Assembly: GCA_020832415.1 (NCBI GenBank)
Contig: JAFIES010000072.1
Span: 1-64,000, forward strand
Length of the DNA stretch: 64,000 nucleotides
Direction of reading: 5' to 3'
Origin: Balneolaceae bacterium
Lineage (GTDB): Bacteria; Bacteroidota; Rhodothermia; Balneolales; Balneolaceae
A program made the translations under genes and the position numbers. The notes under the pieces were generated by a model. That model worked only from the letters and a program-made list of their open reading frames with translations, was not told the DNA's origin and searched no databases. How positions within the stretch are numbered: position 1 is the stretch's first letter; each line of letters opens with the position of its first letter. This document shows, one piece after another, positions 1 to 64,000 of this stretch.

Positions 1-201
1 ATCACTCATTTCGACGACGTTGATTTGTGGGGAATCCCCGGGTGAATATTTATAAATCCAATTGTAAATGGTTTGGTGGTGACACTGATACAATTCTGCC
101 AGTTCTAACGCTGTATACTTGCCCCGACGAAAATCGGCCACCGCCTGACGTTTGATCTGTTTACTAAATGTACGACGTTTATTGAGTTTTCGTGTGTTCA
201 T
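1..201 (-). mobile_element. IS3-family-type transposase OrfA, N-terminal part (runs off the window edge)
   Basis: Reverse complement from 201 reads MNTRKLNKRRTFSKQIKRQAVADFRRGKYTALELAELYQCHHQTIYNWIYKYSPGDSPQINVVEMSD, a helix-turn-helix OrfA-like N-terminus; not in the ORF track because it has no stop in the window. Confidence 0.7.
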
Positions 202-506
202 AACTTGTGGGTTTAATACGGTCAAGCTATGTTAGGGATGGACAAAAGGTTGAATGATTTCATAAGAGATTATGGGTTTTTGATCTGGTTGTTTACTCTG
301 TGAAACCATACGAAATAACAATCTGACCAGATTGTTTTGGACAACATTTCACACATAAACAAAATAAAAACAGATATAAAAGAGAAACTTAAACTTTTGA
401 CAATCCGATAGGAGATTCACTGCGTATTGTCGGGTAAGAAAGTCATGAGTGGCTGCAAAAAGCAGCCGGGCTCAAATAATTAAACATCAATAAAACTTTC
501 AGACCC

Positions 507-1982
507 ATGACACAATCAATCAAACAACTGTTAAACTTTACACTTCTATTGGTAACAGCAGCTGCATTAACTCTTTTCGCAGGATGCAGCGATGATAACG
601 ACCCTGTTGGCGGTATGGACGATTTGCGATCAGTATCATTCGACTATGCATTCAATGAAGGGCAGCTACTTGATAATGTAGAAACGGCCTATCGCGGTGA
701 GCATCAGCGCAATCTTACTGCCGAGCTTACAATCAGCGAGATGGAGAATGGTAATGCATCAGTTACGGTAACCCTGATGAATACTATTTCGGGGGTTGAT
801 TACCCGGTGCATGCACATGATGCAGCGGATCCCTCAACCACGCCGAACGGCACTCCTTATAATGAAACACCAAACGGAGACATTTTTGCCGGAGGTATTT
901 CCGGTAATGGAGGCACTGTAAGCAGCACCAATGATACCGGCATTAGTTATGATGTTTTGGTAAATGAATATGAAGGTTTTCTGGTTGTGCACGACCCAAC
1001 CCAGGATATCAGTACCACAGACCTTACCACATATCTTGTATTGGGAGTTTTTGGACAGACACTTCAGGCTGGTGAATCGAGCCTCCGTACGCAATCATTT
1101 GAGTATGCATTCAATGAAGGCCAGTTACTGGGCAATCCTGATCTTGCATACATGGGAGATCACCCAAGAAACCTGATGGCCACATTAACCATTGAAGAGC
1201 GCGGTACAGGTATGGCAAATGTTACCATCACACTCGAAAATACATTGGACGGTTTTGATTATCCTGTACATTCTCACGATGCAGCTGATCCTGCAACTAC
1301 ACCAAATGGAACACCATACAATGAAACACCAAATGGTGACGTATTTGCCGGGGCAATTGCAGGCAACGGTGGAACAGCAAGCAGCACCAACGAAACAGAT
1401 ATTTCATATACCGAACTAATTGAAGAGTATGAAGCATTTCTGGTAGTGCACGATCCTACACAAGATTTAAGCACCACAGACCTGACTACCTACCTGGTAC
1501 TGGGAAGTTTTGCAGCAGACCTTGAAGCTGGTGAACCAAATCTTGCAACTATGACCTTTGAATACAGCTTTAATGAAGGCCAGTTGCTTGATGATGAAAA
1601 TTTTGCTTATGACGGCGAGCACCCACGGGACCTGATGGCTACCATGCTGGTAGAAGAGCTGATCGACGGACGGGCAAAAATAACAGTAACATTAAGCAAT
1701 ACGCTTGATGGATTTACCTATCCTGTACACTCGCACGATGCAGCCGATCCAGAAGAAACCCCAAATGGCACGCCGTACGATGAGACACCAAATGGTGATG
1801 TATTTGCGGGCGGTATTGAAGGTAATGGCGGCATGGCCAGCGCATCAAACGAAACAGAAGAGATCATGTATCGCGATTTGATCAACAATTATGAAGGCTT
1901 TTTTGTGGTTCATGATCCCACTCAGGAGATTAGTACAACCGACCTTACCACCTATTTAATTTTAGGGCTGACGGCAAGATAA
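507..1982 (+). CDS. Lipoprotein with three ~153-aa tandem repeats (SOD/CHRD-like pattern, function unknown)
   Basis: Lipobox LFAGC; repeat starts SFDYAFNEGQLL / SFEYAFNEGQLL / TFEYSFNEGQLL at nt ~636, 1095, 1554; each repeat has YPVHxHDAADP...PNGTPY.ETPNGD.FAG and FxVVHDPTQ.iSTTDLTTYL. Confidence 0.85.
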   Translation: MTQSIKQLLNFTLLLVTAAALTLFAGCSDDNDPVGGMDDLRSVSFDYAFNEGQLLDNVETAYRGEHQRNLTAELTISEMENGNASVTVTLMNTISGVDYPVHAHDAADPSTTPNGTPYNETPNGDIFAGGISGNGGTVSSTNDTGISYDVLVNEYEGFLVVHDPTQDISTTDLTTYLVLGVFGQTLQAGESSLRTQSFEYAFNEGQLLGNPDLAYMGDHPRNLMATLTIEERGTGMANVTITLENTLDGFDYPVHSHDAADPATTPNGTPYNETPNGDVFAGAIAGNGGTASSTNETDISYTELIEEYEAFLVVHDPTQDLSTTDLTTYLVLGSFAADLEAGEPNLATMTFEYSFNEGQLLDDENFAYDGEHPRDLMATMLVEELIDGRAKITVTLSNTLDGFTYPVHSHDAADPEETPNGTPYDETPNGDVFAGGIEGNGGMASASNETEEIMYRDLINNYEGFFVVHDPTQEISTTDLTTYLILGLTAR

Positions 1983-2037
1983 ACTCCCGATTCAACTTCG
2001 ATCCCTTAAGTTCCATTATTCATAAATAATGGGTCAG

Positions 2038-2071
2038 GAGCCGGGCATGAGTAATGTCCGGTTCTTTTTTT
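2038..2071 (+). terminator. Rho-independent terminator candidate
   Basis: GAGCCGGGC-loop-GTCCGGTTC followed by TTTTTTT, shortly after the 507-1982 CDS. Confidence 0.6.
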
Positions 2072-2163
2072 GTAAAAATGGTCAGCGTAAATACCTGATA
2101 TCATGTAGGAAAGATTGCAATTACTCTGTATTATCGATAAAAATTTCAGGAGTAATTATTTCT

Positions 2164-3036
2164 ATGAAAGTTCGCACCATGGTTCTGTTATTTTTAATTC
2201 CTGTAATTGCATTTACAGTGAATACGTCTGTTGCGTACTCACAATCAGGTGATCTTTATCGCATTGAGACAACAGATGGCAATGTGTTTATCGGGCAGAT
2301 TATATCAGAGGATGACAATGAGATAGTGATTCGAACGGAATCAATTGGTACTGTAACTATTCATCGAAATAATATCAGGAGCATTACCCTTATTGATCAA
2401 AGCAGAATTCGTGATGGGGTTTATTGGTATTCCAATCCGCAGGCAACCCGGTACTTTTTTGCACCCAACGCAATAGGGCTTGAAAAAAGAAAGGGATATT
2501 ATCAAAATACATGGGTGTTTTTCAACAATGTGAATTATGGGGTGTCCGATAACTTTTCAGTTGGCGGCGGCATTGTTCCGCTCTTTCTTTTTGGGGCCTC
2601 TTCAACTCCGGTTTGGATTCTTCCAAAAGTAAGTTTTCCCATAGCAAAGGATAAACTTCATCTTGGTGCAGGTGCAATGATTGGAGGGGTTATAGGTGCC
2701 GAATCTGATCCTCTGGGGATCTTTTACGGAGTGGGTACAATTGGCAACCGCGACAAAAACCTGTCTGTAGCTATTGGGTATGGATATGCCGGAAATGAAG
2801 TTTCAAGTACACCTTTGATTAATGTAAGCGGTATGATAAGGGTAAGTCGCCGAGTCTACCTTCTTTCCGAGAATTATTTCATACCTGAGGCAGGATTAAC
2901 TGGTATTGGATCGCTCGGAGCACGATGGACATCCGAGAATTTTGCCGTTGATTTCGGTCTTTTCAGTCCACTTGAAGACTTCGATAGCCTGATAGGCGTA
3001 CCGTGGCTTGGCGTTACTATACCGTTTGGGAGATAA
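2164..3036 (+). CDS. Hypothetical exported protein, possibly outer-membrane beta-barrel
   Basis: Signal-peptide-like MKVRTMVLLFLIPVIAFTVNTSVAYS; the ORF opens at 2029 but ATG 2164 is the more likely start. Confidence 0.65.
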   Translation: MKVRTMVLLFLIPVIAFTVNTSVAYSQSGDLYRIETTDGNVFIGQIISEDDNEIVIRTESIGTVTIHRNNIRSITLIDQSRIRDGVYWYSNPQATRYFFAPNAIGLEKRKGYYQNTWVFFNNVNYGVSDNFSVGGGIVPLFLFGASSTPVWILPKVSFPIAKDKLHLGAGAMIGGVIGAESDPLGIFYGVGTIGNRDKNLSVAIGYGYAGNEVSSTPLINVSGMIRVSRRVYLLSENYFIPEAGLTGIGSLGARWTSENFAVDFGLFSPLEDFDSLIGVPWLGVTIPFGR

Positions 3037-3174
3037 ATTGGGTATCAACACTTAACTACTTTCCACCATGTAAGATCATAAATCCTGTTGCTTCAGGAGC
3101 AAGAGCATATGGTTTTACATAGGATTGATTTTTAGAGAAGTCCAAATTCATTAAAAAAAACATGGGGATGAATT

Positions 3175-3879
3175 ATGGAAGTAAGAAAAAACAGCAGTTT
3201 TTATTCAAAAGCATATCTCTATTTTCTAATGGCTTTCGCTGTTACGGTAGCAGGCTTTTGGCCATCCTATTTTAGCCGGCTTGGTGAAACGGGACCGGCG
3301 CATCATTTTCATGGCATCACAGCTTCACTTTGGATGCTCATTCTCATCATCCAGCCCCTTTTATACCGCCTCAATAAAATGGAAGTGCACAGAATGGTTG
3401 GCCGATCCACCTTTTTGCTCGTACCGCTTGTGGTAATTGGTGGAGTTTTGATGATGCACATGATGCTCAGTAATCCAGCCTATGGGCCGCTCGCCTATCA
3501 GCTTGCCTTTATAGACCTGTTTGTGCTGATTCAGTTTGTTCTATTCTACGTATTGGCCATCAAAAATGTGAGAGATACACAATACCACGCCCGCTATATG
3601 GCCTGCACTATTTTTGGCCCGCTGATACCCGCATTAACACGGCTTCTGTTTCATGTACCGTGGGTGGACTCTTTTGGTAAATCGCTGCATGTATCCTACC
3701 TGCTTATCAATGTTGTGTTACTGCTTCTTATTTATGATGACAAAAGAAAAGGAAAAATACGGCTTCCTTATGTGCTGGCTTTCGGGCTGATGGTTACCCA
3801 GCAGATAATGATGCATTTCGCATCAGAGTGGGATTGGTGGCGCACATTGATGGATCTATTTTCTGGTGTTTCATATTAA
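3175..3879 (+). CDS. Multi-pass membrane protein of unknown function (DUF2306-like appearance)
   Basis: Several hydrophobic helices with conserved-looking His residues (AHHFHGITASLW). Confidence 0.6.
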   Translation: MEVRKNSSFYSKAYLYFLMAFAVTVAGFWPSYFSRLGETGPAHHFHGITASLWMLILIIQPLLYRLNKMEVHRMVGRSTFLLVPLVVIGGVLMMHMMLSNPAYGPLAYQLAFIDLFVLIQFVLFYVLAIKNVRDTQYHARYMACTIFGPLIPALTRLLFHVPWVDSFGKSLHVSYLLINVVLLLLIYDDKRKGKIRLPYVLAFGLMVTQQIMMHFASEWDWWRTLMDLFSGVSY

Positions 3880-3908
3880 GAGTATGTTTGCTTTAGAGTA
3901 AAACCTGT

Positions 3909-4700
3909 TTACTCCTGAGCGCCCAATAAGAACATATCACCGGTAGGTTGTGGCATACCACCGGCCGGCTCGAGCGTAACTGCGAAAGCGTTCGATACAG
4001 GAGATGGCGCTTCTTCCAGGTGCTCAACTTTAAAGAAAAGATCGGTTGAAGGCTGTTCAAAATTAAACACACCGGCGCTTATTGGATCCTGCCCATCTTT
4101 AATAAGCCACAGCTGATAATCTTTGTCGGCAGGTGGTGTGGGCAGATTGGCAAGCTGAAGCACGGCTTGACGGTTTTCGGGATCCCATAAAATTTTTCCA
4201 AACCCATCAGGACTTGGATCAAGGCCTCCCATCATAATCAAGGTTACTTCACGAGCTGCCAACACATTTAATAACTGATCCTGTCGTTCAAGCTCACTCT
4301 GCAGCTCCGTTATCTGAACTTCTTTCTGTTCAATCGTTTCGCTGAGGTCGATGTTGATGTATGCCAATGCCAGGGTGCCAACAAGCAGAAGTGCAGCAGC
4401 AGCTTTAAAAATCCATATAGGTATAATATTCGTGCTCTTGGTATCAGGTTGGTGGGTTGGTTTACCGCCGGAAATTGAGCTGAATAATTTATCTTCAACA
4501 GAAGGGGATGGCGTTTCATATCCTGCGGTTAGTGCAATTTCATCACGAACAGTTTTCAGCTCCTCTAACAATTGCTTTTGCTCGGCGGAGGCATTTCGCA
4601 GCTGCTCTTCAAAAGCAGAGGTTTCTTCCTCGCTAAGCGCACCCAGTACGTAACCGGCGCAGAGCGCTTCAAAATCGTTATGTTTTTCCTGATTATCCAT
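3909..4700 (-). CDS. Anti-sigma factor, RskA-type
   Basis: N-terminal YVLGALSEEETSAFEEQL, one TM helix, C-terminal RskA-like DPENRQAVLQLANLPTPPADKDYQLWLI..; overlaps the sigma gene stop. Confidence 0.85.
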   Translation of the reverse strand: MDNQEKHNDFEALCAGYVLGALSEEETSAFEEQLRNASAEQKQLLEELKTVRDEIALTAGYETPSPSVEDKLFSSISGGKPTHQPDTKSTNIIPIWIFKAAAALLLVGTLALAYINIDLSETIEQKEVQITELQSELERQDQLLNVLAAREVTLIMMGGLDPSPDGFGKILWDPENRQAVLQLANLPTPPADKDYQLWLIKDGQDPISAGVFNFEQPSTDLFFKVEHLEEAPSPVSNAFAVTLEPAGGMPQPTGDMFLLGAQE

Positions 4701-5311
4701 TAGTGAATATCCTCTGTCAGGAGCATTTCTTTCAGTTTAATCATGCCCTGCCGCATTCTGTATTTTACAGTACCAAGGGGAATGTTCATTTTATCTGAAA
4801 TCTCCGACTGGCTTAATCCATTGTAATAAGAAACGTAAAGAACCTGCCTCTCATTTTTATTCAACTTTTTTAAAGCCTCCTTTACTTTTTGAGCCCGTTC
4901 AGCGAGTTCAAGATTCTCATGCGGGTTATTCCCATCACTTTCGGGTGTAAGTGTAAAATCGTTAATGATGTGATCTTCCTTTCCTGCATCCTTAAAAGCC
5001 CGCGAGCGTGTTCTGTCAATTGCTTTGTTCCTGGCCATTGTTACCAAAAAGCTATAGACGTTTCCTTTTGATGCATCGAACCGATCAGATTTTTCCCAAG
5101 CCTGGGTAAAAACTTCCTGAAGACAATCTTCAGCTTCCTGTCTGTTTTTCAGGATAGATAGTATCAACCCAAAAAGAAGGTTCTTGTATCTCTGATACAG
5201 CTTTTTCAGTGCATCTACATCGCCGTTTTGCACGCGGTACATCCATTCGCGTTCCTCTTCTTTCGATTGAAATGCGAATCCAATAAAGTATATAAGCCAG
5301 TAAACTATCAA
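4700..5311 (-). CDS. ECF-type RNA polymerase sigma factor (SigK-like)
   Basis: Region 2 NRQEAEDCLQEVFTQAWEKSDRFDASKGNVYSFLVTMARNKAIDRTRSR and region 4 LSQSEISDKMNIPLGTVKYRMRQGMIKL. Confidence 0.9.
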   Translation of the reverse strand: MIVYWLIYFIGFAFQSKEEEREWMYRVQNGDVDALKKLYQRYKNLLFGLILSILKNRQEAEDCLQEVFTQAWEKSDRFDASKGNVYSFLVTMARNKAIDRTRSRAFKDAGKEDHIINDFTLTPESDGNNPHENLELAERAQKVKEALKKLNKNERQVLYVSYYNGLSQSEISDKMNIPLGTVKYRMRQGMIKLKEMLLTEDIH

Positions 5312-5629
5312 GCTTTATAAGATTATACGAAGTGTTAAGGGTATCCGGATTGGCAAAAATTAAAATTAAAAATGCCACCATTAATTTCTTTCCTTAGAAT
5401 AAAAAAAGAAATTAACACTTCTTAATAAATCATAAAATTGTATCCGTCCTTCCTATTCATTGGCTGCAAGAGAGTTAAAGAGAAAGGCTTCTAAATAAAG
5501 CCAAATCAATATAGACACCATCCGATGTTTAATCAGCTTCGTAGTAATTTATATAGAGTAAAAAGCGGAACGATAGAGCTCGATTTTAGAATTTATTCCC
5601 AGAACTACACAAAATTAATTTAAAAGCAC

Positions 5630-6121
5630 ATGAAAATAACAACAGGAAAATCAGTTAGCAGAAAAGAATTCTTAAAAACAGCCGGTTCCTTAACGATATT
5701 ATCCACACTCGGAATTGGTATATATGGGTGCAGCAGTTCAACAGATGCTGTAAATGGGCAGCCTCCCCAGGTACCATCAGATGATGGAGCCATCTCAATT
5801 ACTAGCGGTGGAAATACCATTGAAATTGATCTTACAAAAGACTCAGTATCAGATTTATTAGCCCAGGGAGGCTGGTTGTTAATTACAGCAGCGAATACCC
5901 TGATTGTAAATGTTGACGGTGATAATTATCGTTCTTTTACAAGTGTTTGTACCCATCAGGGATGCTCAACCAACTGGCAATTTTCAAATAACTTGTTTGA
6001 ATGCACTTGCCATGGTTCCCGCTTCGATACATCGGGCAGCGTGGTTAGAGGCCCTGCAGCAAGTAATCTCACAGAGTTTACTGTAACCGTTGAAGGGAAT
6101 AAGATTACTATAAATAAATAG
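5630..6121 (+). CDS. Rieske [2Fe-2S] protein with N-terminal signal/lipobox
   Basis: CTHQGC...CTCHGSRFD Rieske motifs; N-terminal SRKEFLKTAGSLTILSTLGIGIYGC. Confidence 0.9.
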   Translation: MKITTGKSVSRKEFLKTAGSLTILSTLGIGIYGCSSSTDAVNGQPPQVPSDDGAISITSGGNTIEIDLTKDSVSDLLAQGGWLLITAANTLIVNVDGDNYRSFTSVCTHQGCSTNWQFSNNLFECTCHGSRFDTSGSVVRGPAASNLTEFTVTVEGNKITINK

Positions 6122-6123
6122 AT

Positions 6124-6678
6124 ATGAAATATTCTTCTCTTCTTCTTATCGCTTTATTGTTTTTTTTCTGCAGCCACATTGATTCAAAAGCCCAGTCTTT
6201 TATGGCGGATGACGGATATGTTGAATTTATTTCAACAGCACCTCTTCTCGAATTCAAAGGGAAAAGTGATCATCTTACCGGTTTTATCGATTTGGATGAG
6301 AACCTGATCGATTTTTATATAGATCTCAACACCATCGATACCGGTATTCAGAGAAGAAATCGCGATATGAGAAGCACTTATCTCAACACGGATAAATTTC
6401 CGTTCGCCGAATTTACCGGAAAACTGTTAACAAGCTTTGATGCTGATAATCAACAAAAGCAGGCTGTAAAAACGAGCGGAATCTTTTCGATAAATGGTGT
6501 TGAGCGCGAAATAGAAGTAGAAGGTACTCTCGAACCTCAGGGTGATGCCCTGAAACTGGAGGCAAGCTGGGTAATTCTTCTTGAGGATTTCGAAATAGAC
6601 AGGCCGCGCGTACTATTCTATGAACTGGCTGAAGAGCAGACTGTAAATATCTCGATTCTATTAAAATCTAACGATTAG
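6124..6678 (+). CDS. YceI-family protein
   Basis: FISTAPLLEFKGKSDHLTGFIDLDENLIDFYIDLNTIDTGIQRRNRDMRSTYLNTDKFPFAEFTG. Confidence 0.85.
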   Translation: MKYSSLLLIALLFFFCSHIDSKAQSFMADDGYVEFISTAPLLEFKGKSDHLTGFIDLDENLIDFYIDLNTIDTGIQRRNRDMRSTYLNTDKFPFAEFTGKLLTSFDADNQQKQAVKTSGIFSINGVEREIEVEGTLEPQGDALKLEASWVILLEDFEIDRPRVLFYELAEEQTVNISILLKSND

Positions 6679-6707
6679 CAATTCAACCATTCAGACCCAT
6701 TGATGAT

Positions 6708-7577
6708 ATGCATACAAGAATTTTAATGTTACTGATTCCGGTTATTTTATATCCATCCTTACTTTTAGGTCAGCTTCAGAGAGAGCGGGTAGTACAGGAT
6801 ACTGCTGTTGAGCTTACGTTTATGGCTCCCAGAAATATTAATCTTTTTACGGTTGAGCCTTTATCAAAAGGGGAGCTTCACTACTCAATAATGCATACGT
6901 TTGGTGAGGTAAATAGTGGTGTCAGAACTCTGTGGGGGGTTGATCAGGGTGCGAATGTTCGCTTTAGTTTTGAGTATGGTTTTGGTGATAATATATCGGT
7001 TGGATTTGGGCGATCGAGCATGGATAAGGTATATGATGTGAATACGCGCATTACTCTTTTACGCCAGCGAACAGATGGTTCGGTGCCTGTATCTGTAACC
7101 GCCGCGCCTTCTGTGGGTATAAACACATCAAGCTTCGGTTTTTTAAATGAGAATTACTCTTTTTCAGACCGTCTCAACTTCAGTCTTGCCCTTCCAATTG
7201 CCAGGAAATTCAACAGCGATTTCAGCCTGATGATTGTACCAATGGCGGTCCATTTTAATCGTACAGGCCCGGAGTTGAATATTTCAGATCCTGAGGTAAA
7301 TACATACTATAGTATAGGTGTGGGGGGACGATATAAATTTGCTTCGAGAACCGCATTATCATTCCAATATATCCCGCCGCTTACCGATGCAGAAAATCTC
7401 AGCAATAATATCGGTATTGGAATAGATATAGAAACCGGAGGGCATGTGTTCCAGATGTTTTTCACCACGTCAAGAGCTTTGAATGAATCGTATCTGATAG
7501 CCTCCGATAACGGCAACTTTTTTGACAGAGAGTTCCGGTTTGGTTTTAATATCAACAGGTTATTTAGGATCAGGTAG
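6708..7577 (+). CDS. Exported beta-barrel-like protein (DUF5777-like)
   Basis: Signal peptide; alternating beta pattern; directly downstream of YceI. Confidence 0.65.
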   Translation: MHTRILMLLIPVILYPSLLLGQLQRERVVQDTAVELTFMAPRNINLFTVEPLSKGELHYSIMHTFGEVNSGVRTLWGVDQGANVRFSFEYGFGDNISVGFGRSSMDKVYDVNTRITLLRQRTDGSVPVSVTAAPSVGINTSSFGFLNENYSFSDRLNFSLALPIARKFNSDFSLMIVPMAVHFNRTGPELNISDPEVNTYYSIGVGGRYKFASRTALSFQYIPPLTDAENLSNNIGIGIDIETGGHVFQMFFTTSRALNESYLIASDNGNFFDREFRFGFNINRLFRIR

Positions 7578-7733
7578 GCTGAAATTAATACTCAGCAGAG
7601 CAAGAAAAAGATTCGTACTGATCCCAGTCATCATTTTCGTCATTTCTGCAGGCACACATAATATTTCTATGTGACGGCCGAACATGTTATTTTCTTCTCG
7701 GAAACAATCAATTAACTAAAATGCTTTGATGTT

Positions 7734-8582
7734 ATGTCTGAACAGAAAGGATATGGATTACTAAAGGGGAAGAAAGGAATTATTTTTGGTGCACTTGATG
7801 ACAGAAGCATCGCCTGGAGAATTGCACTGGCCTGCAAACGCGAGGGCGCCGATTTTGTGCTTTCAAATGCACCGATTGCCCTGCGACTCGGAACACTCGA
7901 TGCACTTTCAGAGGCAACAAATGCGCCCATTATTCCATGCGATGTAAGCAGTGAGGAAGATGTAGAAGCTCTTATGAATAAAACCAAAGAAGAGCTTGGC
8001 GGTGTGGATTTCATTCTTCATGCAATTGGCATGTCTCCCAACATCCGTAAGAAGAAAGAGTATAATGACCTGAACTACACCTGGCTTAATCAGACGCTGG
8101 ATATTTCTGCTATTTCACTGCATAAAGTGCTTAATTATGCAGAAAAAACAGGTGTTTTGAATGATGGAGCCAGTGTTGTGGCACTCTCTTACATTGGAGC
8201 GCAGCGCATATTCTCCAAATATTCTGATATGAACGATGCCAAAGCCCTGCTCGAAAGTATTGCCAGAAACTATGGCAGCCGATTGGCAAAGCGTGGTGTT
8301 CGTGTGAATACTGTTTCGCAGGCGCCCACGAAAACATCTGCAGGAACCGGCATTAAAGGCTTCGACAGTATGTACACCTTCGCTGATAAAATTGCACCCC
8401 TGGGTAACCCCACGGCTGATGAGTGCGCCGACTACTGTGTAACTCTATTCTCTGATCTCACCCGAAAAGTAACCATGCAGAATCTCTATCATGATGGCGG
8501 GTTTGTTACATCCGGAATCTCGGAAGAGATGATCGATGGCCTGGTGAGGCTCTATGCCGGTGATGAAGAGGACGAAGCATAA
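7734..8582 (+). CDS. fabI: Enoyl-[acyl-carrier-protein] reductase
   Basis: GKKGIIFGALDDRSIAWRIALACKREGA, later S-Y-I-G-A-Q-R and NTVSQAPTKTSAGTGIKGF. Confidence 0.93.
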   Translation: MSEQKGYGLLKGKKGIIFGALDDRSIAWRIALACKREGADFVLSNAPIALRLGTLDALSEATNAPIIPCDVSSEEDVEALMNKTKEELGGVDFILHAIGMSPNIRKKKEYNDLNYTWLNQTLDISAISLHKVLNYAEKTGVLNDGASVVALSYIGAQRIFSKYSDMNDAKALLESIARNYGSRLAKRGVRVNTVSQAPTKTSAGTGIKGFDSMYTFADKIAPLGNPTADECADYCVTLFSDLTRKVTMQNLYHDGGFVTSGISEEMIDGLVRLYAGDEEDEA

Positions 8583-8649
8583 ATTATGAACAACAATTTC
8601 CGGCATTGAATACAATTCAGCCGGAAATTGATATCTCAATCTGAAAAGA

Positions 8650-9228
8650 ATGGCAACAAAAATTCTCGGTATCGATCCCGGTTCACGGGCAACAGGATTT
8701 GCCATTCTTGTTGAGGAAAACTCACGGTTTACGGTTGAGTGCTGCGATGTGCTTCGTATGGACCAAATGGAAGATCATACCGAGCGGCTTCAGTTTATTT
8801 TTGAGGAGATTTCAAAGATTATCAAACTCTATAAACCGGAAACTTGTGCGGTTGAAACTCCCGTTTATGGTGTGGATCCGCTTGCCATGCTAAAACTTGG
8901 AAGGGCACAGGCAGCAGCCATTCTTGCAATTACCAATCAGAAACTTCCCGTTTCTGAGTATTACCCAAAAGCTGTAAAAAAAGCGATAACCGGCAATGGT
9001 AATGCAAGCAAAAAACAGGTAGCATTTATGCTGCAAAAAATGCTGAATATTCCGGTTGAAAAATTAAGCGGCGATGCCACCGACGCTCTTGCTGTGGCAT
9101 GGTGCCACTATACACATTTAGGGAATAACAGCACCGGTACCGGAACAAAGAAAATGCACCAAAACAACCGAAAATCTTTCTGGGCTTCTTTTATTGAAGA
9201 TAACCCGGGTAGAGTGAAGAAACATTGA
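8650..9228 (+). CDS. ruvC: Holliday junction endodeoxyribonuclease RuvC
   Basis: ILGIDPGSRATGFAIL, AVETPVYGVDPLAMLKLGRAQAA, GDATDALAVAWCH. Confidence 0.95.
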   Translation: MATKILGIDPGSRATGFAILVEENSRFTVECCDVLRMDQMEDHTERLQFIFEEISKIIKLYKPETCAVETPVYGVDPLAMLKLGRAQAAAILAITNQKLPVSEYYPKAVKKAITGNGNASKKQVAFMLQKMLNIPVEKLSGDATDALAVAWCHYTHLGNNSTGTGTKKMHQNNRKSFWASFIEDNPGRVKKH

Positions 9229-9308
9229 GTAAACAATAAATAACAAGCATCAAACTCCAAATATCATCCTGTTTGGAATTTGTAGCTTGATAACTGGAAT
9301 TTTCAGAC

Positions 9309-9902
9309 ATGATTTCCTACCTAAACGGAAAACTGGCATCGAAACGGGAAAATGAGTGTGTGATTGATATAAACGGAGTGGGTTATGGTGTGGAGATTTC
9401 AAACCAGACACTTGGCACACTGCCTGCTGCCGGTGAGGCCGTAAAACTGCTTATCTATCATCACTTCACAGAGAGTGAACAGAGGTTGTTTGGGTTTGCA
9501 TCACAAAAAGAGAAGAATCTGTTTGAACGGCTTATAACTGTAAAAGGAATTGGCCCAAAACTGGGCCTCACCATACTCTCGGGAATGCCGGCACCGGCCC
9601 TGATGGAGGCCATCGTTACACAGAATACCACGGCACTTTCAGGAATATCCGGCATCGGCAAGAAAACCGCAGAGCGAATGGTTTTGGAGCTGAAGGATAA
9701 ACTTTTTGATGAGTCGCAGCCATCAGTAGTATCCGGCCGAACAGATAGCAGAAATCGCCATGATGAAGCTATTTCAGCGCTGGAAGCACTCGGCTTCAGC
9801 AAGAGAGACTCCGTGCAGATGGTGAATCAGATAGCTGCTAAAAATTCGGACGCTTCCGTATCAGACATTGTGAAACAGGCACTGGCCAGCCGCAAAAGAT
9901 AA
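9309..9902 (+). CDS. ruvA: Holliday junction DNA helicase subunit RuvA
   Basis: MISYLNGKLASK, ITVKGIGPKLGLTILSGM, SGISGIGKKTAERMVLELKDKL. Confidence 0.95.
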   Translation: MISYLNGKLASKRENECVIDINGVGYGVEISNQTLGTLPAAGEAVKLLIYHHFTESEQRLFGFASQKEKNLFERLITVKGIGPKLGLTILSGMPAPALMEAIVTQNTTALSGISGIGKKTAERMVLELKDKLFDESQPSVVSGRTDSRNRHDEAISALEALGFSKRDSVQMVNQIAAKNSDASVSDIVKQALASRKR

Positions 9903-9977
9903 CATTGGCTTAATGTTGGTTCGTTATCTTTGCTGTAACAAAAGCCGTTACAAAAATCGCAATAAACTATTACAGCT

Positions 9978-10655
9978 TTGCCGAAACAAACCATTCTTGT
10001 AGTTGACGATGAACAGGATCTTCTCGATCTGATCGAATATAATCTCAGAAAAGAGGGTTTTGATGTTTTAAGGGCCGAAAATGGCCTGGATGGAATTGCC
10101 ATGGCCAGAGAGTATAAACCCAATCTTGTTCTGCTCGATATTATGATGCCGCAGATGGATGGGATTGAAGTGTGCGACAGAATGAGAGATGATTCTGAAC
10201 TGAAAAACATCCCGATCATTTTTCTTACAGCTCGCAGCGACGAAAAAACAGAAGTTGAAGGGCTCAACAAAGGTGCTGATGATTTCATCACAAAACCGAT
10301 CAGCACAACGAAGCTTATTTCCAGAATTAAAGCCGTTTTAAGGAGATTTGATGGAAATGAAGAAAAGGTGCAGATATTAAAAGTGCACGATCTCGAAATT
10401 GATAAAGACCGATATCTTGTATTGAAAGGCGAAGAAGAGTTCCAGCTTCCGCGCAAAGAGTTTGAACTTCTCTACTACCTGGCCAGCAAGCGTGGTAAAG
10501 TACGTGATCGCCAAACACTGCTAAATAAAGTTTGGGGAGATAATATCTACGTAGTTGACCGTACTGTTGATGTACACGTAAGAAAAATAAGGGAAAAACT
10601 GGGAGATCATTATATTGAGACTGTAAAGGGTGTTGGTTACAGATTTAAGGAATGA
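9978..10655 (+). CDS. PhoB/OmpR-family response regulator (TTG start)
   Basis: Receiver ILVVDDEQDLLDLIEYNL and winged-helix TVDVHVRKIREKLGDHYIETVKGVGYRF. Confidence 0.93.
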   Translation: MPKQTILVVDDEQDLLDLIEYNLRKEGFDVLRAENGLDGIAMAREYKPNLVLLDIMMPQMDGIEVCDRMRDDSELKNIPIIFLTARSDEKTEVEGLNKGADDFITKPISTTKLISRIKAVLRRFDGNEEKVQILKVHDLEIDKDRYLVLKGEEEFQLPRKEFELLYYLASKRGKVRDRQTLLNKVWGDNIYVVDRTVDVHVRKIREKLGDHYIETVKGVGYRFKE

Positions 10656-11728
10656 GCCTCAAGGATTTCAATAAGAAAACATTCTCACCACTATCACTTC
10701 GCACCGCAGTCAGTTCCGCAGTTTTCATCACACTGCTTTTTGCCGGATTGCAGTGGATAGGGATGGGCCTGGCCTGGCCTCAATTAGTGCTGCAGGCCGC
10801 GGGTGTGTTTTTCATCAGTTTTTTGGTGGTTTATGCTGTTACAAACAGGCTGCATAAAGAGAGATTAAAACAGCTGAATAAGATTGTAAAAAATATGTCG
10901 CGCAAGAAGTTCGACGACTACGATTTGTCCGAAAGTTCAGATGAACTCGATATGCTCATTCACCGAACAGTAAAAGCCAGCGATTCTGTAAACAAAGAGC
11001 TTTCCCGTCTCAACAAGATTGAGAATTACAGAAAAGAGTTTATTGGCGACATTTCACACGAACTTAAAACACCCATTTTTGCCATTCAGGGATTCATAGA
11101 AACCCTGCTTAACGGAGCTGTTCACGATGATGATGTGAACGAACTCTTTTTAAAAAAAGCTATGAGAAATGTAAACCGGCTTATTTTTCTCACGAATGAT
11201 TTGATGGAAATTTCACGGCTTGAAACGGGGGAGATGAAAGCCAACATCAAAGATATGTACCTGCGCGATGTTATTTTAGATGTGGTGGAAACCCTTCAGT
11301 ACAAAGCCCAAAAGGAGGATATTGAGATCCATGTGAAAGATTTTGATAAAAACATTCAGGTAAAAGCCGATCGAAATCAAATCAAACAGATCTTAACAAA
11401 CCTGATTGAAAACGGAATGAAGTATAACAAGCCGGGCGGGTACGTAGAGATAGGCATCAACGATTACAAAAAATCGAAAGATAAGCTGTTGCTCTATGTA
11501 AAAGACACGGGTATTGGCATTGAGAAAAAAGATCTGAACAGGGTTACCGAGCGATTTTTCAGAGTGGATAAATCTCGTTCAAGAGAAAAAGGGGGAACCG
11601 GTTTAGGGCTTGCCATTGTAAAACATATTGTGGAAGCGCATGGAGAGAAACTGTTTATTGAAAGTACACCGGAGCTTGGCTCAACATTCAGTTTAACGCT
11701 TACCCGATCAAATAACGTTTTGGTTTGA
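10652..11728 (+). CDS. PhoR-like sensor histidine kinase
   Basis: Two N-terminal TM segments; FIGDISHELKTPIFAIQGFIETLL; GTGLGLAIVKHIVEAHGE. Confidence 0.92.
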   Translation: MSLKDFNKKTFSPLSLRTAVSSAVFITLLFAGLQWIGMGLAWPQLVLQAAGVFFISFLVVYAVTNRLHKERLKQLNKIVKNMSRKKFDDYDLSESSDELDMLIHRTVKASDSVNKELSRLNKIENYRKEFIGDISHELKTPIFAIQGFIETLLNGAVHDDDVNELFLKKAMRNVNRLIFLTNDLMEISRLETGEMKANIKDMYLRDVILDVVETLQYKAQKEDIEIHVKDFDKNIQVKADRNQIKQILTNLIENGMKYNKPGGYVEIGINDYKKSKDKLLLYVKDTGIGIEKKDLNRVTERFFRVDKSRSREKGGTGLGLAIVKHIVEAHGEKLFIESTPELGSTFSLTLTRSNNVLV

Positions 11729-11785
11729 TTCGCTTTTGCCTACCTTTCTTCTTCTAATTCTACCGTAAATCTGAGAGGATATTTT

Positions 11786-12853
11786 ATGAATGTAGCCGTT
11801 ATAATGGCCGGTGGTGCCGGCACACGATTTTGGCCAAAAAGCACAAAAGAGAAACCAAAACAATTTCTAAAACTATTCGGAAAAAAGAGCCTCATACAGC
11901 AAACTGTTGAACGTCTCAGGGGCTTTATTGATGAAAAGAATGTGATGGTTATCACCAATAACGATTACGTTCACCTTGTAAACCAGCAGCTTCCCGGGCT
12001 GGAGCAGAAATATATTATTGGCGAACCTCTTGCCCGAAACACAGCACCCTGTATTGCATCAGCGGCGGCTCTTTTATATAACGAAAATCCCGATGCGGTA
12101 ATGGTTGTTCTACCGGCGGACCATCGCATTACTGAACCGAAGCGATTTTTAGAGGTTCTGCAGGTGGCATCGAAAACAGCAAGTGAACAAAATTCACTGG
12201 TTACGATTGGGATTGAGCCAAACCGCCCGGAAACAGGCTATGGTTACATCCGAAGGGAAGCCAATCCGGATGTTCATTTCGATGGACAGGATGTATACCG
12301 GGTTAAAAACTTCACAGAGAAACCGGAGCTTGCGCGTGCCCGTGATTTCCTGAAATCGGGCGATTACCTGTGGAATAGCGGCATTTTTGTATGGAAAGTG
12401 GAAACCATTGTAAAGGCCTTCAGGCAACATTTGCCCGAAATTTTTGAGCAGATGGAACGGCTTGCCGGCTCTGATAAAAACGAAGAACATATCAACGCAT
12501 TTTATGAAGGATGCCCATCCATATCGATAGATTATGGGATTATGGAAAAAGCAGAAAATGTGCATGTGGTGCCGGCAAGTTTTGGCTGGAATGATGTGGG
12601 AAGCTGGAAAGCAGTACACGAACTGGCTGATAAAGATGAAAATGGAAATGCAATTGGCGACTCTACCGTAATTCTGCAGGAGGCTTCAGGGAATCTTGTG
12701 GATGCATCATCCGGAAAAACCATTGCACTGGTTGGTGTAAACAACATCGCTATTGTGGAAACAGAGGATGCTATTTTAGTTGTTAATCTGGATCAGGCTC
12801 AGGGTGTGAAACAGGTGGTGGATGAGATTGACCGTCTGGCCGAAACAGAGTAG
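11786..12853 (+). CDS. Mannose-1-phosphate guanylyltransferase
   Basis: VIMAGGAGTRFWPKSTKEKPKQFLKLFGKKSLIQQTVERL; ITEPLARNTAP-like EPLARNTAPCIASAA. Confidence 0.92.
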   Translation: MNVAVIMAGGAGTRFWPKSTKEKPKQFLKLFGKKSLIQQTVERLRGFIDEKNVMVITNNDYVHLVNQQLPGLEQKYIIGEPLARNTAPCIASAAALLYNENPDAVMVVLPADHRITEPKRFLEVLQVASKTASEQNSLVTIGIEPNRPETGYGYIRREANPDVHFDGQDVYRVKNFTEKPELARARDFLKSGDYLWNSGIFVWKVETIVKAFRQHLPEIFEQMERLAGSDKNEEHINAFYEGCPSISIDYGIMEKAENVHVVPASFGWNDVGSWKAVHELADKDENGNAIGDSTVILQEASGNLVDASSGKTIALVGVNNIAIVETEDAILVVNLDQAQGVKQVVDEIDRLAETE

Positions 12854-12854
12854 A

Positions 12855-13616
12855 TCAGTCAATCGAAATTTCAAGCTGATCGTATGCAAGTTCCACATGA
12901 TCAGGAAGGCGGGCACTGCTCTCTTCATGATTTACATAGGAATTCATGTGAATCAGGTAGGTTTTTGGAATGTTTAGGCGGGTAGCAATTTCTACCGCTT
13001 CGGGGATGGTGAGGTGTGTTGGATGCTCGGGCCCCCATCGTAATCCGCTCAACACCAATACTTTGCTTCCCTTTACCAGTTCAAGAGTTTCATCCGGGAT
13101 GCGTTTAACATCTGTCATGTATGAAAAATCGTTGAGTCTATACCCGGTAACATCAATATAACCATGATTGTAGGGAAGTGGAGTGATGGTAACATCGCCA
13201 TACAGCATCGGTTCTGATATTACGTGCAGATCGAGAGATGTTGATCCCGGATATTTTTTCTCACCAAACATATAATCAAACCGCGACTCAATCGATTGGA
13301 TCACTTTTTTTGATGTAAATAGGGGTACCGGTCCATTTTGTGAGTAATTATAAGCGCGTAAATCATCCAGCCCGGCGATGTGATCCATATGTTCGTGAGT
13401 GATGAGAACGAGGTCAATCTTTTGGATGTCAGACCGGATGGACTGGATTCTGAACTCTGGACCGATATCGATCACGATGGATGTATCACCGGATTCAATC
13501 CATGCCGAACACCGGGTACGCTGATTTCGCGGATCGCCATCAATGAGCTCCTTACCAAATCCTCCGGCTACGGGAACTCCCATCGATGTGCCGGTGCCGA
13601 GAAATGTACATTTCAT
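12855..13616 (-). CDS. MBL-fold metallohydrolase (PhnP-like)
   Basis: FLGTGTSMGVPVAGG, LITHEHMDHIAGLDDLR. Confidence 0.88.
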   Translation of the reverse strand: MKCTFLGTGTSMGVPVAGGFGKELIDGDPRNQRTRCSAWIESGDTSIVIDIGPEFRIQSIRSDIQKIDLVLITHEHMDHIAGLDDLRAYNYSQNGPVPLFTSKKVIQSIESRFDYMFGEKKYPGSTSLDLHVISEPMLYGDVTITPLPYNHGYIDVTGYRLNDFSYMTDVKRIPDETLELVKGSKVLVLSGLRWGPEHPTHLTIPEAVEIATRLNIPKTYLIHMNSYVNHEESSARLPDHVELAYDQLEISID

Positions 13617-13622
13617 CTCTTT

Positions 13623-13919
13623 TTACTCGTTTTCAATACGTTTTTCTGCTTCCTCAAATTTCCTGAGGCGGCTCCAGATAGCTTCCAGTTCTTTTCTAAC
13701 AGCCGGCTTGATGAACAGATCGTCGTGATTTAATTTCAATATAACACGGGCCAAAATGGCTGCCTGAGACTCTGCAGGTCTGTTTTTATTGATAACGATC
13801 AGCTTATCGCCTTCGATGATACATTGATCTCCTCGGAACCCGCCACGTTCTTTTCGGATTGTAAACCCGCCTTTTTCGCAAAGTGACTCGAGCTCGAGAA
13901 GCAGTTTTTCAATTTTCAT
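13623..13919 (-). CDS. Conserved hypothetical small protein
   Basis: 98-aa ORF packed between same-strand genes; ECEKGGFTIRKERGGFRGDQCIIEGDKLIVINKNRP-type sequence. Confidence 0.65.
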   Translation of the reverse strand: MKIEKLLLELESLCEKGGFTIRKERGGFRGDQCIIEGDKLIVINKNRPAESQAAILARVILKLNHDDLFIKPAVRKELEAIWSRLRKFEEAEKRIENE

Positions 13920-13928
13920 GCAGTCTGT

Positions 13929-14669
13929 TTAAAAGCCTATTCCCAAAGTGATGGAATGACTTGTAAAATCGTAATCATTTAAGTTCCCTTCAATACGATA
14001 TGCACGAAAATCGAAATTATAACCAATGGTAAGTGAATTGCTTCCAAACAGTTCATTTATCATCAAAAAAGTACCTGCATCAAAGCGGAATAATCCTCCT
14101 CCAAAAAGCGAACCCTGGGAAAAGCTAAAACCATAATTTGGTGTGGCATTTACGGTAAGGCTGAACCGATCACCCATCCGAAAGGCAGTGTACGCGCCGG
14201 TACCAAACACAAGTGAACTCTGCTGAAACTCGGCACTTGTTTCGTTGCGGCGCACCTGCATCAGGTCGGTAGTTAGCTGAATAGGTATTGCAAACTGAAA
14301 GTTAGGGTTCCTTTTTATGAAAAAGTTATTATAAAGCCGCGCATTAATATTTATGGCAGAGTGATCGTCCATTCCCGTATAGGATCCGCCAAAAGCGAGG
14401 CTGATATCCAGTCCCGGGCTGTTCAAAAACAAGCGAAGCAGGTTAGCGTTATAATCAAGACGCTGAAACTCTTCTGCGCCCTCTGCCTGATAGCTAAAAT
14501 CAGCAAATTCCCAGGCGGCACCTATTATAGTTGATGAACCCAATGGACGAGAGCTGCGTTGCTCAGGATCTCCAATTGAGAACATTTGAGCCTGAGAGTG
14601 CATTGGAAAAAGAGTGATAATTACAGGAAGGATCAGAAATGAGAACGTTTTAACAAAAAAATTATTCAT
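13929..14669 (-). CDS. Hypothetical exported protein (outer-membrane-like)
   Basis: Signal peptide FLILPVIITLFPMHSQAQ; beta-rich C-terminus ending in aromatic F. Confidence 0.65.
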   Translation of the reverse strand: MNNFFVKTFSFLILPVIITLFPMHSQAQMFSIGDPEQRSSRPLGSSTIIGAAWEFADFSYQAEGAEEFQRLDYNANLLRLFLNSPGLDISLAFGGSYTGMDDHSAININARLYNNFFIKRNPNFQFAIPIQLTTDLMQVRRNETSAEFQQSSLVFGTGAYTAFRMGDRFSLTVNATPNYGFSFSQGSLFGGGLFRFDAGTFLMINELFGSNSLTIGYNFDFRAYRIEGNLNDYDFTSHSITLGIGF

Positions 14670-14714
14670 ATTTGGAATGATAAATGCAATAACAAGATTT
14701 AATCGTCAAAATAG

Positions 14715-15269
14715 ATGGTACGAATTATGAAAACAATATTGGTAATTCTAACGCTAATGCTCTCAATGGTAGTACAATCAGATTCAAATGAAGATATTTA
14801 CACATACAGCCTTAACCTAATAAACGGGGAAAACATTTCTCTTGAAGAGTTTAAAGGGGATGTTCTTCTGATTGTAAATACTGCATCGGAGTGTGGCTTT
14901 ACCCGTCAGTATGAAGGGTTACAGAACATTTATGAAGAGTATTCTGAGAAAGGATTTAAGGTGCTCGGATTTCCCGCAAATAATTTTGGAGGGCAGGAGC
15001 CGGGAACGGATGAGGAGATTGCGCAGTTCTGTGAAATGAATTTTGGTGTAACATTTCCTCTGTTTTCACGGATATCTGTGAGGGGAGATGATCAACACCC
15101 GCTCTTTGATCTGCTTACAAACCTCGAGAACCCCGACTTTACCGGAGATATTTCCTGGAATTTTGAAAAATTTCTGATTGATCGGAACGGAAATCTCAAA
15201 AGAAGGTTTAAAACTAATGTATCACCTGAAAGTGAAGAGGTTAGAGAAGCAATTTTAAGCACTCTCTAA
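14715..15269 (+). CDS. Glutathione peroxidase family protein
   Basis: LLIVNTASECGFTRQYEGLQ, GFPANNFGGQEPG, WNFEKFLIDRNG. Confidence 0.9.
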   Translation: MVRIMKTILVILTLMLSMVVQSDSNEDIYTYSLNLINGENISLEEFKGDVLLIVNTASECGFTRQYEGLQNIYEEYSEKGFKVLGFPANNFGGQEPGTDEEIAQFCEMNFGVTFPLFSRISVRGDDQHPLFDLLTNLENPDFTGDISWNFEKFLIDRNGNLKRRFKTNVSPESEEVREAILSTL

Positions 15270-15312
15270 AAAGAATTTATTTCCTTACATACATCCCATC
15301 ACCATCCCGATA

Positions 15313-15348
15313 AAGGGCTCCGGCTGATCCCGGAGCCCTTGTTTTTTT
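15313..15348 (+). terminator. Rho-independent terminator
   Basis: AAGGGCTCCGG-CTGAT-CCCGGAGCCCTT followed by GTTTTTTT. Confidence 0.8.
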
Positions 15349-15371
15349 CTCATCATCTTTTCGAATTGGTG

Positions 15372-15401
15372 TTGACTTCATGTGGATAACCTGTTTATAT
15401 T
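15372..15401 (+). promoter_or_regulatory. Possible promoter of tRNA-Asp (TTGACT-18-TATATT)
   Basis: TTGACT at 15372 and TATATT at 15396, about 44 nt upstream of the mature tRNA 5' end. Confidence 0.35.
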
Positions 15402-15444
15402 TAAATCTGCTTGAAATTCACTAAGCAAAACATTTTGAAATAAT

Positions 15445-15518
15445 GGTCCGGTAGTTCAGTTGGTTAGAACGCCTGCCTGTCACGCAGGAGGTCGAGGGTT
15501 CGAGTCCCTTCCGGATCG
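15445..15518 (+). tRNA. tRNA-Asp (anticodon GTC)
   Basis: Acceptor GGTCCGG/CCGGATC, D-arm TTCAGTTGGTTAGAA, anticodon loop CTGTCAC, T-loop GGTTCGAGTCC. Confidence 0.95.
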
Positions 15519-15525
15519 CATTAGA

Positions 15526-15557
15526 AGCTACTCAATTAATTTTGAGTGGCTTTTTTT
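15526..15557 (+). terminator. tRNA-Asp terminator
   Basis: AGCTACTCAA-TTAATT-TTGAGTGGCT followed by TTTTTT. Confidence 0.75.
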
Positions 15558-15595
15558 GTTTTTGGTGGTTGTGAAATAGCTCTGAGCGTTGATGT

Positions 15596-15672
15596 TGCGG
15601 AGCAGTGCTCTGCGGGTTCGAGTTCCGAAGACTTTCGGAATCGCATTAGAAGCTGCTCAATTATGTCTTGGC
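15596..15672 (+). pseudogene. Degenerate copy of tRNA-Asp 3' end plus its terminator flank
   Basis: GGGTTCGAGTTCC... and ATCGCATTAGAAGCTGCTCAATTAT repeat the tRNA T-arm and its 3' flank (ATCGCATTAGAAGCTACTCAATTAA at 15515). Confidence 0.55.
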
Positions 15673-15811
15673 GGCTTTTTTGTTTGTAGAAAAATTTCGC
15701 AGTTACAGCCCGGTTACAGTAAAAAATGTGATATCAGTTGATTTTATTTCGAATTCAAAACCAGTAAATCGATCAAAAGCCCATTCAGTTATTTTTATTA
15801 ATTCCTGGCTT

Positions 15812-18655
15812 CTATTGAAGAACCGGGTAATTCCCCGAAGTTCTCCACACGTTGCTCCAGTCGAAACCGGGCATGTTCTCCTCGGCGGAAGAACCCGTCA
15901 TCTCTGAAGTTGTGAGCCCTGTTAACCCTCTCTCCGTTCCACGGCCTGTTCCACTGCTTTGATTGGTCGCAAGGTTGTCCCAATAGCAGGAATCTAATGA
16001 AGACTGGTTTCTGCCAATGAAACCACCTGTATGTTCATCCCCGGAAACACTTCCGCTGGCAAAAGAAGTAGCAATTACACCATTTCGCCAATTTCTGCCT
16101 ACAAAACCACCTATTTCATCATCACCCGATACACTCCCTGTAGCATAGGAGTTTACAATTTGGGCACCATTTCTGTTAGCCCCAACGAGTCCTCCAACTG
16201 ATTCGTCACCGCTTACACTACCCGTGGCAAAAGATCTGCTGATTTCACTACTGTTGATACCCACCAATCCTCCAATATAATCATCATCACCAGTAACAGT
16301 GGCTTCTGAGTGAGAACCTGTAATTTGCCCGTTATTGATGCCAACCAATCCTCCAACTGATTTGTCTCCGGTTACATTACCCGTTACATACGAATTGCTA
16401 ATTTGTCCGTTATTGATTCCAGCCAGCCCGCCAACATTGTCTTCGCCCGTAATATTTACACTCACAAGACCGATATTCATAATTTGTGCGCTCCCTGTAA
16501 CCCCAAACATCCCGACATGTACATCCCCATCTCTGTCAATAGTTAATCCGGAAATTTCAAATCCGTTTCCATTAAACGTTCCTGTAAAAGGATTTGAAGA
16601 ACTGCCAATCGGGCTAAATCCGCTTCTGCCATTCCATCCGGATGTTGAACCGGCATCAATATGATTGACCTGTATAAAATGGGAACTCAAAAACTCACTG
16701 ATTGTCTGTAATTGCTCTGCTGTTGAAACCTGGAATGGATTTTCCGCTGAGCCATCTCCGCCCGAGAATGCTGTTTCCTGTTCAATAAACAGGGCTGTAA
16801 TTTCTGTTGAGCTCTCCATGGTGACTGAAAACGGATTCTCTGTTCCTGTAAGGTCACCTTCCCATCGACCAAACTCCCACCCATCCGATGGATTAGCCGT
16901 TAGTTCAACAACTGTTCCGGACTCATATTCATTTAATTCAGGGCTGATGTTTACAGTGCCATTGCCGGTAATATTGATGGTTAAATCAAACAAGATTTCT
17001 TCAAATACCGCAGTTACTTCTTTGTCGGCATCCATCGTAATTTCAACCGAAGTTTGAGACGAATTGACATCACCGGCCCATTCCACAAACTCCCAGCCAT
17101 CGGAAGGGGTTGCTGTCAGCTCAACTGTCGAACCGTCTTCATACTCATCCTGTTCTGGATCTACACTCACCGAACCTTCTCCCTCAACATTCACCGTCAG
17201 ATCGAATCTACTTTCTTCAGGCTCCTCCGGTTCTTCAGAAAATACGGCGGTTACTTCTTTGTCGGTATCCATCGTAATTTCAACCGAAGTTCGGGCCGAA
17301 TTGATATCACCGGTCCATTCCACAAACTCCCAGCCGTCGGATGGAGTTGCTGTCAGCTCAACTGTCGAACCGTCTTCATACTCATCCTGTTCTGGATCGA
17401 CATTTACAGAACCTTCTCCATCAAGATTCACCGTCAGTTCAAATGTGCTTTCTTCGGGATCATCAGATTCTTCGGTAAATACGGCTGTAACTTCTTTCGG
17501 GTTGTCGATTGTAATTTGTTTGGGATTTTCTGAGCCGGATAGATCTCCCTGCCATTCTATAAATTTCCATCCCTGATTTGCATTGGCAGTCAGTTCAACT
17601 ACTGTTCCATCTTCGTAATTACTACTTTTTTTCTGAATCACCTGTTCTGCAACAGTACCTTCACCATCTGTATGTATCGTGAGTGGATATTCTCTGATTT
17701 CAAAAACAGCATGTACAGTTTTTTCCTCATCTAACATAATTTGTACCGGATTTTCTGTACTTGTAACATCACCGGTCCATTCCGCAAACCTCCAGCTATC
17801 AGAAGCCCGTGCTGTTAACTGAAACACTGCTGCAAGAGAGTTATCATCAGGTTCAATTTGCTCAATATCTACAGTACCTTCACCATGAACAGTTAAGGTT
17901 AACAACTCGTCAACAGGTATAAAAATAGCTGTTACATTTGTTGGCTGATTGATGATAATTGTTTCCGGATTCTCATTCCCTTCCAGGTCACCATCCCAGC
18001 CTGAAAATATCCACCCATCTGCCGAATGAGCCGTTAATTCAACGTGGCTGCTATACTCATAATCAGTGGATTTTTCTTGTATTACTTGTTCTGCCACACT
18101 TCCCTCGCCTTCAATGGTGATGGTCAGTGGATATTCTCTTTTCACAAAAACTGCAGTTACCTCTTTGGTCTCGTCCATTTTGATCACGACCGGATTTATT
18201 GATCCGGATAGATCTCCCCGCCATTCCGCGAGTTTCCAGCCTTCAGCGGGTTTGGCTGTTAACTCAACAAAAGTTTCGTGATTGTATTCTGTCGACCTTT
18301 CTTCGAGAACTCTTTCATTTACTGTTCCCTCACCCTCGATAAGAATGCTTAGAGGATATTTTCTGTCAATGAAAAAGGCTATGATATTTATATCTCTATT
18401 CATTGTAACCACGGTAGGGTTATCGCTGCCTGTATAATCGCCTCTCCAGCCACTGAAAACCATATTTTCATTTGCTGATGCAGTAATTTCCACTTCAGAT
18501 CCCTCGTCAAATCCACCTTGTGAAGGCATCACTGTGCCGGAGGCTGCCGGATCAGTTGATGTGGTTAGAGTATAAACCGGATTCGATTTGGTTGAACATG
18601 ATATAAACAGGGATAAAGAAAGTACTACAGCTGTAAATATCTGTTGTACTTTCAT
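15812..18655 (-). CDS. Lipoprotein with about eight InlB-B-like (List_Bact/Flg_new-type) repeats plus GLUG repeats
   Basis: Lipobox LFISC; repeated EGxGTVxxx...VELTAxPxxGWxFxxWxGDxxGxENPxxxxMDxxKEVTAVF; C-terminal GGLVGxNxGxIxxSYATGSVSG units. Confidence 0.85.
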   Translation of the reverse strand: MKVQQIFTAVVLSLSLFISCSTKSNPVYTLTTSTDPAASGTVMPSQGGFDEGSEVEITASANENMVFSGWRGDYTGSDNPTVVTMNRDINIIAFFIDRKYPLSILIEGEGTVNERVLEERSTEYNHETFVELTAKPAEGWKLAEWRGDLSGSINPVVIKMDETKEVTAVFVKREYPLTITIEGEGSVAEQVIQEKSTDYEYSSHVELTAHSADGWIFSGWDGDLEGNENPETIIINQPTNVTAIFIPVDELLTLTVHGEGTVDIEQIEPDDNSLAAVFQLTARASDSWRFAEWTGDVTSTENPVQIMLDEEKTVHAVFEIREYPLTIHTDGEGTVAEQVIQKKSSNYEDGTVVELTANANQGWKFIEWQGDLSGSENPKQITIDNPKEVTAVFTEESDDPEESTFELTVNLDGEGSVNVDPEQDEYEDGSTVELTATPSDGWEFVEWTGDINSARTSVEITMDTDKEVTAVFSEEPEEPEESRFDLTVNVEGEGSVSVDPEQDEYEDGSTVELTATPSDGWEFVEWAGDVNSSQTSVEITMDADKEVTAVFEEILFDLTINITGNGTVNISPELNEYESGTVVELTANPSDGWEFGRWEGDLTGTENPFSVTMESSTEITALFIEQETAFSGGDGSAENPFQVSTAEQLQTISEFLSSHFIQVNHIDAGSTSGWNGRSGFSPIGSSSNPFTGTFNGNGFEISGLTIDRDGDVHVGMFGVTGSAQIMNIGLVSVNITGEDNVGGLAGINNGQISNSYVTGNVTGDKSVGGLVGINNGQITGSHSEATVTGDDDYIGGLVGINSSEISRSFATGSVSGDESVGGLVGANRNGAQIVNSYATGSVSGDDEIGGFVGRNWRNGVIATSFASGSVSGDEHTGGFIGRNQSSLDSCYWDNLATNQSSGTGRGTERGLTGLTTSEMTGSSAEENMPGFDWSNVWRTSGNYPVLQ

Positions 18656-18884
18656 GATGTTACTCTCTCTTTTGTGCGTAATTTTCTTCTGTGATAGAAT
18701 CATTACTCATATAAAGCAAAACCAACCTCTTTTGCTTTATATGGAAGTAAACGAATGTTTGCAGATATCACAGGTAATTTACCGGGAGGCTCTAAACCGC
18801 TTTCATAGAATATATTATGAGTTATATCTTGTTTTGTAATGGTATAGCCGAATCAAGTCAGTTTTTCAGTTTTATACTGTGATG

Positions 18885-19985
18885 TCAGTTACCGCTCTCA
18901 TATTTTAAACCCTTCATCACACGTATCGATAATTCTGCCTCATAATCAACCTCATGCAGATCAATGTATCTCCAGGTACCAAATCGCCCTGAAAGATAAA
19001 TATCATTCTCTGCCAAATACGAAATGAGCCTGTCTTTTTTTCCAGTATCAGAAACATCGAGGGGGTAGCAGTTAGTATAAGTATCAGTGCTCAAATAACT
19101 GAGTTGATTGTTCAGCCCTAAGAGATCTTCAATTACTTTACCTACGTCATTATTTTGTGTCTCCCAGGATTTTCTTGCCAATTGAGCAGTGATTATGTTT
19201 GGATGAGGTGTAAATATCCGGTAAATGGGTGAATGAGGTTTGCAATCGTACCACAGATGATTTTCAGGTAGTGTTTTTGATGAGTAAAATGTCACAAACC
19301 GTGCATCACCAGCCAGCGAAGTAAAGTTTTCTTTTAAGTGAGTAAGCTCAAAAACACTTTGGTAAGGCAGCGTACATATCAATTTGTCATATTGTATAAC
19401 CTCCTTATCTGTGTGCACTTTTTTATTTACGATATCTATATATCGAACATTTTGATCAGCAATTGGATATTGGGAAAAGCTTTTCAGAAAAAGGTAATAG
19501 GGAGACAGTCCGTTTGTAAACCCGACTTTTGAAAAATTTGGTGTACCCGCCGTGTAATTACGGTTCAGTTTTTTACGCAATTCCTGCAGGGGATGTGAAA
19601 AGATTAAATCTCCAAACTGTTTATAACTCAGTGTAAGTGGGATGTCTGGCTGTTCCTGATGTTGAGTAAGATATTCATAGTAGCTTCCGGCTGCCCCTTT
19701 TTTCTTTATAGTGCTATGATTGACGTTTACTTTATGTAGTGAAAGCTCGCTGTATGAATCGAAACTCGATTTTATCTCATTCCATAAACCTGACCCTAAT
19801 ACAGGAAAAATGGGCAGAATGTTCACGGGCTGATTGTTTATAGGATCATATTTTTTGGGTTGTAACTGGCCAAATAACCCACTACATATAAGTAGTGGAT
19901 TATTGCCCCTTTTTCGTAAATAAATAGCATGAAATAGTGCGGCTGGTCCGCTTCCTAAAATAAGGTAGTCAACACTTTTTCCCAT
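18885..19985 (-). CDS. FAD/NAD(P)-binding oxidoreductase (UDP-galactopyranose mutase / amine-oxidase-like)
   Basis: Rossmann YLILGSGPAALFHAIYLRKRG and C-terminal DIYLSGRFGTWRYIDLHEVDYEAELSIR. Confidence 0.7.
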   Translation of the reverse strand: MGKSVDYLILGSGPAALFHAIYLRKRGNNPLLICSGLFGQLQPKKYDPINNQPVNILPIFPVLGSGLWNEIKSSFDSYSELSLHKVNVNHSTIKKKGAAGSYYEYLTQHQEQPDIPLTLSYKQFGDLIFSHPLQELRKKLNRNYTAGTPNFSKVGFTNGLSPYYLFLKSFSQYPIADQNVRYIDIVNKKVHTDKEVIQYDKLICTLPYQSVFELTHLKENFTSLAGDARFVTFYSSKTLPENHLWYDCKPHSPIYRIFTPHPNIITAQLARKSWETQNNDVGKVIEDLLGLNNQLSYLSTDTYTNCYPLDVSDTGKKDRLISYLAENDIYLSGRFGTWRYIDLHEVDYEAELSIRVMKGLKYESGN

Positions 19986-20260
19986 TTTCAGTTTTTCTCT
20001 TAATAATCTGTACGAGAACCAGAAATAATGATCCGGTAGAGCGAGTTATCTCGTATATGTTTGTAGTTACGTAATGATATATTAGTACCCCGGTCCGATA
20101 AAGGAATCAAAAATAAATAGCTACACTTTTTATTTATCAAACTGCTCAAGTGTGGTCTGATGTTGTCCAGGCTTCATCAGGCAAATTTTTTTTAAGCAAC
20201 TTTGGGAGTATAAATATTATGATTGCTCTATCATAATCTATTATTGAACAAATTGTTTTT

Positions 20261-20464
20261 ATGAAAAAACCTTTAGTCTCTGTAGTTACACCTGTTTATA
20301 ATGGGGAAAAATATTTAGAAGAATGTATTGAAAGTGTTTTGAACCAGGACTATGATAATTTGGAGTTCATTATTATAGATGATTGCAGTCCCGATTCAAC
20401 CTGAGAAATAGTAATTAACTATGTTTCAATAGACAAAATTCGAGAGAAGTTTCAAAGAAACTAA
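20261..20464 (+). pseudogene. GT2-family glycosyltransferase N-terminal relic
   Basis: MKKPLVSVVTPVYNGEKYLEECIESVLNQDYDNLEFIIIDDCSPDST*EIVINYVSIDKIREKFQRN*; TGA at 20402 where Trp/Asp is common, second stop at 20462. Confidence 0.8.
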
Positions 20465-20473
20465 TCACTTGAT

Positions 20474-23248
20474 CTACTGTATCAACATCAGCTTCTCCGT
20501 TTTTACATCGTTGTCTGTTACCATTCTGTAGAAATAGACGCCGGATGATAGTCCGCTCATGTTAACGGGAACTTCGTAATAACCTGTATTGAATTCCTGA
20601 TCTTTGATGGATCGAATATGTGCTCCATTCGAATTAAACAGATCAATTCGAACGCGGGTTTGTTCGGGGATTACAATTGGAATGGTAGTATTTACTCTGA
20701 ATGGATTTGGGAAATTATCGCCCAGGGTTAATTCACCATCAGCAAATACAAATTCTATAGCGATAACTCTTGAAAGATCGAGCCCCGCGGCAACGGTAGT
20801 AAATGTAACTCTTTCTTCTCTTGTATTGGTGACTGAAAAAATGGCTTCTCCGTTTTCATCGGTTTCTTCCTGTATAGCAACAATTGTTGGGTTGCCGCCG
20901 GTTGGCCGAAGGGATACGGTGATGCCTTGTACAGGATCAAGGCGTGTATTTAATACCTGCACCCGTACTTCGCTGTCCTGAATTCCGGTGGCTAAAACAC
21001 GATCTCTGGTGAATTCAACTTGCGAAGCAGATGCGCTTACATTCACAGTGGTAACTTCCACAACTTCTGAGTCTAAACTGAGTCCATTTTCAAGTTGAGT
21101 TCTTAGCCGGTAGTAATATGTTGTTCCCGGGGTAAGTCCCGTTACGGTAAAACCTGTGCCTCCGCCAACATTTCGGCTTTGGTAGCCCGAAATATAATCC
21201 TCAAAATCTTCCGAACGGGAAACGTCTATTCGATAATTATTTGCATCATCTACTGCTTCCCAGTTTGCCCGGAATGAGACGGCTGTTCTGTTGGTGGCAT
21301 CTAAAGCAACAGGGGGTAGTAGAATATCCGTGGTAATTAAAACCTCATTGCCAAATGCCGAACCGTTTAGGTTTGTAGCATACGCCCGCACAAAATAATT
21401 GGTGCTGTGTTCTAGGCGTGTTAATGATACTGTAAAGTCTGTTTGTGGTGAATCAGTTGCCACACAATTATCGGCAAAACCGGGCATCTCTATTTTTGAA
21501 TAGCATACGCCGGTTTCAATTAGCTCAGAGCCACCATTATCGATAATGGTACCACCAATTATAGCATCAAAATATCCAATAGCTTGCGGTTCGTTTGTGG
21601 TAATTTCAGGTGTGTCCGTTCCAAGAGTAAAGAAATTTCGGTTTTGGCTGTAGCCTGTACCTGTTCGGTTTCTTGCATAAGCTCTTACATAATACGTTGT
21701 GCTCTGCTCAAGCCCGGTAATAGTTGCAGAAAGTTGATTGCCTCTGCTGTTCAGTTCTATGCACGTATCTGATAACGAGGGGTTGACAGATTTTGACCAG
21801 CAAATACCATTTGTAATGATAGCTTCACCGCCATCATCTGTAATTTCTGCTTCAACTGTGGCAGAGTTAGTTGTTATATCCTTTACATCATTAATAGTAA
21901 TTGTAGGCACAAAAAAGAGCGGATCTCCGTCTCTGTAGTCTGCAATTATGTGTTTTATTTCTCTCATACTACGTGCATTATCTGCCGGTGCACCACCAGC
22001 CGTGTATGATCCGGTTGGTGCCCCAAGATGGGTTACATTTGGGTTTGAAAAGGTGTTATAGGATAAATCGCCCTCATTATATGTCATTACAGAAACATAG
22101 CCACGGCCATCGTTTCCTGTCCATCTCCACCCGGTTGAATATTCAAAAATACCGCCTGCATTGCCTGCAGGATTAGCCTGTTGATTTCTGCTATGGTTGT
22201 TGCCCATATTATGGCCCATTTCATGAGCGTGAGTTGTTCCCATTGCTTGTTGAATCCGGGTGATGGAGAAACCTAACTCAGGCCTTCCATTTGGATTATT
22301 CATCAGCCACGCTATACCGCCTACATCATTTACGAATGTGAACATAGCCACAAGATCGGCGCCATATTCATTTCTCCATTCATGTACTTCTTCCAAATAA
22401 CCTGCATAGTCAGAACCAAAAGGATTAAAGGTTGGCGAAGCAGTTAAACGGCGTAAATCTCTAACAGACCCCCTGTTATCTCCAATACCCTGATCTTCAC
22501 GATAATCTACCAATGCCCTGTGAACTAAACGAAAAATGACATTAGTCTCGCCATTATCAGCAGATTGTTGTGCAACGGCCATCGATTCATTTATTACATT
22601 GTCTATTCCGCCAGCATTCAAATTCGCCCAGTCTTCAGCAAGTGGGGTATACACAATCATCACATCGATAACATCCAACCTGTCGGGATCTGCTGAAAAG
22701 GAAGGAACTTTCAGTGATTCTTTAGCAGGAATATTTTCTGATGTTAAGTCATGATCCACCCCACAGGAGACTTCATCAGTTTTGTGCGGATCAATGTGTA
22801 GCATTACATGCTTTTGGATATTCTGATCAAATTGCACCCTGTAATAAGTATGATTGGTAGTATTTTTGATGTTCGATGTTACCCGACCGTTTGAATACGA
22901 CATGGTAATACTGTCATACCAGTTTCCATCAATATAGCCTGTTATCGACCAATTGTTTTCATCATGATGGATTACACGCTGAACTTCTATTGGATACACA
23001 GTACCGGCACTGTTTGTAATGGAAAAGTCGCTTATATGATGATCTCTAAGGCTGTAGAGTATATCTGTATTGATTTCGAGGCCATCGGCAGAAATTTGTG
23101 ACCTGTCTTTTGCCGCCCATCCTTGTGGAGTGCTTTCTGTTGCCGTGAACAGTTCATTTACTGTTTGCGCATCAAGTGTAGATGTGATGATCAGAACAAA
23201 AAACAGAAGGTGAGAAATGAATAGTTTTGGTGTAAGAAAATTATGCAT
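20474..23248 (-). CDS. Secreted zincin metalloprotease with fibronectin-III-like domains and T9SS-type C-terminal sorting domain
   Basis: HAHEMGHNMGNNHS zinc motif, Met-turn SVMTY; FN3-like repeats; C-terminal GDNFPNPF...GVYFYRMVTDNDVKTEKLMLIQ. Confidence 0.88.
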   Translation of the reverse strand: MHNFLTPKLFISHLLFFVLIITSTLDAQTVNELFTATESTPQGWAAKDRSQISADGLEINTDILYSLRDHHISDFSITNSAGTVYPIEVQRVIHHDENNWSITGYIDGNWYDSITMSYSNGRVTSNIKNTTNHTYYRVQFDQNIQKHVMLHIDPHKTDEVSCGVDHDLTSENIPAKESLKVPSFSADPDRLDVIDVMIVYTPLAEDWANLNAGGIDNVINESMAVAQQSADNGETNVIFRLVHRALVDYREDQGIGDNRGSVRDLRRLTASPTFNPFGSDYAGYLEEVHEWRNEYGADLVAMFTFVNDVGGIAWLMNNPNGRPELGFSITRIQQAMGTTHAHEMGHNMGNNHSRNQQANPAGNAGGIFEYSTGWRWTGNDGRGYVSVMTYNEGDLSYNTFSNPNVTHLGAPTGSYTAGGAPADNARSMREIKHIIADYRDGDPLFFVPTITINDVKDITTNSATVEAEITDDGGEAIITNGICWSKSVNPSLSDTCIELNSRGNQLSATITGLEQSTTYYVRAYARNRTGTGYSQNRNFFTLGTDTPEITTNEPQAIGYFDAIIGGTIIDNGGSELIETGVCYSKIEMPGFADNCVATDSPQTDFTVSLTRLEHSTNYFVRAYATNLNGSAFGNEVLITTDILLPPVALDATNRTAVSFRANWEAVDDANNYRIDVSRSEDFEDYISGYQSRNVGGGTGFTVTGLTPGTTYYYRLRTQLENGLSLDSEVVEVTTVNVSASASQVEFTRDRVLATGIQDSEVRVQVLNTRLDPVQGITVSLRPTGGNPTIVAIQEETDENGEAIFSVTNTREERVTFTTVAAGLDLSRVIAIEFVFADGELTLGDNFPNPFRVNTTIPIVIPEQTRVRIDLFNSNGAHIRSIKDQEFNTGYYEVPVNMSGLSSGVYFYRMVTDNDVKTEKLMLIQ

Positions 23249-23351
23249 CTGAAAAAGATTATAAGAATACGAGTTAAGTTCTTAAATGTGTCTGAAGAAT
23301 TTGAACCTATATAGTTAATCGTTCATTCATTAACGTATTAAACGATTGGGA

Positions 23352-24677
23352 TTAGTATATACCAAGTTTATCAATTCTATGCTGAAATTGTTTAATGGCA
23401 AAATTTAAAAACCACTCTTTTTCAAGGCCAAATGGAACCACATCATACGGTTCGAATATTTCGTGGATTACATTTGTTGCATCATCAAGTAACGTTTCAA
23501 GGTGTTTTTCAAAGGATTCTTTGCAGTGGGGATTGTCCTCCAATAATCGATTTATTAAGTAGAGACCAAAGGCAATGTGGCGGGATTCATCCTGTTTCAG
23601 TTTTATGATTCCTTCCTGTAAACCCGGCAGCAAATTATTCTCGCGCAGCATTTTATGATAGGCTTCATACCCTGTTTCGGCAAGTGTTCCTTCTACAATT
23701 AAGTTGTACGTTCCGGAAGCTTTTAACTGGGCAAGAGGGGAGCTGTCTGAGTAGAGCCTGTTCAGGTCTTCAGGCAGCTGACGGTAGAACAATTTTTTAT
23801 AAAATGGTTTATGAAATCTCTCAAAATCGGGTCGCGTTACCATCACGCTTTTTACAAATCGTGCAAAGAATTCGGTGTGTTTTGCCTCTTCCCATAAAAA
23901 AGAGGTAAGGTAGATCTCCTCCTCAAGTCGACCCTCTTTTGAGAGTGTTTGTATCAATGGCAACAGATCAAGCGTTACAGCTTCTTCACCGGCCATAAAA
24001 AGTGCCGAAAGATGGATGATGATCTCTTTTTCTTCCTCAGAAAATTTCTTCCAATCCTCTTTGTCTTTTTCGAAGCTTATGTCAGCCGGGTCCCAAACTC
24101 CAAGTTTTTTAGATTTTTGAAATAGCTGCATGGGGAAGCTGTCAAAATCAAGCCCGCCTGTTGTTGTTTTGAATGAAGAGTGCTCTTTACGAATACTCAT
24201 TTTTTCAATCTTATTTGATATGAACGGTTCGTCAAGATCAGCTTCTATGTATGCGGGTGCTGTTTGAAGCAGAGCTTTCGCTGCCTCTTTCTGATTTGTA
24301 AGCATCACAAGACTGCCCTTTTCCAGTTTTAAGGCGCCTTTCATGATCATTATAGCCGGATCTTTTTTCAGCTCTATCAGCTTAAGCCAGGTATTCTCAC
24401 TTCCTGCGAGAATGATATCCGTGAGATCTATATCTTTTTCTTGTGCATATCTCAATTCATGGCACTCACCATACTGCAGGTCTAAGAAAAACCCTATGGC
24501 GTCATTTTTTTGAAGAATATCTGAGGGTGGCTCCATTCTTAATAGAACAGATGCATTCCAATCTTTTGCTTTTAAACGATAGAGTTTACTTTCTGCGAGA
24601 TTGTTTTTCCATGACACCATCCATTCTTCCGAAAAGTATCTCTTTGAAGGCGCCTCTTTTTTCTTGTTGAACCACAT
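23352..24677 (-). CDS. R2-like ligand-binding oxidase (R2lox-type) with N-terminal SCP2-like domain
   Basis: C-terminal: GGLDFDSFPMQLFQKSKKLGVWDPADISF, AGEEAVTLDL, WEEAKHTEFF, EGTLAETGYEAYHK, QDESRHIAFG. N-terminal: SENTWLKLIELKKDPAIMIMKGALKLEKGSLVMLTNQKEAAKALL. Confidence 0.85.
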   Translation of the reverse strand: MWFNKKKEAPSKRYFSEEWMVSWKNNLAESKLYRLKAKDWNASVLLRMEPPSDILQKNDAIGFFLDLQYGECHELRYAQEKDIDLTDIILAGSENTWLKLIELKKDPAIMIMKGALKLEKGSLVMLTNQKEAAKALLQTAPAYIEADLDEPFISNKIEKMSIRKEHSSFKTTTGGLDFDSFPMQLFQKSKKLGVWDPADISFEKDKEDWKKFSEEEKEIIIHLSALFMAGEEAVTLDLLPLIQTLSKEGRLEEEIYLTSFLWEEAKHTEFFARFVKSVMVTRPDFERFHKPFYKKLFYRQLPEDLNRLYSDSSPLAQLKASGTYNLIVEGTLAETGYEAYHKMLRENNLLPGLQEGIIKLKQDESRHIAFGLYLINRLLEDNPHCKESFEKHLETLLDDATNVIHEIFEPYDVVPFGLEKEWFLNFAIKQFQHRIDKLGIY

Positions 24678-24845
24678 AGAATTCGAAGTTTAATCTTTTA
24701 GATATGATTGGGCTTGTTATATCGTTAAGTTCGTTTGATTAGGCTAAAAATCAAATCATTTAATAATTCATTAAAAAACAATATTTTTAGTACACCAAAC
24801 AACACCATTAATATAACCATATAAACTAAATAAAAATAAATATAT

Positions 24846-26735
24846 ATGGATAGTATATACCCTGCTTACGATGTTATTGTTGTAGGAGCAGGACACGCCG
24901 GAAGTGAGGCGGCCGGAGCAGCCGCTAAATTAGGCGCAAAAACTCTTCTTATCACCATGAATATGGACGCTATTGCTAAGATGTCCTGTAATCCTGCTAT
25001 GGGTGGTGTTGCAAAAGGCCAGCTTGTTCGAGAGATTGACGCATTGGGTGGTTTGAGTGGTATTGTTAGCGATAAAAGCGGTGTACAGTTCAGAATGCTG
25101 AACAGAAGCAAGGGTCCGGCTATGTGGAGCCCGCGATGCCAGAGTGATCGTATGCTCTATGCGCAGTTGATGAGAGAAGAACTTGAAAAGATTCCAAACC
25201 TCCACTTCAGGCAGGATAATGTGGTGGATATACTAACCGATGATGAGGGTAAAATGGTTAATGGGGTGGTTACTCAAACCGGACAGATGTTCCGTTCTAA
25301 ATCTGTAGTACTTACCAGCGGTACATTTCTGAATGGTATTATTCATATCGGTGAAAGTCAGTACGGAGGGGGACGATCCGGCGAAAGAGCGTCTATTGGT
25401 ATTTCAGCATCACTCGAAAAGCTTGGTTTTGAAATTGGGCGGCTAAAAACGGGTACACCGCCAAGAATAGACGGCCGTTCCATTGATTACACGAAACTGG
25501 AAGTACAGTATGGAGATGAAGAACCCAGTCCGTTCTCTTTTATGACAGATGAATTGCCCGGTGTTGATGAGCAGCTAACTTGCTGGATCGGCTATACAAA
25601 CAGTGACGTTCACGAGACTCTTAAAACAGGTTTTGACCGAAGTCCTATGTTTAATGGCAGAATTAAATCGATCGGACCGCGCTACTGCCCAAGTATAGAG
25701 GATAAAATCAATCGATTTGCCGACAGGGACAGGCATCAGCTCTTTTTAGAGCCGGAAGGGTGGAATACCTATGAAATGTATCTGAACGGATTTAGCACAT
25801 CACTCCCTGAAGATGTTCAATATCATGCACTGAGGACCATTCCCGGATTTGAGAAAGCTGTGATGCTTCGCCCGGGTTATGCTATTGAATATGATTATTT
25901 TCCGCCATATCAAATTAAGCGAAGTCTCGAAACAAAGCGTGTAAACGGACTCTTCTTTGCGGGGCAAATTAACGGCACTACAGGATATGAAGAGGCTGCG
26001 TGCCAGGGATTGATGGCAGGAATTAATTCTGCGCTTCTTGTGCAGGAAAAAGAACCTTTCGTTCTCAAGCGTTCTGAAGCATACATTGGTGTATTGGTAG
26101 ATGACCTTATAAATAAAGGTACTGAAGAGCCTTACAGAATGTTTACTTCAAGGGCAGAACACAGAATACTACTTCGCCAGGACAATGCAGATCTTCGCCT
26201 TACCGAGCTGGGCAGGAAAATTGGATTGGCAGATGAAGAGCGATACAACAGGTATGTAAAAAAGAAGAGTGAAATCGACCGGCTTTATGATTTGATCAGT
26301 GATTACACGGTTCGTCCTGAAAAGATGGATTCTATGCTGCTTGAAAAAGGTACAACGGTTCTAAGCCAGCCCGTAAAAGCGAAATCCTTAATACCGAGAC
26401 CGGAAATTCACCTGCAAGATCTGCTTGATGCGGATGATGAGCTGAACGAGAAAGTAGAAGTAATCACAAAAAGCCGAGATGTTATTGAGCAAGTAGAAAT
26501 TCAGGTTAAGTATGATGGCTACATACAGCGGGAATTCGAAATGGTTAAAGAGCTAAGCCGACAGGAAAACACCAGAATTCCCGAAAAGCTTGATTATGAG
26601 AAGATTAAGAGCCTTTCAAACGAGGGAAAAAGCAAACTCGATAAGATTAAACCGGAAACCATAGGTCAGGCATCGAGAATCAGCGGGGTATCCGCAAGTG
26701 ACTTAGCGGTTCTTATGGTCTATTTGAAAGGGTAG
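24846..26735 (+). CDS. mnmG: tRNA uridine-5-carboxymethylaminomethyl modification enzyme MnmG
   Basis: [83 protein letters not shown]. Confidence 0.97.
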
Positions 26736-27383
26736 GTGTTTCACGTGAAACAAAATATTATTAAAAAGCAGATAGATGCTGAGGTGCTAAAATCAGCAAG
26801 AGAAATTTATAAAATCAATGAAGGAAAACTTGAGCAGTATATAGACCTGCTTCTCAGTTGGAATGAAAAAATTAACCTGGTGAGCCGTACTGTTTCACGT
26901 GAAACGGTGAGAGAACATGTTATTCATTCATTGATTCCGGTAGCATTAAATATCGTAGATACCCATAAAAACTGGATCGATGCAGGTTCCGGTGGTGGTC
27001 TTCCGGGTATTCCATTGGCCATCTGTTGCGAGAATTCAAAGTGGATATTGAATGATAACGTAAAGAAAAAAATGAGGGCTGCTGATGATATCATTCAGGG
27101 GCTCGGGTTGAAAAATGCCGGCACCGCAGCGAAAAGTATTTCGCTAATTGATATAAAGCGGGGGACAGGAATTGTTACAAAGCATGCCTTTAAAATTGAG
27201 GACCTGTTGCGCCTGCTCAATAAAAAACCGTGGGAAAAAATCATTATGTGGAAGGGTGCAGTCGATGCTGAAAATGAGATTCGCAGATCCAAAAAAAGAA
27301 TAAAAGCTCAAATTTTGGAGTTCAGCTTTGGCGCTGAAGAGTCTTTTTATGAGGGTAAGGCTATTGTAGTGATAGAAAAATAG
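26736..27383 (+). CDS. rsmG: 16S rRNA (guanine527-N7)-methyltransferase RsmG (GTG start)
   Basis: YIDLLLSWNEKINLVSRTVSRETVREHVIHSLIPV, WIDAGSGGGLPGIPLAI. Confidence 0.93.
   Translation: MFHVKQNIIKKQIDAEVLKSAREIYKINEGKLEQYIDLLLSWNEKINLVSRTVSRETVREHVIHSLIPVALNIVDTHKNWIDAGSGGGLPGIPLAICCENSKWILNDNVKKKMRAADDIIQGLGLKNAGTAAKSISLIDIKRGTGIVTKHAFKIEDLLRLLNKKPWEKIIMWKGAVDAENEIRRSKKRIKAQILEFSFGAEESFYEGKAIVVIEK
26737..26752. promoter_or_regulatory. parS-type ParB binding site 1
   Basis: TGTTTCACGTGAAACA, perfect 16-bp palindrome identical to the classical parS consensus. Confidence 0.88.
26891..26906. promoter_or_regulatory. parS-type ParB binding site 2
   Basis: TGTTTCACGTGAAACG, 15/16 match to the same palindrome, inside rsmG. 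Confidence 0.82.
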
Positions 27384-27421
27384 CCGGAGTTTTAATTCGC
27401 ACCCTGATAGAAAGTATTTAT

Positions 27422-27652
27422 TTTAGCGTAAGTTCGATATAACATTTAAAAGAATCGCCAGTTAGAGCGCAGTCCCGACGCTTTTCAGGAGGGTCGAAGT
27501 CGCTCATTTTCTGAACACGAAGTGAAAACTCATATATCGCTCCGCGTGCAAAAGATGAGCGACTTCTCCCGATTGAACTGCATCGGGATGCGCTCAATAT
27601 GACGGGCTCAGTCATATAATTCATTTTTATTTCGAACTCACGTTATTTTAGC
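27422..27652. repeat. Nested inverted-repeat intergenic element (MITE/palindromic-repeat-like)
   Basis: Outer arms TTTAGCGTAAGTTCGATATAA / TTATTTCGAACTCACGTTATTTTA; inner arms GAGCGCAGTCCCGACGC...GAAGTCGCTCAT (27465-27507) and ATGAGCGACTTC...GCATCGGGATGCGCTC (27555-27595). Confidence 0.75.
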
Positions 27653-27721
27653 ATAGAATCAAGTGCTGCTTATCGATTATTTGCGCACAAAAAAACCGGA
27701 ACAGAAACCAACAATAAAGCG

Positions 27722-28681
27722 ATGTCAAGACTAAAAAGCTCAGAACGAAGGATGAAACTCATCCTGAAACTTCAGCAATCAAAAGAGAGAATAACTGCGG
27801 ACAAACTGGCCCGTGAATTTGGAGTAAGCAGGAGAACTATCTTTAGAGATTTCAACGCTTTATCTGAAGTTGAGGTGCCCGTTACATGGGATGAATACCG
27901 TGGTTATGGAATTATGGAGGGATATTCCGTCCCTCCACTTATGTTCAATCAAAAAGAACTGGCCACTATACTGGTTGGGCTTAATTTTGTGAAATCACAA
28001 GTTGATAAAAACCTGATTGATGACGCAAAGGGTGTGGAGCTGAAAATTAAAAATGCACTGCCAAAAGAGCTGAAGGCATACATGGAGTCTTTGGATAACA
28101 AAACCATTGTTGATCCATTTCTTCATTTTGGCCATGAAAAGAAAGAGGGTGGAAATTGGTATGCATTAAGCAATGCGATTTCCGAAAGGCGAACAATTAC
28201 TTTTGAGTATAAAAGCCAGAGCGATTCAAAGGTGGCGGAAAGAAAAGTGGATCCATATCTGTTGGTCTTTTATCGCGACCATTGGAACATGATCGGATTT
28301 TCACACAAAAGAGACGCCATTCGGAATTTTGTGCTCGATAGAATGAAAAATGTCAAAATTTTGGACCAAAATTTTGAAGAGAAGGAAAATATCAACGCAG
28401 AGGGCTTAATTTTTAGATCTAACGAATTAGGAACGGATGTAAAGGTACTAGTCGATAAAAGCGCCGATCGTGCGTTTAGGGCCAATTTGCCAACGAAGAT
28501 ATTTAAGGAATCGGCCGAAAATAATAAAAAAATTAAAGTTTGGTTCCGTTTTGAAAATCTTGGCTTTTTGAATGAGTGGTTGCTGCAGTTCGGAAACAGA
28601 GTGAAAATTCTCGGGCCGAAAGAGCTTATCAAAAAAAGAGAGGAGTTATTGAGGGAGATGTTAGATCAACAAGCCGGCTGA
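27722..28681 (+). CDS. HTH + WYL-domain transcriptional regulator (YafY-type)
   Basis: ITADKLAREFGVSRRTIFRDFNALSEVEVPV; ISERRTITFEYKSQSDSKVAERKVDPYLLVFYRDHWNMIGFSHKRDAIRNFVLDRM. Confidence 0.9.
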   Translation: MSRLKSSERRMKLILKLQQSKERITADKLAREFGVSRRTIFRDFNALSEVEVPVTWDEYRGYGIMEGYSVPPLMFNQKELATILVGLNFVKSQVDKNLIDDAKGVELKIKNALPKELKAYMESLDNKTIVDPFLHFGHEKKEGGNWYALSNAISERRTITFEYKSQSDSKVAERKVDPYLLVFYRDHWNMIGFSHKRDAIRNFVLDRMKNVKILDQNFEEKENINAEGLIFRSNELGTDVKVLVDKSADRAFRANLPTKIFKESAENNKKIKVWFRFENLGFLNEWLLQFGNRVKILGPKELIKKREELLREMLDQQAG

Positions 28682-28893
28682 TCTTTTCCAGAAGTGAGAT
28701 CAAATCTGTAGAGATCAATCAATTCTCTAATATCAGAATTGTTTTCGTTTTTGATTTGATATGCCGTCAACTCAGTGATAAAATAGTCGCGCCAAACCTT
28801 TTTGTTCAGAATCGTTTTGTTGAGCTTATCGGCTTCCTCATCCGACAGGTCACCACGCAGAAACTGATGAATTTTATAATGTATACTTTTCAT
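28666..28893 (-). CDS. Small hypothetical protein, tail overlaps the WYL regulator tail
   Basis: MKSIHYKIHQFLRGDLSDEEADKLNKTILNKKVWRDYFITELTAYQIKN...; soluble composition, anti-sigma-like N-terminus by eye. Confidence 0.4.
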   Translation of the reverse strand: MKSIHYKIHQFLRGDLSDEEADKLNKTILNKKVWRDYFITELTAYQIKNENNSDIRELIDLYRFDLTSGKDQPAC

Positions 28894-28939
28894 ACAAACA
28901 CCTTTTATTGTATGAACCACAAAAAGCAAAAACCTTACA

Positions 28940-29941
28940 CTATTTTTTAAAAAGTTTCACCAAAACTTTTCCAACCTGTTTTCCTTCCAATATTTTCTGA
29001 AACTCTCCCGGCAAATCTGTTAATGATATTTCCCTTGAGATTTTTTGCATGTTCGGCAACTTCCAGTCAGTTGATAGTTTGTGCCAAATGGTTTTACGAA
29101 GTTCCATGAGTGCTATACCTGAATCGATACCCGCCAACGTGATGCCTCGCAATATAAATGGAAGAATGGATGTTTGAAGTTCATTTCCGAGGACGTTTCC
29201 ACAGCATGCAACGATTCCATTGTGCTCAGTTTGCCTTAAAACGGCATCAAGCATGTTGCCGCCTACAGTGTCCAGTGAGGCATTCCATTTTCCGGATAGC
29301 ATTGGCCGGTCGGTCACATTATTAATATTATCTCTGTGAACAACTTCTTTCGCACCAATGGATGTAAGAAATTCTGTTTGATCAACTTTTCCGGTTGCAG
29401 CTGTAACATTAATATTCAGATGGGATAACAGAGCAACAGCGAATGAACCAACTGCTCCGGTGGCCCCGGTTACAAGTACATTTATATCATTTGAAAGGAA
29501 AGGGTGAGTGATGATCTTGTGGACTCCAATACCTGCCGTTAATCCGGACGTGCCAATCATCATACTCTCTTTAAGTGTGAGGTTTGAAGGCAGCGGCACA
29601 ATCCACTCAGCAGGAACAGAAATAAATTGTCCAAATCCGCCCGGAGTATTCATACCAAGATCATAACTGGTTACAATTACTTTATCATCAGTTTTAAAAT
29701 CAGGCGATTTACTATTCACAACTACACCTGCGGCATCGATACCGGGGGTGAAAGGATACTGTTTGGTAACTCCTTTATGACCTGTTGCTGAAAGTGCATC
29801 TTTGTAGTTGAGTGAAGAGTAGTGAACCCTGATGAGTACATAATTATCCGGCAAATCTTTAATAAAATACTCTTTTACAGATTGAGTAAAAATTCCATTA
29901 AACTCTTCTGCTACAATAGCTTGATAAGAATTATTCTCCAT
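28940..29941 (-). CDS. YhdH/YhfP-family quinone oxidoreductase (acrylyl-CoA reductase-like)
   Basis: HYSSLNYKDALSATGHKGVTKQYPFTPGIDAAGVV; VTGATGAVGSFAVALLSHL. Confidence 0.9.
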   Translation of the reverse strand: MENNSYQAIVAEEFNGIFTQSVKEYFIKDLPDNYVLIRVHYSSLNYKDALSATGHKGVTKQYPFTPGIDAAGVVVNSKSPDFKTDDKVIVTSYDLGMNTPGGFGQFISVPAEWIVPLPSNLTLKESMMIGTSGLTAGIGVHKIITHPFLSNDINVLVTGATGAVGSFAVALLSHLNINVTAATGKVDQTEFLTSIGAKEVVHRDNINNVTDRPMLSGKWNASLDTVGGNMLDAVLRQTEHNGIVACCGNVLGNELQTSILPFILRGITLAGIDSGIALMELRKTIWHKLSTDWKLPNMQKISREISLTDLPGEFQKILEGKQVGKVLVKLFKK

Positions 29942-29947
29942 TACTAA

Positions 29948-31318
29948 CTATTTTATAAACAATCGTTTGAACCATTTTAATTTTGTATCGTTATAAGGCG
30001 GATAACGAACATCAGGGTCGGGCCAGGATGGCTTTTTTAAGATTCCCTGTTCCCGGCTAAATGTATTAAAACTGTATTTGCCGCGATAGGATCCCATTCC
30101 GCTGTAGCCGGTCCCCCCATATGGAAGATTGTGATTTCCTAAATGGCTGATTGTGTCATTTACACACCCACCGCCAAACGGTACGTTTTCAATGATGAAA
30201 TCCTGAAACTCTTTGTTTTCTGTAAACATGTAGAGTGCAAGCGGGGCAGACATACTGTTCATCAATTGAGGAATATCTTTTTCATCATCATATGTAAGCA
30301 GCGGTAGTAGTGGGCCGAAAATTTCTTCCTTCATAATTTCATCTTCCCAGTTTGCATCAATCAAAGTAGGCTCAATAAATCTCGATTGTTTGTTGGTTAA
30401 ACCGCCATGAATCACTTTGCTCTTATTCAATAATTCATTCAATCTATTAAAGTGATCATCATTCACAATTCGGGTGTAGTTTTTACCCACCTGAAAATCG
30501 TTTTGAAAAAATGATGAAAGAACATTTTTCGACGTTTGAATAAATTGCTCCTTAATCGATTTGTGCACCAAAACATAATCGGGAGCTACACAAGTTTGGC
30601 CTGCATTGATGGTTTTTCCCCACCAGATACGGTTTACACTAACTTCAATATTTGCATCTTCATGCACAATCGCAGGGCTTTTCCCTCCAAGTTCAAGAGT
30701 AACCGGAGTTAAATTCTCAGCGGCTGCTTTCATAACAATTTTCCCAACCCGGCTGCTTCCGGTGAAAAATATGTGATCGAAAGGCTGTTCTAAAAGTTCT
30801 GTTGTCTCCTCAACGCCACCTTCTGCAACAGCTAAAATTTCCGGTTTGAAATATCTGTCAAATAACTCTTTTAATTTTGCTGACGTGACTGGGGCCAATT
30901 CTGAGGGTTTTAGAATAGCGGTATTTCCTGCTGAAATAGCTCCAATTAAAGGCATCAGGCTCAGGTGAACCGGATAATTCCATGCACCAATAACCAAAAT
31001 AGTACCCTTTGGTTGTTGATAGATTATGTTTTTAGATGGGAATGTAACAATAGGTCCGCCAACAGAAACAGGTTTAATCCATGTTGAAAGATTTTTTAAA
31101 TGGTAATCTATCTCATCAAGAAGTGTATAAATTTCAGTGATATACGATTCTATATAAGGCTTTCCGAAATCTTCATTGATTGCATCGCAAAGTTCCTTTT
31201 CATGCCTGTAAATTAACTTACGTAATTGATTTAGACTGCTTTCTCGTGATTTTAACGATCGGGTGCGGCCATCGAGAAAAGCGGCCTTCTGATCTTTTAC
31301 TAATTGCATTAACTTCAT
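29948..31318 (-). CDS. Aldehyde dehydrogenase family protein
   Basis: FFTGSSRVGKIVMKAAAENLTPVTLELGGKSPAIVHEDA; NAGQTCVAPDYVLV. Confidence 0.93.
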   Translation of the reverse strand: MKLMQLVKDQKAAFLDGRTRSLKSRESSLNQLRKLIYRHEKELCDAINEDFGKPYIESYITEIYTLLDEIDYHLKNLSTWIKPVSVGGPIVTFPSKNIIYQQPKGTILVIGAWNYPVHLSLMPLIGAISAGNTAILKPSELAPVTSAKLKELFDRYFKPEILAVAEGGVEETTELLEQPFDHIFFTGSSRVGKIVMKAAAENLTPVTLELGGKSPAIVHEDANIEVSVNRIWWGKTINAGQTCVAPDYVLVHKSIKEQFIQTSKNVLSSFFQNDFQVGKNYTRIVNDDHFNRLNELLNKSKVIHGGLTNKQSRFIEPTLIDANWEDEIMKEEIFGPLLPLLTYDDEKDIPQLMNSMSAPLALYMFTENKEFQDFIIENVPFGGGCVNDTISHLGNHNLPYGGTGYSGMGSYRGKYSFNTFSREQGILKKPSWPDPDVRYPPYNDTKLKWFKRLFIK

Positions 31319-32139
31319 GATGATTTTGGTTTTCTTCCCTGGAACCGATCCATGGATGAATAGACACCCAATACTCGCCCGGCAAGCCAGTCAAAAATGG
31401 AAGCAGGTAAAATTGCTTTTAAAAACGGAACAAAATGAACCATAAATGGCGCTTTGATGGTTCGTTTTTCTTTATAGATACCGGTAATCATTCTATCAAC
31501 AATATCATCAGTTTCAAGAATGGGTACAAAGAGAGGGGCTTTTACGCCATCAAACATCCCTGTATTGATGTAGCTTGGGATTACTGAAAGTACCTTTACG
31601 CCACTATTTAAGTGATCCATTTCGATCTGCAGTGATTCAGACCATCCAAGAACAGCCCACTTGCTTGATGCATACACACTCATTTTAGGGTTTCCAATAT
31701 AACCGGATGCTGACGCGAGATTGACTATAGAGCCGGATCCCCGTTCGATCATCTCATTAAGAAAAACCCGTGCAACCAACATGCTGCCATACGTATTAAT
31801 TTGCATGGTTCTTTCGATATCCGTGATGTAGTGTTCGTGGAAATATTTACCCACAACAATGCCGGCACAATTGATAATAATGTCCGGCAGAAGTTTCTGC
31901 TTAATTATCCTCTCAGCCTCAAACTGAACCCGTTCTGTATCAGTAATATCCAGTCCGGTTGTGTAAACTGTAGCCGAAGCGTCTATTTGTTCCTTAATGG
32001 ATATAAGTTCAACCGGATTTCTGTCCCAAAGAATGAGAGTAACATCGGCTATTTCCGATATTTTTTCAGCAAAACGTTTCCCGATACCACTGGCCGCCCC
32101 GGTAATAAGTATGATTTTATTGTGATAAAAGTGCTTCAT
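31315..32139 (-). CDS. Short-chain dehydrogenase/reductase
   Basis: ILITGAASGIGKRFAEKIS, NCAGIVVG, YASSKWAVLGWSESL. Confidence 0.92.
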   Translation of the reverse strand: MKHFYHNKIILITGAASGIGKRFAEKISEIADVTLILWDRNPVELISIKEQIDASATVYTTGLDITDTERVQFEAERIIKQKLLPDIIINCAGIVVGKYFHEHYITDIERTMQINTYGSMLVARVFLNEMIERGSGSIVNLASASGYIGNPKMSVYASSKWAVLGWSESLQIEMDHLNSGVKVLSVIPSYINTGMFDGVKAPLFVPILETDDIVDRMITGIYKEKRTIKAPFMVHFVPFLKAILPASIFDWLAGRVLGVYSSMDRFQGRKPKSS

Positions 32140-32163
32140 AAGAGCCCAAATAGTGAATGCGTA

Positions 32164-33318
32164 TTATTGAAGAATGTGCTGAGTGAGGCAGACTATCATC
32201 GGGATACCTGTCTGTTCATTCACAAAATTAAGCAACCCTGAGTCTGCATCACGCCTGAAAACAGTTATGTTATCATCATCACGATTGGCAACCAGTAGAA
32301 ATTCTCCAAGTTCATCAATCATAAAATTACGTGGATGTCCGCCCCGGGTAGATTCATGCCCAATTAAAGTGAGCGTTCCATTAGCCTCATCAATTTCATA
32401 AATAACAAGGCTGTTGTGCCCGCGATTGGTAGCATATAGAAACCGCCCATCAGGTGAAATATGAATATCAGCGGCGGAATTTTGCACATCAAAATCATCA
32501 GGTAACATCGTAATTCGCTGAATTTGTTGTAATGCTCCAGTATTTTCATCAATCATCAAAACTGCAACGGTTGATGTTAGTTCTTCGGCCGAATATGCAA
32601 AGCGACTGTTCTGATGAATAGTGAAATGCCTTGGCCCTGATCCCGGTTCATTTTCAAACCACGGGGTTTCAGCAGGTTCAAGAGTGTCATTTTCCCGATC
32701 AATCCGATAGATCATAATCTTGTCGATACCGAGATCAGAAACATAGAGAAACTGACCATCAGCAGAGGGAATAGCTGAATGCACATGTGCTGCCCGCTGT
32801 CGCTGTTGATTTACGCTGCTCCCTTCGTGAGTTGCAATATCCACAGACTCTGAAAGAGTGCCATCATCATCAATCATATACATGCTGAGATTTCCTTCCG
32901 AATAGTTGGATACATAAACGTAATTGCCAAGCGGATCAACGCTGACATGGGCGGTACCTCTTCCGTTAACCGATTGTTCATTTATGAGTTGAAGTAATCC
33001 TGTGCTGTTGTCGATATAGTAGGCTGAAAGTGTTCCATATGGCTCCTCATCATTAAATGGGTCGTCACTTACAGAGTAGAGAAATTTACCATTCGGGTGA
33101 ATTGCCTGAAAATTTGGCCCGATGCGGTCAGTTACCGTATCGATATGAATCAGTTCGCCGGTTGCCCTGTTAAACTCAAAGATATAGATGCCCTCACTAT
33201 CGCGTCCTTCAAACGTGCCGGCATAGATAATTTCGTTGATTTCAGCGGCTTGATCAGAACAGGCAGTTAACAGCGGCAGGACCATCATTAGTGAGATAAA
33301 AAGTGCATAAAATTTCAT
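32164..33318 (-). CDS. Lactonase-family (6-phosphogluconolactonase-like) beta-propeller lipoprotein
   Basis: Lipobox LTACS; repeated FLYVSDLGIDKIMIYRI / FLYATNRGHNSLVIYEI / HPRNFMIDELGEFLLVANRDDDNITVF. Confidence 0.88.
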   Translation of the reverse strand: MKFYALFISLMMVLPLLTACSDQAAEINEIIYAGTFEGRDSEGIYIFEFNRATGELIHIDTVTDRIGPNFQAIHPNGKFLYSVSDDPFNDEEPYGTLSAYYIDNSTGLLQLINEQSVNGRGTAHVSVDPLGNYVYVSNYSEGNLSMYMIDDDGTLSESVDIATHEGSSVNQQRQRAAHVHSAIPSADGQFLYVSDLGIDKIMIYRIDRENDTLEPAETPWFENEPGSGPRHFTIHQNSRFAYSAEELTSTVAVLMIDENTGALQQIQRITMLPDDFDVQNSAADIHISPDGRFLYATNRGHNSLVIYEIDEANGTLTLIGHESTRGGHPRNFMIDELGEFLLVANRDDDNITVFRRDADSGLLNFVNEQTGIPMIVCLTQHILQ

Positions 33319-33483
33319 GTGTAAAGCATTTAGATGATATGGCAGAAACTCCTTTCAATTTAAAAGAAATAATCGGGAATCAAACAGGGATGTGAGATTA
33401 AGCGATCAGAAACCAAACATTTGTTAGTGAGGTGTGGAAAGATGTATTTTGCTTGTCTTGAACCAAAATGAACAAATCTTCTC

Positions 33484-35139
33484 ATGAAAAACTATACTTT
33501 ACTTATTCCAATTGCAGTTCTGTTTCTGATTGGCTGCGGATCGCAAACAGACCGTGCTGAATCAAGCATTACAGGGCAATCGCTTTTAAATCATATCGAA
33601 ATACTGTCGTCAGATGAATTTGAGGGACGCGCACCTGCCACCAGGGGCGAAGATCTTACCATTGATTACCTGGTGAATGAGCTTCAAAATATTGGCATCG
33701 CTCCCGGAATGGATGATGGTACTTTTGTGCAAGAATTTCCCTTATTAGGCCAGCGAGTGGATGGCCCGGCCTCATCAATCAGCATCAACAGAAATGGAGA
33801 AACCGTTGAAATTTTATCATTTGGCAGCGAATTTATGGCATGGCCAAGCAATGAAGAAGAGCAGGTTGAAGTACAGAATGCCGAGCTGATATACGTGGGT
33901 TATGGAATACAGGCTCCCGAATTTGACTGGGATGATTATAAGGATGTGGATGTAGCAGGAAAAGTATTGGTATACAAAAATAGTGATCCGTCGTACGATC
34001 CAAATATTTTCGATGGCGATTCACGCCTGTACTATGGCCGGTGGAGTTACAAATTTGAAAAAGCTGAAGAGATGGGTGCTTTGGGTGCAATCATTGTGCA
34101 CACAACACCAACAGCAGGATATGGATGGTCTGTAGTGGAGAACAGCTGGGGACGCGAGCGATTTACCCTCCCCAGAACGGATGATCCTGCCGGACGACCT
34201 GTATTTAACAGCTGGCTTACAGAAGAGGTTAGTGAGGCACTTTTCAGCCATGCCGGCCTCGATTTGCATGAAATGCTCGACGCAGCTGCAGACCGTGAAT
34301 TTCGACCGGTAACTCTTGAAGGCGTAACGATGGATGTAAATCTTACAGCTCATTACAGTGATATGTCTTCAAGAAATGTGATCGGCAAAATTGAAGGAAA
34401 TGATCCTGATCTGCGTGACGAATATGTGATTTTCTCGGCCCACCACGATCACCTTGGAATTGCACCTGAGCCGGTAGATGGCGATTCCATTTTTAATGGA
34501 GCCTGGGATAATGCATCGGGCACGGCAGCTGTACTTGAGATTGCAAACGCCCTGAAACAGATTGAAGGAGATCTGCGCAGAAGTGTGCTCTTTATGTTTG
34601 TGGGGGCAGAAGAGATGGGACTGCTTGGATCGCGTTACTGGTCTGAAAATCCAACGGTTCATCCGGGCAAAGTGTCAGCCAATATTAATCTGGACAGCAT
34701 GCAAATTTATGGTGAAACACGCGATCTTGTTCTTGTTGGCTATAGCAGAAATACGATGACTTCTATTTTTAGGGAGTTTGCAGAAAGAGATGCCCGTACA
34801 GTTGTACCCGATCTGCAGCCGGAACAGGGTTTCTTTTACAGGTCAGATCACTTCTCCTACGCCAGAGTTGGAATTCCGGCAATCTTTCCCAACCCGGGCC
34901 GTGAATATCTGGATAAACCCGAGGGTTTTAATGCAATTGCCGATAGTGTTACGGCAGCCAATTATCACGCTTTATCGGATGAGATCAATGAATATTGGGA
35001 TATGACCGGTATGGAAACCGATACACGCCTGATTTTCCGCGCTTCGATAGACATCATCAATGCAAATGAGATGATGGAGTGGTACCCCGGAGATGAGTTT
35101 GAGGCGATCCGTTTGCAAATGCTTGAAGACGCTCAATAA
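33484..35139 (+). CDS. M28-family metallopeptidase lipoprotein
   Basis: LSSDEFEGRAPATRGEDLTIDYL; FSAHHDHLG...NGAWDNASGTAAVLEIA; GAEEMGLLGSRYW. Confidence 0.92.
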   Translation: MKNYTLLIPIAVLFLIGCGSQTDRAESSITGQSLLNHIEILSSDEFEGRAPATRGEDLTIDYLVNELQNIGIAPGMDDGTFVQEFPLLGQRVDGPASSISINRNGETVEILSFGSEFMAWPSNEEEQVEVQNAELIYVGYGIQAPEFDWDDYKDVDVAGKVLVYKNSDPSYDPNIFDGDSRLYYGRWSYKFEKAEEMGALGAIIVHTTPTAGYGWSVVENSWGRERFTLPRTDDPAGRPVFNSWLTEEVSEALFSHAGLDLHEMLDAAADREFRPVTLEGVTMDVNLTAHYSDMSSRNVIGKIEGNDPDLRDEYVIFSAHHDHLGIAPEPVDGDSIFNGAWDNASGTAAVLEIANALKQIEGDLRRSVLFMFVGAEEMGLLGSRYWSENPTVHPGKVSANINLDSMQIYGETRDLVLVGYSRNTMTSIFREFAERDARTVVPDLQPEQGFFYRSDHFSYARVGIPAIFPNPGREYLDKPEGFNAIADSVTAANYHALSDEINEYWDMTGMETDTRLIFRASIDIINANEMMEWYPGDEFEAIRLQMLEDAQ

Positions 35140-35221
35140 ACATTCTTAACAGCCAATTCATGTAAAAGCTGTAGCTTAAATTATCAGTTTTACATGGTTT
35201 TAATGCGTTCAATTAACATCT

Positions 35222-36088
35222 ATGAAGCACATTTTTTCGCTGTTGTTAGCGGCACTCTTTTTTTGGGGTTTTACAAATACAGTTGAAGAAAAGCCAGCAT
35301 ATCTGCTCTATACCAAAGATGCAGAAGTCATCAGTTATTCTGAAGTGATAGAGCTTGCGCTTCAGAATGATCTGATCTTTTTCGGTGAGTTGCATAACAG
35401 TGCAATTGCTCACTGGCTTCAGCATGAAATGGTGAGGCACCTGGCCGAAGATGATTCGCGTAATACCATTATCGGCATGGAGATGTTTGAAGCCGATCAG
35501 CAGGTTTTGATTGATGAATACTTTAACAGAGCCATCAGCCAGAGCAGCTTCGAGAGTGAAGCCCGGCTTTGGAATAACTATCAAACCGATTACAAGCCAA
35601 TTGTTGAGTTTGCCAGGTTGAACGATCTGAAACTCATCGCCACAAACATTCCGAGAAGATATGCATCCGCGGTTTACAGAGACGGTCTTGAGGCGTTGAA
35701 TGTGCTTAGTCCTCAAGCTAAACAGTGGGTTGCCCCGCTGCCAATCAAAGTTGATAAAGATCTTCCCGCATATCAGAACATGCTGCAGATGGCACATGGC
35801 CACGGAGGTGACAATCTGATTTATGCACAGGCCGTGAAAGATGCCACCATGGCGCATTTTATCTTACTCAATATGGGCCTGGATGACCGGATGTTCCACC
35901 TGAACGGATCGTACCACTCAAATGATTGGGAGGGAATTGTATGGTACATCAACGAGATGGTTTCCGGTTACAACATCCTAACCATCAATACCATTACGGT
36001 TGATGATCCGCTGGATGTAGATCCTGATGAATTGCAATCGGCCGATATAACACTTGTAGTTCCGAATCGTATGACGACTACGTACTAA
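35222..36088 (+). CDS. ChaN-family protein (heme-uptake/Tiki-type fold)
   Basis: LIFFGELHNSAIAHWLQHEMVRHL; IGMEMFEADQQVLIDEYF; LNGSYHSNDWEGIVWYIN. Confidence 0.82.
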   Translation: MKHIFSLLLAALFFWGFTNTVEEKPAYLLYTKDAEVISYSEVIELALQNDLIFFGELHNSAIAHWLQHEMVRHLAEDDSRNTIIGMEMFEADQQVLIDEYFNRAISQSSFESEARLWNNYQTDYKPIVEFARLNDLKLIATNIPRRYASAVYRDGLEALNVLSPQAKQWVAPLPIKVDKDLPAYQNMLQMAHGHGGDNLIYAQAVKDATMAHFILLNMGLDDRMFHLNGSYHSNDWEGIVWYINEMVSGYNILTINTITVDDPLDVDPDELQSADITLVVPNRMTTTY

Positions 36089-36109
36089 CTCAAAACAGAT
36101 CAGGTATAT

Positions 36110-37093
36110 ATGAGCCATTCAGAATATCCATATTTCAGGGGAAGGCGCCTTCGGGCCGGGGAAAATATCCGCAAGATGGTGGCGGAGCATGCGCTTTCAG
36201 TTAATGATTTTATCGCACCACTTTTTGTGATGGAGGGAAAAAATCAAAAGGCAGAAATTCCATCGATGCCCGGTTATTATCGGTTTACGCTAGATCTGCT
36301 TTTGAAAGAGGTGGAGGAGATCAGCAAACTCGGCATTCCATCCGTTTTACTTTTTGCCAAAGTGCCCGATGATAAAAAAGATAACGAAGGCACCGAAGCT
36401 CTGAATCCGGATGGTTTAATGCAGAGATCAGTACGGGCTATCAAAAAAGAGTTTCCTGAGTTGGTTGTGATGACCGATGTAGCTCTTGACCCATACAGCA
36501 GCTACGGGCACGATGGTATCGTGAAGAGTGGTCAGATTATTAATGACGAAAGTGCGGAGCTGCTTGCCAGAATGGCGGTGAGTCATGCAGAGGCCGGTGC
36601 CGATTTTGTGGCACCATCCGACATGATGGATGGCCGAGTTATAATTATTCGACAGTTTCTTGAAGACGCCAGATTTCATAATACAGGAATTATGGCGTAC
36701 AGTGCCAAATATGCATCCTCGTACTATGGTCCGTTTCGTGATGCGCTCGATTCTGCGCCCGGTTTTGGGGATAAAAAAACGTATCAGATGGATCCGGCGA
36801 ACATTAAAGAAGCCATAAAAGAAGCTATTTCAGATGAATCTGAAGGTGCTGATATTATTATGGTTAAACCGGGACTTCCCTATCTGGATGTTGTGCGTGC
36901 GGTTAAAGAATCGGTAAATGTACCGGTTTCCGTTTATAATGTATCCGGCGAGTATGCCATGATTAAAGCTGCCGCCGAAAAAGGCTGGCTTAATGAAGAG
37001 CATGCAATGATGGAGGCATTGATTGCGTTTAAAAGAGCCGGAGCCGATCTCATTGCTACATACTTTGCAAAAGATGCGGCACGATTGTTGTAA
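36110..37093 (+). CDS. hemB: Delta-aminolevulinic acid dehydratase (porphobilinogen synthase)
   Basis: FIAPLFVMEG, VMTDVALDPYSSYGHDGIV, APSDMMDGRV, AYSAKYASSYYGPFRDA, IMVKPGLPYLDV. Confidence 0.96.
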   Translation: MSHSEYPYFRGRRLRAGENIRKMVAEHALSVNDFIAPLFVMEGKNQKAEIPSMPGYYRFTLDLLLKEVEEISKLGIPSVLLFAKVPDDKKDNEGTEALNPDGLMQRSVRAIKKEFPELVVMTDVALDPYSSYGHDGIVKSGQIINDESAELLARMAVSHAEAGADFVAPSDMMDGRVIIIRQFLEDARFHNTGIMAYSAKYASSYYGPFRDALDSAPGFGDKKTYQMDPANIKEAIKEAISDESEGADIIMVKPGLPYLDVVRAVKESVNVPVSVYNVSGEYAMIKAAAEKGWLNEEHAMMEALIAFKRAGADLIATYFAKDAARLL

Positions 37094-37116
37094 ATAGTAT
37101 CATCAAACAGACAAAT

Positions 37117-37130
37117 CCTCTGATCAGAGG
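37117..37130. promoter_or_regulatory. Perfect 14-bp palindrome upstream of htpX
   Basis: CCTCTGATCAGAGG, 39 nt before the htpX ATG. Confidence 0.4.
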
Positions 37131-37169
37131 TGACAAAAAGAGTATCAATCAACTAAATAGAAGTATATC

Positions 37170-38060
37170 ATGAAGCGTATTTTATTATTTCTGGCTACCA
37201 ACTTTGCCATACTTATTGTGGCAAGCGTTACGATGTCGCTGTTGGGCGTCGGTTCTTTCCTGGATGAATCAGGAACCAACCTCAATCTGCAGGCATTGCT
37301 TGTATTCTGCCTGATTTTTGGTATGGGTATATCCCTTGTATCACTCCTTTTTTCAAAGAAAATTGCGAAATGGACTACGAAGGTTCAGATTATTGATCAA
37401 CCAAGAAATGAGCGTGAACAGTGGCTGATGAGGCTTGTTGAAGAGCAGTCAAAAGCGGCCGGAATCGGAATGCCCGAAGTGGGTATCTTTCCTGCACAGC
37501 AGGCTAACGCATTTGCAACCGGCGCAAACCGAAACAAAGCACTTGTTGCTGTTAGTGAAGGGATGATGCAGCGGTTCGATCGTGAAGAGATCCGCGCTGT
37601 AATGGGCCATGAAATTGGTCACGTGGCAAATGGCGATATGATTACCCTGGCACTTATACAGGGTGTGGTGAATGCATTTGTGATGTTCCTGGCCCGTATA
37701 GTCGGGTTTGTGGTAGATCGTGTGGTGCTGAAAAATGAGCAAGGCCTTGGCATCGGTTATTTTGTAACCACAATTGTTACTGAGATTATTCTCGCATTCC
37801 TTGCATCGATGATTGTGTTCTGGTTCTCCAGAAGACGTGAATTTGTAGCTGATGAAGCCGGCGCACGGCTCGGCAGCCGACAAGGCATGATTGCAGCGCT
37901 GCAAAGATTGCAGAGAGAAAGCAATGTGCCAAACCAGATGCCGGAATCGATGCAGGCATTTGGCATTACAAGCGGAAAACGAAAAGGAATCAAAGCACTT
38001 TTTGCAACACACCCGCCGCTGGAAGAGCGAATTGCGGCCCTCCAGAATATGAGCGACTGA
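37170..38060 (+). CDS. htpX: Protease HtpX homolog
   Basis: MGHEIGHVANGDMITLALIQGVVNAFVMFLARI; RRREFVADEAGARLGSRQGMIAAL; FATHPPLEERIAAL. Confidence 0.95.
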   Translation: MKRILLFLATNFAILIVASVTMSLLGVGSFLDESGTNLNLQALLVFCLIFGMGISLVSLLFSKKIAKWTTKVQIIDQPRNEREQWLMRLVEEQSKAAGIGMPEVGIFPAQQANAFATGANRNKALVAVSEGMMQRFDREEIRAVMGHEIGHVANGDMITLALIQGVVNAFVMFLARIVGFVVDRVVLKNEQGLGIGYFVTTIVTEIILAFLASMIVFWFSRRREFVADEAGARLGSRQGMIAALQRLQRESNVPNQMPESMQAFGITSGKRKGIKALFATHPPLEERIAALQNMSD

Positions 38061-38096
38061 ATTTAGAAATCTGGTATTGTGGCGATGTTTCGAAAG

Positions 38097-38243
38097 TCCC
38101 CTCTTGAGAGGGGATTTAGGGATGTGTATGAGAGGAATTAAATCTTGAACAGATTCTTTACTCAATCAACGTATCGAACACACCCCTCGATCAGTAAAGC
38201 AGGCTTTGCCTCTTTACCTTCACTTTTCCCTCTCAAGAGGGGA
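38097..38243. repeat. Palindromic intergenic repeat pair
   Basis: TCCCCTCTTGAGAGGGGA (38097-38114) and TCCCTCTCAAGAGGGGA (38227-38243) flank a region with GTAAAG...CTTTAC hairpin. Confidence 0.65.
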
Positions 38244-38293
38244 ATTCTTCTGACTTCAAATAACTAAACGACTTATCCAACACAACCTGACCC

Positions 38294-39592
38294 ATGCTAT
38301 TAAACAAAAGCGAATACCTGTTCAACAAAGCACAAAAATTTATTCCCGGCGGGGTCAACTCACCGGCAAGGGCATTTAAATCAGTAGGAGGGATACCGGT
38401 CTTTTTCAAAAAGGCAAAAGGTTCAGTAATCACTGATGAAGATGGAAATGAATTCATTGATTATGTTGGCTCATGGGGCCCGATGATTCTCGGCCACGCC
38501 TTCCCGCCGGTTGTAAAAGCTGTTCAGGATGCATCATTTAATTCCACTTCGTTTGGTGCACCCACCGAACTTGAAATTGAGATGGCGGAACTGGTGCAGC
38601 AAATGGTTCCGAATGTAGAGAGGGTAAGGATGGTAAATTCCGGAACAGAAGCTTGTATGAGTGCTGTTCGCGTGGCGCGCGGTTATACCGGAAAAGAAAA
38701 AATCATCAAATTTGAGGGGAATTATCATGGCCATGGCGATGCTTTTCTGATTAAAGCAGGCAGTGGCGCTTTAACACTTGGCAAGCCCAGCAGCCCCGGT
38801 GTAACAAAGGGAACGGCCAAAGACACCCTGAACGCTGACTATAACGACCTGCCAAGTGTCGAAAAACTTCTGAAAAAGAATAAAGCCAATGTGGCTGCAA
38901 TTATTCTTGAGCCGGTTGCTGGAAATATGGGGTGCATTCCGCCTGAGCCCGGTTTTCTGGAAGGCCTTCGGAAGCTGTGTGATGAACACGAAACTGTTCT
39001 CATTTTTGATGAAGTGATGACCGGATTTCGACTTGCACGAGGCGGAGCCCAGGAACGGTTTAATATTTGGGCCGATCTGGTAACGTTTGGCAAGATTATC
39101 GGTGGCGGCTTGCCGGTGGGTGCCTTTGGCGGTAAGAAAGAGATCATGGATGTAGTAGCACCTGTTGGGCCCGTATACCAGGCGGGCACGCTTTCAGGGA
39201 ATCCGCTTGCGATGAGTGCCGGCCTTGCACAATTGGGAGCTCTCGAAAAACATCCGGAAATTTATGTGGATCTGGAAGAGAAAACAGAATATCTGAAAAA
39301 GAATCTGACCAATGTGCTGAACAAGCATGAACTGGATTACCATATGAATCAGGTTGGTTCGATGATCAGCCTGTTCTTTACAAAAGTGAAGGTGCGAGAC
39401 TTCAAAGGAGCCAATTCAACCGATCAGCAATTCTTCAAAAAGTTTTTCCACGAGATGCTGAAGCGTGGCATCTACCTGCCGCCATCTCCATTCGAGAGCT
39501 GGTTCCTGGCAAATACACTCACATACGAAATGCTCGATAAAACCATCGCAGCAGCAGATGAATCAATTGGCGTAGTTAAATCGGTCAGTTAA
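38294..39592 (+). CDS. hemL: Glutamate-1-semialdehyde 2,1-aminomutase
   Basis: [83 protein letters not shown]. Confidence 0.96.
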
Positions 39593-39646
39593 CAGACATG
39601 GTATTTCTACAATTTGCCACAAACTCTTGTTCCATGATTGAAGATT

Positions 39647-39677
39647 GATATGGTTTCGGAAGAGACCATGTCTTTTT
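39647..39677 (+). terminator. Rho-independent terminator downstream of hemL
   Basis: GATATGGTTTC-GGAA-GAGACCATGTC followed by TTTTT. Confidence 0.6.
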
Positions 39678-39682
39678 GGGGC

Positions 39683-40636
39683 TTAATCAACTTTTAAAAT
39701 GATATCTCCCGGTGTGATACCGGGCTTAAACTGTTCACCAAAACCAGCCGGGTTGGGTTCATACTCACCGATGATTTCGGCACCCAACCCATCTTCCGGA
39801 ATTTCATCTTCGAGGCCGAGAGCCCAGAAGATCCCCTGAAGGGATAGTTGACGCATATTTTCATCAAAAAAATCGTAGGGATGGCCAAGAGTAGTGAAAA
39901 ACACACGACTTGTTCCGTGTTCTCCCTCGTAGTAGTGAACCCATGCAACGGTATGGGGATCATCAAAATAATCACCTCCAGGTTCAGCTCCTTCTACCGC
40001 GCGTCCGTACAGCAACGGCTCCACATCATCTAAAAGCGTAGTTGCATGGTAGAGCCAGCTTCGTACGTGAAAAGGTTCAACACCACGAAGAACAGGGTTC
40101 GCTTCTGATCCGTCATGAATAAATACATCCGTTGAATTCTGTCCGCCGTGATGGCTGATCCACGGTAGCCCAAATACCTGTTGTGGCCACTCAAAATCAA
40201 GATGGTGGTTTCGATGATCTTCACCGTAGCTAAATGCATGCGTAGCTGTACGAAACCCGGCCATCGGTTTGCCCGATTCTGCAAAATCGAGGATGTACTG
40301 CAATTGCTCATCCGGCAAATTTCTGAATCGGGTGTACATAACCATCATATCGGCATCTTCCAGAACATCAAGACCTTCGATGTTATCCTGTCGGTTTGGA
40401 TCAATCACACCGTCTGTTAATGCATATGTTACCGTTACATTAAAACCATAACGGTTAGCGAGAATCCGGGCAAGCATAGGCATGCTCTCTTCCGATCTGT
40501 ACTCTTCATCACCGGTTACAAAGACAATGTGAGGCGCGTCTGAATCGGGATGATAAGAACTGATAACCGGATCAGAACCGAGTTCATTTGTACATGCAAA
40601 AGTAATCAAAAAAATGAGGATGCTATATTTAAACAT
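39683..40636 (-). CDS. ThuA-domain-containing lipoprotein
   Basis: IVFVTGDEEYRSEESMPMLARIL; FRTATHAFSY; VAWVHYYEGEHGTSRVFFTTLGHPYDFF. Confidence 0.88.
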   Translation of the reverse strand: MFKYSILIFLITFACTNELGSDPVISSYHPDSDAPHIVFVTGDEEYRSEESMPMLARILANRYGFNVTVTYALTDGVIDPNRQDNIEGLDVLEDADMMVMYTRFRNLPDEQLQYILDFAESGKPMAGFRTATHAFSYGEDHRNHHLDFEWPQQVFGLPWISHHGGQNSTDVFIHDGSEANPVLRGVEPFHVRSWLYHATTLLDDVEPLLYGRAVEGAEPGGDYFDDPHTVAWVHYYEGEHGTSRVFFTTLGHPYDFFDENMRQLSLQGIFWALGLEDEIPEDGLGAEIIGEYEPNPAGFGEQFKPGITPGDIILKVD

Positions 40637-40660
40637 GAAAACTGTATTTAAAAAAAATTA

Positions 40661-43501
40661 TCAATCAACAACTACTTCCATTACACCCCTCATAAGCTCA
40701 CCATGGCCGGGGAACGTACAGATAAACTGATATCTGCCGGGTATGGATGGTGCGGTGAACTCAAGGAGTTCGCTTTCATTATGCCGAAGAAGCCGGCTGG
40801 CCACAAGTACATCGGGGCTATCAGGGATAAAATGCAGTTCAAAACCTCGCCCGCCCAGATCAATCGCCATTTGATAGACTTCATCCGCCTTACCCGGCTC
40901 GGTTATCAACAGATTATGCGGCATAAAATCGGGATTGTCAAATGTGAGGCGAACGGGCTGTTCACTTCGAACCGTAAATCGTGCTACATCAAACCGCATC
41001 TGTTCAATGATCGCCCTGATTGTAAACTCTGCGATTTTTTCATCTGAAAAATCGAGTTCCATACCAGCACGATCGAACGAATCGGACAATGGTGTTTCAG
41101 AATCGGTATGCAGATGAGCAGAGATTATTGCCGGATCCCGTTCACTCCAAAACCACTCAACTTTTTCAGCAGCGATTCGGGCATTTTCTTTGGGTGAGTT
41201 GAGCAAATCCTGAAGCAGATCATAGTTTGGCATATTGTGCTGCTGGTGCACCCAAAGCGCTTCAAGCAGGGGGTGGGCATCGTCACTGTTTCCGGGATTA
41301 AACTGCTGAATCCAATCCTGAACAGCAGAGATCACGTGATCGGTTTCACGGCCGCTGAGTTCTACCCGTACTCTGTGGCGAATTCCATTATCGGGGTGTT
41401 TTAGCAGTTCAAGAAGGTTTTCAACCGGTTCGTTGTGGATTGGAACAGGATCGAGCAGGGGACGATCATCCGCAGTAATCCGATAGATTCGCCCGTGGAT
41501 GTGATCGCGCATGGGGTCGCGCAGGTTGTGTTGCATGTGGCCGATGATGGCATTGTGCCAGTCACTAATGTAAAGTGCCCCATCATTCCCGATAACTCCA
41601 TCCGTTGGTCTGAAATTTGGATCATCGGAGTAGAAAAGATCACCGATTTCCTCACCCCATACATGGCCGTTGTTATAGCTTAGTTCATACCGTTTGGCGC
41701 CAAGAAATCCGATCACATTGTAGATGAGAAAGTTTTCCCTGAACTCCTCCGGAAACTGGCTGGTTGACAATACCTGGTTACCCGGAACCGGGCGTATGGT
41801 ATGATCGAGCAGTGGGCGTTTTTCAAATCGGTCGCCATCGAGATAAACCTGGTGAGCGGTTCCCATGGTGCCATCGGTGATAAACTGATTTCCCCAACGG
41901 TCAAAACTGATGCCGTGCGGGTTGTAGATATTTTCTACCACAAAATCGAACTCAAATGTTCTTGGATTAAATCTGTAGAGTCCCGAAACATCCGACTCCA
42001 TATTCTTCCTCCAGGGGGTTTCCACATTGTTGAGATGAAAAACCCCGCGCTGGTAATAGATCCAGCCATCCGGACCGTAAATTACGTTGTTTGCGGTATG
42101 ATGGGTATCGGCCGAGTCGATGGCGCCCATCATGCGGATTTGCACATCGGCTTTATTATCGCCCGTGGTATCCTTGAGAAAGAGAATATCAGGCGCAGAG
42201 ACCACAATCACACCGCCATTCCAGAACTCAAATCCGGTTGGATTGTGAATACTTGCAAAAGTAGTAGATTTATCGGCAACACCATCACCGTTTGTATCTT
42301 CAAGAATAATGAGGCGATCACTCATCTCTTTCATCGGCTCCCATTTGGGGTAGGTTGCCCAGGCGGCAACCCACAGCCGTCCCTCTGTATCTACCTGCAT
42401 TTGAACCGGGTTTACCAGTTCTGGAAACATCTCCTCCGAAGCAAACAGGTTTACGGTTAGTCCCTCAGCAAGCGTCATTTTTTCAATGGCATCTTCACCG
42501 CTGATGTAGTTTGCTTCACCGGTGAAGTTGGTCTCTACCGGCTTGGGCGGGGGCACGTTACTATCGTCCACTTCTAAATCGTTTCCTCGTGCACGTGCCC
42601 AGATTTTTTCATCGCGATTGGCTGTCATCACATCGAGCATAACCAGTTCGTGCTGGAGTGTTTCGTAATTTCCGTGAAGTTCGGCCCTGCCTCCCCATAC
42701 ATCATTTCCGCTTGTGGCACGGTAGCGATTAAACCAATGCCAGTTTTTATCAAGTACAGCTTCCCGGATTCCATCAATCCGGTTCCCGCGGCCCCAGGGA
42801 AGACCGCCAAAAAGATCGTTATTAATCACTTGAGCAATCTGCCGGTTTCCTTCATCAGAAAGATGAACACCATTGATGGTGAGCGGCTTTGTGGATTGAT
42901 CATAGAGACTCTGTGAAGCGTTAAACAGATCAACAAAAGCGATCTCTTCCTGCCCGACTACTTCCTGCATCACCCTGGTAATAGCCTCAAGTCGTCGATT
43001 GTTTTCGCTGCCATCGGGCAGATTCGGATCATTCAGATTTTCGTGTGCAATAGGTGAAAAGAGCACAATCTTTGGCGCTGATTCACCATTGTAAGCTTGT
43101 TCGCGCGTGTGTTCAATCCAGGCCATCAAATGCGCACGAAACTCCTCGGGACGATCATCGAATGATTCATTGTAGCCAAACATCGCAAAAATAACGTCCG
43201 CTTTAACCCGTGAAAGATGAGAGTCACTATCCCCAAAATTTTCATGTGCCCTCGGCCGATGGTGTATATGATCTCCTGTAAATCCCAGGTTTCGTATCAC
43301 CAGATTATGCTCGGGAAACGTTGCGTGGATATACGTTTCCATCCATCCATCATGCTGCATTCTGTCGGCAAGAGAGTTGCCAATAATCGCTATTGAATCA
43401 CCTTCGTTGAGCTCTATTTTCCGGTCAGGTGAACAGCCTGTCATCCAATAGATCAGAATAAAAAAGAGTGTGTATCGAAAACAGATGTGTATGTAAGACA
43501 T
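40661..43501 (-). CDS. Multidomain lipoprotein: SGNH-hydrolase-like + PVC-type dehydrogenase beta-propeller + helical/HEAT-like + cupredoxin-like domain
   Basis: Lipobox WMTGC; GDSIAIIGNSLADRM...; MQVDTEGRLWVAAWATYPKWEP; NPHGISFDRWGNQFITDG; MPHNLLI...FICTFPGHGELMRGVMEVVVD. Confidence 0.85.
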   Translation of the reverse strand: MSYIHICFRYTLFFILIYWMTGCSPDRKIELNEGDSIAIIGNSLADRMQHDGWMETYIHATFPEHNLVIRNLGFTGDHIHHRPRAHENFGDSDSHLSRVKADVIFAMFGYNESFDDRPEEFRAHLMAWIEHTREQAYNGESAPKIVLFSPIAHENLNDPNLPDGSENNRRLEAITRVMQEVVGQEEIAFVDLFNASQSLYDQSTKPLTINGVHLSDEGNRQIAQVINNDLFGGLPWGRGNRIDGIREAVLDKNWHWFNRYRATSGNDVWGGRAELHGNYETLQHELVMLDVMTANRDEKIWARARGNDLEVDDSNVPPPKPVETNFTGEANYISGEDAIEKMTLAEGLTVNLFASEEMFPELVNPVQMQVDTEGRLWVAAWATYPKWEPMKEMSDRLIILEDTNGDGVADKSTTFASIHNPTGFEFWNGGVIVVSAPDILFLKDTTGDNKADVQIRMMGAIDSADTHHTANNVIYGPDGWIYYQRGVFHLNNVETPWRKNMESDVSGLYRFNPRTFEFDFVVENIYNPHGISFDRWGNQFITDGTMGTAHQVYLDGDRFEKRPLLDHTIRPVPGNQVLSTSQFPEEFRENFLIYNVIGFLGAKRYELSYNNGHVWGEEIGDLFYSDDPNFRPTDGVIGNDGALYISDWHNAIIGHMQHNLRDPMRDHIHGRIYRITADDRPLLDPVPIHNEPVENLLELLKHPDNGIRHRVRVELSGRETDHVISAVQDWIQQFNPGNSDDAHPLLEALWVHQQHNMPNYDLLQDLLNSPKENARIAAEKVEWFWSERDPAIISAHLHTDSETPLSDSFDRAGMELDFSDEKIAEFTIRAIIEQMRFDVARFTVRSEQPVRLTFDNPDFMPHNLLITEPGKADEVYQMAIDLGGRGFELHFIPDSPDVLVASRLLRHNESELLEFTAPSIPGRYQFICTFPGHGELMRGVMEVVVD

Positions 43502-43652
43502 GAGAATTTCAGACAAATTGGTTAACAGACGCGAACAGTCGAGATTATGCAATTTCGGGGCGGCATTCAATTATAATTGGCGGGTAAACTTACTTCATGA
43601 AATGTTTACTCAAAGAGTCTATCTTTACCGGTCTGCAAACTGAACAACCATC

Positions 43653-44915
43653 ATGAATAAACCTGCTCTTGCTACTGTATTTTTGGTAGTGGTGATCGAT
43701 CTCCTGGGATTTGGAATCGTTCTGCCGCTACTCCCTTTCTATGCGCAGGAATTTGCCGCTTCGGCCGTGATGATTGGGCTGCTCTACAGTGTCTATTCGT
43801 TTATGCAGCTCATCTTTTCACCGATCTGGGGAAGCTGGTCCGACAGAATCGGGCGAAGGCCCATTATGCTGCTCAGTACATTTGGGGCGGTGATTGCCTA
43901 CATTATTTTTGGTTTAGCCGAATCCCTGGGAGTTCTCTTTTTCTCACGTGTTATTGCCGGAATGATGGGAGGAAATATCTCAACTGCGCAGGCCTACATT
44001 GCGGATGTTACCGACAGCGAAAACCGCGCACGCGGAATGGGGCTTATTGGCGCAGCTTTTGGCATTGGTTTTGTAGTTGGACCGGCCAGTGCCACGGCAT
44101 TAATACATCCATCTTTTCACGAATTTGTGGCAAATGCAGGTTTTGTTGAATTTGCCAAATGGATGGGTGAAAACCGGTTCGCACTGCCCGGATTTTTTGC
44201 AGCTTTTCTCTCACTCTGTAGTTTTTTAATGGTACTTTTCCTGTTACCTGAAACAGTGGATACATCCAAAGAGAGGCCTGCCGCTTTCAGGCGGCCAAGT
44301 GTTTTTACACCGCGCTTTTGGCGCCTGCTTAAAGAGCAGAAAGGAAAATCTTCAAGGGGGTATCTGATTCCGCTCGTTATTGGCTTTTTTCTGCTTTCAT
44401 TTGGCGAATCGAGCCTGTACAGTTCCTTTCCGCTGTTTGCCGAGGGGCAGCTCAATATGACGGCCGAACAGGTTGGTGTTCAGTTTTTCTACATCGGGAT
44501 TATCGCTGTGGTTGTGCAGGGATTTCTGATCAAACCCCTGACCAATAAATTTGCAGAAGAGAAGCTCTTTATGACGGGAAACATCCTGATGGTAATCGGT
44601 CTTGGACTGATACCCCTGGCTCACAATGCAGTTACACTTGCCATGTTTCTTGGTTTGATGGCAATCGGGAAAAGTCTCAATTCACCTACCATTACCAGCC
44701 TGATTTCAAAAGAGGCAGAAGCAGATAATGTCGGCGCTGTGATGGGTGCTGCTCAGGGGCTGTCAGGTCTCGGACGAATGATTGGCCCAACCTGGGGTGG
44801 TGCTCTCTTTGCTGTTTATTTTGGGCTGCCGTTTGGCGCTACAGCACTTATTGTGGCAACCACTATATGGATTGCTATCGGGCTGATTAAGAAAGAGAAA
44901 GTAAGGCTAAGTTAA
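43653..44915 (+). CDS. Major facilitator superfamily transporter (TetA-like)
   Basis: VVIDLLGFGIVLPLLPFYAQEF; GSWSDRIGRRPIMLLSTFG; RVIAGMMGGNISTAQAYIADVTD. Confidence 0.93.
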   Translation: MNKPALATVFLVVVIDLLGFGIVLPLLPFYAQEFAASAVMIGLLYSVYSFMQLIFSPIWGSWSDRIGRRPIMLLSTFGAVIAYIIFGLAESLGVLFFSRVIAGMMGGNISTAQAYIADVTDSENRARGMGLIGAAFGIGFVVGPASATALIHPSFHEFVANAGFVEFAKWMGENRFALPGFFAAFLSLCSFLMVLFLLPETVDTSKERPAAFRRPSVFTPRFWRLLKEQKGKSSRGYLIPLVIGFFLLSFGESSLYSSFPLFAEGQLNMTAEQVGVQFFYIGIIAVVVQGFLIKPLTNKFAEEKLFMTGNILMVIGLGLIPLAHNAVTLAMFLGLMAIGKSLNSPTITSLISKEAEADNVGAVMGAAQGLSGLGRMIGPTWGGALFAVYFGLPFGATALIVATTIWIAIGLIKKEKVRLS

Positions 44916-45057
44916 AGCAGCATTTCAACCAGCCATAAAGATTCAGCAGCTTGTCAATATTGAACTTTAAAATTGAGTTAAGATCACCTCAATTATTTCA
45001 GGATGTATCAGGCTTTCAGTACCTTCTAAGAAAGATTAAAATTTAAAATGTACTTCC

Positions 45058-46260
45058 ATGAGAGTATACCTTGCCGATAAACTACCCGATGAAGCTGTTG
45101 ACCAGCTTAAAAAACTAAAACTGGATGTTGTATCAAACCCAAAAGCCACATCTTCAGAGCTTGATGCAGGGATTGGTCGGGCACAGGTACTGATAGTGCG
45201 CTCCACGGTTGTGAGTGAAAGCTGTATTAATAACAGCCCGGAGCTTAGCCTGATTATCCGGGCCGGCGCCGGAGTGAACAATATTGATATGAAAGCCGCA
45301 AGCAATATGGGCATCTATGTAGCCAACTGTCCGGGGCAAAATTCTATTGCTGTAGCTGAACTGGCCATGGGGCTTATTCTCTCTCTGGATCGATATATCG
45401 CAGATAATGTATCTGATTTTCGAACCGGAAAGTGGAACAAAGCAGCATTCAGCAAAGCAGATGGAGTTTATGGTAAAGTGCTTGGAATCATCGGTACAGG
45501 GCAAATCGGCCGGGAGGTCATCAAACGGGCAAAGGCATTTGGAATGCCGGTAATTGCATGGTCCCGATCGCTTACAGATGAATTGGCTGAAGAACTTGAT
45601 ATTTCTCGGGCAAAAAGTGTTAAGGAAGTTGCTGAAAATTGTGATGTACTCTCAATCCATCTTGCACAGAATGAGCACACGAAAGGAATCATATCAAAAG
45701 AGATATTGGGGGCATTAAAAAATGGCGCTATGGTGATTAATACCTCCCGTGCGGGTGTGGTGGATGAAGAGGCATTATACAGTGAATTAAAATCAGAACG
45801 GCTGTGGGCCGGGCTCGATGTGTTTAGTAATGAGCCGGAATTTAAAGAGGGGGAATTCAGCAGCCGTTTTCAGGATTTGAGTCATGCCTATGTAACGCAT
45901 CATATCGGTGCAAGTACAACTCAGGCACAGCTTGCAGTTGCCAATGATGCAGTGGATATTGTTCGCGGATATGTGCAAGAAGGTCATGTTCGAAACTGGC
46001 TGAACCGGTGTGATCAGACCGATGCGCCGTGGCAAATTGTAGTGAGGCATTACGACAAACCCGGTGTAATTGCCAACGTAATGACCGAACTGAAAGATGC
46101 AGATATCAATGCACAGGAGCTTACCAATGTAATTTTTGATGGAAAACGAACCGCATGCTGTACCATTCAGCTTGATGCAAAACCATCTGACAAAATCATG
46201 AAGAGTATTCGCACACGGCAGGATGAAGTGATCAGTGCTACGCTACTGAAACGATCCTGA
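45058..46260 (+). CDS. serA: D-3-phosphoglycerate dehydrogenase-like with C-terminal ACT-like domain
   Basis: GKVLGIIGTGQIGREVIKRAKAFGMPVIAW; INTSRAGVVDEEAL; THHIGASTTQAQ; PGVIANVMTELKDADINAQEL. Confidence 0.85.
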   Translation: MRVYLADKLPDEAVDQLKKLKLDVVSNPKATSSELDAGIGRAQVLIVRSTVVSESCINNSPELSLIIRAGAGVNNIDMKAASNMGIYVANCPGQNSIAVAELAMGLILSLDRYIADNVSDFRTGKWNKAAFSKADGVYGKVLGIIGTGQIGREVIKRAKAFGMPVIAWSRSLTDELAEELDISRAKSVKEVAENCDVLSIHLAQNEHTKGIISKEILGALKNGAMVINTSRAGVVDEEALYSELKSERLWAGLDVFSNEPEFKEGEFSSRFQDLSHAYVTHHIGASTTQAQLAVANDAVDIVRGYVQEGHVRNWLNRCDQTDAPWQIVVRHYDKPGVIANVMTELKDADINAQELTNVIFDGKRTACCTIQLDAKPSDKIMKSIRTRQDEVISATLLKRS

Positions 46261-46340
46261 TCTCCGATTGAATACACTGCAAAAAATTGTGAACGCAGAT
46301 TGTTTAAGTGGGGCGTTTATGATTTATCTATATACAGAAA

Positions 46341-47180
46341 TTATCTTCCCGATTTTTCAAACAGATCACTCGACTGGCCGCCGGATGGGGTGAAAGGCCT
46401 GAAATAGAGTCTGTTTCCCCAATTCTCAAGCCGATCAAACCAGCCATACACAAACTCCGGTGAAAACTGCGATTCATGGCAAAGTGCCGATTGAATGGCT
46501 ACATCGGCCTCTTCATCCGAAAATTTTATCTCCACTGTCATATATTGATCGTCCACTCCCATAAACATCCACTCATCATCATCAAGCAGTGAGGTTGGAA
46601 TGCCGGTGAAAAAGAGTGATGGATTGAAATCCCATTCACGGCTCAAAAATACCTGAGTGGTTGCAATACCCACCATTCTGTGATCCAGGTGGTTTGAAAA
46701 TCCATCCGGGCCAAAGGTGATGATTACATCCGGTTGATACTCTTCAAAAAGGCGGTGCAAATCCTGTTTTAACCCGCGCGTTTGTGAAATGATAGCTCCG
46801 TGACCGTCTCTCATGCCAAGCTGATCCTCATAATCGAGATGAATAAGTTCTGCACCGAGAAGTTCAGCCGCACATTGAAGCTCTACGCGCCGAACAGCGG
46901 CAAGTTCGTCTTCATCTTCTATATCGGTATTTTCGTTGAAACCGAGTCGCCCATCCGTAGCGGTAACAAGTATAACATAGTAACCGCGATTGGCGTACTG
47001 GTGCAAAACGGAGCTGACCAGGGTTTCATCATCAGGGTGGGCAAATACGGCCATCAGAACATTACCGCCGTTGGTGCGATCATAAGATTCAGGTGCCTCA
47101 TCACACGAGCTGATAAACCCCGCGAACAGTAAAAACAGTAACAGTGAAGAAAACGTGAGGTGCTTTGAAAGTGGATTCAT
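46341..47180 (-). CDS. PIG-L-family deacetylase lipoprotein
   Basis: VLMAVFAHPDDETLVSSVL; ITFGPDGFSNHLDHRMVGI. Confidence 0.92.
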   Translation of the reverse strand: MNPLSKHLTFSSLLLFLLFAGFISSCDEAPESYDRTNGGNVLMAVFAHPDDETLVSSVLHQYANRGYYVILVTATDGRLGFNENTDIEDEDELAAVRRVELQCAAELLGAELIHLDYEDQLGMRDGHGAIISQTRGLKQDLHRLFEEYQPDVIITFGPDGFSNHLDHRMVGIATTQVFLSREWDFNPSLFFTGIPTSLLDDDEWMFMGVDDQYMTVEIKFSDEEADVAIQSALCHESQFSPEFVYGWFDRLENWGNRLYFRPFTPSGGQSSDLFEKSGR

Positions 47181-47425
47181 AAAACCGGCCGATTAAATTA
47201 AATGTTGGAGAGATGCGATAAAACCGAAACGTATTATGAATATCATCGAAGGAAACCAGAAAAACAATAAAATGATAAGACAGAGAAGAGTTTAGCCGGA
47301 ATATCCATTCCTGAGCCGTACGCAAGTAAAAAGCTACTTTGACAAAGTCATCCATCTTTCCTAAACATCTGTCGAAAAAAATTACGTACTTGTTTCAAAA
47401 TTCAAACACCAGACCAGTCATTACA

Positions 47426-49537
47426 ATGAAAACCCTGATCACTCTTTTCACTCTCATTTTCTGTTTCACAACAGCCACTGCCCAGGATTTGGAGAGGCCT
47501 GCATCACTAACCGGATTTATGGATGCCCTGGTACCGGCTCAGCTTGAGCTTGAACAGGCGATGATTCAATTTCATCAGCCCGAAACGTACCGAAAGCACC
47601 TCTACAATTTAACACAGCATCCCAATATTGCCGGCACACCGGGCAGTGAAAAAGTGATAAAGTACATCACAGAAGTGATGGCAAATGCCGGTCTTGCGGT
47701 ATCCCATTACGATTATGATGCATGGATGCCAGAGCCCGGCAGTGCAAGTATTTCATTGGTTCGACCCATCCGGATGCCGCTGAACAATCAGGAGTATGTG
47801 TATGATGAAGATCCCTACACCTCACACCCTGATCTGCTTCATGGTTGGAATGCATACAGCGGTTCGGGAGAGATAACGGCTGAAATTGTATATGCAAATT
47901 ATGGACGAAAGGAGGACTTTGAAAAGCTTGAGGTGCTTGGGGTAGATCTGACCGGAAAAATCGTGATCGCCCGATATGGAGGCAATTTCAGGGGGTTCAA
48001 AGCAAAATTTGCTGAAGAGGCAGGTGCAGCCGGGCTCATTATCTATACCGACCCGGCCAATGGCGGCTATGTGAACGGCCTCACATATCCCGATGGAATT
48101 TACAGCGATGAAAGTGCTATTCAGCGCGGATCTCTGTTAACATTGGACTATTTTGGAGATCCGCTGACTCCCTTTGAGCCCGCCCTTCCGCTCGATGGTG
48201 ATGTTCAGGTTGAGCGTCTTGATCCCGAAGAGGTTGCCTTTCACACCATACCGGTTGCTCCGATTGGATACGGAGCCGCAGAAGAAATTTTATCGCGAAT
48301 GAAAGGAGAGGCGGTTCCACAAAGCTGGCAAGGCGGCCTCCCGTTTACCTACAGGCTTACAGGTGGCGATCAGTTAAAGGTGAACCTGAAAGTGGACCAG
48401 CCACACGATTTTACCCGTATCACCAATGTGATCGGAACCATTGAAGGGAGTGACTACCCGGATGAGTGGATCATACTCGGCTCGCATCACGACGCCTGGG
48501 GATTCGGTGCTACAGATCCCAACAGCGGCACGGCTATGCTGCTTAACCTTGCAGAAAGCCTGGGAGAAATGGTAGAAAATGGATGGCAGCCACGGCGAAG
48601 TATTATGATTGCCCATTGGGATGCGGAGGAGTTTATGCTGATCGGTTCGTCGGAGTGGGTAGAGCAGCTTCGGGAAGAACTTGATGCAAAAGCTGTACTC
48701 TACCTGAATGCGGATATGTCGGTAACCGGACCAAATTTTCGGTCTTCCGCATCACCATCTCTGAAAAAGCCGATTATTGAGGCGACAAAAGTGGTGAAAC
48801 ATCCGGACAGCGGCACAAGCATTTACGACACATGGATTTTGGATGGGCAGGATGAACCGGGGATTGGTAATCTGGGTGGCGGATCAGACCATGTGGGCTT
48901 TTACATGCACGCGGGAATTCCATCAGCCGGAATTTCTATTTCGGGGAGTGTGCCGATTTACCACACCAATTTCGATACATTCTGGTTTTATGAAACGTAC
49001 CTCGACAGCACTTTCAGTTATGGCCCGGCGCTGGCCGGTGTATATGGGGTTGTGGCTACCCGTTTTGCCCAGGCCGATGTTTTACCGTACGACGTGGTTC
49101 GATATGCAACGGATATCAGTGATCACATCGGTACGCTGAGCTACAGGGCAGAAGTTCTTGAACGATCCATCAACATAGAAAACCTTGAAATGCTGATTTC
49201 TGAAACGATGGAGCTGGCAACGCAGGTTGAGGCGTCAATTCCCAATTTTGTTGAATCAAATCCATCCGGTGAAACTCTGCAGGAAGTAAACGCACAGTTA
49301 ATCAGCCTTGAGCGCTCTTTCCTGGATGATGATGGCCTGCCATTCAGTAAGTGGCAGCAGTCACTTTACGCGTCTACCGACCCCTGGAGCATGTACGCCT
49401 CATGGATGATTCCGGGAGTGAGGTACATTCTTGAGGATGAACGATCGGATGAAGAACTTCACCGTGAAATTGAGAGGTTTGAGGCGGCGGTGAACCGATT
49501 GAATCAGAAGTTGAATAAAATCCTGAGACTTATTTGA
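47426..49537 (+). CDS. M28B glutamate carboxypeptidase II / transferrin-receptor-like metallopeptidase
   Basis: Signal MKTLITLFTLIFCFTTATAQ; PA-domain; ILGSHHDAWGFGATDPNSGTAMLLNLA; HWDAEEFMLIGSSEWVEQ; GGGSDHVGFYMHAGIPS. Confidence 0.92.
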   Translation: MKTLITLFTLIFCFTTATAQDLERPASLTGFMDALVPAQLELEQAMIQFHQPETYRKHLYNLTQHPNIAGTPGSEKVIKYITEVMANAGLAVSHYDYDAWMPEPGSASISLVRPIRMPLNNQEYVYDEDPYTSHPDLLHGWNAYSGSGEITAEIVYANYGRKEDFEKLEVLGVDLTGKIVIARYGGNFRGFKAKFAEEAGAAGLIIYTDPANGGYVNGLTYPDGIYSDESAIQRGSLLTLDYFGDPLTPFEPALPLDGDVQVERLDPEEVAFHTIPVAPIGYGAAEEILSRMKGEAVPQSWQGGLPFTYRLTGGDQLKVNLKVDQPHDFTRITNVIGTIEGSDYPDEWIILGSHHDAWGFGATDPNSGTAMLLNLAESLGEMVENGWQPRRSIMIAHWDAEEFMLIGSSEWVEQLREELDAKAVLYLNADMSVTGPNFRSSASPSLKKPIIEATKVVKHPDSGTSIYDTWILDGQDEPGIGNLGGGSDHVGFYMHAGIPSAGISISGSVPIYHTNFDTFWFYETYLDSTFSYGPALAGVYGVVATRFAQADVLPYDVVRYATDISDHIGTLSYRAEVLERSINIENLEMLISETMELATQVEASIPNFVESNPSGETLQEVNAQLISLERSFLDDDGLPFSKWQQSLYASTDPWSMYASWMIPGVRYILEDERSDEELHREIERFEAAVNRLNQKLNKILRLI

Positions 49538-49573
49538 TCTGTTTTGATTTCTGCTGATTGAACTGCATCAAAA

Positions 49574-50830
49574 TCAAGGCTGAGGGCGCTGGAGCCATGG
49601 TTCAGGATTAACCATTCGGCTGCCTTCGCTGATCAGGAAGTGTAATACCGGCCCGCGTATGGAGTTGGAATCACCGGAAAGGCCGATCACATCGCCTTTA
49701 CGAAGCACCTGGTTTCGGCGCACAAAAATATCACTCAGATTTCCGTAAGCACTGTTGTATCCACCATGGTTTACAAAAACCACATCGCCATAACCGGTCA
49801 GATTTTGAATTCCATACACATATCCATCACTTACCACATGTACACTCGATCGAGGCAGTGTTGAAATATCAATACCTGTACTTTGTGTACGGGTGTTGTA
49901 AACCGGGTGTATCCGCTCGCCAAACCGCTCGGTGATGGTTCCATTTTCTACCGGCCAGGGAAGCTGCCCGCGCTGTTCACGAAAACGGTTTTCAAACTGA
50001 TTAATCTCTTCTTCACTCACAGCTACTTCCCGGCGAACAATTTCAGCACCGGAGGCTTCAGCCCGCCTCAGCCGTTCCTGTTCGCGCAGCAGGTTTTCCA
50101 TTGCAGACTGCAGATTTTCGCGCTGTTGACGCGATTCATTTCGGCGCTGTTCAAGGCTGGTAACATCACTTCTCAGTGTTTGTACAACCTGTTGCTGTTG
50201 TTGCTGCTGCTGCTCAAGGGTTGATGTTTCCCTTCGAATGGCAGCAAGAGATTCTTCATTTCTCACCCGGGTTGATTCAAGATCCTGTTTGGATTGTTCA
50301 AGCTGAGTTTGTGTCTGTTCAATTTCATCAACCTGCCCCTGAAGGTGTTTATTGAATTGAGCGAGGTAGTAGGAGCGAATCATCAGTTGATTGATAGAGG
50401 TGGATGTGAGCAGCAGTGCAAGCTCGGTGGTTCGGCCGTGTTTATAGAGGTAGGTGAGTGTTGATTTATACTGATCAATTAACTCTGCGAGCTGCTGCTC
50501 AAGCTGGCGCAGGTTTCTTTCGATCAGCTGAATCTCTTCTGCAATCTGATTCTGTTCACGGTTCATCTGCCGGAGCCTTTCCTGTTGCAGAGAAATAAGA
50601 CGATTCAGCTCTTCAAAACGCCTGTAAACTTCATCATACTCCTGTGTTACTTCGTCGAGGCGGCCGGTGATGTTTTCAATTTGCCGGTCCAGATTTTCAA
50701 TTTGCGATCGTGTTGATTGCTGCCTCTCCATCAGCTGCGATCGCAAATAGTCATAAGATGTCTGGCCGGATGCCATATCGGCAAGGGCAAGAAAAAGGAT
50801 AACCGATAATAAAGAGAGTTTTTTAATCAT
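49574..50830 (-). CDS. EnvC-like murein hydrolase activator (coiled coil + M23 LytM)
   Basis: Long coiled coil; LPWPVENGTITERFGERIHPVYNTRTQSTGIDI; LSGDSNSIRGPVLHFLISEGSRMVNPEPWL. Confidence 0.9.
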   Translation of the reverse strand: MIKKLSLLSVILFLALADMASGQTSYDYLRSQLMERQQSTRSQIENLDRQIENITGRLDEVTQEYDEVYRRFEELNRLISLQQERLRQMNREQNQIAEEIQLIERNLRQLEQQLAELIDQYKSTLTYLYKHGRTTELALLLTSTSINQLMIRSYYLAQFNKHLQGQVDEIEQTQTQLEQSKQDLESTRVRNEESLAAIRRETSTLEQQQQQQQQVVQTLRSDVTSLEQRRNESRQQRENLQSAMENLLREQERLRRAEASGAEIVRREVAVSEEEINQFENRFREQRGQLPWPVENGTITERFGERIHPVYNTRTQSTGIDISTLPRSSVHVVSDGYVYGIQNLTGYGDVVFVNHGGYNSAYGNLSDIFVRRNQVLRKGDVIGLSGDSNSIRGPVLHFLISEGSRMVNPEPWLQRPQP

Positions 50831-51588
50831 GGCCTGTAAATAGGTACATCATCGGGTAAAACGATGGAAAGTTCGGGAAGTTCTGCGTTCACATCAAGTC
50901 GCTGCACCAGCAGAGCAGCTCGTGATTCACCATCACGGCTGTAGATTGTCATCCGGCGTGGCAGCCTGAAGCCATCAATGGTGCCATAGCCTTCATACTC
51001 AATACGGCTGTATGGAGCCCCGATATTTTCTGTTGCATGTACAACTTCAAGAATGGTTCCATCGGCTTTACTGATATTCAGGATTGATCGGTTTGTAAGA
51101 AGTGCCACAAATGTATCCCTGTCATCATATATTTCTTCAATATCTTCTGCTTCGAAAGTGAAGTTAATGAGATCGAGAATATTAATAGATGCAATGGAGC
51201 CCACACTGCTAAGCCGTCCATCCCGAAGGGGTACTTTTTCCGCTATTCTGTCGAGGCGATTGTAAATAAGCAGCGAATCGGCATCTACATAAATCTGACC
51301 GCCTTCAATACCCACGCTGTTTCGAACGGTAATAAGGCTTTCATCCCGGCTCGACTGAAACTGAAGTGTTACCCGTTCGCTGTTTCCCGGTTCACTTACA
51401 ATGGCACGTCCGCTTCCTGAGATGGTAAGCAGGGTTTCAGAGTAATTGGGAACCATGGCCACAAGCTCCTCAGCGGAGAGATCGGCCCGTTCAAGATCTT
51501 CTAATGTGGTGAGACCGCCAGGTGTGCTGCAGGCAGATGCGATCATCAGCAGAAGAGTTGCCGGGATTATTATTTTATAGATATTCAA
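50827..51588 (-). CDS. DUF4292-like lipoprotein
   Basis: Lipobox IASAC; LTISGSGRAIVSEPGNSERVTLQFQSSRDESLITVRNSVGIEGGQIYVDADSLLIYNRL. Confidence 0.75.
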   Translation of the reverse strand: MNIYKIIIPATLLLMIASACSTPGGLTTLEDLERADLSAEELVAMVPNYSETLLTISGSGRAIVSEPGNSERVTLQFQSSRDESLITVRNSVGIEGGQIYVDADSLLIYNRLDRIAEKVPLRDGRLSSVGSIASINILDLINFTFEAEDIEEIYDDRDTFVALLTNRSILNISKADGTILEVVHATENIGAPYSRIEYEGYGTIDGFRLPRRMTIYSRDGESRAALLVQRLDVNAELPELSIVLPDDVPIYRP

Positions 51589-51600
51589 AAAAGTTCTCTG

Positions 51601-53298
51601 TTAGATTCGTTCTTGCAAATGGGTACGATCGGGGTCCATCTCAAAGGCTTTTTTCCACCAGGTTCGAGCGCTCTCCATATCGGAAAGTGCCTCGTACACA
51701 TCACCGAGGTGCTCGTACACTTCGGCGCTTGCATTGCCGGTATCCACCGATTGTTGAATATAGTCAAGCGCCTTCTCATAGTTTCCTTTTTTAAAGTGAA
51801 TCCACCCGATAGTATCCAGATAAGCGGCATTTCCCGGTTCCATAGCTACTGCCCGTTCCGACATTTCAAGGGCCTCATCAAGATCTTCTTCCCGAAGTGA
51901 GAGGTAGTACGCATAGTTATTAAGAGCGGTGTGATTGTTGGTATCGAGGCGGATGGCCATGGTAAACGCATCTACGGTTTCATCCCACTTTCCAAGATCG
52001 TGCCGAACATCACCAAGGGTTCCGTAAATGATTGAACGAAAATTGCGCTGGGATGGTGCTGCAGTGGCATTTTCAAGCCACGTTTCAGCCTGATCATTAT
52101 TATCAGAAAACATGTGCGATGCACCCGCAAAAAACTGAATGAAGGCGTTATCCGGTGCCCGTTCATTGGCTTCCTCTGAGAGTTCAATTACATCATCATA
52201 GCGCCCAAGCTGAAAGAGAATCTGCATGCGCTGGTTCCATGCATCAGCTTCACCGGGCAGCAGTTCGTTTACCCGCTCAAGAGTTTCAAGAGCAGCTTCA
52301 GGATTGCCTTTTTGCATGTAATAATCGGCGGCCACGAGCTGGGCTGGGCCATAATCTGATTCGTGCTCGCTGATGGCCAGAATTACTTTTTCAGTCTGGG
52401 CTTCCAGAATTTCTTCGTTCGGCATGCTTTGATGCTGCATATACATAAACCGAACGATCTCCATTTTTTGCGCTGCCGGAACAAGCGGGTCTTCTATAAT
52501 TGCGATGAATGTGTCGCCCAATTTTTCCCACTCGTTTTCGTTGATGAATATTTCAGCCAGGAGAATATGCGTTTTCGGATCGCTCGGGTTTCGATCGCGT
52601 GCCTCAAGCAGCACCTCGCGTGCAGCCTCTGTATCACCCATGTCAATATAGTACTGGCTTATGGTATGTAGGGTGCTGAGATTCCCGGGATTCAAATCTC
52701 GCATTTTTTCAAGTTCTGAAAGTGCATTTTCCCGTTGCCGCAGGGCATTATAGTTTTGAAATTTACGGAGGTGCACTTCGAATATACTGCCGCGTATGGC
52801 GAGGATCTGATCGAGAACCTTGTTTGAATCTTCAAGCCGGCCAATTTCCAGGTAACTTTCTGCCAGTAAAAAAAGCACGTCCAGATCGCCCGGGTCGTTT
52901 TCAAGAATGGTTTTCAATGCATTGATCGATTGCTGATTTTGCCCGGAGCTGCGGTAAATCTCAGCCATGTTAAGCCGGTACCACTTGTTCTCCGGATCTA
53001 TATCCACAGCAATTTGCCCGTAGTAAGCAGCATTGTTCAGATCGCCCATGGTGAGGTACACATCAGAAAGCGCATAGTTGATGCCGGAATCGTCAGACAG
53101 AATCAGGTGGGCAGCGGTGAGTTTATCCAGCGCCTGTTCAAATTCACCATTTTCGAAATGTGAAATACCATCTATAAAAAACTCCATGGCGCGGTTTTGG
53201 TCGGCATTGTTAGTTTCGGGCCTATCCTGCGCGTTAAGCGTAAAGGGGCTAATCAGCAACAAAGCCGGCAGGGCAAGTATGAGAAATCGTTGTTTCAT
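51601..53298 (-). CDS. TPR-repeat exported protein
   Basis: Signal peptide; many TPR units, e.g. AAYLDTIGWIHFKKGNYEKALDYIQQSVDTG. Confidence 0.92.
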   Translation of the reverse strand: MKQRFLILALPALLLISPFTLNAQDRPETNNADQNRAMEFFIDGISHFENGEFEQALDKLTAAHLILSDDSGINYALSDVYLTMGDLNNAAYYGQIAVDIDPENKWYRLNMAEIYRSSGQNQQSINALKTILENDPGDLDVLFLLAESYLEIGRLEDSNKVLDQILAIRGSIFEVHLRKFQNYNALRQRENALSELEKMRDLNPGNLSTLHTISQYYIDMGDTEAAREVLLEARDRNPSDPKTHILLAEIFINENEWEKLGDTFIAIIEDPLVPAAQKMEIVRFMYMQHQSMPNEEILEAQTEKVILAISEHESDYGPAQLVAADYYMQKGNPEAALETLERVNELLPGEADAWNQRMQILFQLGRYDDVIELSEEANERAPDNAFIQFFAGASHMFSDNNDQAETWLENATAAPSQRNFRSIIYGTLGDVRHDLGKWDETVDAFTMAIRLDTNNHTALNNYAYYLSLREEDLDEALEMSERAVAMEPGNAAYLDTIGWIHFKKGNYEKALDYIQQSVDTGNASAEVYEHLGDVYEALSDMESARTWWKKAFEMDPDRTHLQERI

Positions 53299-53526
53299 CT
53301 GTGAGATATAGAATAATGAGGAACTACCTGTTTGAACGGAGATGATGTAAAGTAATTATAGATGAAGGCAGATCAAAGCAGATCAAAAGGGGGAATTGAT
53401 TAAACAACCTTCGAGCGTGCTTGCACCTCGAAGCGTTGTGAGTTGATGATGATGAGTTTGAACCTGAATATAAAGCACCAAACCTGCCACGATTGAAGGA
53501 CCTTCGGACGCTTCAATGAGGCTGAA

Positions 53527-54885
53527 TTACTCATCCTCCCACCTCAAAACCGGGTATCCGTCCTGTGTGGTTCTCCAAACATTTACCCAGTCGAACCCCG
53601 GCATGCTTTGCTCGGCGGCCGGCCCGGTCATTTGAGCGGTTGTGAGGCCGGTGGCACCTTCATTGCTTCCATTGAGCACATCAGGATGGTCTTCTAAAGC
53701 ATTCAAATCCCAGTAGAGCGAGTTTATAGCCCCTCTGTTCTCAATGATAACGGTTGCTAATTCAGCCTCTCCGTCAATTGATGTTAAACTCCCCGTTGCA
53801 TAGGAGTTTTCAATCAGGCCCTCTTCTGTATTTTCATAGACAAATCCAGACGCACTAAACAATTCATCCATTTCATGTCTTATACTCACATTAACATTCG
53901 AATAACTATTCTTAATAATTCCGCTGTTCTTATTTGAAAATCCTGCAATAATCCTATTGCCTCCAATTTCACCAGTTACAAAAGATGACTCAATTCGTCC
54001 TCCATTGTTATTTGAGGCAAATCCTGTTGATCCATTGGATCCGTACAAATCAACATGAGCTGATGACCGGATAATTTCACCATAATTTATGGAGACAAAG
54101 CCATGTGCTCCCATACCACTGGTACGTATTTCAGTTGAAGAATCGATGATTATCCCCGTATTTATCGATGTAAACCCTATGCCACTAAAACCACCCGCCG
54201 TACCTTTAAAATGAGAGTTCTCAACCAACCCTGTATTGATACCCACAAAACCGGCAGGTGCACCCATTCGTGCATCCACACGGCCATGAAAGATACAATT
54301 AATGATTTCACCACCATCATTGAAACCAACCATTCCCCCATAACCATTCGCTTCTGACAGATCTAATACCTCATATGTAGGAGGTAAGAGTTCAATAGAT
54401 TGATCAAATGAAGCAAACTGGTGTTGATCATTCATGCTCTTACTTGAAAGCTGAATAATGTTATCAATCACCACATTTTCAATTCTTCCATTTTTCACAT
54501 AACCCCAAACCCCGTTACTTGGGCCCCCTCGCTGTGCATGAAGTTTCAAATCCCTGATCACATATCCGTTCCCATTATATGTTCCCGTAAAGGGTGTTTC
54601 CCTAAAACCAATTTGCCTCCATCCTGAACCATTCTGAAACTCAGCCGATGGGGAAGCATTGATATCCGCTACTTGTATGAAATGCATGTCCAGATTCTCC
54701 TCTTCACCAATTTCCTGCAACTGTTCTACATTGGAAACCTGGTAAGGGTTGGCTTTGGTGCCGTTGCCTCCATCGAAAAACTGTTCGCTATCGGTAGCTG
54801 AACAGGAGATAAGGAGGATCGATATAAAAAGAACAGGGCAAACAAGTGCTTTTATTTTTGGTACGTTATTTATGATATGTAACAT
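53527..54885 (-). CDS. GLUG-repeat lipoprotein
   Basis: Lipobox LLISC; NGGRIESSFVTGEIGG-type repeats; C-terminal TGLTTAQMTGPAAEQSMPGFDWVNVWRTTQDGYPVL. Confidence 0.82.
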   Translation of the reverse strand: MLHIINNVPKIKALVCPVLFISILLISCSATDSEQFFDGGNGTKANPYQVSNVEQLQEIGEEENLDMHFIQVADINASPSAEFQNGSGWRQIGFRETPFTGTYNGNGYVIRDLKLHAQRGGPSNGVWGYVKNGRIENVVIDNIIQLSSKSMNDQHQFASFDQSIELLPPTYEVLDLSEANGYGGMVGFNDGGEIINCIFHGRVDARMGAPAGFVGINTGLVENSHFKGTAGGFSGIGFTSINTGIIIDSSTEIRTSGMGAHGFVSINYGEIIRSSAHVDLYGSNGSTGFASNNNGGRIESSFVTGEIGGNRIIAGFSNKNSGIIKNSYSNVNVSIRHEMDELFSASGFVYENTEEGLIENSYATGSLTSIDGEAELATVIIENRGAINSLYWDLNALEDHPDVLNGSNEGATGLTTAQMTGPAAEQSMPGFDWVNVWRTTQDGYPVLRWEDE

Positions 54886-55067
54886 GGCAGCGGCGGGTTC
54901 TTTGATGAAAAGTATCTATTAGTAAGATGAATAAAATCAGTGATAAATAAAAATGGGGGGGGGTAAATCAGGCGGCTTGTAAGTCACAGAAAAACAGTTT
55001 TTAAGAGCTTGGGAACTCAAAATTATTATTTACTATATTTAGAAAAAATTATTCAATCACCAGTTTA

Positions 55068-58000
55068 ATGAGCGCAAAATTCCGGCGATATATTTTCTCA
55101 TCACTTTTGGCAGGGGCTCTTTGTCTGTTTGGCTTTTCGAACCATGTTCTTTTTGCCCAGACAATTCACCTGAATGAGATCATGGCATCGAACAACTTAA
55201 CCATTGCCGATGAAGATGGTGATTTTGAAGACTGGATTGAGATCTACAATTCGGGCAGTGAGCCGCTGCAACTGGGAGGGTACGGCCTTTCTGATGATTA
55301 TGACAATCCGTTCCGCTGGGTATTTCCGGATACCACTATTGCAGCAGGCGAGTTTATGCTTATTTGGGCTTCAAACAAAAATCGTGCTATAGCGGGGGAG
55401 CCGCTTCACACAAACTACGCCATTTCGGCTGCCGGGGAAGAGGTTATTCTTACAGATCCTAACGGCACTCGGATTGATGAACTGGAACCCACGGAAATTC
55501 CTACTGATATCTCCCTGGGCAGGCAGCCCGACGGAACAGGGCAGTGGGTCTACTTTGATGAACCTACACCCGGTGCATCCAACTCAACAGAACCACTCGA
55601 AGATATTCTTGAACCGGCACAATTTTCCCATCAGCCGGGTTTTTACACAACCGATTTCTCCCTCGAGCTTTCACACACCGAAGAGGGGGTAACCCTCTAC
55701 TATACACTTGACGGCTCCACACCCACCACAAATTCAGCGGTTTATTACGGGCCAATTTCTATCTACAACAGAACATCAGAGCCGAATGATATTTCAACCA
55801 TCCGTACAACATATATGGCCGATTGGCGCCGTTTCAGAGCGCCATCAAGCCGAATAAACAAGGGGAATACGGTTCGTGTACTTGCCGTAAAAAATGGATA
55901 CAAACCTTCGGTGAATACAGGCAGTTTTTTTGTTTTTCCTGATGGAGGCAATACACATAATCTGGCCGTTGTTTCGATCAACACAGACAGGGAGAACCTT
56001 TTTGGCCACGAACGCGGGATTTACGTTCCCGGTGCTTTGCACGAGTCCGGAGATGATGGGTCCGGAAACTATGAACAACGAGGTATTGAATGGGAGCGGG
56101 AAGCGTCGCTGGAATTTTTTGATGAAACCGGAGAATTGAAATTTGCCCAGAATGCAGGCCTCAGGATTCATGGCGGTTTTACGCGGCGGTTTGCACAGAA
56201 AAGTTTCAGGCTATATGCACGAAGTGAATATGGTGAGAGCCGATTTAATTACAAGATATTTCCGGATCAGGATTACAACTCATATAACCGCTTATTATTG
56301 AGAAATTCCGGGAATGACCAAAGCCTAACGATGATCCGCGACGCTGTTGCTCACGAACTGGTAAGTCATTTTAATATGGATACACAAGCATACAGACCGG
56401 CTGTAGTGTATATAAATGGGGAATATTGGGGCATCAAAAATTTTCGCGAGCGGTATGACCGCCATTACCTGGAACGAGTGTACGGAATTGACCCTGATAA
56501 TATCGATCTGTTAACCGGCCGCTGGGATGCTAAAGAGGGAGACAATCAAAACTATGCCCAGATGTTAACATTCCTGGAAAACAACAATCTCGCAAACAAT
56601 GCTCGTTTTGAAGAGATAACCAGAATGATAGATATAGATCATTTTCTCGACTATTATTCTGCCCAAATCTACTTTGCAAATACCGATTGGCCTCATAACA
56701 ACATCGATTTCTGGAGGCTTCGGCGTTCATTTGATCCCAATGCCCCAAAAGGGCATGATGGCCGCTGGAGATGGCTCTTCTACGATATCGATTTTACGTT
56801 TGGTTTGAGTGGTGACGAAACCTTAAATATGCTGGATTGGGTTACTCAAAGATTGAACTTCAGAGGAGCTGAGTGGCCAAATTTTATACTGCGTAACCTG
56901 CTGGAAAATGAAGGGTTCAGGTACGATTTCATCAACCGAATGGCCGACCATCTGAACACGGCTTTTCAGCCTGAGAGGGTATTAGAGGTTATAGAGAGGA
57001 AGAAAGTTAATATAGAACCGGAGATGGCCCGATTTGGACAGAGATGGTACTACCCGAGAAGTATTTCACAATGGGAAGAGTTTATGCAGCCGATGATACA
57101 GTTTGCAGAAAACAGGCCACACTATTTACGCAGTAACATTGTAAACCATTTTGATCTTGGCGGGCAGGCGGAAATTTCGATCGATGTAAATGATGCCGGC
57201 AGCGGTACAATACAGGTAAATTCGATCACTATTTCACAGGAACTGCCCGGTATTTCATCCGAAGTATTTCCCTGGAGTGGTATCTATTTTGAAGGGGTGC
57301 CTGTAAAGCTGAAGCCTGTACCAACAGGTGAATTTCAGTTTGCATACTGGATTGTTGACGGTGAGCAGATATTCAGTGAGGAGCTGTCTGTAATGCCGGG
57401 GAGTGTAAGAGAAGTAACAGCACATTTTGATACAATGCAACTGAGTGTTGTGGAGTCTTTTCAGATTTCGAGTGGCTATTACCTCTTTGCGGAGTGGGGT
57501 TCTGATCAGCCAGCCGGTACTTATCCCGGGTCGATGGCATTTGTTTATATGGATGCACCGGATCCCGGGCTTGATGCAGCCATTTCAGGTGTTGCATCCG
57601 GTTCATACGATTTCAGCTCCAGAACCCGAATCAACGGGCTGGGTGATGATGGCTTTTCTTTCATCAATACCACCAACCCGGATGGCAACCCAGGTTACCC
57701 CGGCACACGTTTGGGCGGCGCTGTTCTTGCACTTGACACCCGTGAAATCACCGGCGCTGAAGTGGCCTGGCAGGCGGGAACTGTAACTCCAAATTCACGC
57801 ATTTACAATCTCCGTTTGCAGTACCGGGTTGGCGAAGAGGGGGCATTTCAGGATGTGACCGATCGCGATGGAAACCCGGTTGAGTACGAAAGAAACGCGG
57901 AGGAGAGCCATAGTGAATTTATGGGTCCCGTTTCTCTGCCGGAAGATGCCATCGGTCATGAGCGGGTAGAGTTACTTTGGCGATATTACTATACGGGTGT

Positions 58001-58994
58001 ACAGCTTGACCCTGATTCCAACCAGAGATCAGAACTCAATATTTCACTCATCCATGTTGCAGCTGTTTCTGATGAGGACATCCCTGAGCCTCATATTTTG
58101 AAGGGGGGTGCATATGAGTTCACATCCTGGCCGGCTGATGCTGAAGCGGGAACAGCGCCGCCATCGATGGCCTTTGCCTATATGAACCTTGCCGAGCCCG
58201 GCCTTGATGCAGCCATTCTGGGCTATACAGCCGGCGAGTTTAATCTGGAATCCCGGTCCAGGGTAAATGGTTTAGGTGAGGCCGGATTTTCTTTTATCAA
58301 CACAGCCAATCTTGAAGGGAACCCGGGCTATCCGGGAAGGCGAATTGGAGGAGCCGTTCTTGCACTGAACACGGAAGGGCAGGGATCGGTAGAAGTAAAC
58401 TGGACGGCCGGCACCGTGCTTGCCAACTCAAGAATTTACAATCTGCGCCTGCAATATCGCACCTCGACCGATGAACCATTCAGGGATGTGTTGGATCGGG
58501 AAGGTAATCCCGTTGAGTATCAGCGAAGTGAGTTCGACGGTCACTCACTTGAAATAGATCCGGTAATTTTACCCGGAGACGCTGATGACCAGCCTTATCT
58601 GCAGCTTTTCTGGCGATATTACTTTACCGGTGAAAGGGTTGATGAGGATAGCGGCCAGCGCTCACAGCTCAATATTTCAACTATCCGGGTGTCAGCACAA
58701 CCTCTATTGGGCGGGAATCCCGGCACTCCTGAGGAGTTTAAGTTGTTTCAGAACTATCCAAACCCGTTCTATCCGCATACTACCATTCGTTATGATCTGC
58801 CAACACCTCAGCATGTGCGAATAGATCTCTATACAATTACAGGGCGTCATGTAGCCACACTTGAGAACCGACAGGCACAGCAGGGCCGCCACAGTGTAGA
58901 TGTTGATGCAGGTTCACTCGCCAGCGGAATCTACATCTATCGGCTGGTATCAGATGATTTTGTGGAATCGGGCCGGATGAGTGTGATAAAATAG
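55068..58994 (+). CDS. CotH-kinase surface protein with lamin-tail-like and chitobiase-C-like domains, duplicated ~200-aa module and T9SS-type sorting domain
   Basis: LNEIMASNNLTIADEDGDFEDWIEIYNSG; GVTLYYTLDGSTPT; LRIHGGFTRRFAQKSFRLYARSEYG; FQNYPNPFYPHTTIRYDLPTPQHVRIDLYTITG. Confidence 0.9.
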   Translation: MSAKFRRYIFSSLLAGALCLFGFSNHVLFAQTIHLNEIMASNNLTIADEDGDFEDWIEIYNSGSEPLQLGGYGLSDDYDNPFRWVFPDTTIAAGEFMLIWASNKNRAIAGEPLHTNYAISAAGEEVILTDPNGTRIDELEPTEIPTDISLGRQPDGTGQWVYFDEPTPGASNSTEPLEDILEPAQFSHQPGFYTTDFSLELSHTEEGVTLYYTLDGSTPTTNSAVYYGPISIYNRTSEPNDISTIRTTYMADWRRFRAPSSRINKGNTVRVLAVKNGYKPSVNTGSFFVFPDGGNTHNLAVVSINTDRENLFGHERGIYVPGALHESGDDGSGNYEQRGIEWEREASLEFFDETGELKFAQNAGLRIHGGFTRRFAQKSFRLYARSEYGESRFNYKIFPDQDYNSYNRLLLRNSGNDQSLTMIRDAVAHELVSHFNMDTQAYRPAVVYINGEYWGIKNFRERYDRHYLERVYGIDPDNIDLLTGRWDAKEGDNQNYAQMLTFLENNNLANNARFEEITRMIDIDHFLDYYSAQIYFANTDWPHNNIDFWRLRRSFDPNAPKGHDGRWRWLFYDIDFTFGLSGDETLNMLDWVTQRLNFRGAEWPNFILRNLLENEGFRYDFINRMADHLNTAFQPERVLEVIERKKVNIEPEMARFGQRWYYPRSISQWEEFMQPMIQFAENRPHYLRSNIVNHFDLGGQAEISIDVNDAGSGTIQVNSITISQELPGISSEVFPWSGIYFEGVPVKLKPVPTGEFQFAYWIVDGEQIFSEELSVMPGSVREVTAHFDTMQLSVVESFQISSGYYLFAEWGSDQPAGTYPGSMAFVYMDAPDPGLDAAISGVASGSYDFSSRTRINGLGDDGFSFINTTNPDGNPGYPGTRLGGAVLALDTREITGAEVAWQAGTVTPNSRIYNLRLQYRVGEEGAFQDVTDRDGNPVEYERNAEESHSEFMGPVSLPEDAIGHERVELLWRYYYTGVQLDPDSNQRSELNISLIHVAAVSDEDIPEPHILKGGAYEFTSWPADAEAGTAPPSMAFAYMNLAEPGLDAAILGYTAGEFNLESRSRVNGLGEAGFSFINTANLEGNPGYPGRRIGGAVLALNTEGQGSVEVNWTAGTVLANSRIYNLRLQYRTSTDEPFRDVLDREGNPVEYQRSEFDGHSLEIDPVILPGDADDQPYLQLFWRYYFTGERVDEDSGQRSQLNISTIRVSAQPLLGGNPGTPEEFKLFQNYPNPFYPHTTIRYDLPTPQHVRIDLYTITGRHVATLENRQAQQGRHSVDVDAGSLASGIYIYRLVSDDFVESGRMSVIK

Positions 58995-59003
58995 AGCAGC
59001 TAC

Positions 59004-59027
59004 ACGAACATTGACTGTTCGTTTTTT
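59004..59027 (+). terminator. Rho-independent terminator
   Basis: ACGAACA-TTGAC-TGTTCGT followed by T run, directly after the CotH CDS. Confidence 0.8.
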
Positions 59028-59102
59028 AACCAATTATTGTAAGTGGAATTTTTTACTTCTCATTGGCTAAATGTGGTTGACAGATCACAGTGTTTTTAAA
59101 CC

Positions 59103-59840
59103 TCAGGCAATAGCCCGCCGGAAGATATTGAGGTTTTTTAAGGCATGAACCATCCGGGAACCGTACCAGCTAAACCACTCTCCGTTTACCAGCACTACGT
59201 TTGAGCCGGGGCAAGCGTCGCTCACCTCTTTGATGTGTTTCTCTTTGAAGGGATACGGTTCGCTGCTTAATAAGATAATTTCAGGCTTTTTTAGGGAGAG
59301 TTCGTAGAGTGTGGTTTTTGGATACCGGATTTCATCCGCATATACATTCCCGAAATTCCAGTGTTCCAGTACGGAGTGGATGTATGTATCATGGCCAACG
59401 CTCATCCATGGATCGCGCCAGATAAAGTAAGCGGCGGTCATGGTCGGTTCATCGGGTTTTTTCTTCATCAAACCCTGAATATCTTCAATCAACTCTTTAG
59501 CCAGTTCCTGTACGCCGCAGGTCCAGCCAATATCATGTATGGCAAAGAGGGCTTCATCAATCGTATTGATTTCTGTCACCATTACCTCGAAATTTTTCCT
59601 GAGTTCTTCCACATCTTCTTTGCGGTTTTCCTCTTTGTTGGCAATGATGAGATCCGGATTCAGGTCAATAATTTTTTCAAGATTTGGATTCTTGGTACCG
59701 CCTATAATAGGTACCCGTCCAATTTTATCTTCGGGGTGAATACAAAATCGTGTGCGTCCAACAACGCGATGTCCCAGCCCGAGATCAAAAAGCAGTTCGG
59801 TGAGTGAGGGTACCAAAGAGACTATTCTGTTAGAAGACAT
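59103..59840 (-). CDS. Periplasmic-binding-protein-fold metal/cobalamin receptor (BtuF-like)
   Basis: RIVSLVPSLTELLFDLGLGHRVVGRTRFCIHPEDKIGRVPIIGGTKNPNLEKIIDLNPDLIIANKEENRKEDVEEL; no obvious signal peptide. Confidence 0.87.
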   Translation of the reverse strand: MSSNRIVSLVPSLTELLFDLGLGHRVVGRTRFCIHPEDKIGRVPIIGGTKNPNLEKIIDLNPDLIIANKEENRKEDVEELRKNFEVMVTEINTIDEALFAIHDIGWTCGVQELAKELIEDIQGLMKKKPDEPTMTAAYFIWRDPWMSVGHDTYIHSVLEHWNFGNVYADEIRYPKTTLYELSLKKPEIILLSSEPYPFKEKHIKEVSDACPGSNVVLVNGEWFSWYGSRMVHALKNLNIFRRAIA

Positions 59841-59951
59841 ATAGCGGATAATTTAATGATCACTACAACTTATCAAAAAATCGTAAGAGCCTACAAATGT
59901 AACAGTATAAATTTGAGCCGACGATTCCACAGTGGCTACGTTCGGTACAGA

Positions 59952-62528
59952 TCAAATATAATTTGATGCTACGACACCCTTTATTTCTCTCTTTTTAAAG
60001 CGGATGGTATAGCTGGTTCCATTTTTAGAGTTGAGTTCAAGATCACCTTCAAGCTGTTGAACAAATGTATCAATAAGTGAGCGCCCCAGCGAATCCGAAG
60101 AGATCTCAGCTTCGTTAAATCCCGGTCCGTCATCAGCAATAAAAAGCTCGATATACTGCTCTGTTTGATGAAGTTTTATACTGATTATACCTTGACTTCT
60201 ATTATGAAATGCGTGTTTTAGTGAGTTAGTTAGAATTTCATTTACCAAGAGTCCCAAAGGCAGGGCCTGGTTAATATTAATGCTCATCTCTTCCAAATCG
60301 AGTTTTAGCGAAATATCTGTAGTATCCGTACTGCTGAATGTTTCAAGTATACCCTCAGCTTGTTTTTGGATATTCTCTTTGAGTGAAATGTTAGAAAAAC
60401 TGGTTGATTTATAAAGCTGTTCGTGAATGAGTGCGATAGATTTAATTCGGTTTATGCTACTATTAATCATATCAGCACTTTCACTGTCTTTTAAATTGTA
60501 GGCTTGAAGCTGCAATAATCCTGATATCACTGCAAGGTTATTTTTTACCCGGTGATGTATTTCTGATAAAAGCACATTCTTTTCATTCAACGCTTCTTTA
60601 ATCTGCTCTTCTGCTTTTATTCTGGTTGTAATATCCCTCCAGACAACATATCCAATGTCATCTCCATCTACATCTCTAATGCGGGTAACAACAATCTCAA
60701 CGGGAATTAAGCTCATGTCTTTTTTCTGATGATACCATTCGAACTTAATGCTATTCTTATGATTCAGATTTTTCAGATTTTCTACATGAGCCTGTTTTGA
60801 TAGTTTTCCATTTGGTTGAACTTTTGGAGAGATGGCCGTAGGTGATTTGCCTATTAAATCTTCTTTTTTTGTGTAACCCAGCATGGTATAAGCGGCCTTA
60901 TTGCAATCTATAATCTTGTTATTTCTTACAAGTAAATTTGCATCTGCCGATCGGGTGAACAGATCTTTATACCGCTTTTCTGAAGCTATAACTGCCAGTT
61001 CAGCCTCCATCTCTTTTGTGATGTCCACATGAGTTCCTGCCATACGAATTGGCTCTCCATTTTCCGACCTGAAAGCTTTACCCCTGTCCTGGATCCAAAC
61101 CCAATGCCCTTTTTTGTGCTTCATTCGAAAACGGGATTCGAAAAAATTATCCTTGCCTTTGAGCACCCTTTCGATATTTGTATGTGCAATTACTAAATCA
61201 TCCGGGTGAGTAAGGTTTTCCCATGTTTTGAGGGTATGAGGTTCAAGTTCAGCCAGCGTATAACCAAGCATTTTTGCCCATTGCTCGTTATATATTACTT
61301 CACCGGATTTAATATTCCAGTCCCATGTGCCTGCTTGAGTGCCTTCTAGCGAGTAATTGAGACGGTCTTTTGCTGCTTTTAAGGCTTCCTGAAATCTCAC
61401 TTCAGAGCTTATGTTTCTACCAACACCAAGCACACCTGTTATGTTGCCGTTCCCGGAGGTGATGGGTGTTAATTTGGTTTGATAATTAGTGATTATTTCA
61501 TTGCTCTGAATTGACCAGAGGTACACAACTGAATTACCATTTATGGCTTTATTGAATGCTTCAATATGATTTGCAGCAGCTTCAGTTCCCATTATTTCTG
61601 AAGCTTTTTTACCTAAAAGCAGGTTTCTCATTTCAACATTTTCTGCCCACTTACCAAAGAGTTCTGTATGCCTGCCATCTTTATCGAGCGTAAACACAAT
61701 ATCATCAAACGCATTGATAACCTCTCTGAAGCGGGATTCTTTTTGGATAAGCGCCTGTTCCAGATCAACTTCTTCACTCACATCTCTTACCGATCCAATG
61801 ATTTTTACAACTTTGCCATCATCATCTAAAAGGGCGCGACTTTTTGTCCGGATCCACTTATGCTTTCCATTTAGATCACGAAAACGAACAGTCAGATCGT
61901 AATCTTTTCCATTTTTTAAACACTCGTTAAATGAGTTCTCCACAATCTGGCGATCATCCGGAACATAACATTGAAGACTTTTTGCGATATGGTCCCAATC
62001 TTGCTTTGGGTCAAGTCCATGCAGATGATATAATTCATCAGTCCAGAACATCTGTTCTGTGCCAACATCATACTCCCAGCCACCGGTTTTAGAGAGAGTC
62101 TCAATATCATTTAAGATTCGTTCGCGGCGAGCTGTTTCAGTCTCCTTAAGTTTTTCTTCCGTAATATCCTGTTTTACAGAGATGTAGTGTGTGATGGATC
62201 CTGTATCATCAAAGACGGGTTGAATAGTGGCACGTTCCCAATAGGGATCCCCGTTCTTTTTTTTGTTCATAAGATCGCCGCTCCAGGTCTTGCCCGAAGA
62301 TATGGTTGCCCACAGATCTTTATAAAAAGTTAGCGGCTGATAATTTGATTCTAAAATTCCGGGGTTTCCACCTCTAACCTCTTCAAATGAATACCCGGTG
62401 AGTTTAGAAAAGAATTTGTTGACGTATACAATATTTCCATCAGGGTTTGAAATAACTATGGCTGCCGGCATTAGCTCTATGGCAGATCGAAATAGATCTG
62501 AGTTCAAATGAAGCTTAAAATTATCCAT
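59952..62528 (-). CDS. Sensor histidine kinase with about five PAS domains (HisKA_2/HWE-like)
   Basis: PAS motifs (PAAIVISNPDGNIVYVNKFFSKLTGYSFEEV etc.); LLSEIHHRVKNNLAVISGLLQLQ; IELFIADDGPGFNE; no TM helices evident. Confidence 0.92.
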   Translation of the reverse strand: MDNFKLHLNSDLFRSAIELMPAAIVISNPDGNIVYVNKFFSKLTGYSFEEVRGGNPGILESNYQPLTFYKDLWATISSGKTWSGDLMNKKKNGDPYWERATIQPVFDDTGSITHYISVKQDITEEKLKETETARRERILNDIETLSKTGGWEYDVGTEQMFWTDELYHLHGLDPKQDWDHIAKSLQCYVPDDRQIVENSFNECLKNGKDYDLTVRFRDLNGKHKWIRTKSRALLDDDGKVVKIIGSVRDVSEEVDLEQALIQKESRFREVINAFDDIVFTLDKDGRHTELFGKWAENVEMRNLLLGKKASEIMGTEAAANHIEAFNKAINGNSVVYLWSIQSNEIITNYQTKLTPITSGNGNITGVLGVGRNISSEVRFQEALKAAKDRLNYSLEGTQAGTWDWNIKSGEVIYNEQWAKMLGYTLAELEPHTLKTWENLTHPDDLVIAHTNIERVLKGKDNFFESRFRMKHKKGHWVWIQDRGKAFRSENGEPIRMAGTHVDITKEMEAELAVIASEKRYKDLFTRSADANLLVRNNKIIDCNKAAYTMLGYTKKEDLIGKSPTAISPKVQPNGKLSKQAHVENLKNLNHKNSIKFEWYHQKKDMSLIPVEIVVTRIRDVDGDDIGYVVWRDITTRIKAEEQIKEALNEKNVLLSEIHHRVKNNLAVISGLLQLQAYNLKDSESADMINSSINRIKSIALIHEQLYKSTSFSNISLKENIQKQAEGILETFSSTDTTDISLKLDLEEMSININQALPLGLLVNEILTNSLKHAFHNRSQGIISIKLHQTEQYIELFIADDGPGFNEAEISSDSLGRSLIDTFVQQLEGDLELNSKNGTSYTIRFKKREIKGVVASNYI

Positions 62529-62973
62529 TGAGTACCCTCAGAATTGCCCCTTTTTTCAATGCAACAGTGGAATAATAAATTTAGCTAATATTTCCTTAAC
62601 AGGCTAAAAATTAGAAAGATACCTTTAAAAGCTATGAGCGATTAGATGCGAAGTTAATGATAATTCTTAATTTGTTCTTATTTGCGTTTACTATCGGCCG
62701 AGCTGCAGAATCCAGGGTACTCTTTTACCTGTTTCAAACACCCTGTTGCTATTATTTTCCAGCCCTCGGTGATATACCTTCAAGCTATCAACACAATACG
62801 CCTAGCCTGATCCGCCAAAATATCTGCAGATGGTTCCAAACATCATGTTGTGTATTACCAATATCTTAATCCCTCTGTAATAACAAGTTCATGCTCTTTC
62901 GTGTTGGTTTCATTTAGAATACCATCAGTAACATCTTCAGCTTCTGCAATTTGCAGTATCTATAAATTGAAAA

Positions 62974-64000
62974 TCAATGTACTTGAAGTGCAGATTTAAA
63001 AACAGACAGAGTTTCATCAAGCTGTGTGTTTGTTACTATAAGTGGCGGAATCCACCGAATTACATTTCCATAGGTTCCGCAGGTTAGTAATAGCAGATTA
63101 TTTTTAATACAGGCAGCAGCAACTTTTTTGGTAGTTTCAGCATCGGGGTTGCCATTGCTATCGGTGAACTCGGTTGCTACCATTAAACCCCGCCCCCTCA
63201 CATCACCAATAATGGGATATTCTGCCTGTAACTTTTGCAAGGCATCCATCAACTGGCTGCCTCTGTCAGCGGCATTTTCCGAAAGGTTTTCATCACGGAT
63301 TACATCGATCGTTTCCGCTGCCGCACGCGATGCCACCGCACTCCCGCCGCCATAGGTTCCGCCATGAGTGCCGGGCAGCCAGCGTTCCATTATTTCCCTG
63401 GAAGACGCAATGGCTGATATGGGTAACCCGCTTCCAAGCCCTTTTGCCATCACGATTATATCGGGTTTGATATCGCTCTGTTCAAAACAGAACATTGTTA
63501 CTGTTCTGCCAAACCCGCTCTGAACTTCATCCATAACCAATAAGATGCCATGTTCATCACAAACATCCCGAAGGTGTTGCAAAAAAGGAGCCGGTGCGGG
63601 AACATATCCGCCCTCACCAAGAACGGGTTCGATGATAATAGCCGCAGTTTCATTGGGTGCAGTTTGTCCGCGCAGGAGAATATCGAGCTGTTTTTTACAG
63701 AACGCTACTGCCTCATTTTCACTCCATCCATATTGGTATGCATAGGGAAAAGGTGTAACAAATATTCCGGAAGGGAGGGGCTGAAATTTTTGCCGGTAGA
63801 CTGTTTTTGATGTTGTCATAGCCATAGCCAGATGTGTGCGACCATGAAAACTGCCCTGAAATACTATTATATTACTGCGGCCTGTTGCTGCTTTGGCAAG
63901 CTTTACACACGCTTCTGTGGCTTCTGCTCCACTGTTTGAGAAGAAAAACCGGTTGATATACGGCGGAGTAATTTCATCGAGTTTTTGTGCAAGTTTAACA
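62974..64000 (-). CDS. Class III PLP-dependent aminotransferase (partial; continues beyond the window)
   Basis: Frame continues upstream of the listed ATG: VKLAQKLDEITPPYINRFFFSNSGAEATEACVKLAKAATGRSNIIVFQGSFHGRTHLAMAMTTSK; LLVMDEVQSGFGRTVTMFCFEQSDIKPDIIVMAKGLGSGLPI. Confidence 0.93.
   Translation of the reverse strand, partial: VKLAQKLDEITPPYINRFFFSNSGAEATEACVKLAKAATGRSNIIVFQGSFHGRTHLAMAMTTSKTVYRQKFQPLPSGIFVTPFPYAYQYGWSENEAVAFCKKQLDILLRGQTAPNETAAIIIEPVLGEGGYVPAPAPFLQHLRDVCDEHGILLVMDEVQSGFGRTVTMFCFEQSDIKPDIIVMAKGLGSGLPISAIASSREIMERWLPGTHGGTYGGGSAVASRAAAETIDVIRDENLSENAADRGSQLMDALQKLQAEYPIIGDVRGRGLMVATEFTDSNGNPDAETTKKVAAACIKNNLLLLTCGTYGNVIRWIPPLIVTNTQLDETLSVFKSALQVH

Follow-up and report, generated by a model that had tools for sequence, protein, structure and literature searches.

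An SCP2-fold domain fused to an R2-like ligand-binding oxidase in Balneolaceae, and the recurrent association of SCP2 proteins with this oxidase in other bacteria

Background

R2-like ligand-binding oxidases (R2lox) are one of the few groups of Mn/Fe enzymes, and GkR2loxI of Geobacillus (4hr0) as well as the R2lox of Mtb (3ee4) and Sulfolobus acidocaldarius (6qrz) are stand-alone proteins. A long-chain fatty acid is bound at the metal site of R2lox and is presumed to be a look-alike of the substrate acquired during overproduction (PMC6399176, PMC4118035), being held in a channel of the protein (PMC6399176), while the physiological substrate is described as unknown (PMC4118035, PMC6399176). The gene encoding GkR2loxI is clustered with genes for an alcohol dehydrogenase (ADH) and an aldehyde dehydrogenase (ALDH), and the protein has been reported to be an alkane hydroxylase, based on alkane degradation by crude lysates, an activity of which a mutant altered in two ligands retained the greater part (PMC10867098).

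Proteins of the SCP2 fold may also stand alone, as do the TT1886-type SCP2 proteins of Thermus (1wfr, 2cx7). In human MFE-2 and in the thiolase SCP-x, a catalytic domain is combined with an SCP2-fold domain, and both proteins have long-chain substrates. The alkylsulfatases SdsA1, Pisa1 and SdsAP, which also act on long-chain substrates, consist of a catalytic domain followed by a C-terminal SCP-2-like domain (PMC5426288), and in the UbiJ/UbiK system an SCP2 domain is proposed to accommodate the hydrophobic tails of ubiquinone intermediates for the group of Ubi hydroxylases (PMC9499169). In the open-access literature that we searched, which is an incomplete sample, no paper was found that pairs R2lox with a sterol carrier or a sterol. 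Both parts of the protein described here belong to known families, but neither their fusion nor their recurrent partnership is reported in that literature.

The fusion gene and its SCP2 domain

The window, that is, the whole stretch of 64,000 nucleotides of Balneolaceae DNA analysed here, carries on its minus strand an uninterrupted open reading frame of 441 codons, with the ATG at 24677 and the stop codon at 23354-23352 (Table 1); no long ORF was found on the plus strand of 23352-24677. A previous sequence-only reading, which gave no strand, had suggested that an SCP2-like part and an R2lox part are joined in one protein, and the fusion is confirmed as real: the product (P0001) comprises an SCP2 fold, a linker of 23 residues and an R2lox domain, in this order. 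The protein is the sole match of its kind in its own genome, and many of its Balneolaceae orthologues have an equal length and an equal start.

Table 1. Features of the fusion gene and its product in the window (residue numbers refer to P0001)
Feature	Position	Strand	Basis
SCP2-R2lox fusion gene	23352..24677	(-)	441 aa, P0001; one open frame from ATG to stop
SCP2-fold lipid-carrier domain, residues ~10-142	24252..24650	(-)	Profile against 1wfr/2cx7; Foldseek 2cx7; model pLDDT 88.6 (domain modelled alone)
Linker, residues 143-165	24183..24251	(-)	Length and sequence differ between orthologues; disorder predicted
R2lox domain, residues 166-440	23358..24182	(-)	NF006202, E 3.2e-104; Foldseek 6f65/4hr0 family, TM (target) 0.83-0.95
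Glu231, metal ligand (E69 of GkR2loxI)	23985..23987	(-)	Ungapped alignment to 4hr0; invariant column
Val234, cross-link valine (V72 of GkR2loxI), in AGEEAV	23976..23978	(-)	Alignment to 4hr0; invariant
Glu264, metal ligand (E102 of GkR2loxI)	23886..23888	(-)	Alignment to 4hr0
His267, metal ligand (H105 of GkR2loxI)	23877..23879	(-)	Alignment to 4hr0
Tyr324, cross-link tyrosine (Y162 of GkR2loxI), in GTYNLIVEGT	23706..23708	(-)	Alignment to 4hr0; invariant
Glu329, metal ligand (E167 of GkR2loxI)	23691..23693	(-)	Alignment to 4hr0
Tyr337, cavity-lining tyrosine (Y175 of GkR2loxI), in ETGYEAY	23667..23669	(-)	Alignment to 4hr0
Glu364, metal ligand (E202 of GkR2loxI)	23586..23588	(-)	Alignment to 4hr0
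His367, metal ligand (H205 of GkR2loxI)	23577..23579	(-)	Alignment to 4hr0

The Pfam SCP2 model (PF02036) gives the protein 19.9-20.0 bits, just under the gathering cut-off of 21.3, whereas some relatives exceed this cut-off (26.9 and 25.4 bits) and 20 of the 24 members of the N-domain family match the model at E 0.01. A phmmer search with the protein recovered the solved SCP2 proteins of Thermus (1wfr, E 1.1e-11; 2cx7, E 1.9e-11), which the N-domain family profile detects at E 1.2e-35 and 3.1e-35, respectively, with no other PDB match up to E 0.01. Foldseek comparison of the N-domain model placed 2cx7 at the top (E 1.2e-10, TM 0.75/0.82), followed by further SCP2 entries, among them UbiJ and the SCP2-like domain found in alkylsulfatases. 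The suggestion that the N-terminal ~150 residues are SCP2-like is thus borne out by homology searches as well as by a confident model. The Thermus proteins share both subfamily and fold with the N-domain, but they are stand-alone, and the related lone SCP2 proteins found in our survey of Chloroflexota are not near R2lox. The SCP2-tailed enzymes, for their part, have another catalytic domain and carry at their C-terminus an SCP2 part that is no close relative of the one described here. In close pairs of orthologues, dN/dS was ~0.09-0.11 for the SCP2 domain and ~0.03-0.09 for R2lox, low values which indicate that both domains are maintained as protein; to judge from these ratios, purifying selection acts on the SCP2 domain.

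In an AlphaFold2 prediction based on 40 sequences (mean pLDDT 87.4, pTM 0.70), pLDDT falls below 50 only at residues 1-9 and 145-161, and the stretch between residues 142 and 175 ranges from 29 to 60 aa among orthologues. Because the linker is disordered and variable in length, the placement of the two domains relative to each other, and any channel leading from SCP2 to the metal site, cannot be read from the model; the prediction thus provides two well-formed folds and no fixed docking between them. Such a flexible linker would also suit a docking or stability module, in which SCP2 anchors R2lox to the membrane or to partners, or stabilises it, and carries no lipid, and SCP2 domains can indeed make contact with membranes, for which UbiJ provides a modelled example (PMC9499169). 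However, the SCP2 fold and its invariant residues are retained in the family, and the existence of a separate SCP2 gene beside R2lox in other bacteria, as well as the presence of another SCP2 subfamily there in Actinobacteria (see below), suggests selection for lipid binding, so that we consider a docking role unlikely.

The R2lox domain and its active site

The C-terminal ~270 residues had been recognised as R2lox from their motifs, and this assignment holds. The NCBIfam model 'R2-like ligand-binding oxidase' (NF006202) gives 348 bits against a cut-off of 315, the PDB matches include 6qrz and 4hr0 at E ~1e-64, and in the Foldseek search with the whole model R2lox structures rank first, the R2 proteins of ribonucleotide reductase (RNR) being much weaker matches. 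Residues 165-401 align to GkR2loxI without gaps, which allowed the residues named for that protein (PMC10867098; V72 and Y162 are also named in PMC6399176) to be placed by a single offset. All six metal ligands, four Glu and two His, are found at the R2lox positions in a matching ferritin-like fold, and the metal centre is probably a dinuclear Mn/Fe site. G68, A171 and Y175 of GkR2loxI correspond to G230, A333 and Y337, and the mapped metal, cross-link and cavity residues are invariant or nearly so across 40 sequences, with V234 and Y324 strictly invariant. The tyrosine of the ETGYEAY motif had earlier been placed in the context of the cross-link, which proved to be a misassignment: Y337 is the equivalent of Y175, which lines the ligand cavity (PMC4118035), and the ether cross-link tyrosine is Y324, paired with V234.

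The fold, the six ligands, the V234/Y324 pair and G230/A333/Y337 are therefore common to this protein and the stand-alone R2lox, which differ from it in lacking the ~165 N-terminal residues that include SCP2. The R2lox part of the Balneolaceae fusions also stops (23352-23380 in the window) ~20 residues before that of several stand-alone R2lox and of the Calditrichota and KSB1 forms, with the C-terminal tail being absent; in one structure of Mtb R2lox (4ac8) a C-terminal helix is organised.

Since the Pfam domain is named Ribonuc_red_sm, the protein could be taken for an RNR small subunit with an odd extension. This is hardly conceivable, given that RNR models reach at most 45 bits, far below their cut-off and far below the R2lox models, that the only RNR large chain found in the genome reads by eye, from its C-terminal Cys motif, as class II, and that no second R2-like gene was found in this genome. 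A class I small subunit was ruled out on the same scores and on the structural match to R2lox. In this assembly the gene of the RNR large chain (contig C146 of genome G000) is broken by an in-frame TAA (1714-1716 of L144).

Distribution and origin of the fusion

The N-terminal extension is not restricted to one sequence: as the homologue survey proposed in the sequence-only reading revealed, it is widely conserved and recurs across several phyla. Over 25 genomes from Balneolia/Bacteroidota, Calditrichota, KSB1 and Gemmatimonadota encode the fusion, as does a single Chloroflexota genome, with two-domain orthologues sharing 50-84% identity in Balneolaceae and relatives and 42-45% in Calditrichota, KSB1 and Gemmatimonadota. 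A clear R2lox was detected in 24 of the 397 genomes of the phylum survey, being fused in 19, next to a separate SCP2 gene in one and without an SCP2 match in four. In the Chloroflexota survey a single genome out of 251 (G894) has the fusion, and the same SCP2 subfamily is common there as a lone gene away from R2lox.

The R2lox tree resolves the fused proteins into a Balneolia clade of 26 members (100/100), a trio from Calditrichota, KSB1 and Gemmatimonadota (94/96) and the protein of G894, and one origin of all fusions with later splitting was not rejected (p-AU 0.33). A single fusion event would be in keeping with a genomic accident, in which neighbouring genes of unrelated roles became joined. 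Against this, the linkage recurs in fused, adjoining and ADH-separated arrangements, and a further time with another SCP2 subfamily (see below), and in the SCP2 tree twenty lone genes of the Chloroflexota survey and the Thermus protein group apart from the R2lox-linked SCP2s of Bacilli and Balneolia, which makes an accident very unlikely. Two lone SCP2 genes from the class of the window and one from Bacilli sit among the fused or linked groups of this tree.

Upstream of the fusion, and divergent from it, mnmG, rsmG and a gene for a WYL-domain HTH regulator (24846-28681, plus strand) are found in an order that is kept in most Balneolaceae loci, these loci having no conserved dehydrogenase gene beside the fused one. 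Further upstream, 4-7 kb from the fusion, the window contains a pair of minus-strand genes, one (28940-29941) for an MDR-type zinc-binding dehydrogenase and the other (29948-31318) for an aldehyde dehydrogenase, a pair which recalls the Bacilli clusters described below, although mnmG, rsmG and the WYL gene intervene on the opposite strand. A link between the fusion and this pair was not supported, since relatives whose loci reach past the WYL gene carry other genes there. Acyl-CoA dehydrogenase genes lie directly downstream of the fusion in KSB1 and Balneolales loci (L028 2725-4485, AidB-type; L019 3724-4887).

SCP2 and R2lox as separate neighbouring genes

In two Ignavibacteriales-like loci and in genome G070 an SCP2 gene runs directly into the R2lox gene, with 14-15 bp between the domains. 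Among 346 genomes of Bacilli, the class of Alicyclobacillus, 13 of the 14 SCP2 genes of the fused subfamily are located within 1.2 kb of R2lox, some adjoining it and others one gene away; wherever the intervening gene was identified, it encodes a zinc alcohol dehydrogenase, and in many of these ADH-separated loci an aldehyde dehydrogenase gene follows R2lox. In relatives of Alicyclobacillus the order is SCP2 - zinc ADH - R2lox - ALDH - ABC1 kinase.

Many R2lox genes, including those of Ktedonobacteria, Thermogemmatispora and Geobacillus-like bacteria, have no SCP2 gene of the fused subfamily nearby, and the carrier is therefore not required by all R2lox. Among the small ORFs near these remaining genes at most one of 62 could match Pfam SCP2, and SCP2 was absent among the ORF families with at least two members, so these genes seem to be without a near SCP2. 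In locus L109 a hidden SCP2 upstream of R2lox was considered and rejected, given that the upstream frame has no SCP2 match and looks spurious. No SCP2 was found in the Geobacillus-like R2loxI loci L101 and L102, both of which contain an ALDH gene, with an iron-type ADH gene in L101.

A second SCP2 subfamily was found beside R2lox in Actinobacteria. The R2lox cluster of Rhodococcus plasmids encodes an NDMA-dependent ADH, an FAD oxidoreductase, a ferredoxin, R2lox, an ALDH, an annotated SCP2 protein and a fatty-acid-CoA ligase, and in R. opacus B4 the whole cluster forms one run on one strand. This SCP2 protein exceeds the Pfam cut-off (22.1 bits), but it is not matched by the SCP2 profile of the fused subfamily; belonging thus to a different subfamily, it suggests two or more separate recruitments of an SCP2 carrier to R2lox. 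In plasmids of Mycobacterium intracellulare and M. avium, whose R2lox clusters also include genes for an acyl-CoA ligase and an NDMA-dependent ADH, a 136-aa 'hypothetical protein' encoded directly after R2lox (L147 7140-7550, L151 7140-7550) is 60-63% identical to the Rhodococcus SCP2. In Rhodococcus sp. 008 this ADH-reductase-ferredoxin-R2lox run is likewise present, with no SCP2 gene in the stretch examined. The genes for the ferredoxin FdxA and the FAD oxidoreductase directly adjoin R2lox in Rhodococcus plasmids (L146 4594-5948, L150 7058-8435).

The position of SCP2 in these clusters bears on whether it handles the substrate or the product of R2lox. As a product carrier, SCP2 would remove the hydroxylated product from R2lox and pass it to dehydrogenases or to the membrane, in agreement with the location of the SCP2 gene directly before that of the alcohol dehydrogenase expected to act on the product in several Bacilli clusters, and between the ALDH and acyl-CoA ligase genes in Rhodococcus. 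Nevertheless, fusions were seen only to R2lox and none to a dehydrogenase, and the Balneolaceae fusions have no conserved dehydrogenase gene beside them; a product carrier is accordingly regarded as improbable.

Proposed role of the SCP2 domain

We consider it fairly probable that SCP2 serves as a tethered or partner carrier from which R2lox receives a long aliphatic molecule to hydroxylate, the product being oxidised to an acid afterwards. The hydrophobic SCP2 cavity would bind a long-chain aliphatic molecule (an alkane, a fatty acyl compound or similar) from the membrane or the cytosol and, with the disordered linker acting as a flexible tether, present it to the hydrophobic channel of R2lox, where the metal site would activate O2 and hydroxylate the molecule. 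In the lineages with separate genes, the resulting alcohol could pass through the alcohol dehydrogenase, the aldehyde dehydrogenase and the acyl-CoA ligase of the same cluster. Electrons may come from the FAD reductase and the ferredoxin where these are encoded, and the FAD oxidoreductase and FdxA of Rhodococcus are plausible donors to R2lox. Since the clusters supply the requirements of a monooxygenase that cycles repeatedly, namely a reductase, a ferredoxin, enzymes leading from the alcohol to acyl-CoA and a carrier able to handle a water-insoluble substrate, delivery by SCP2 is the favoured reading. Substrate delivery had already been put forward in the sequence-only reading, and the recurrence of the two genes in fused, adjoining and ADH-separated form, and with a second subfamily, speaks for it, while lipid binding, the direction of transfer, a channel between the domains, the hydroxylation and the kind of substrate are inferred.

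The physical or genetic coupling of a carrier to R2lox in several phyla points to a substrate that is long, hydrophobic and delivered by a carrier. The partnership thereby makes the question of the R2lox substrate testable, with the lipids bound by the SCP2 domain as a handle for finding it. Furthermore, clusters containing ADH, ALDH, reductase, ferredoxin and acyl-CoA ligase genes suggest a complete terminal-oxidation pathway, which would be open to genetic tests in Rhodococcus or Alicyclobacillus, both of which can be cultured.

A gene for an ABC1-family kinase (Pfam E 4.9e-44) is present in 10 of 16 SCP2-linked loci, all ten from Bacilli, compared with 1 of 25 R2lox loci without SCP2. This atypical kinase of the UbiB/COQ8 family adjoins the SCP2-R2lox clusters of L037, L092-L094, L096-L100 and L110. 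Tentatively, and with clearly more reserve than for delivery itself, we postulate that SCP2 and R2lox, often with the ABC1 kinase, could form a general module that presents lipids for hydroxylation and was put together on more than one occasion in evolution; it would extract a membrane-dissolved hydrocarbon or lipid and oxidise it at the Mn/Fe site, the carrier being hard-wired in Balneolia. Such a module would parallel the logic of UbiJ/UbiB and of COQ9-COQ7-COQ8 in ubiquinone synthesis, even though UbiJ/UbiK form a non-covalent complex with a different SCP2 subfamily and different hydroxylases, and a quinone link was not seen here. A protein of ~110-140 aa also recurs beside several of the Bacilli SCP2-R2lox clusters.
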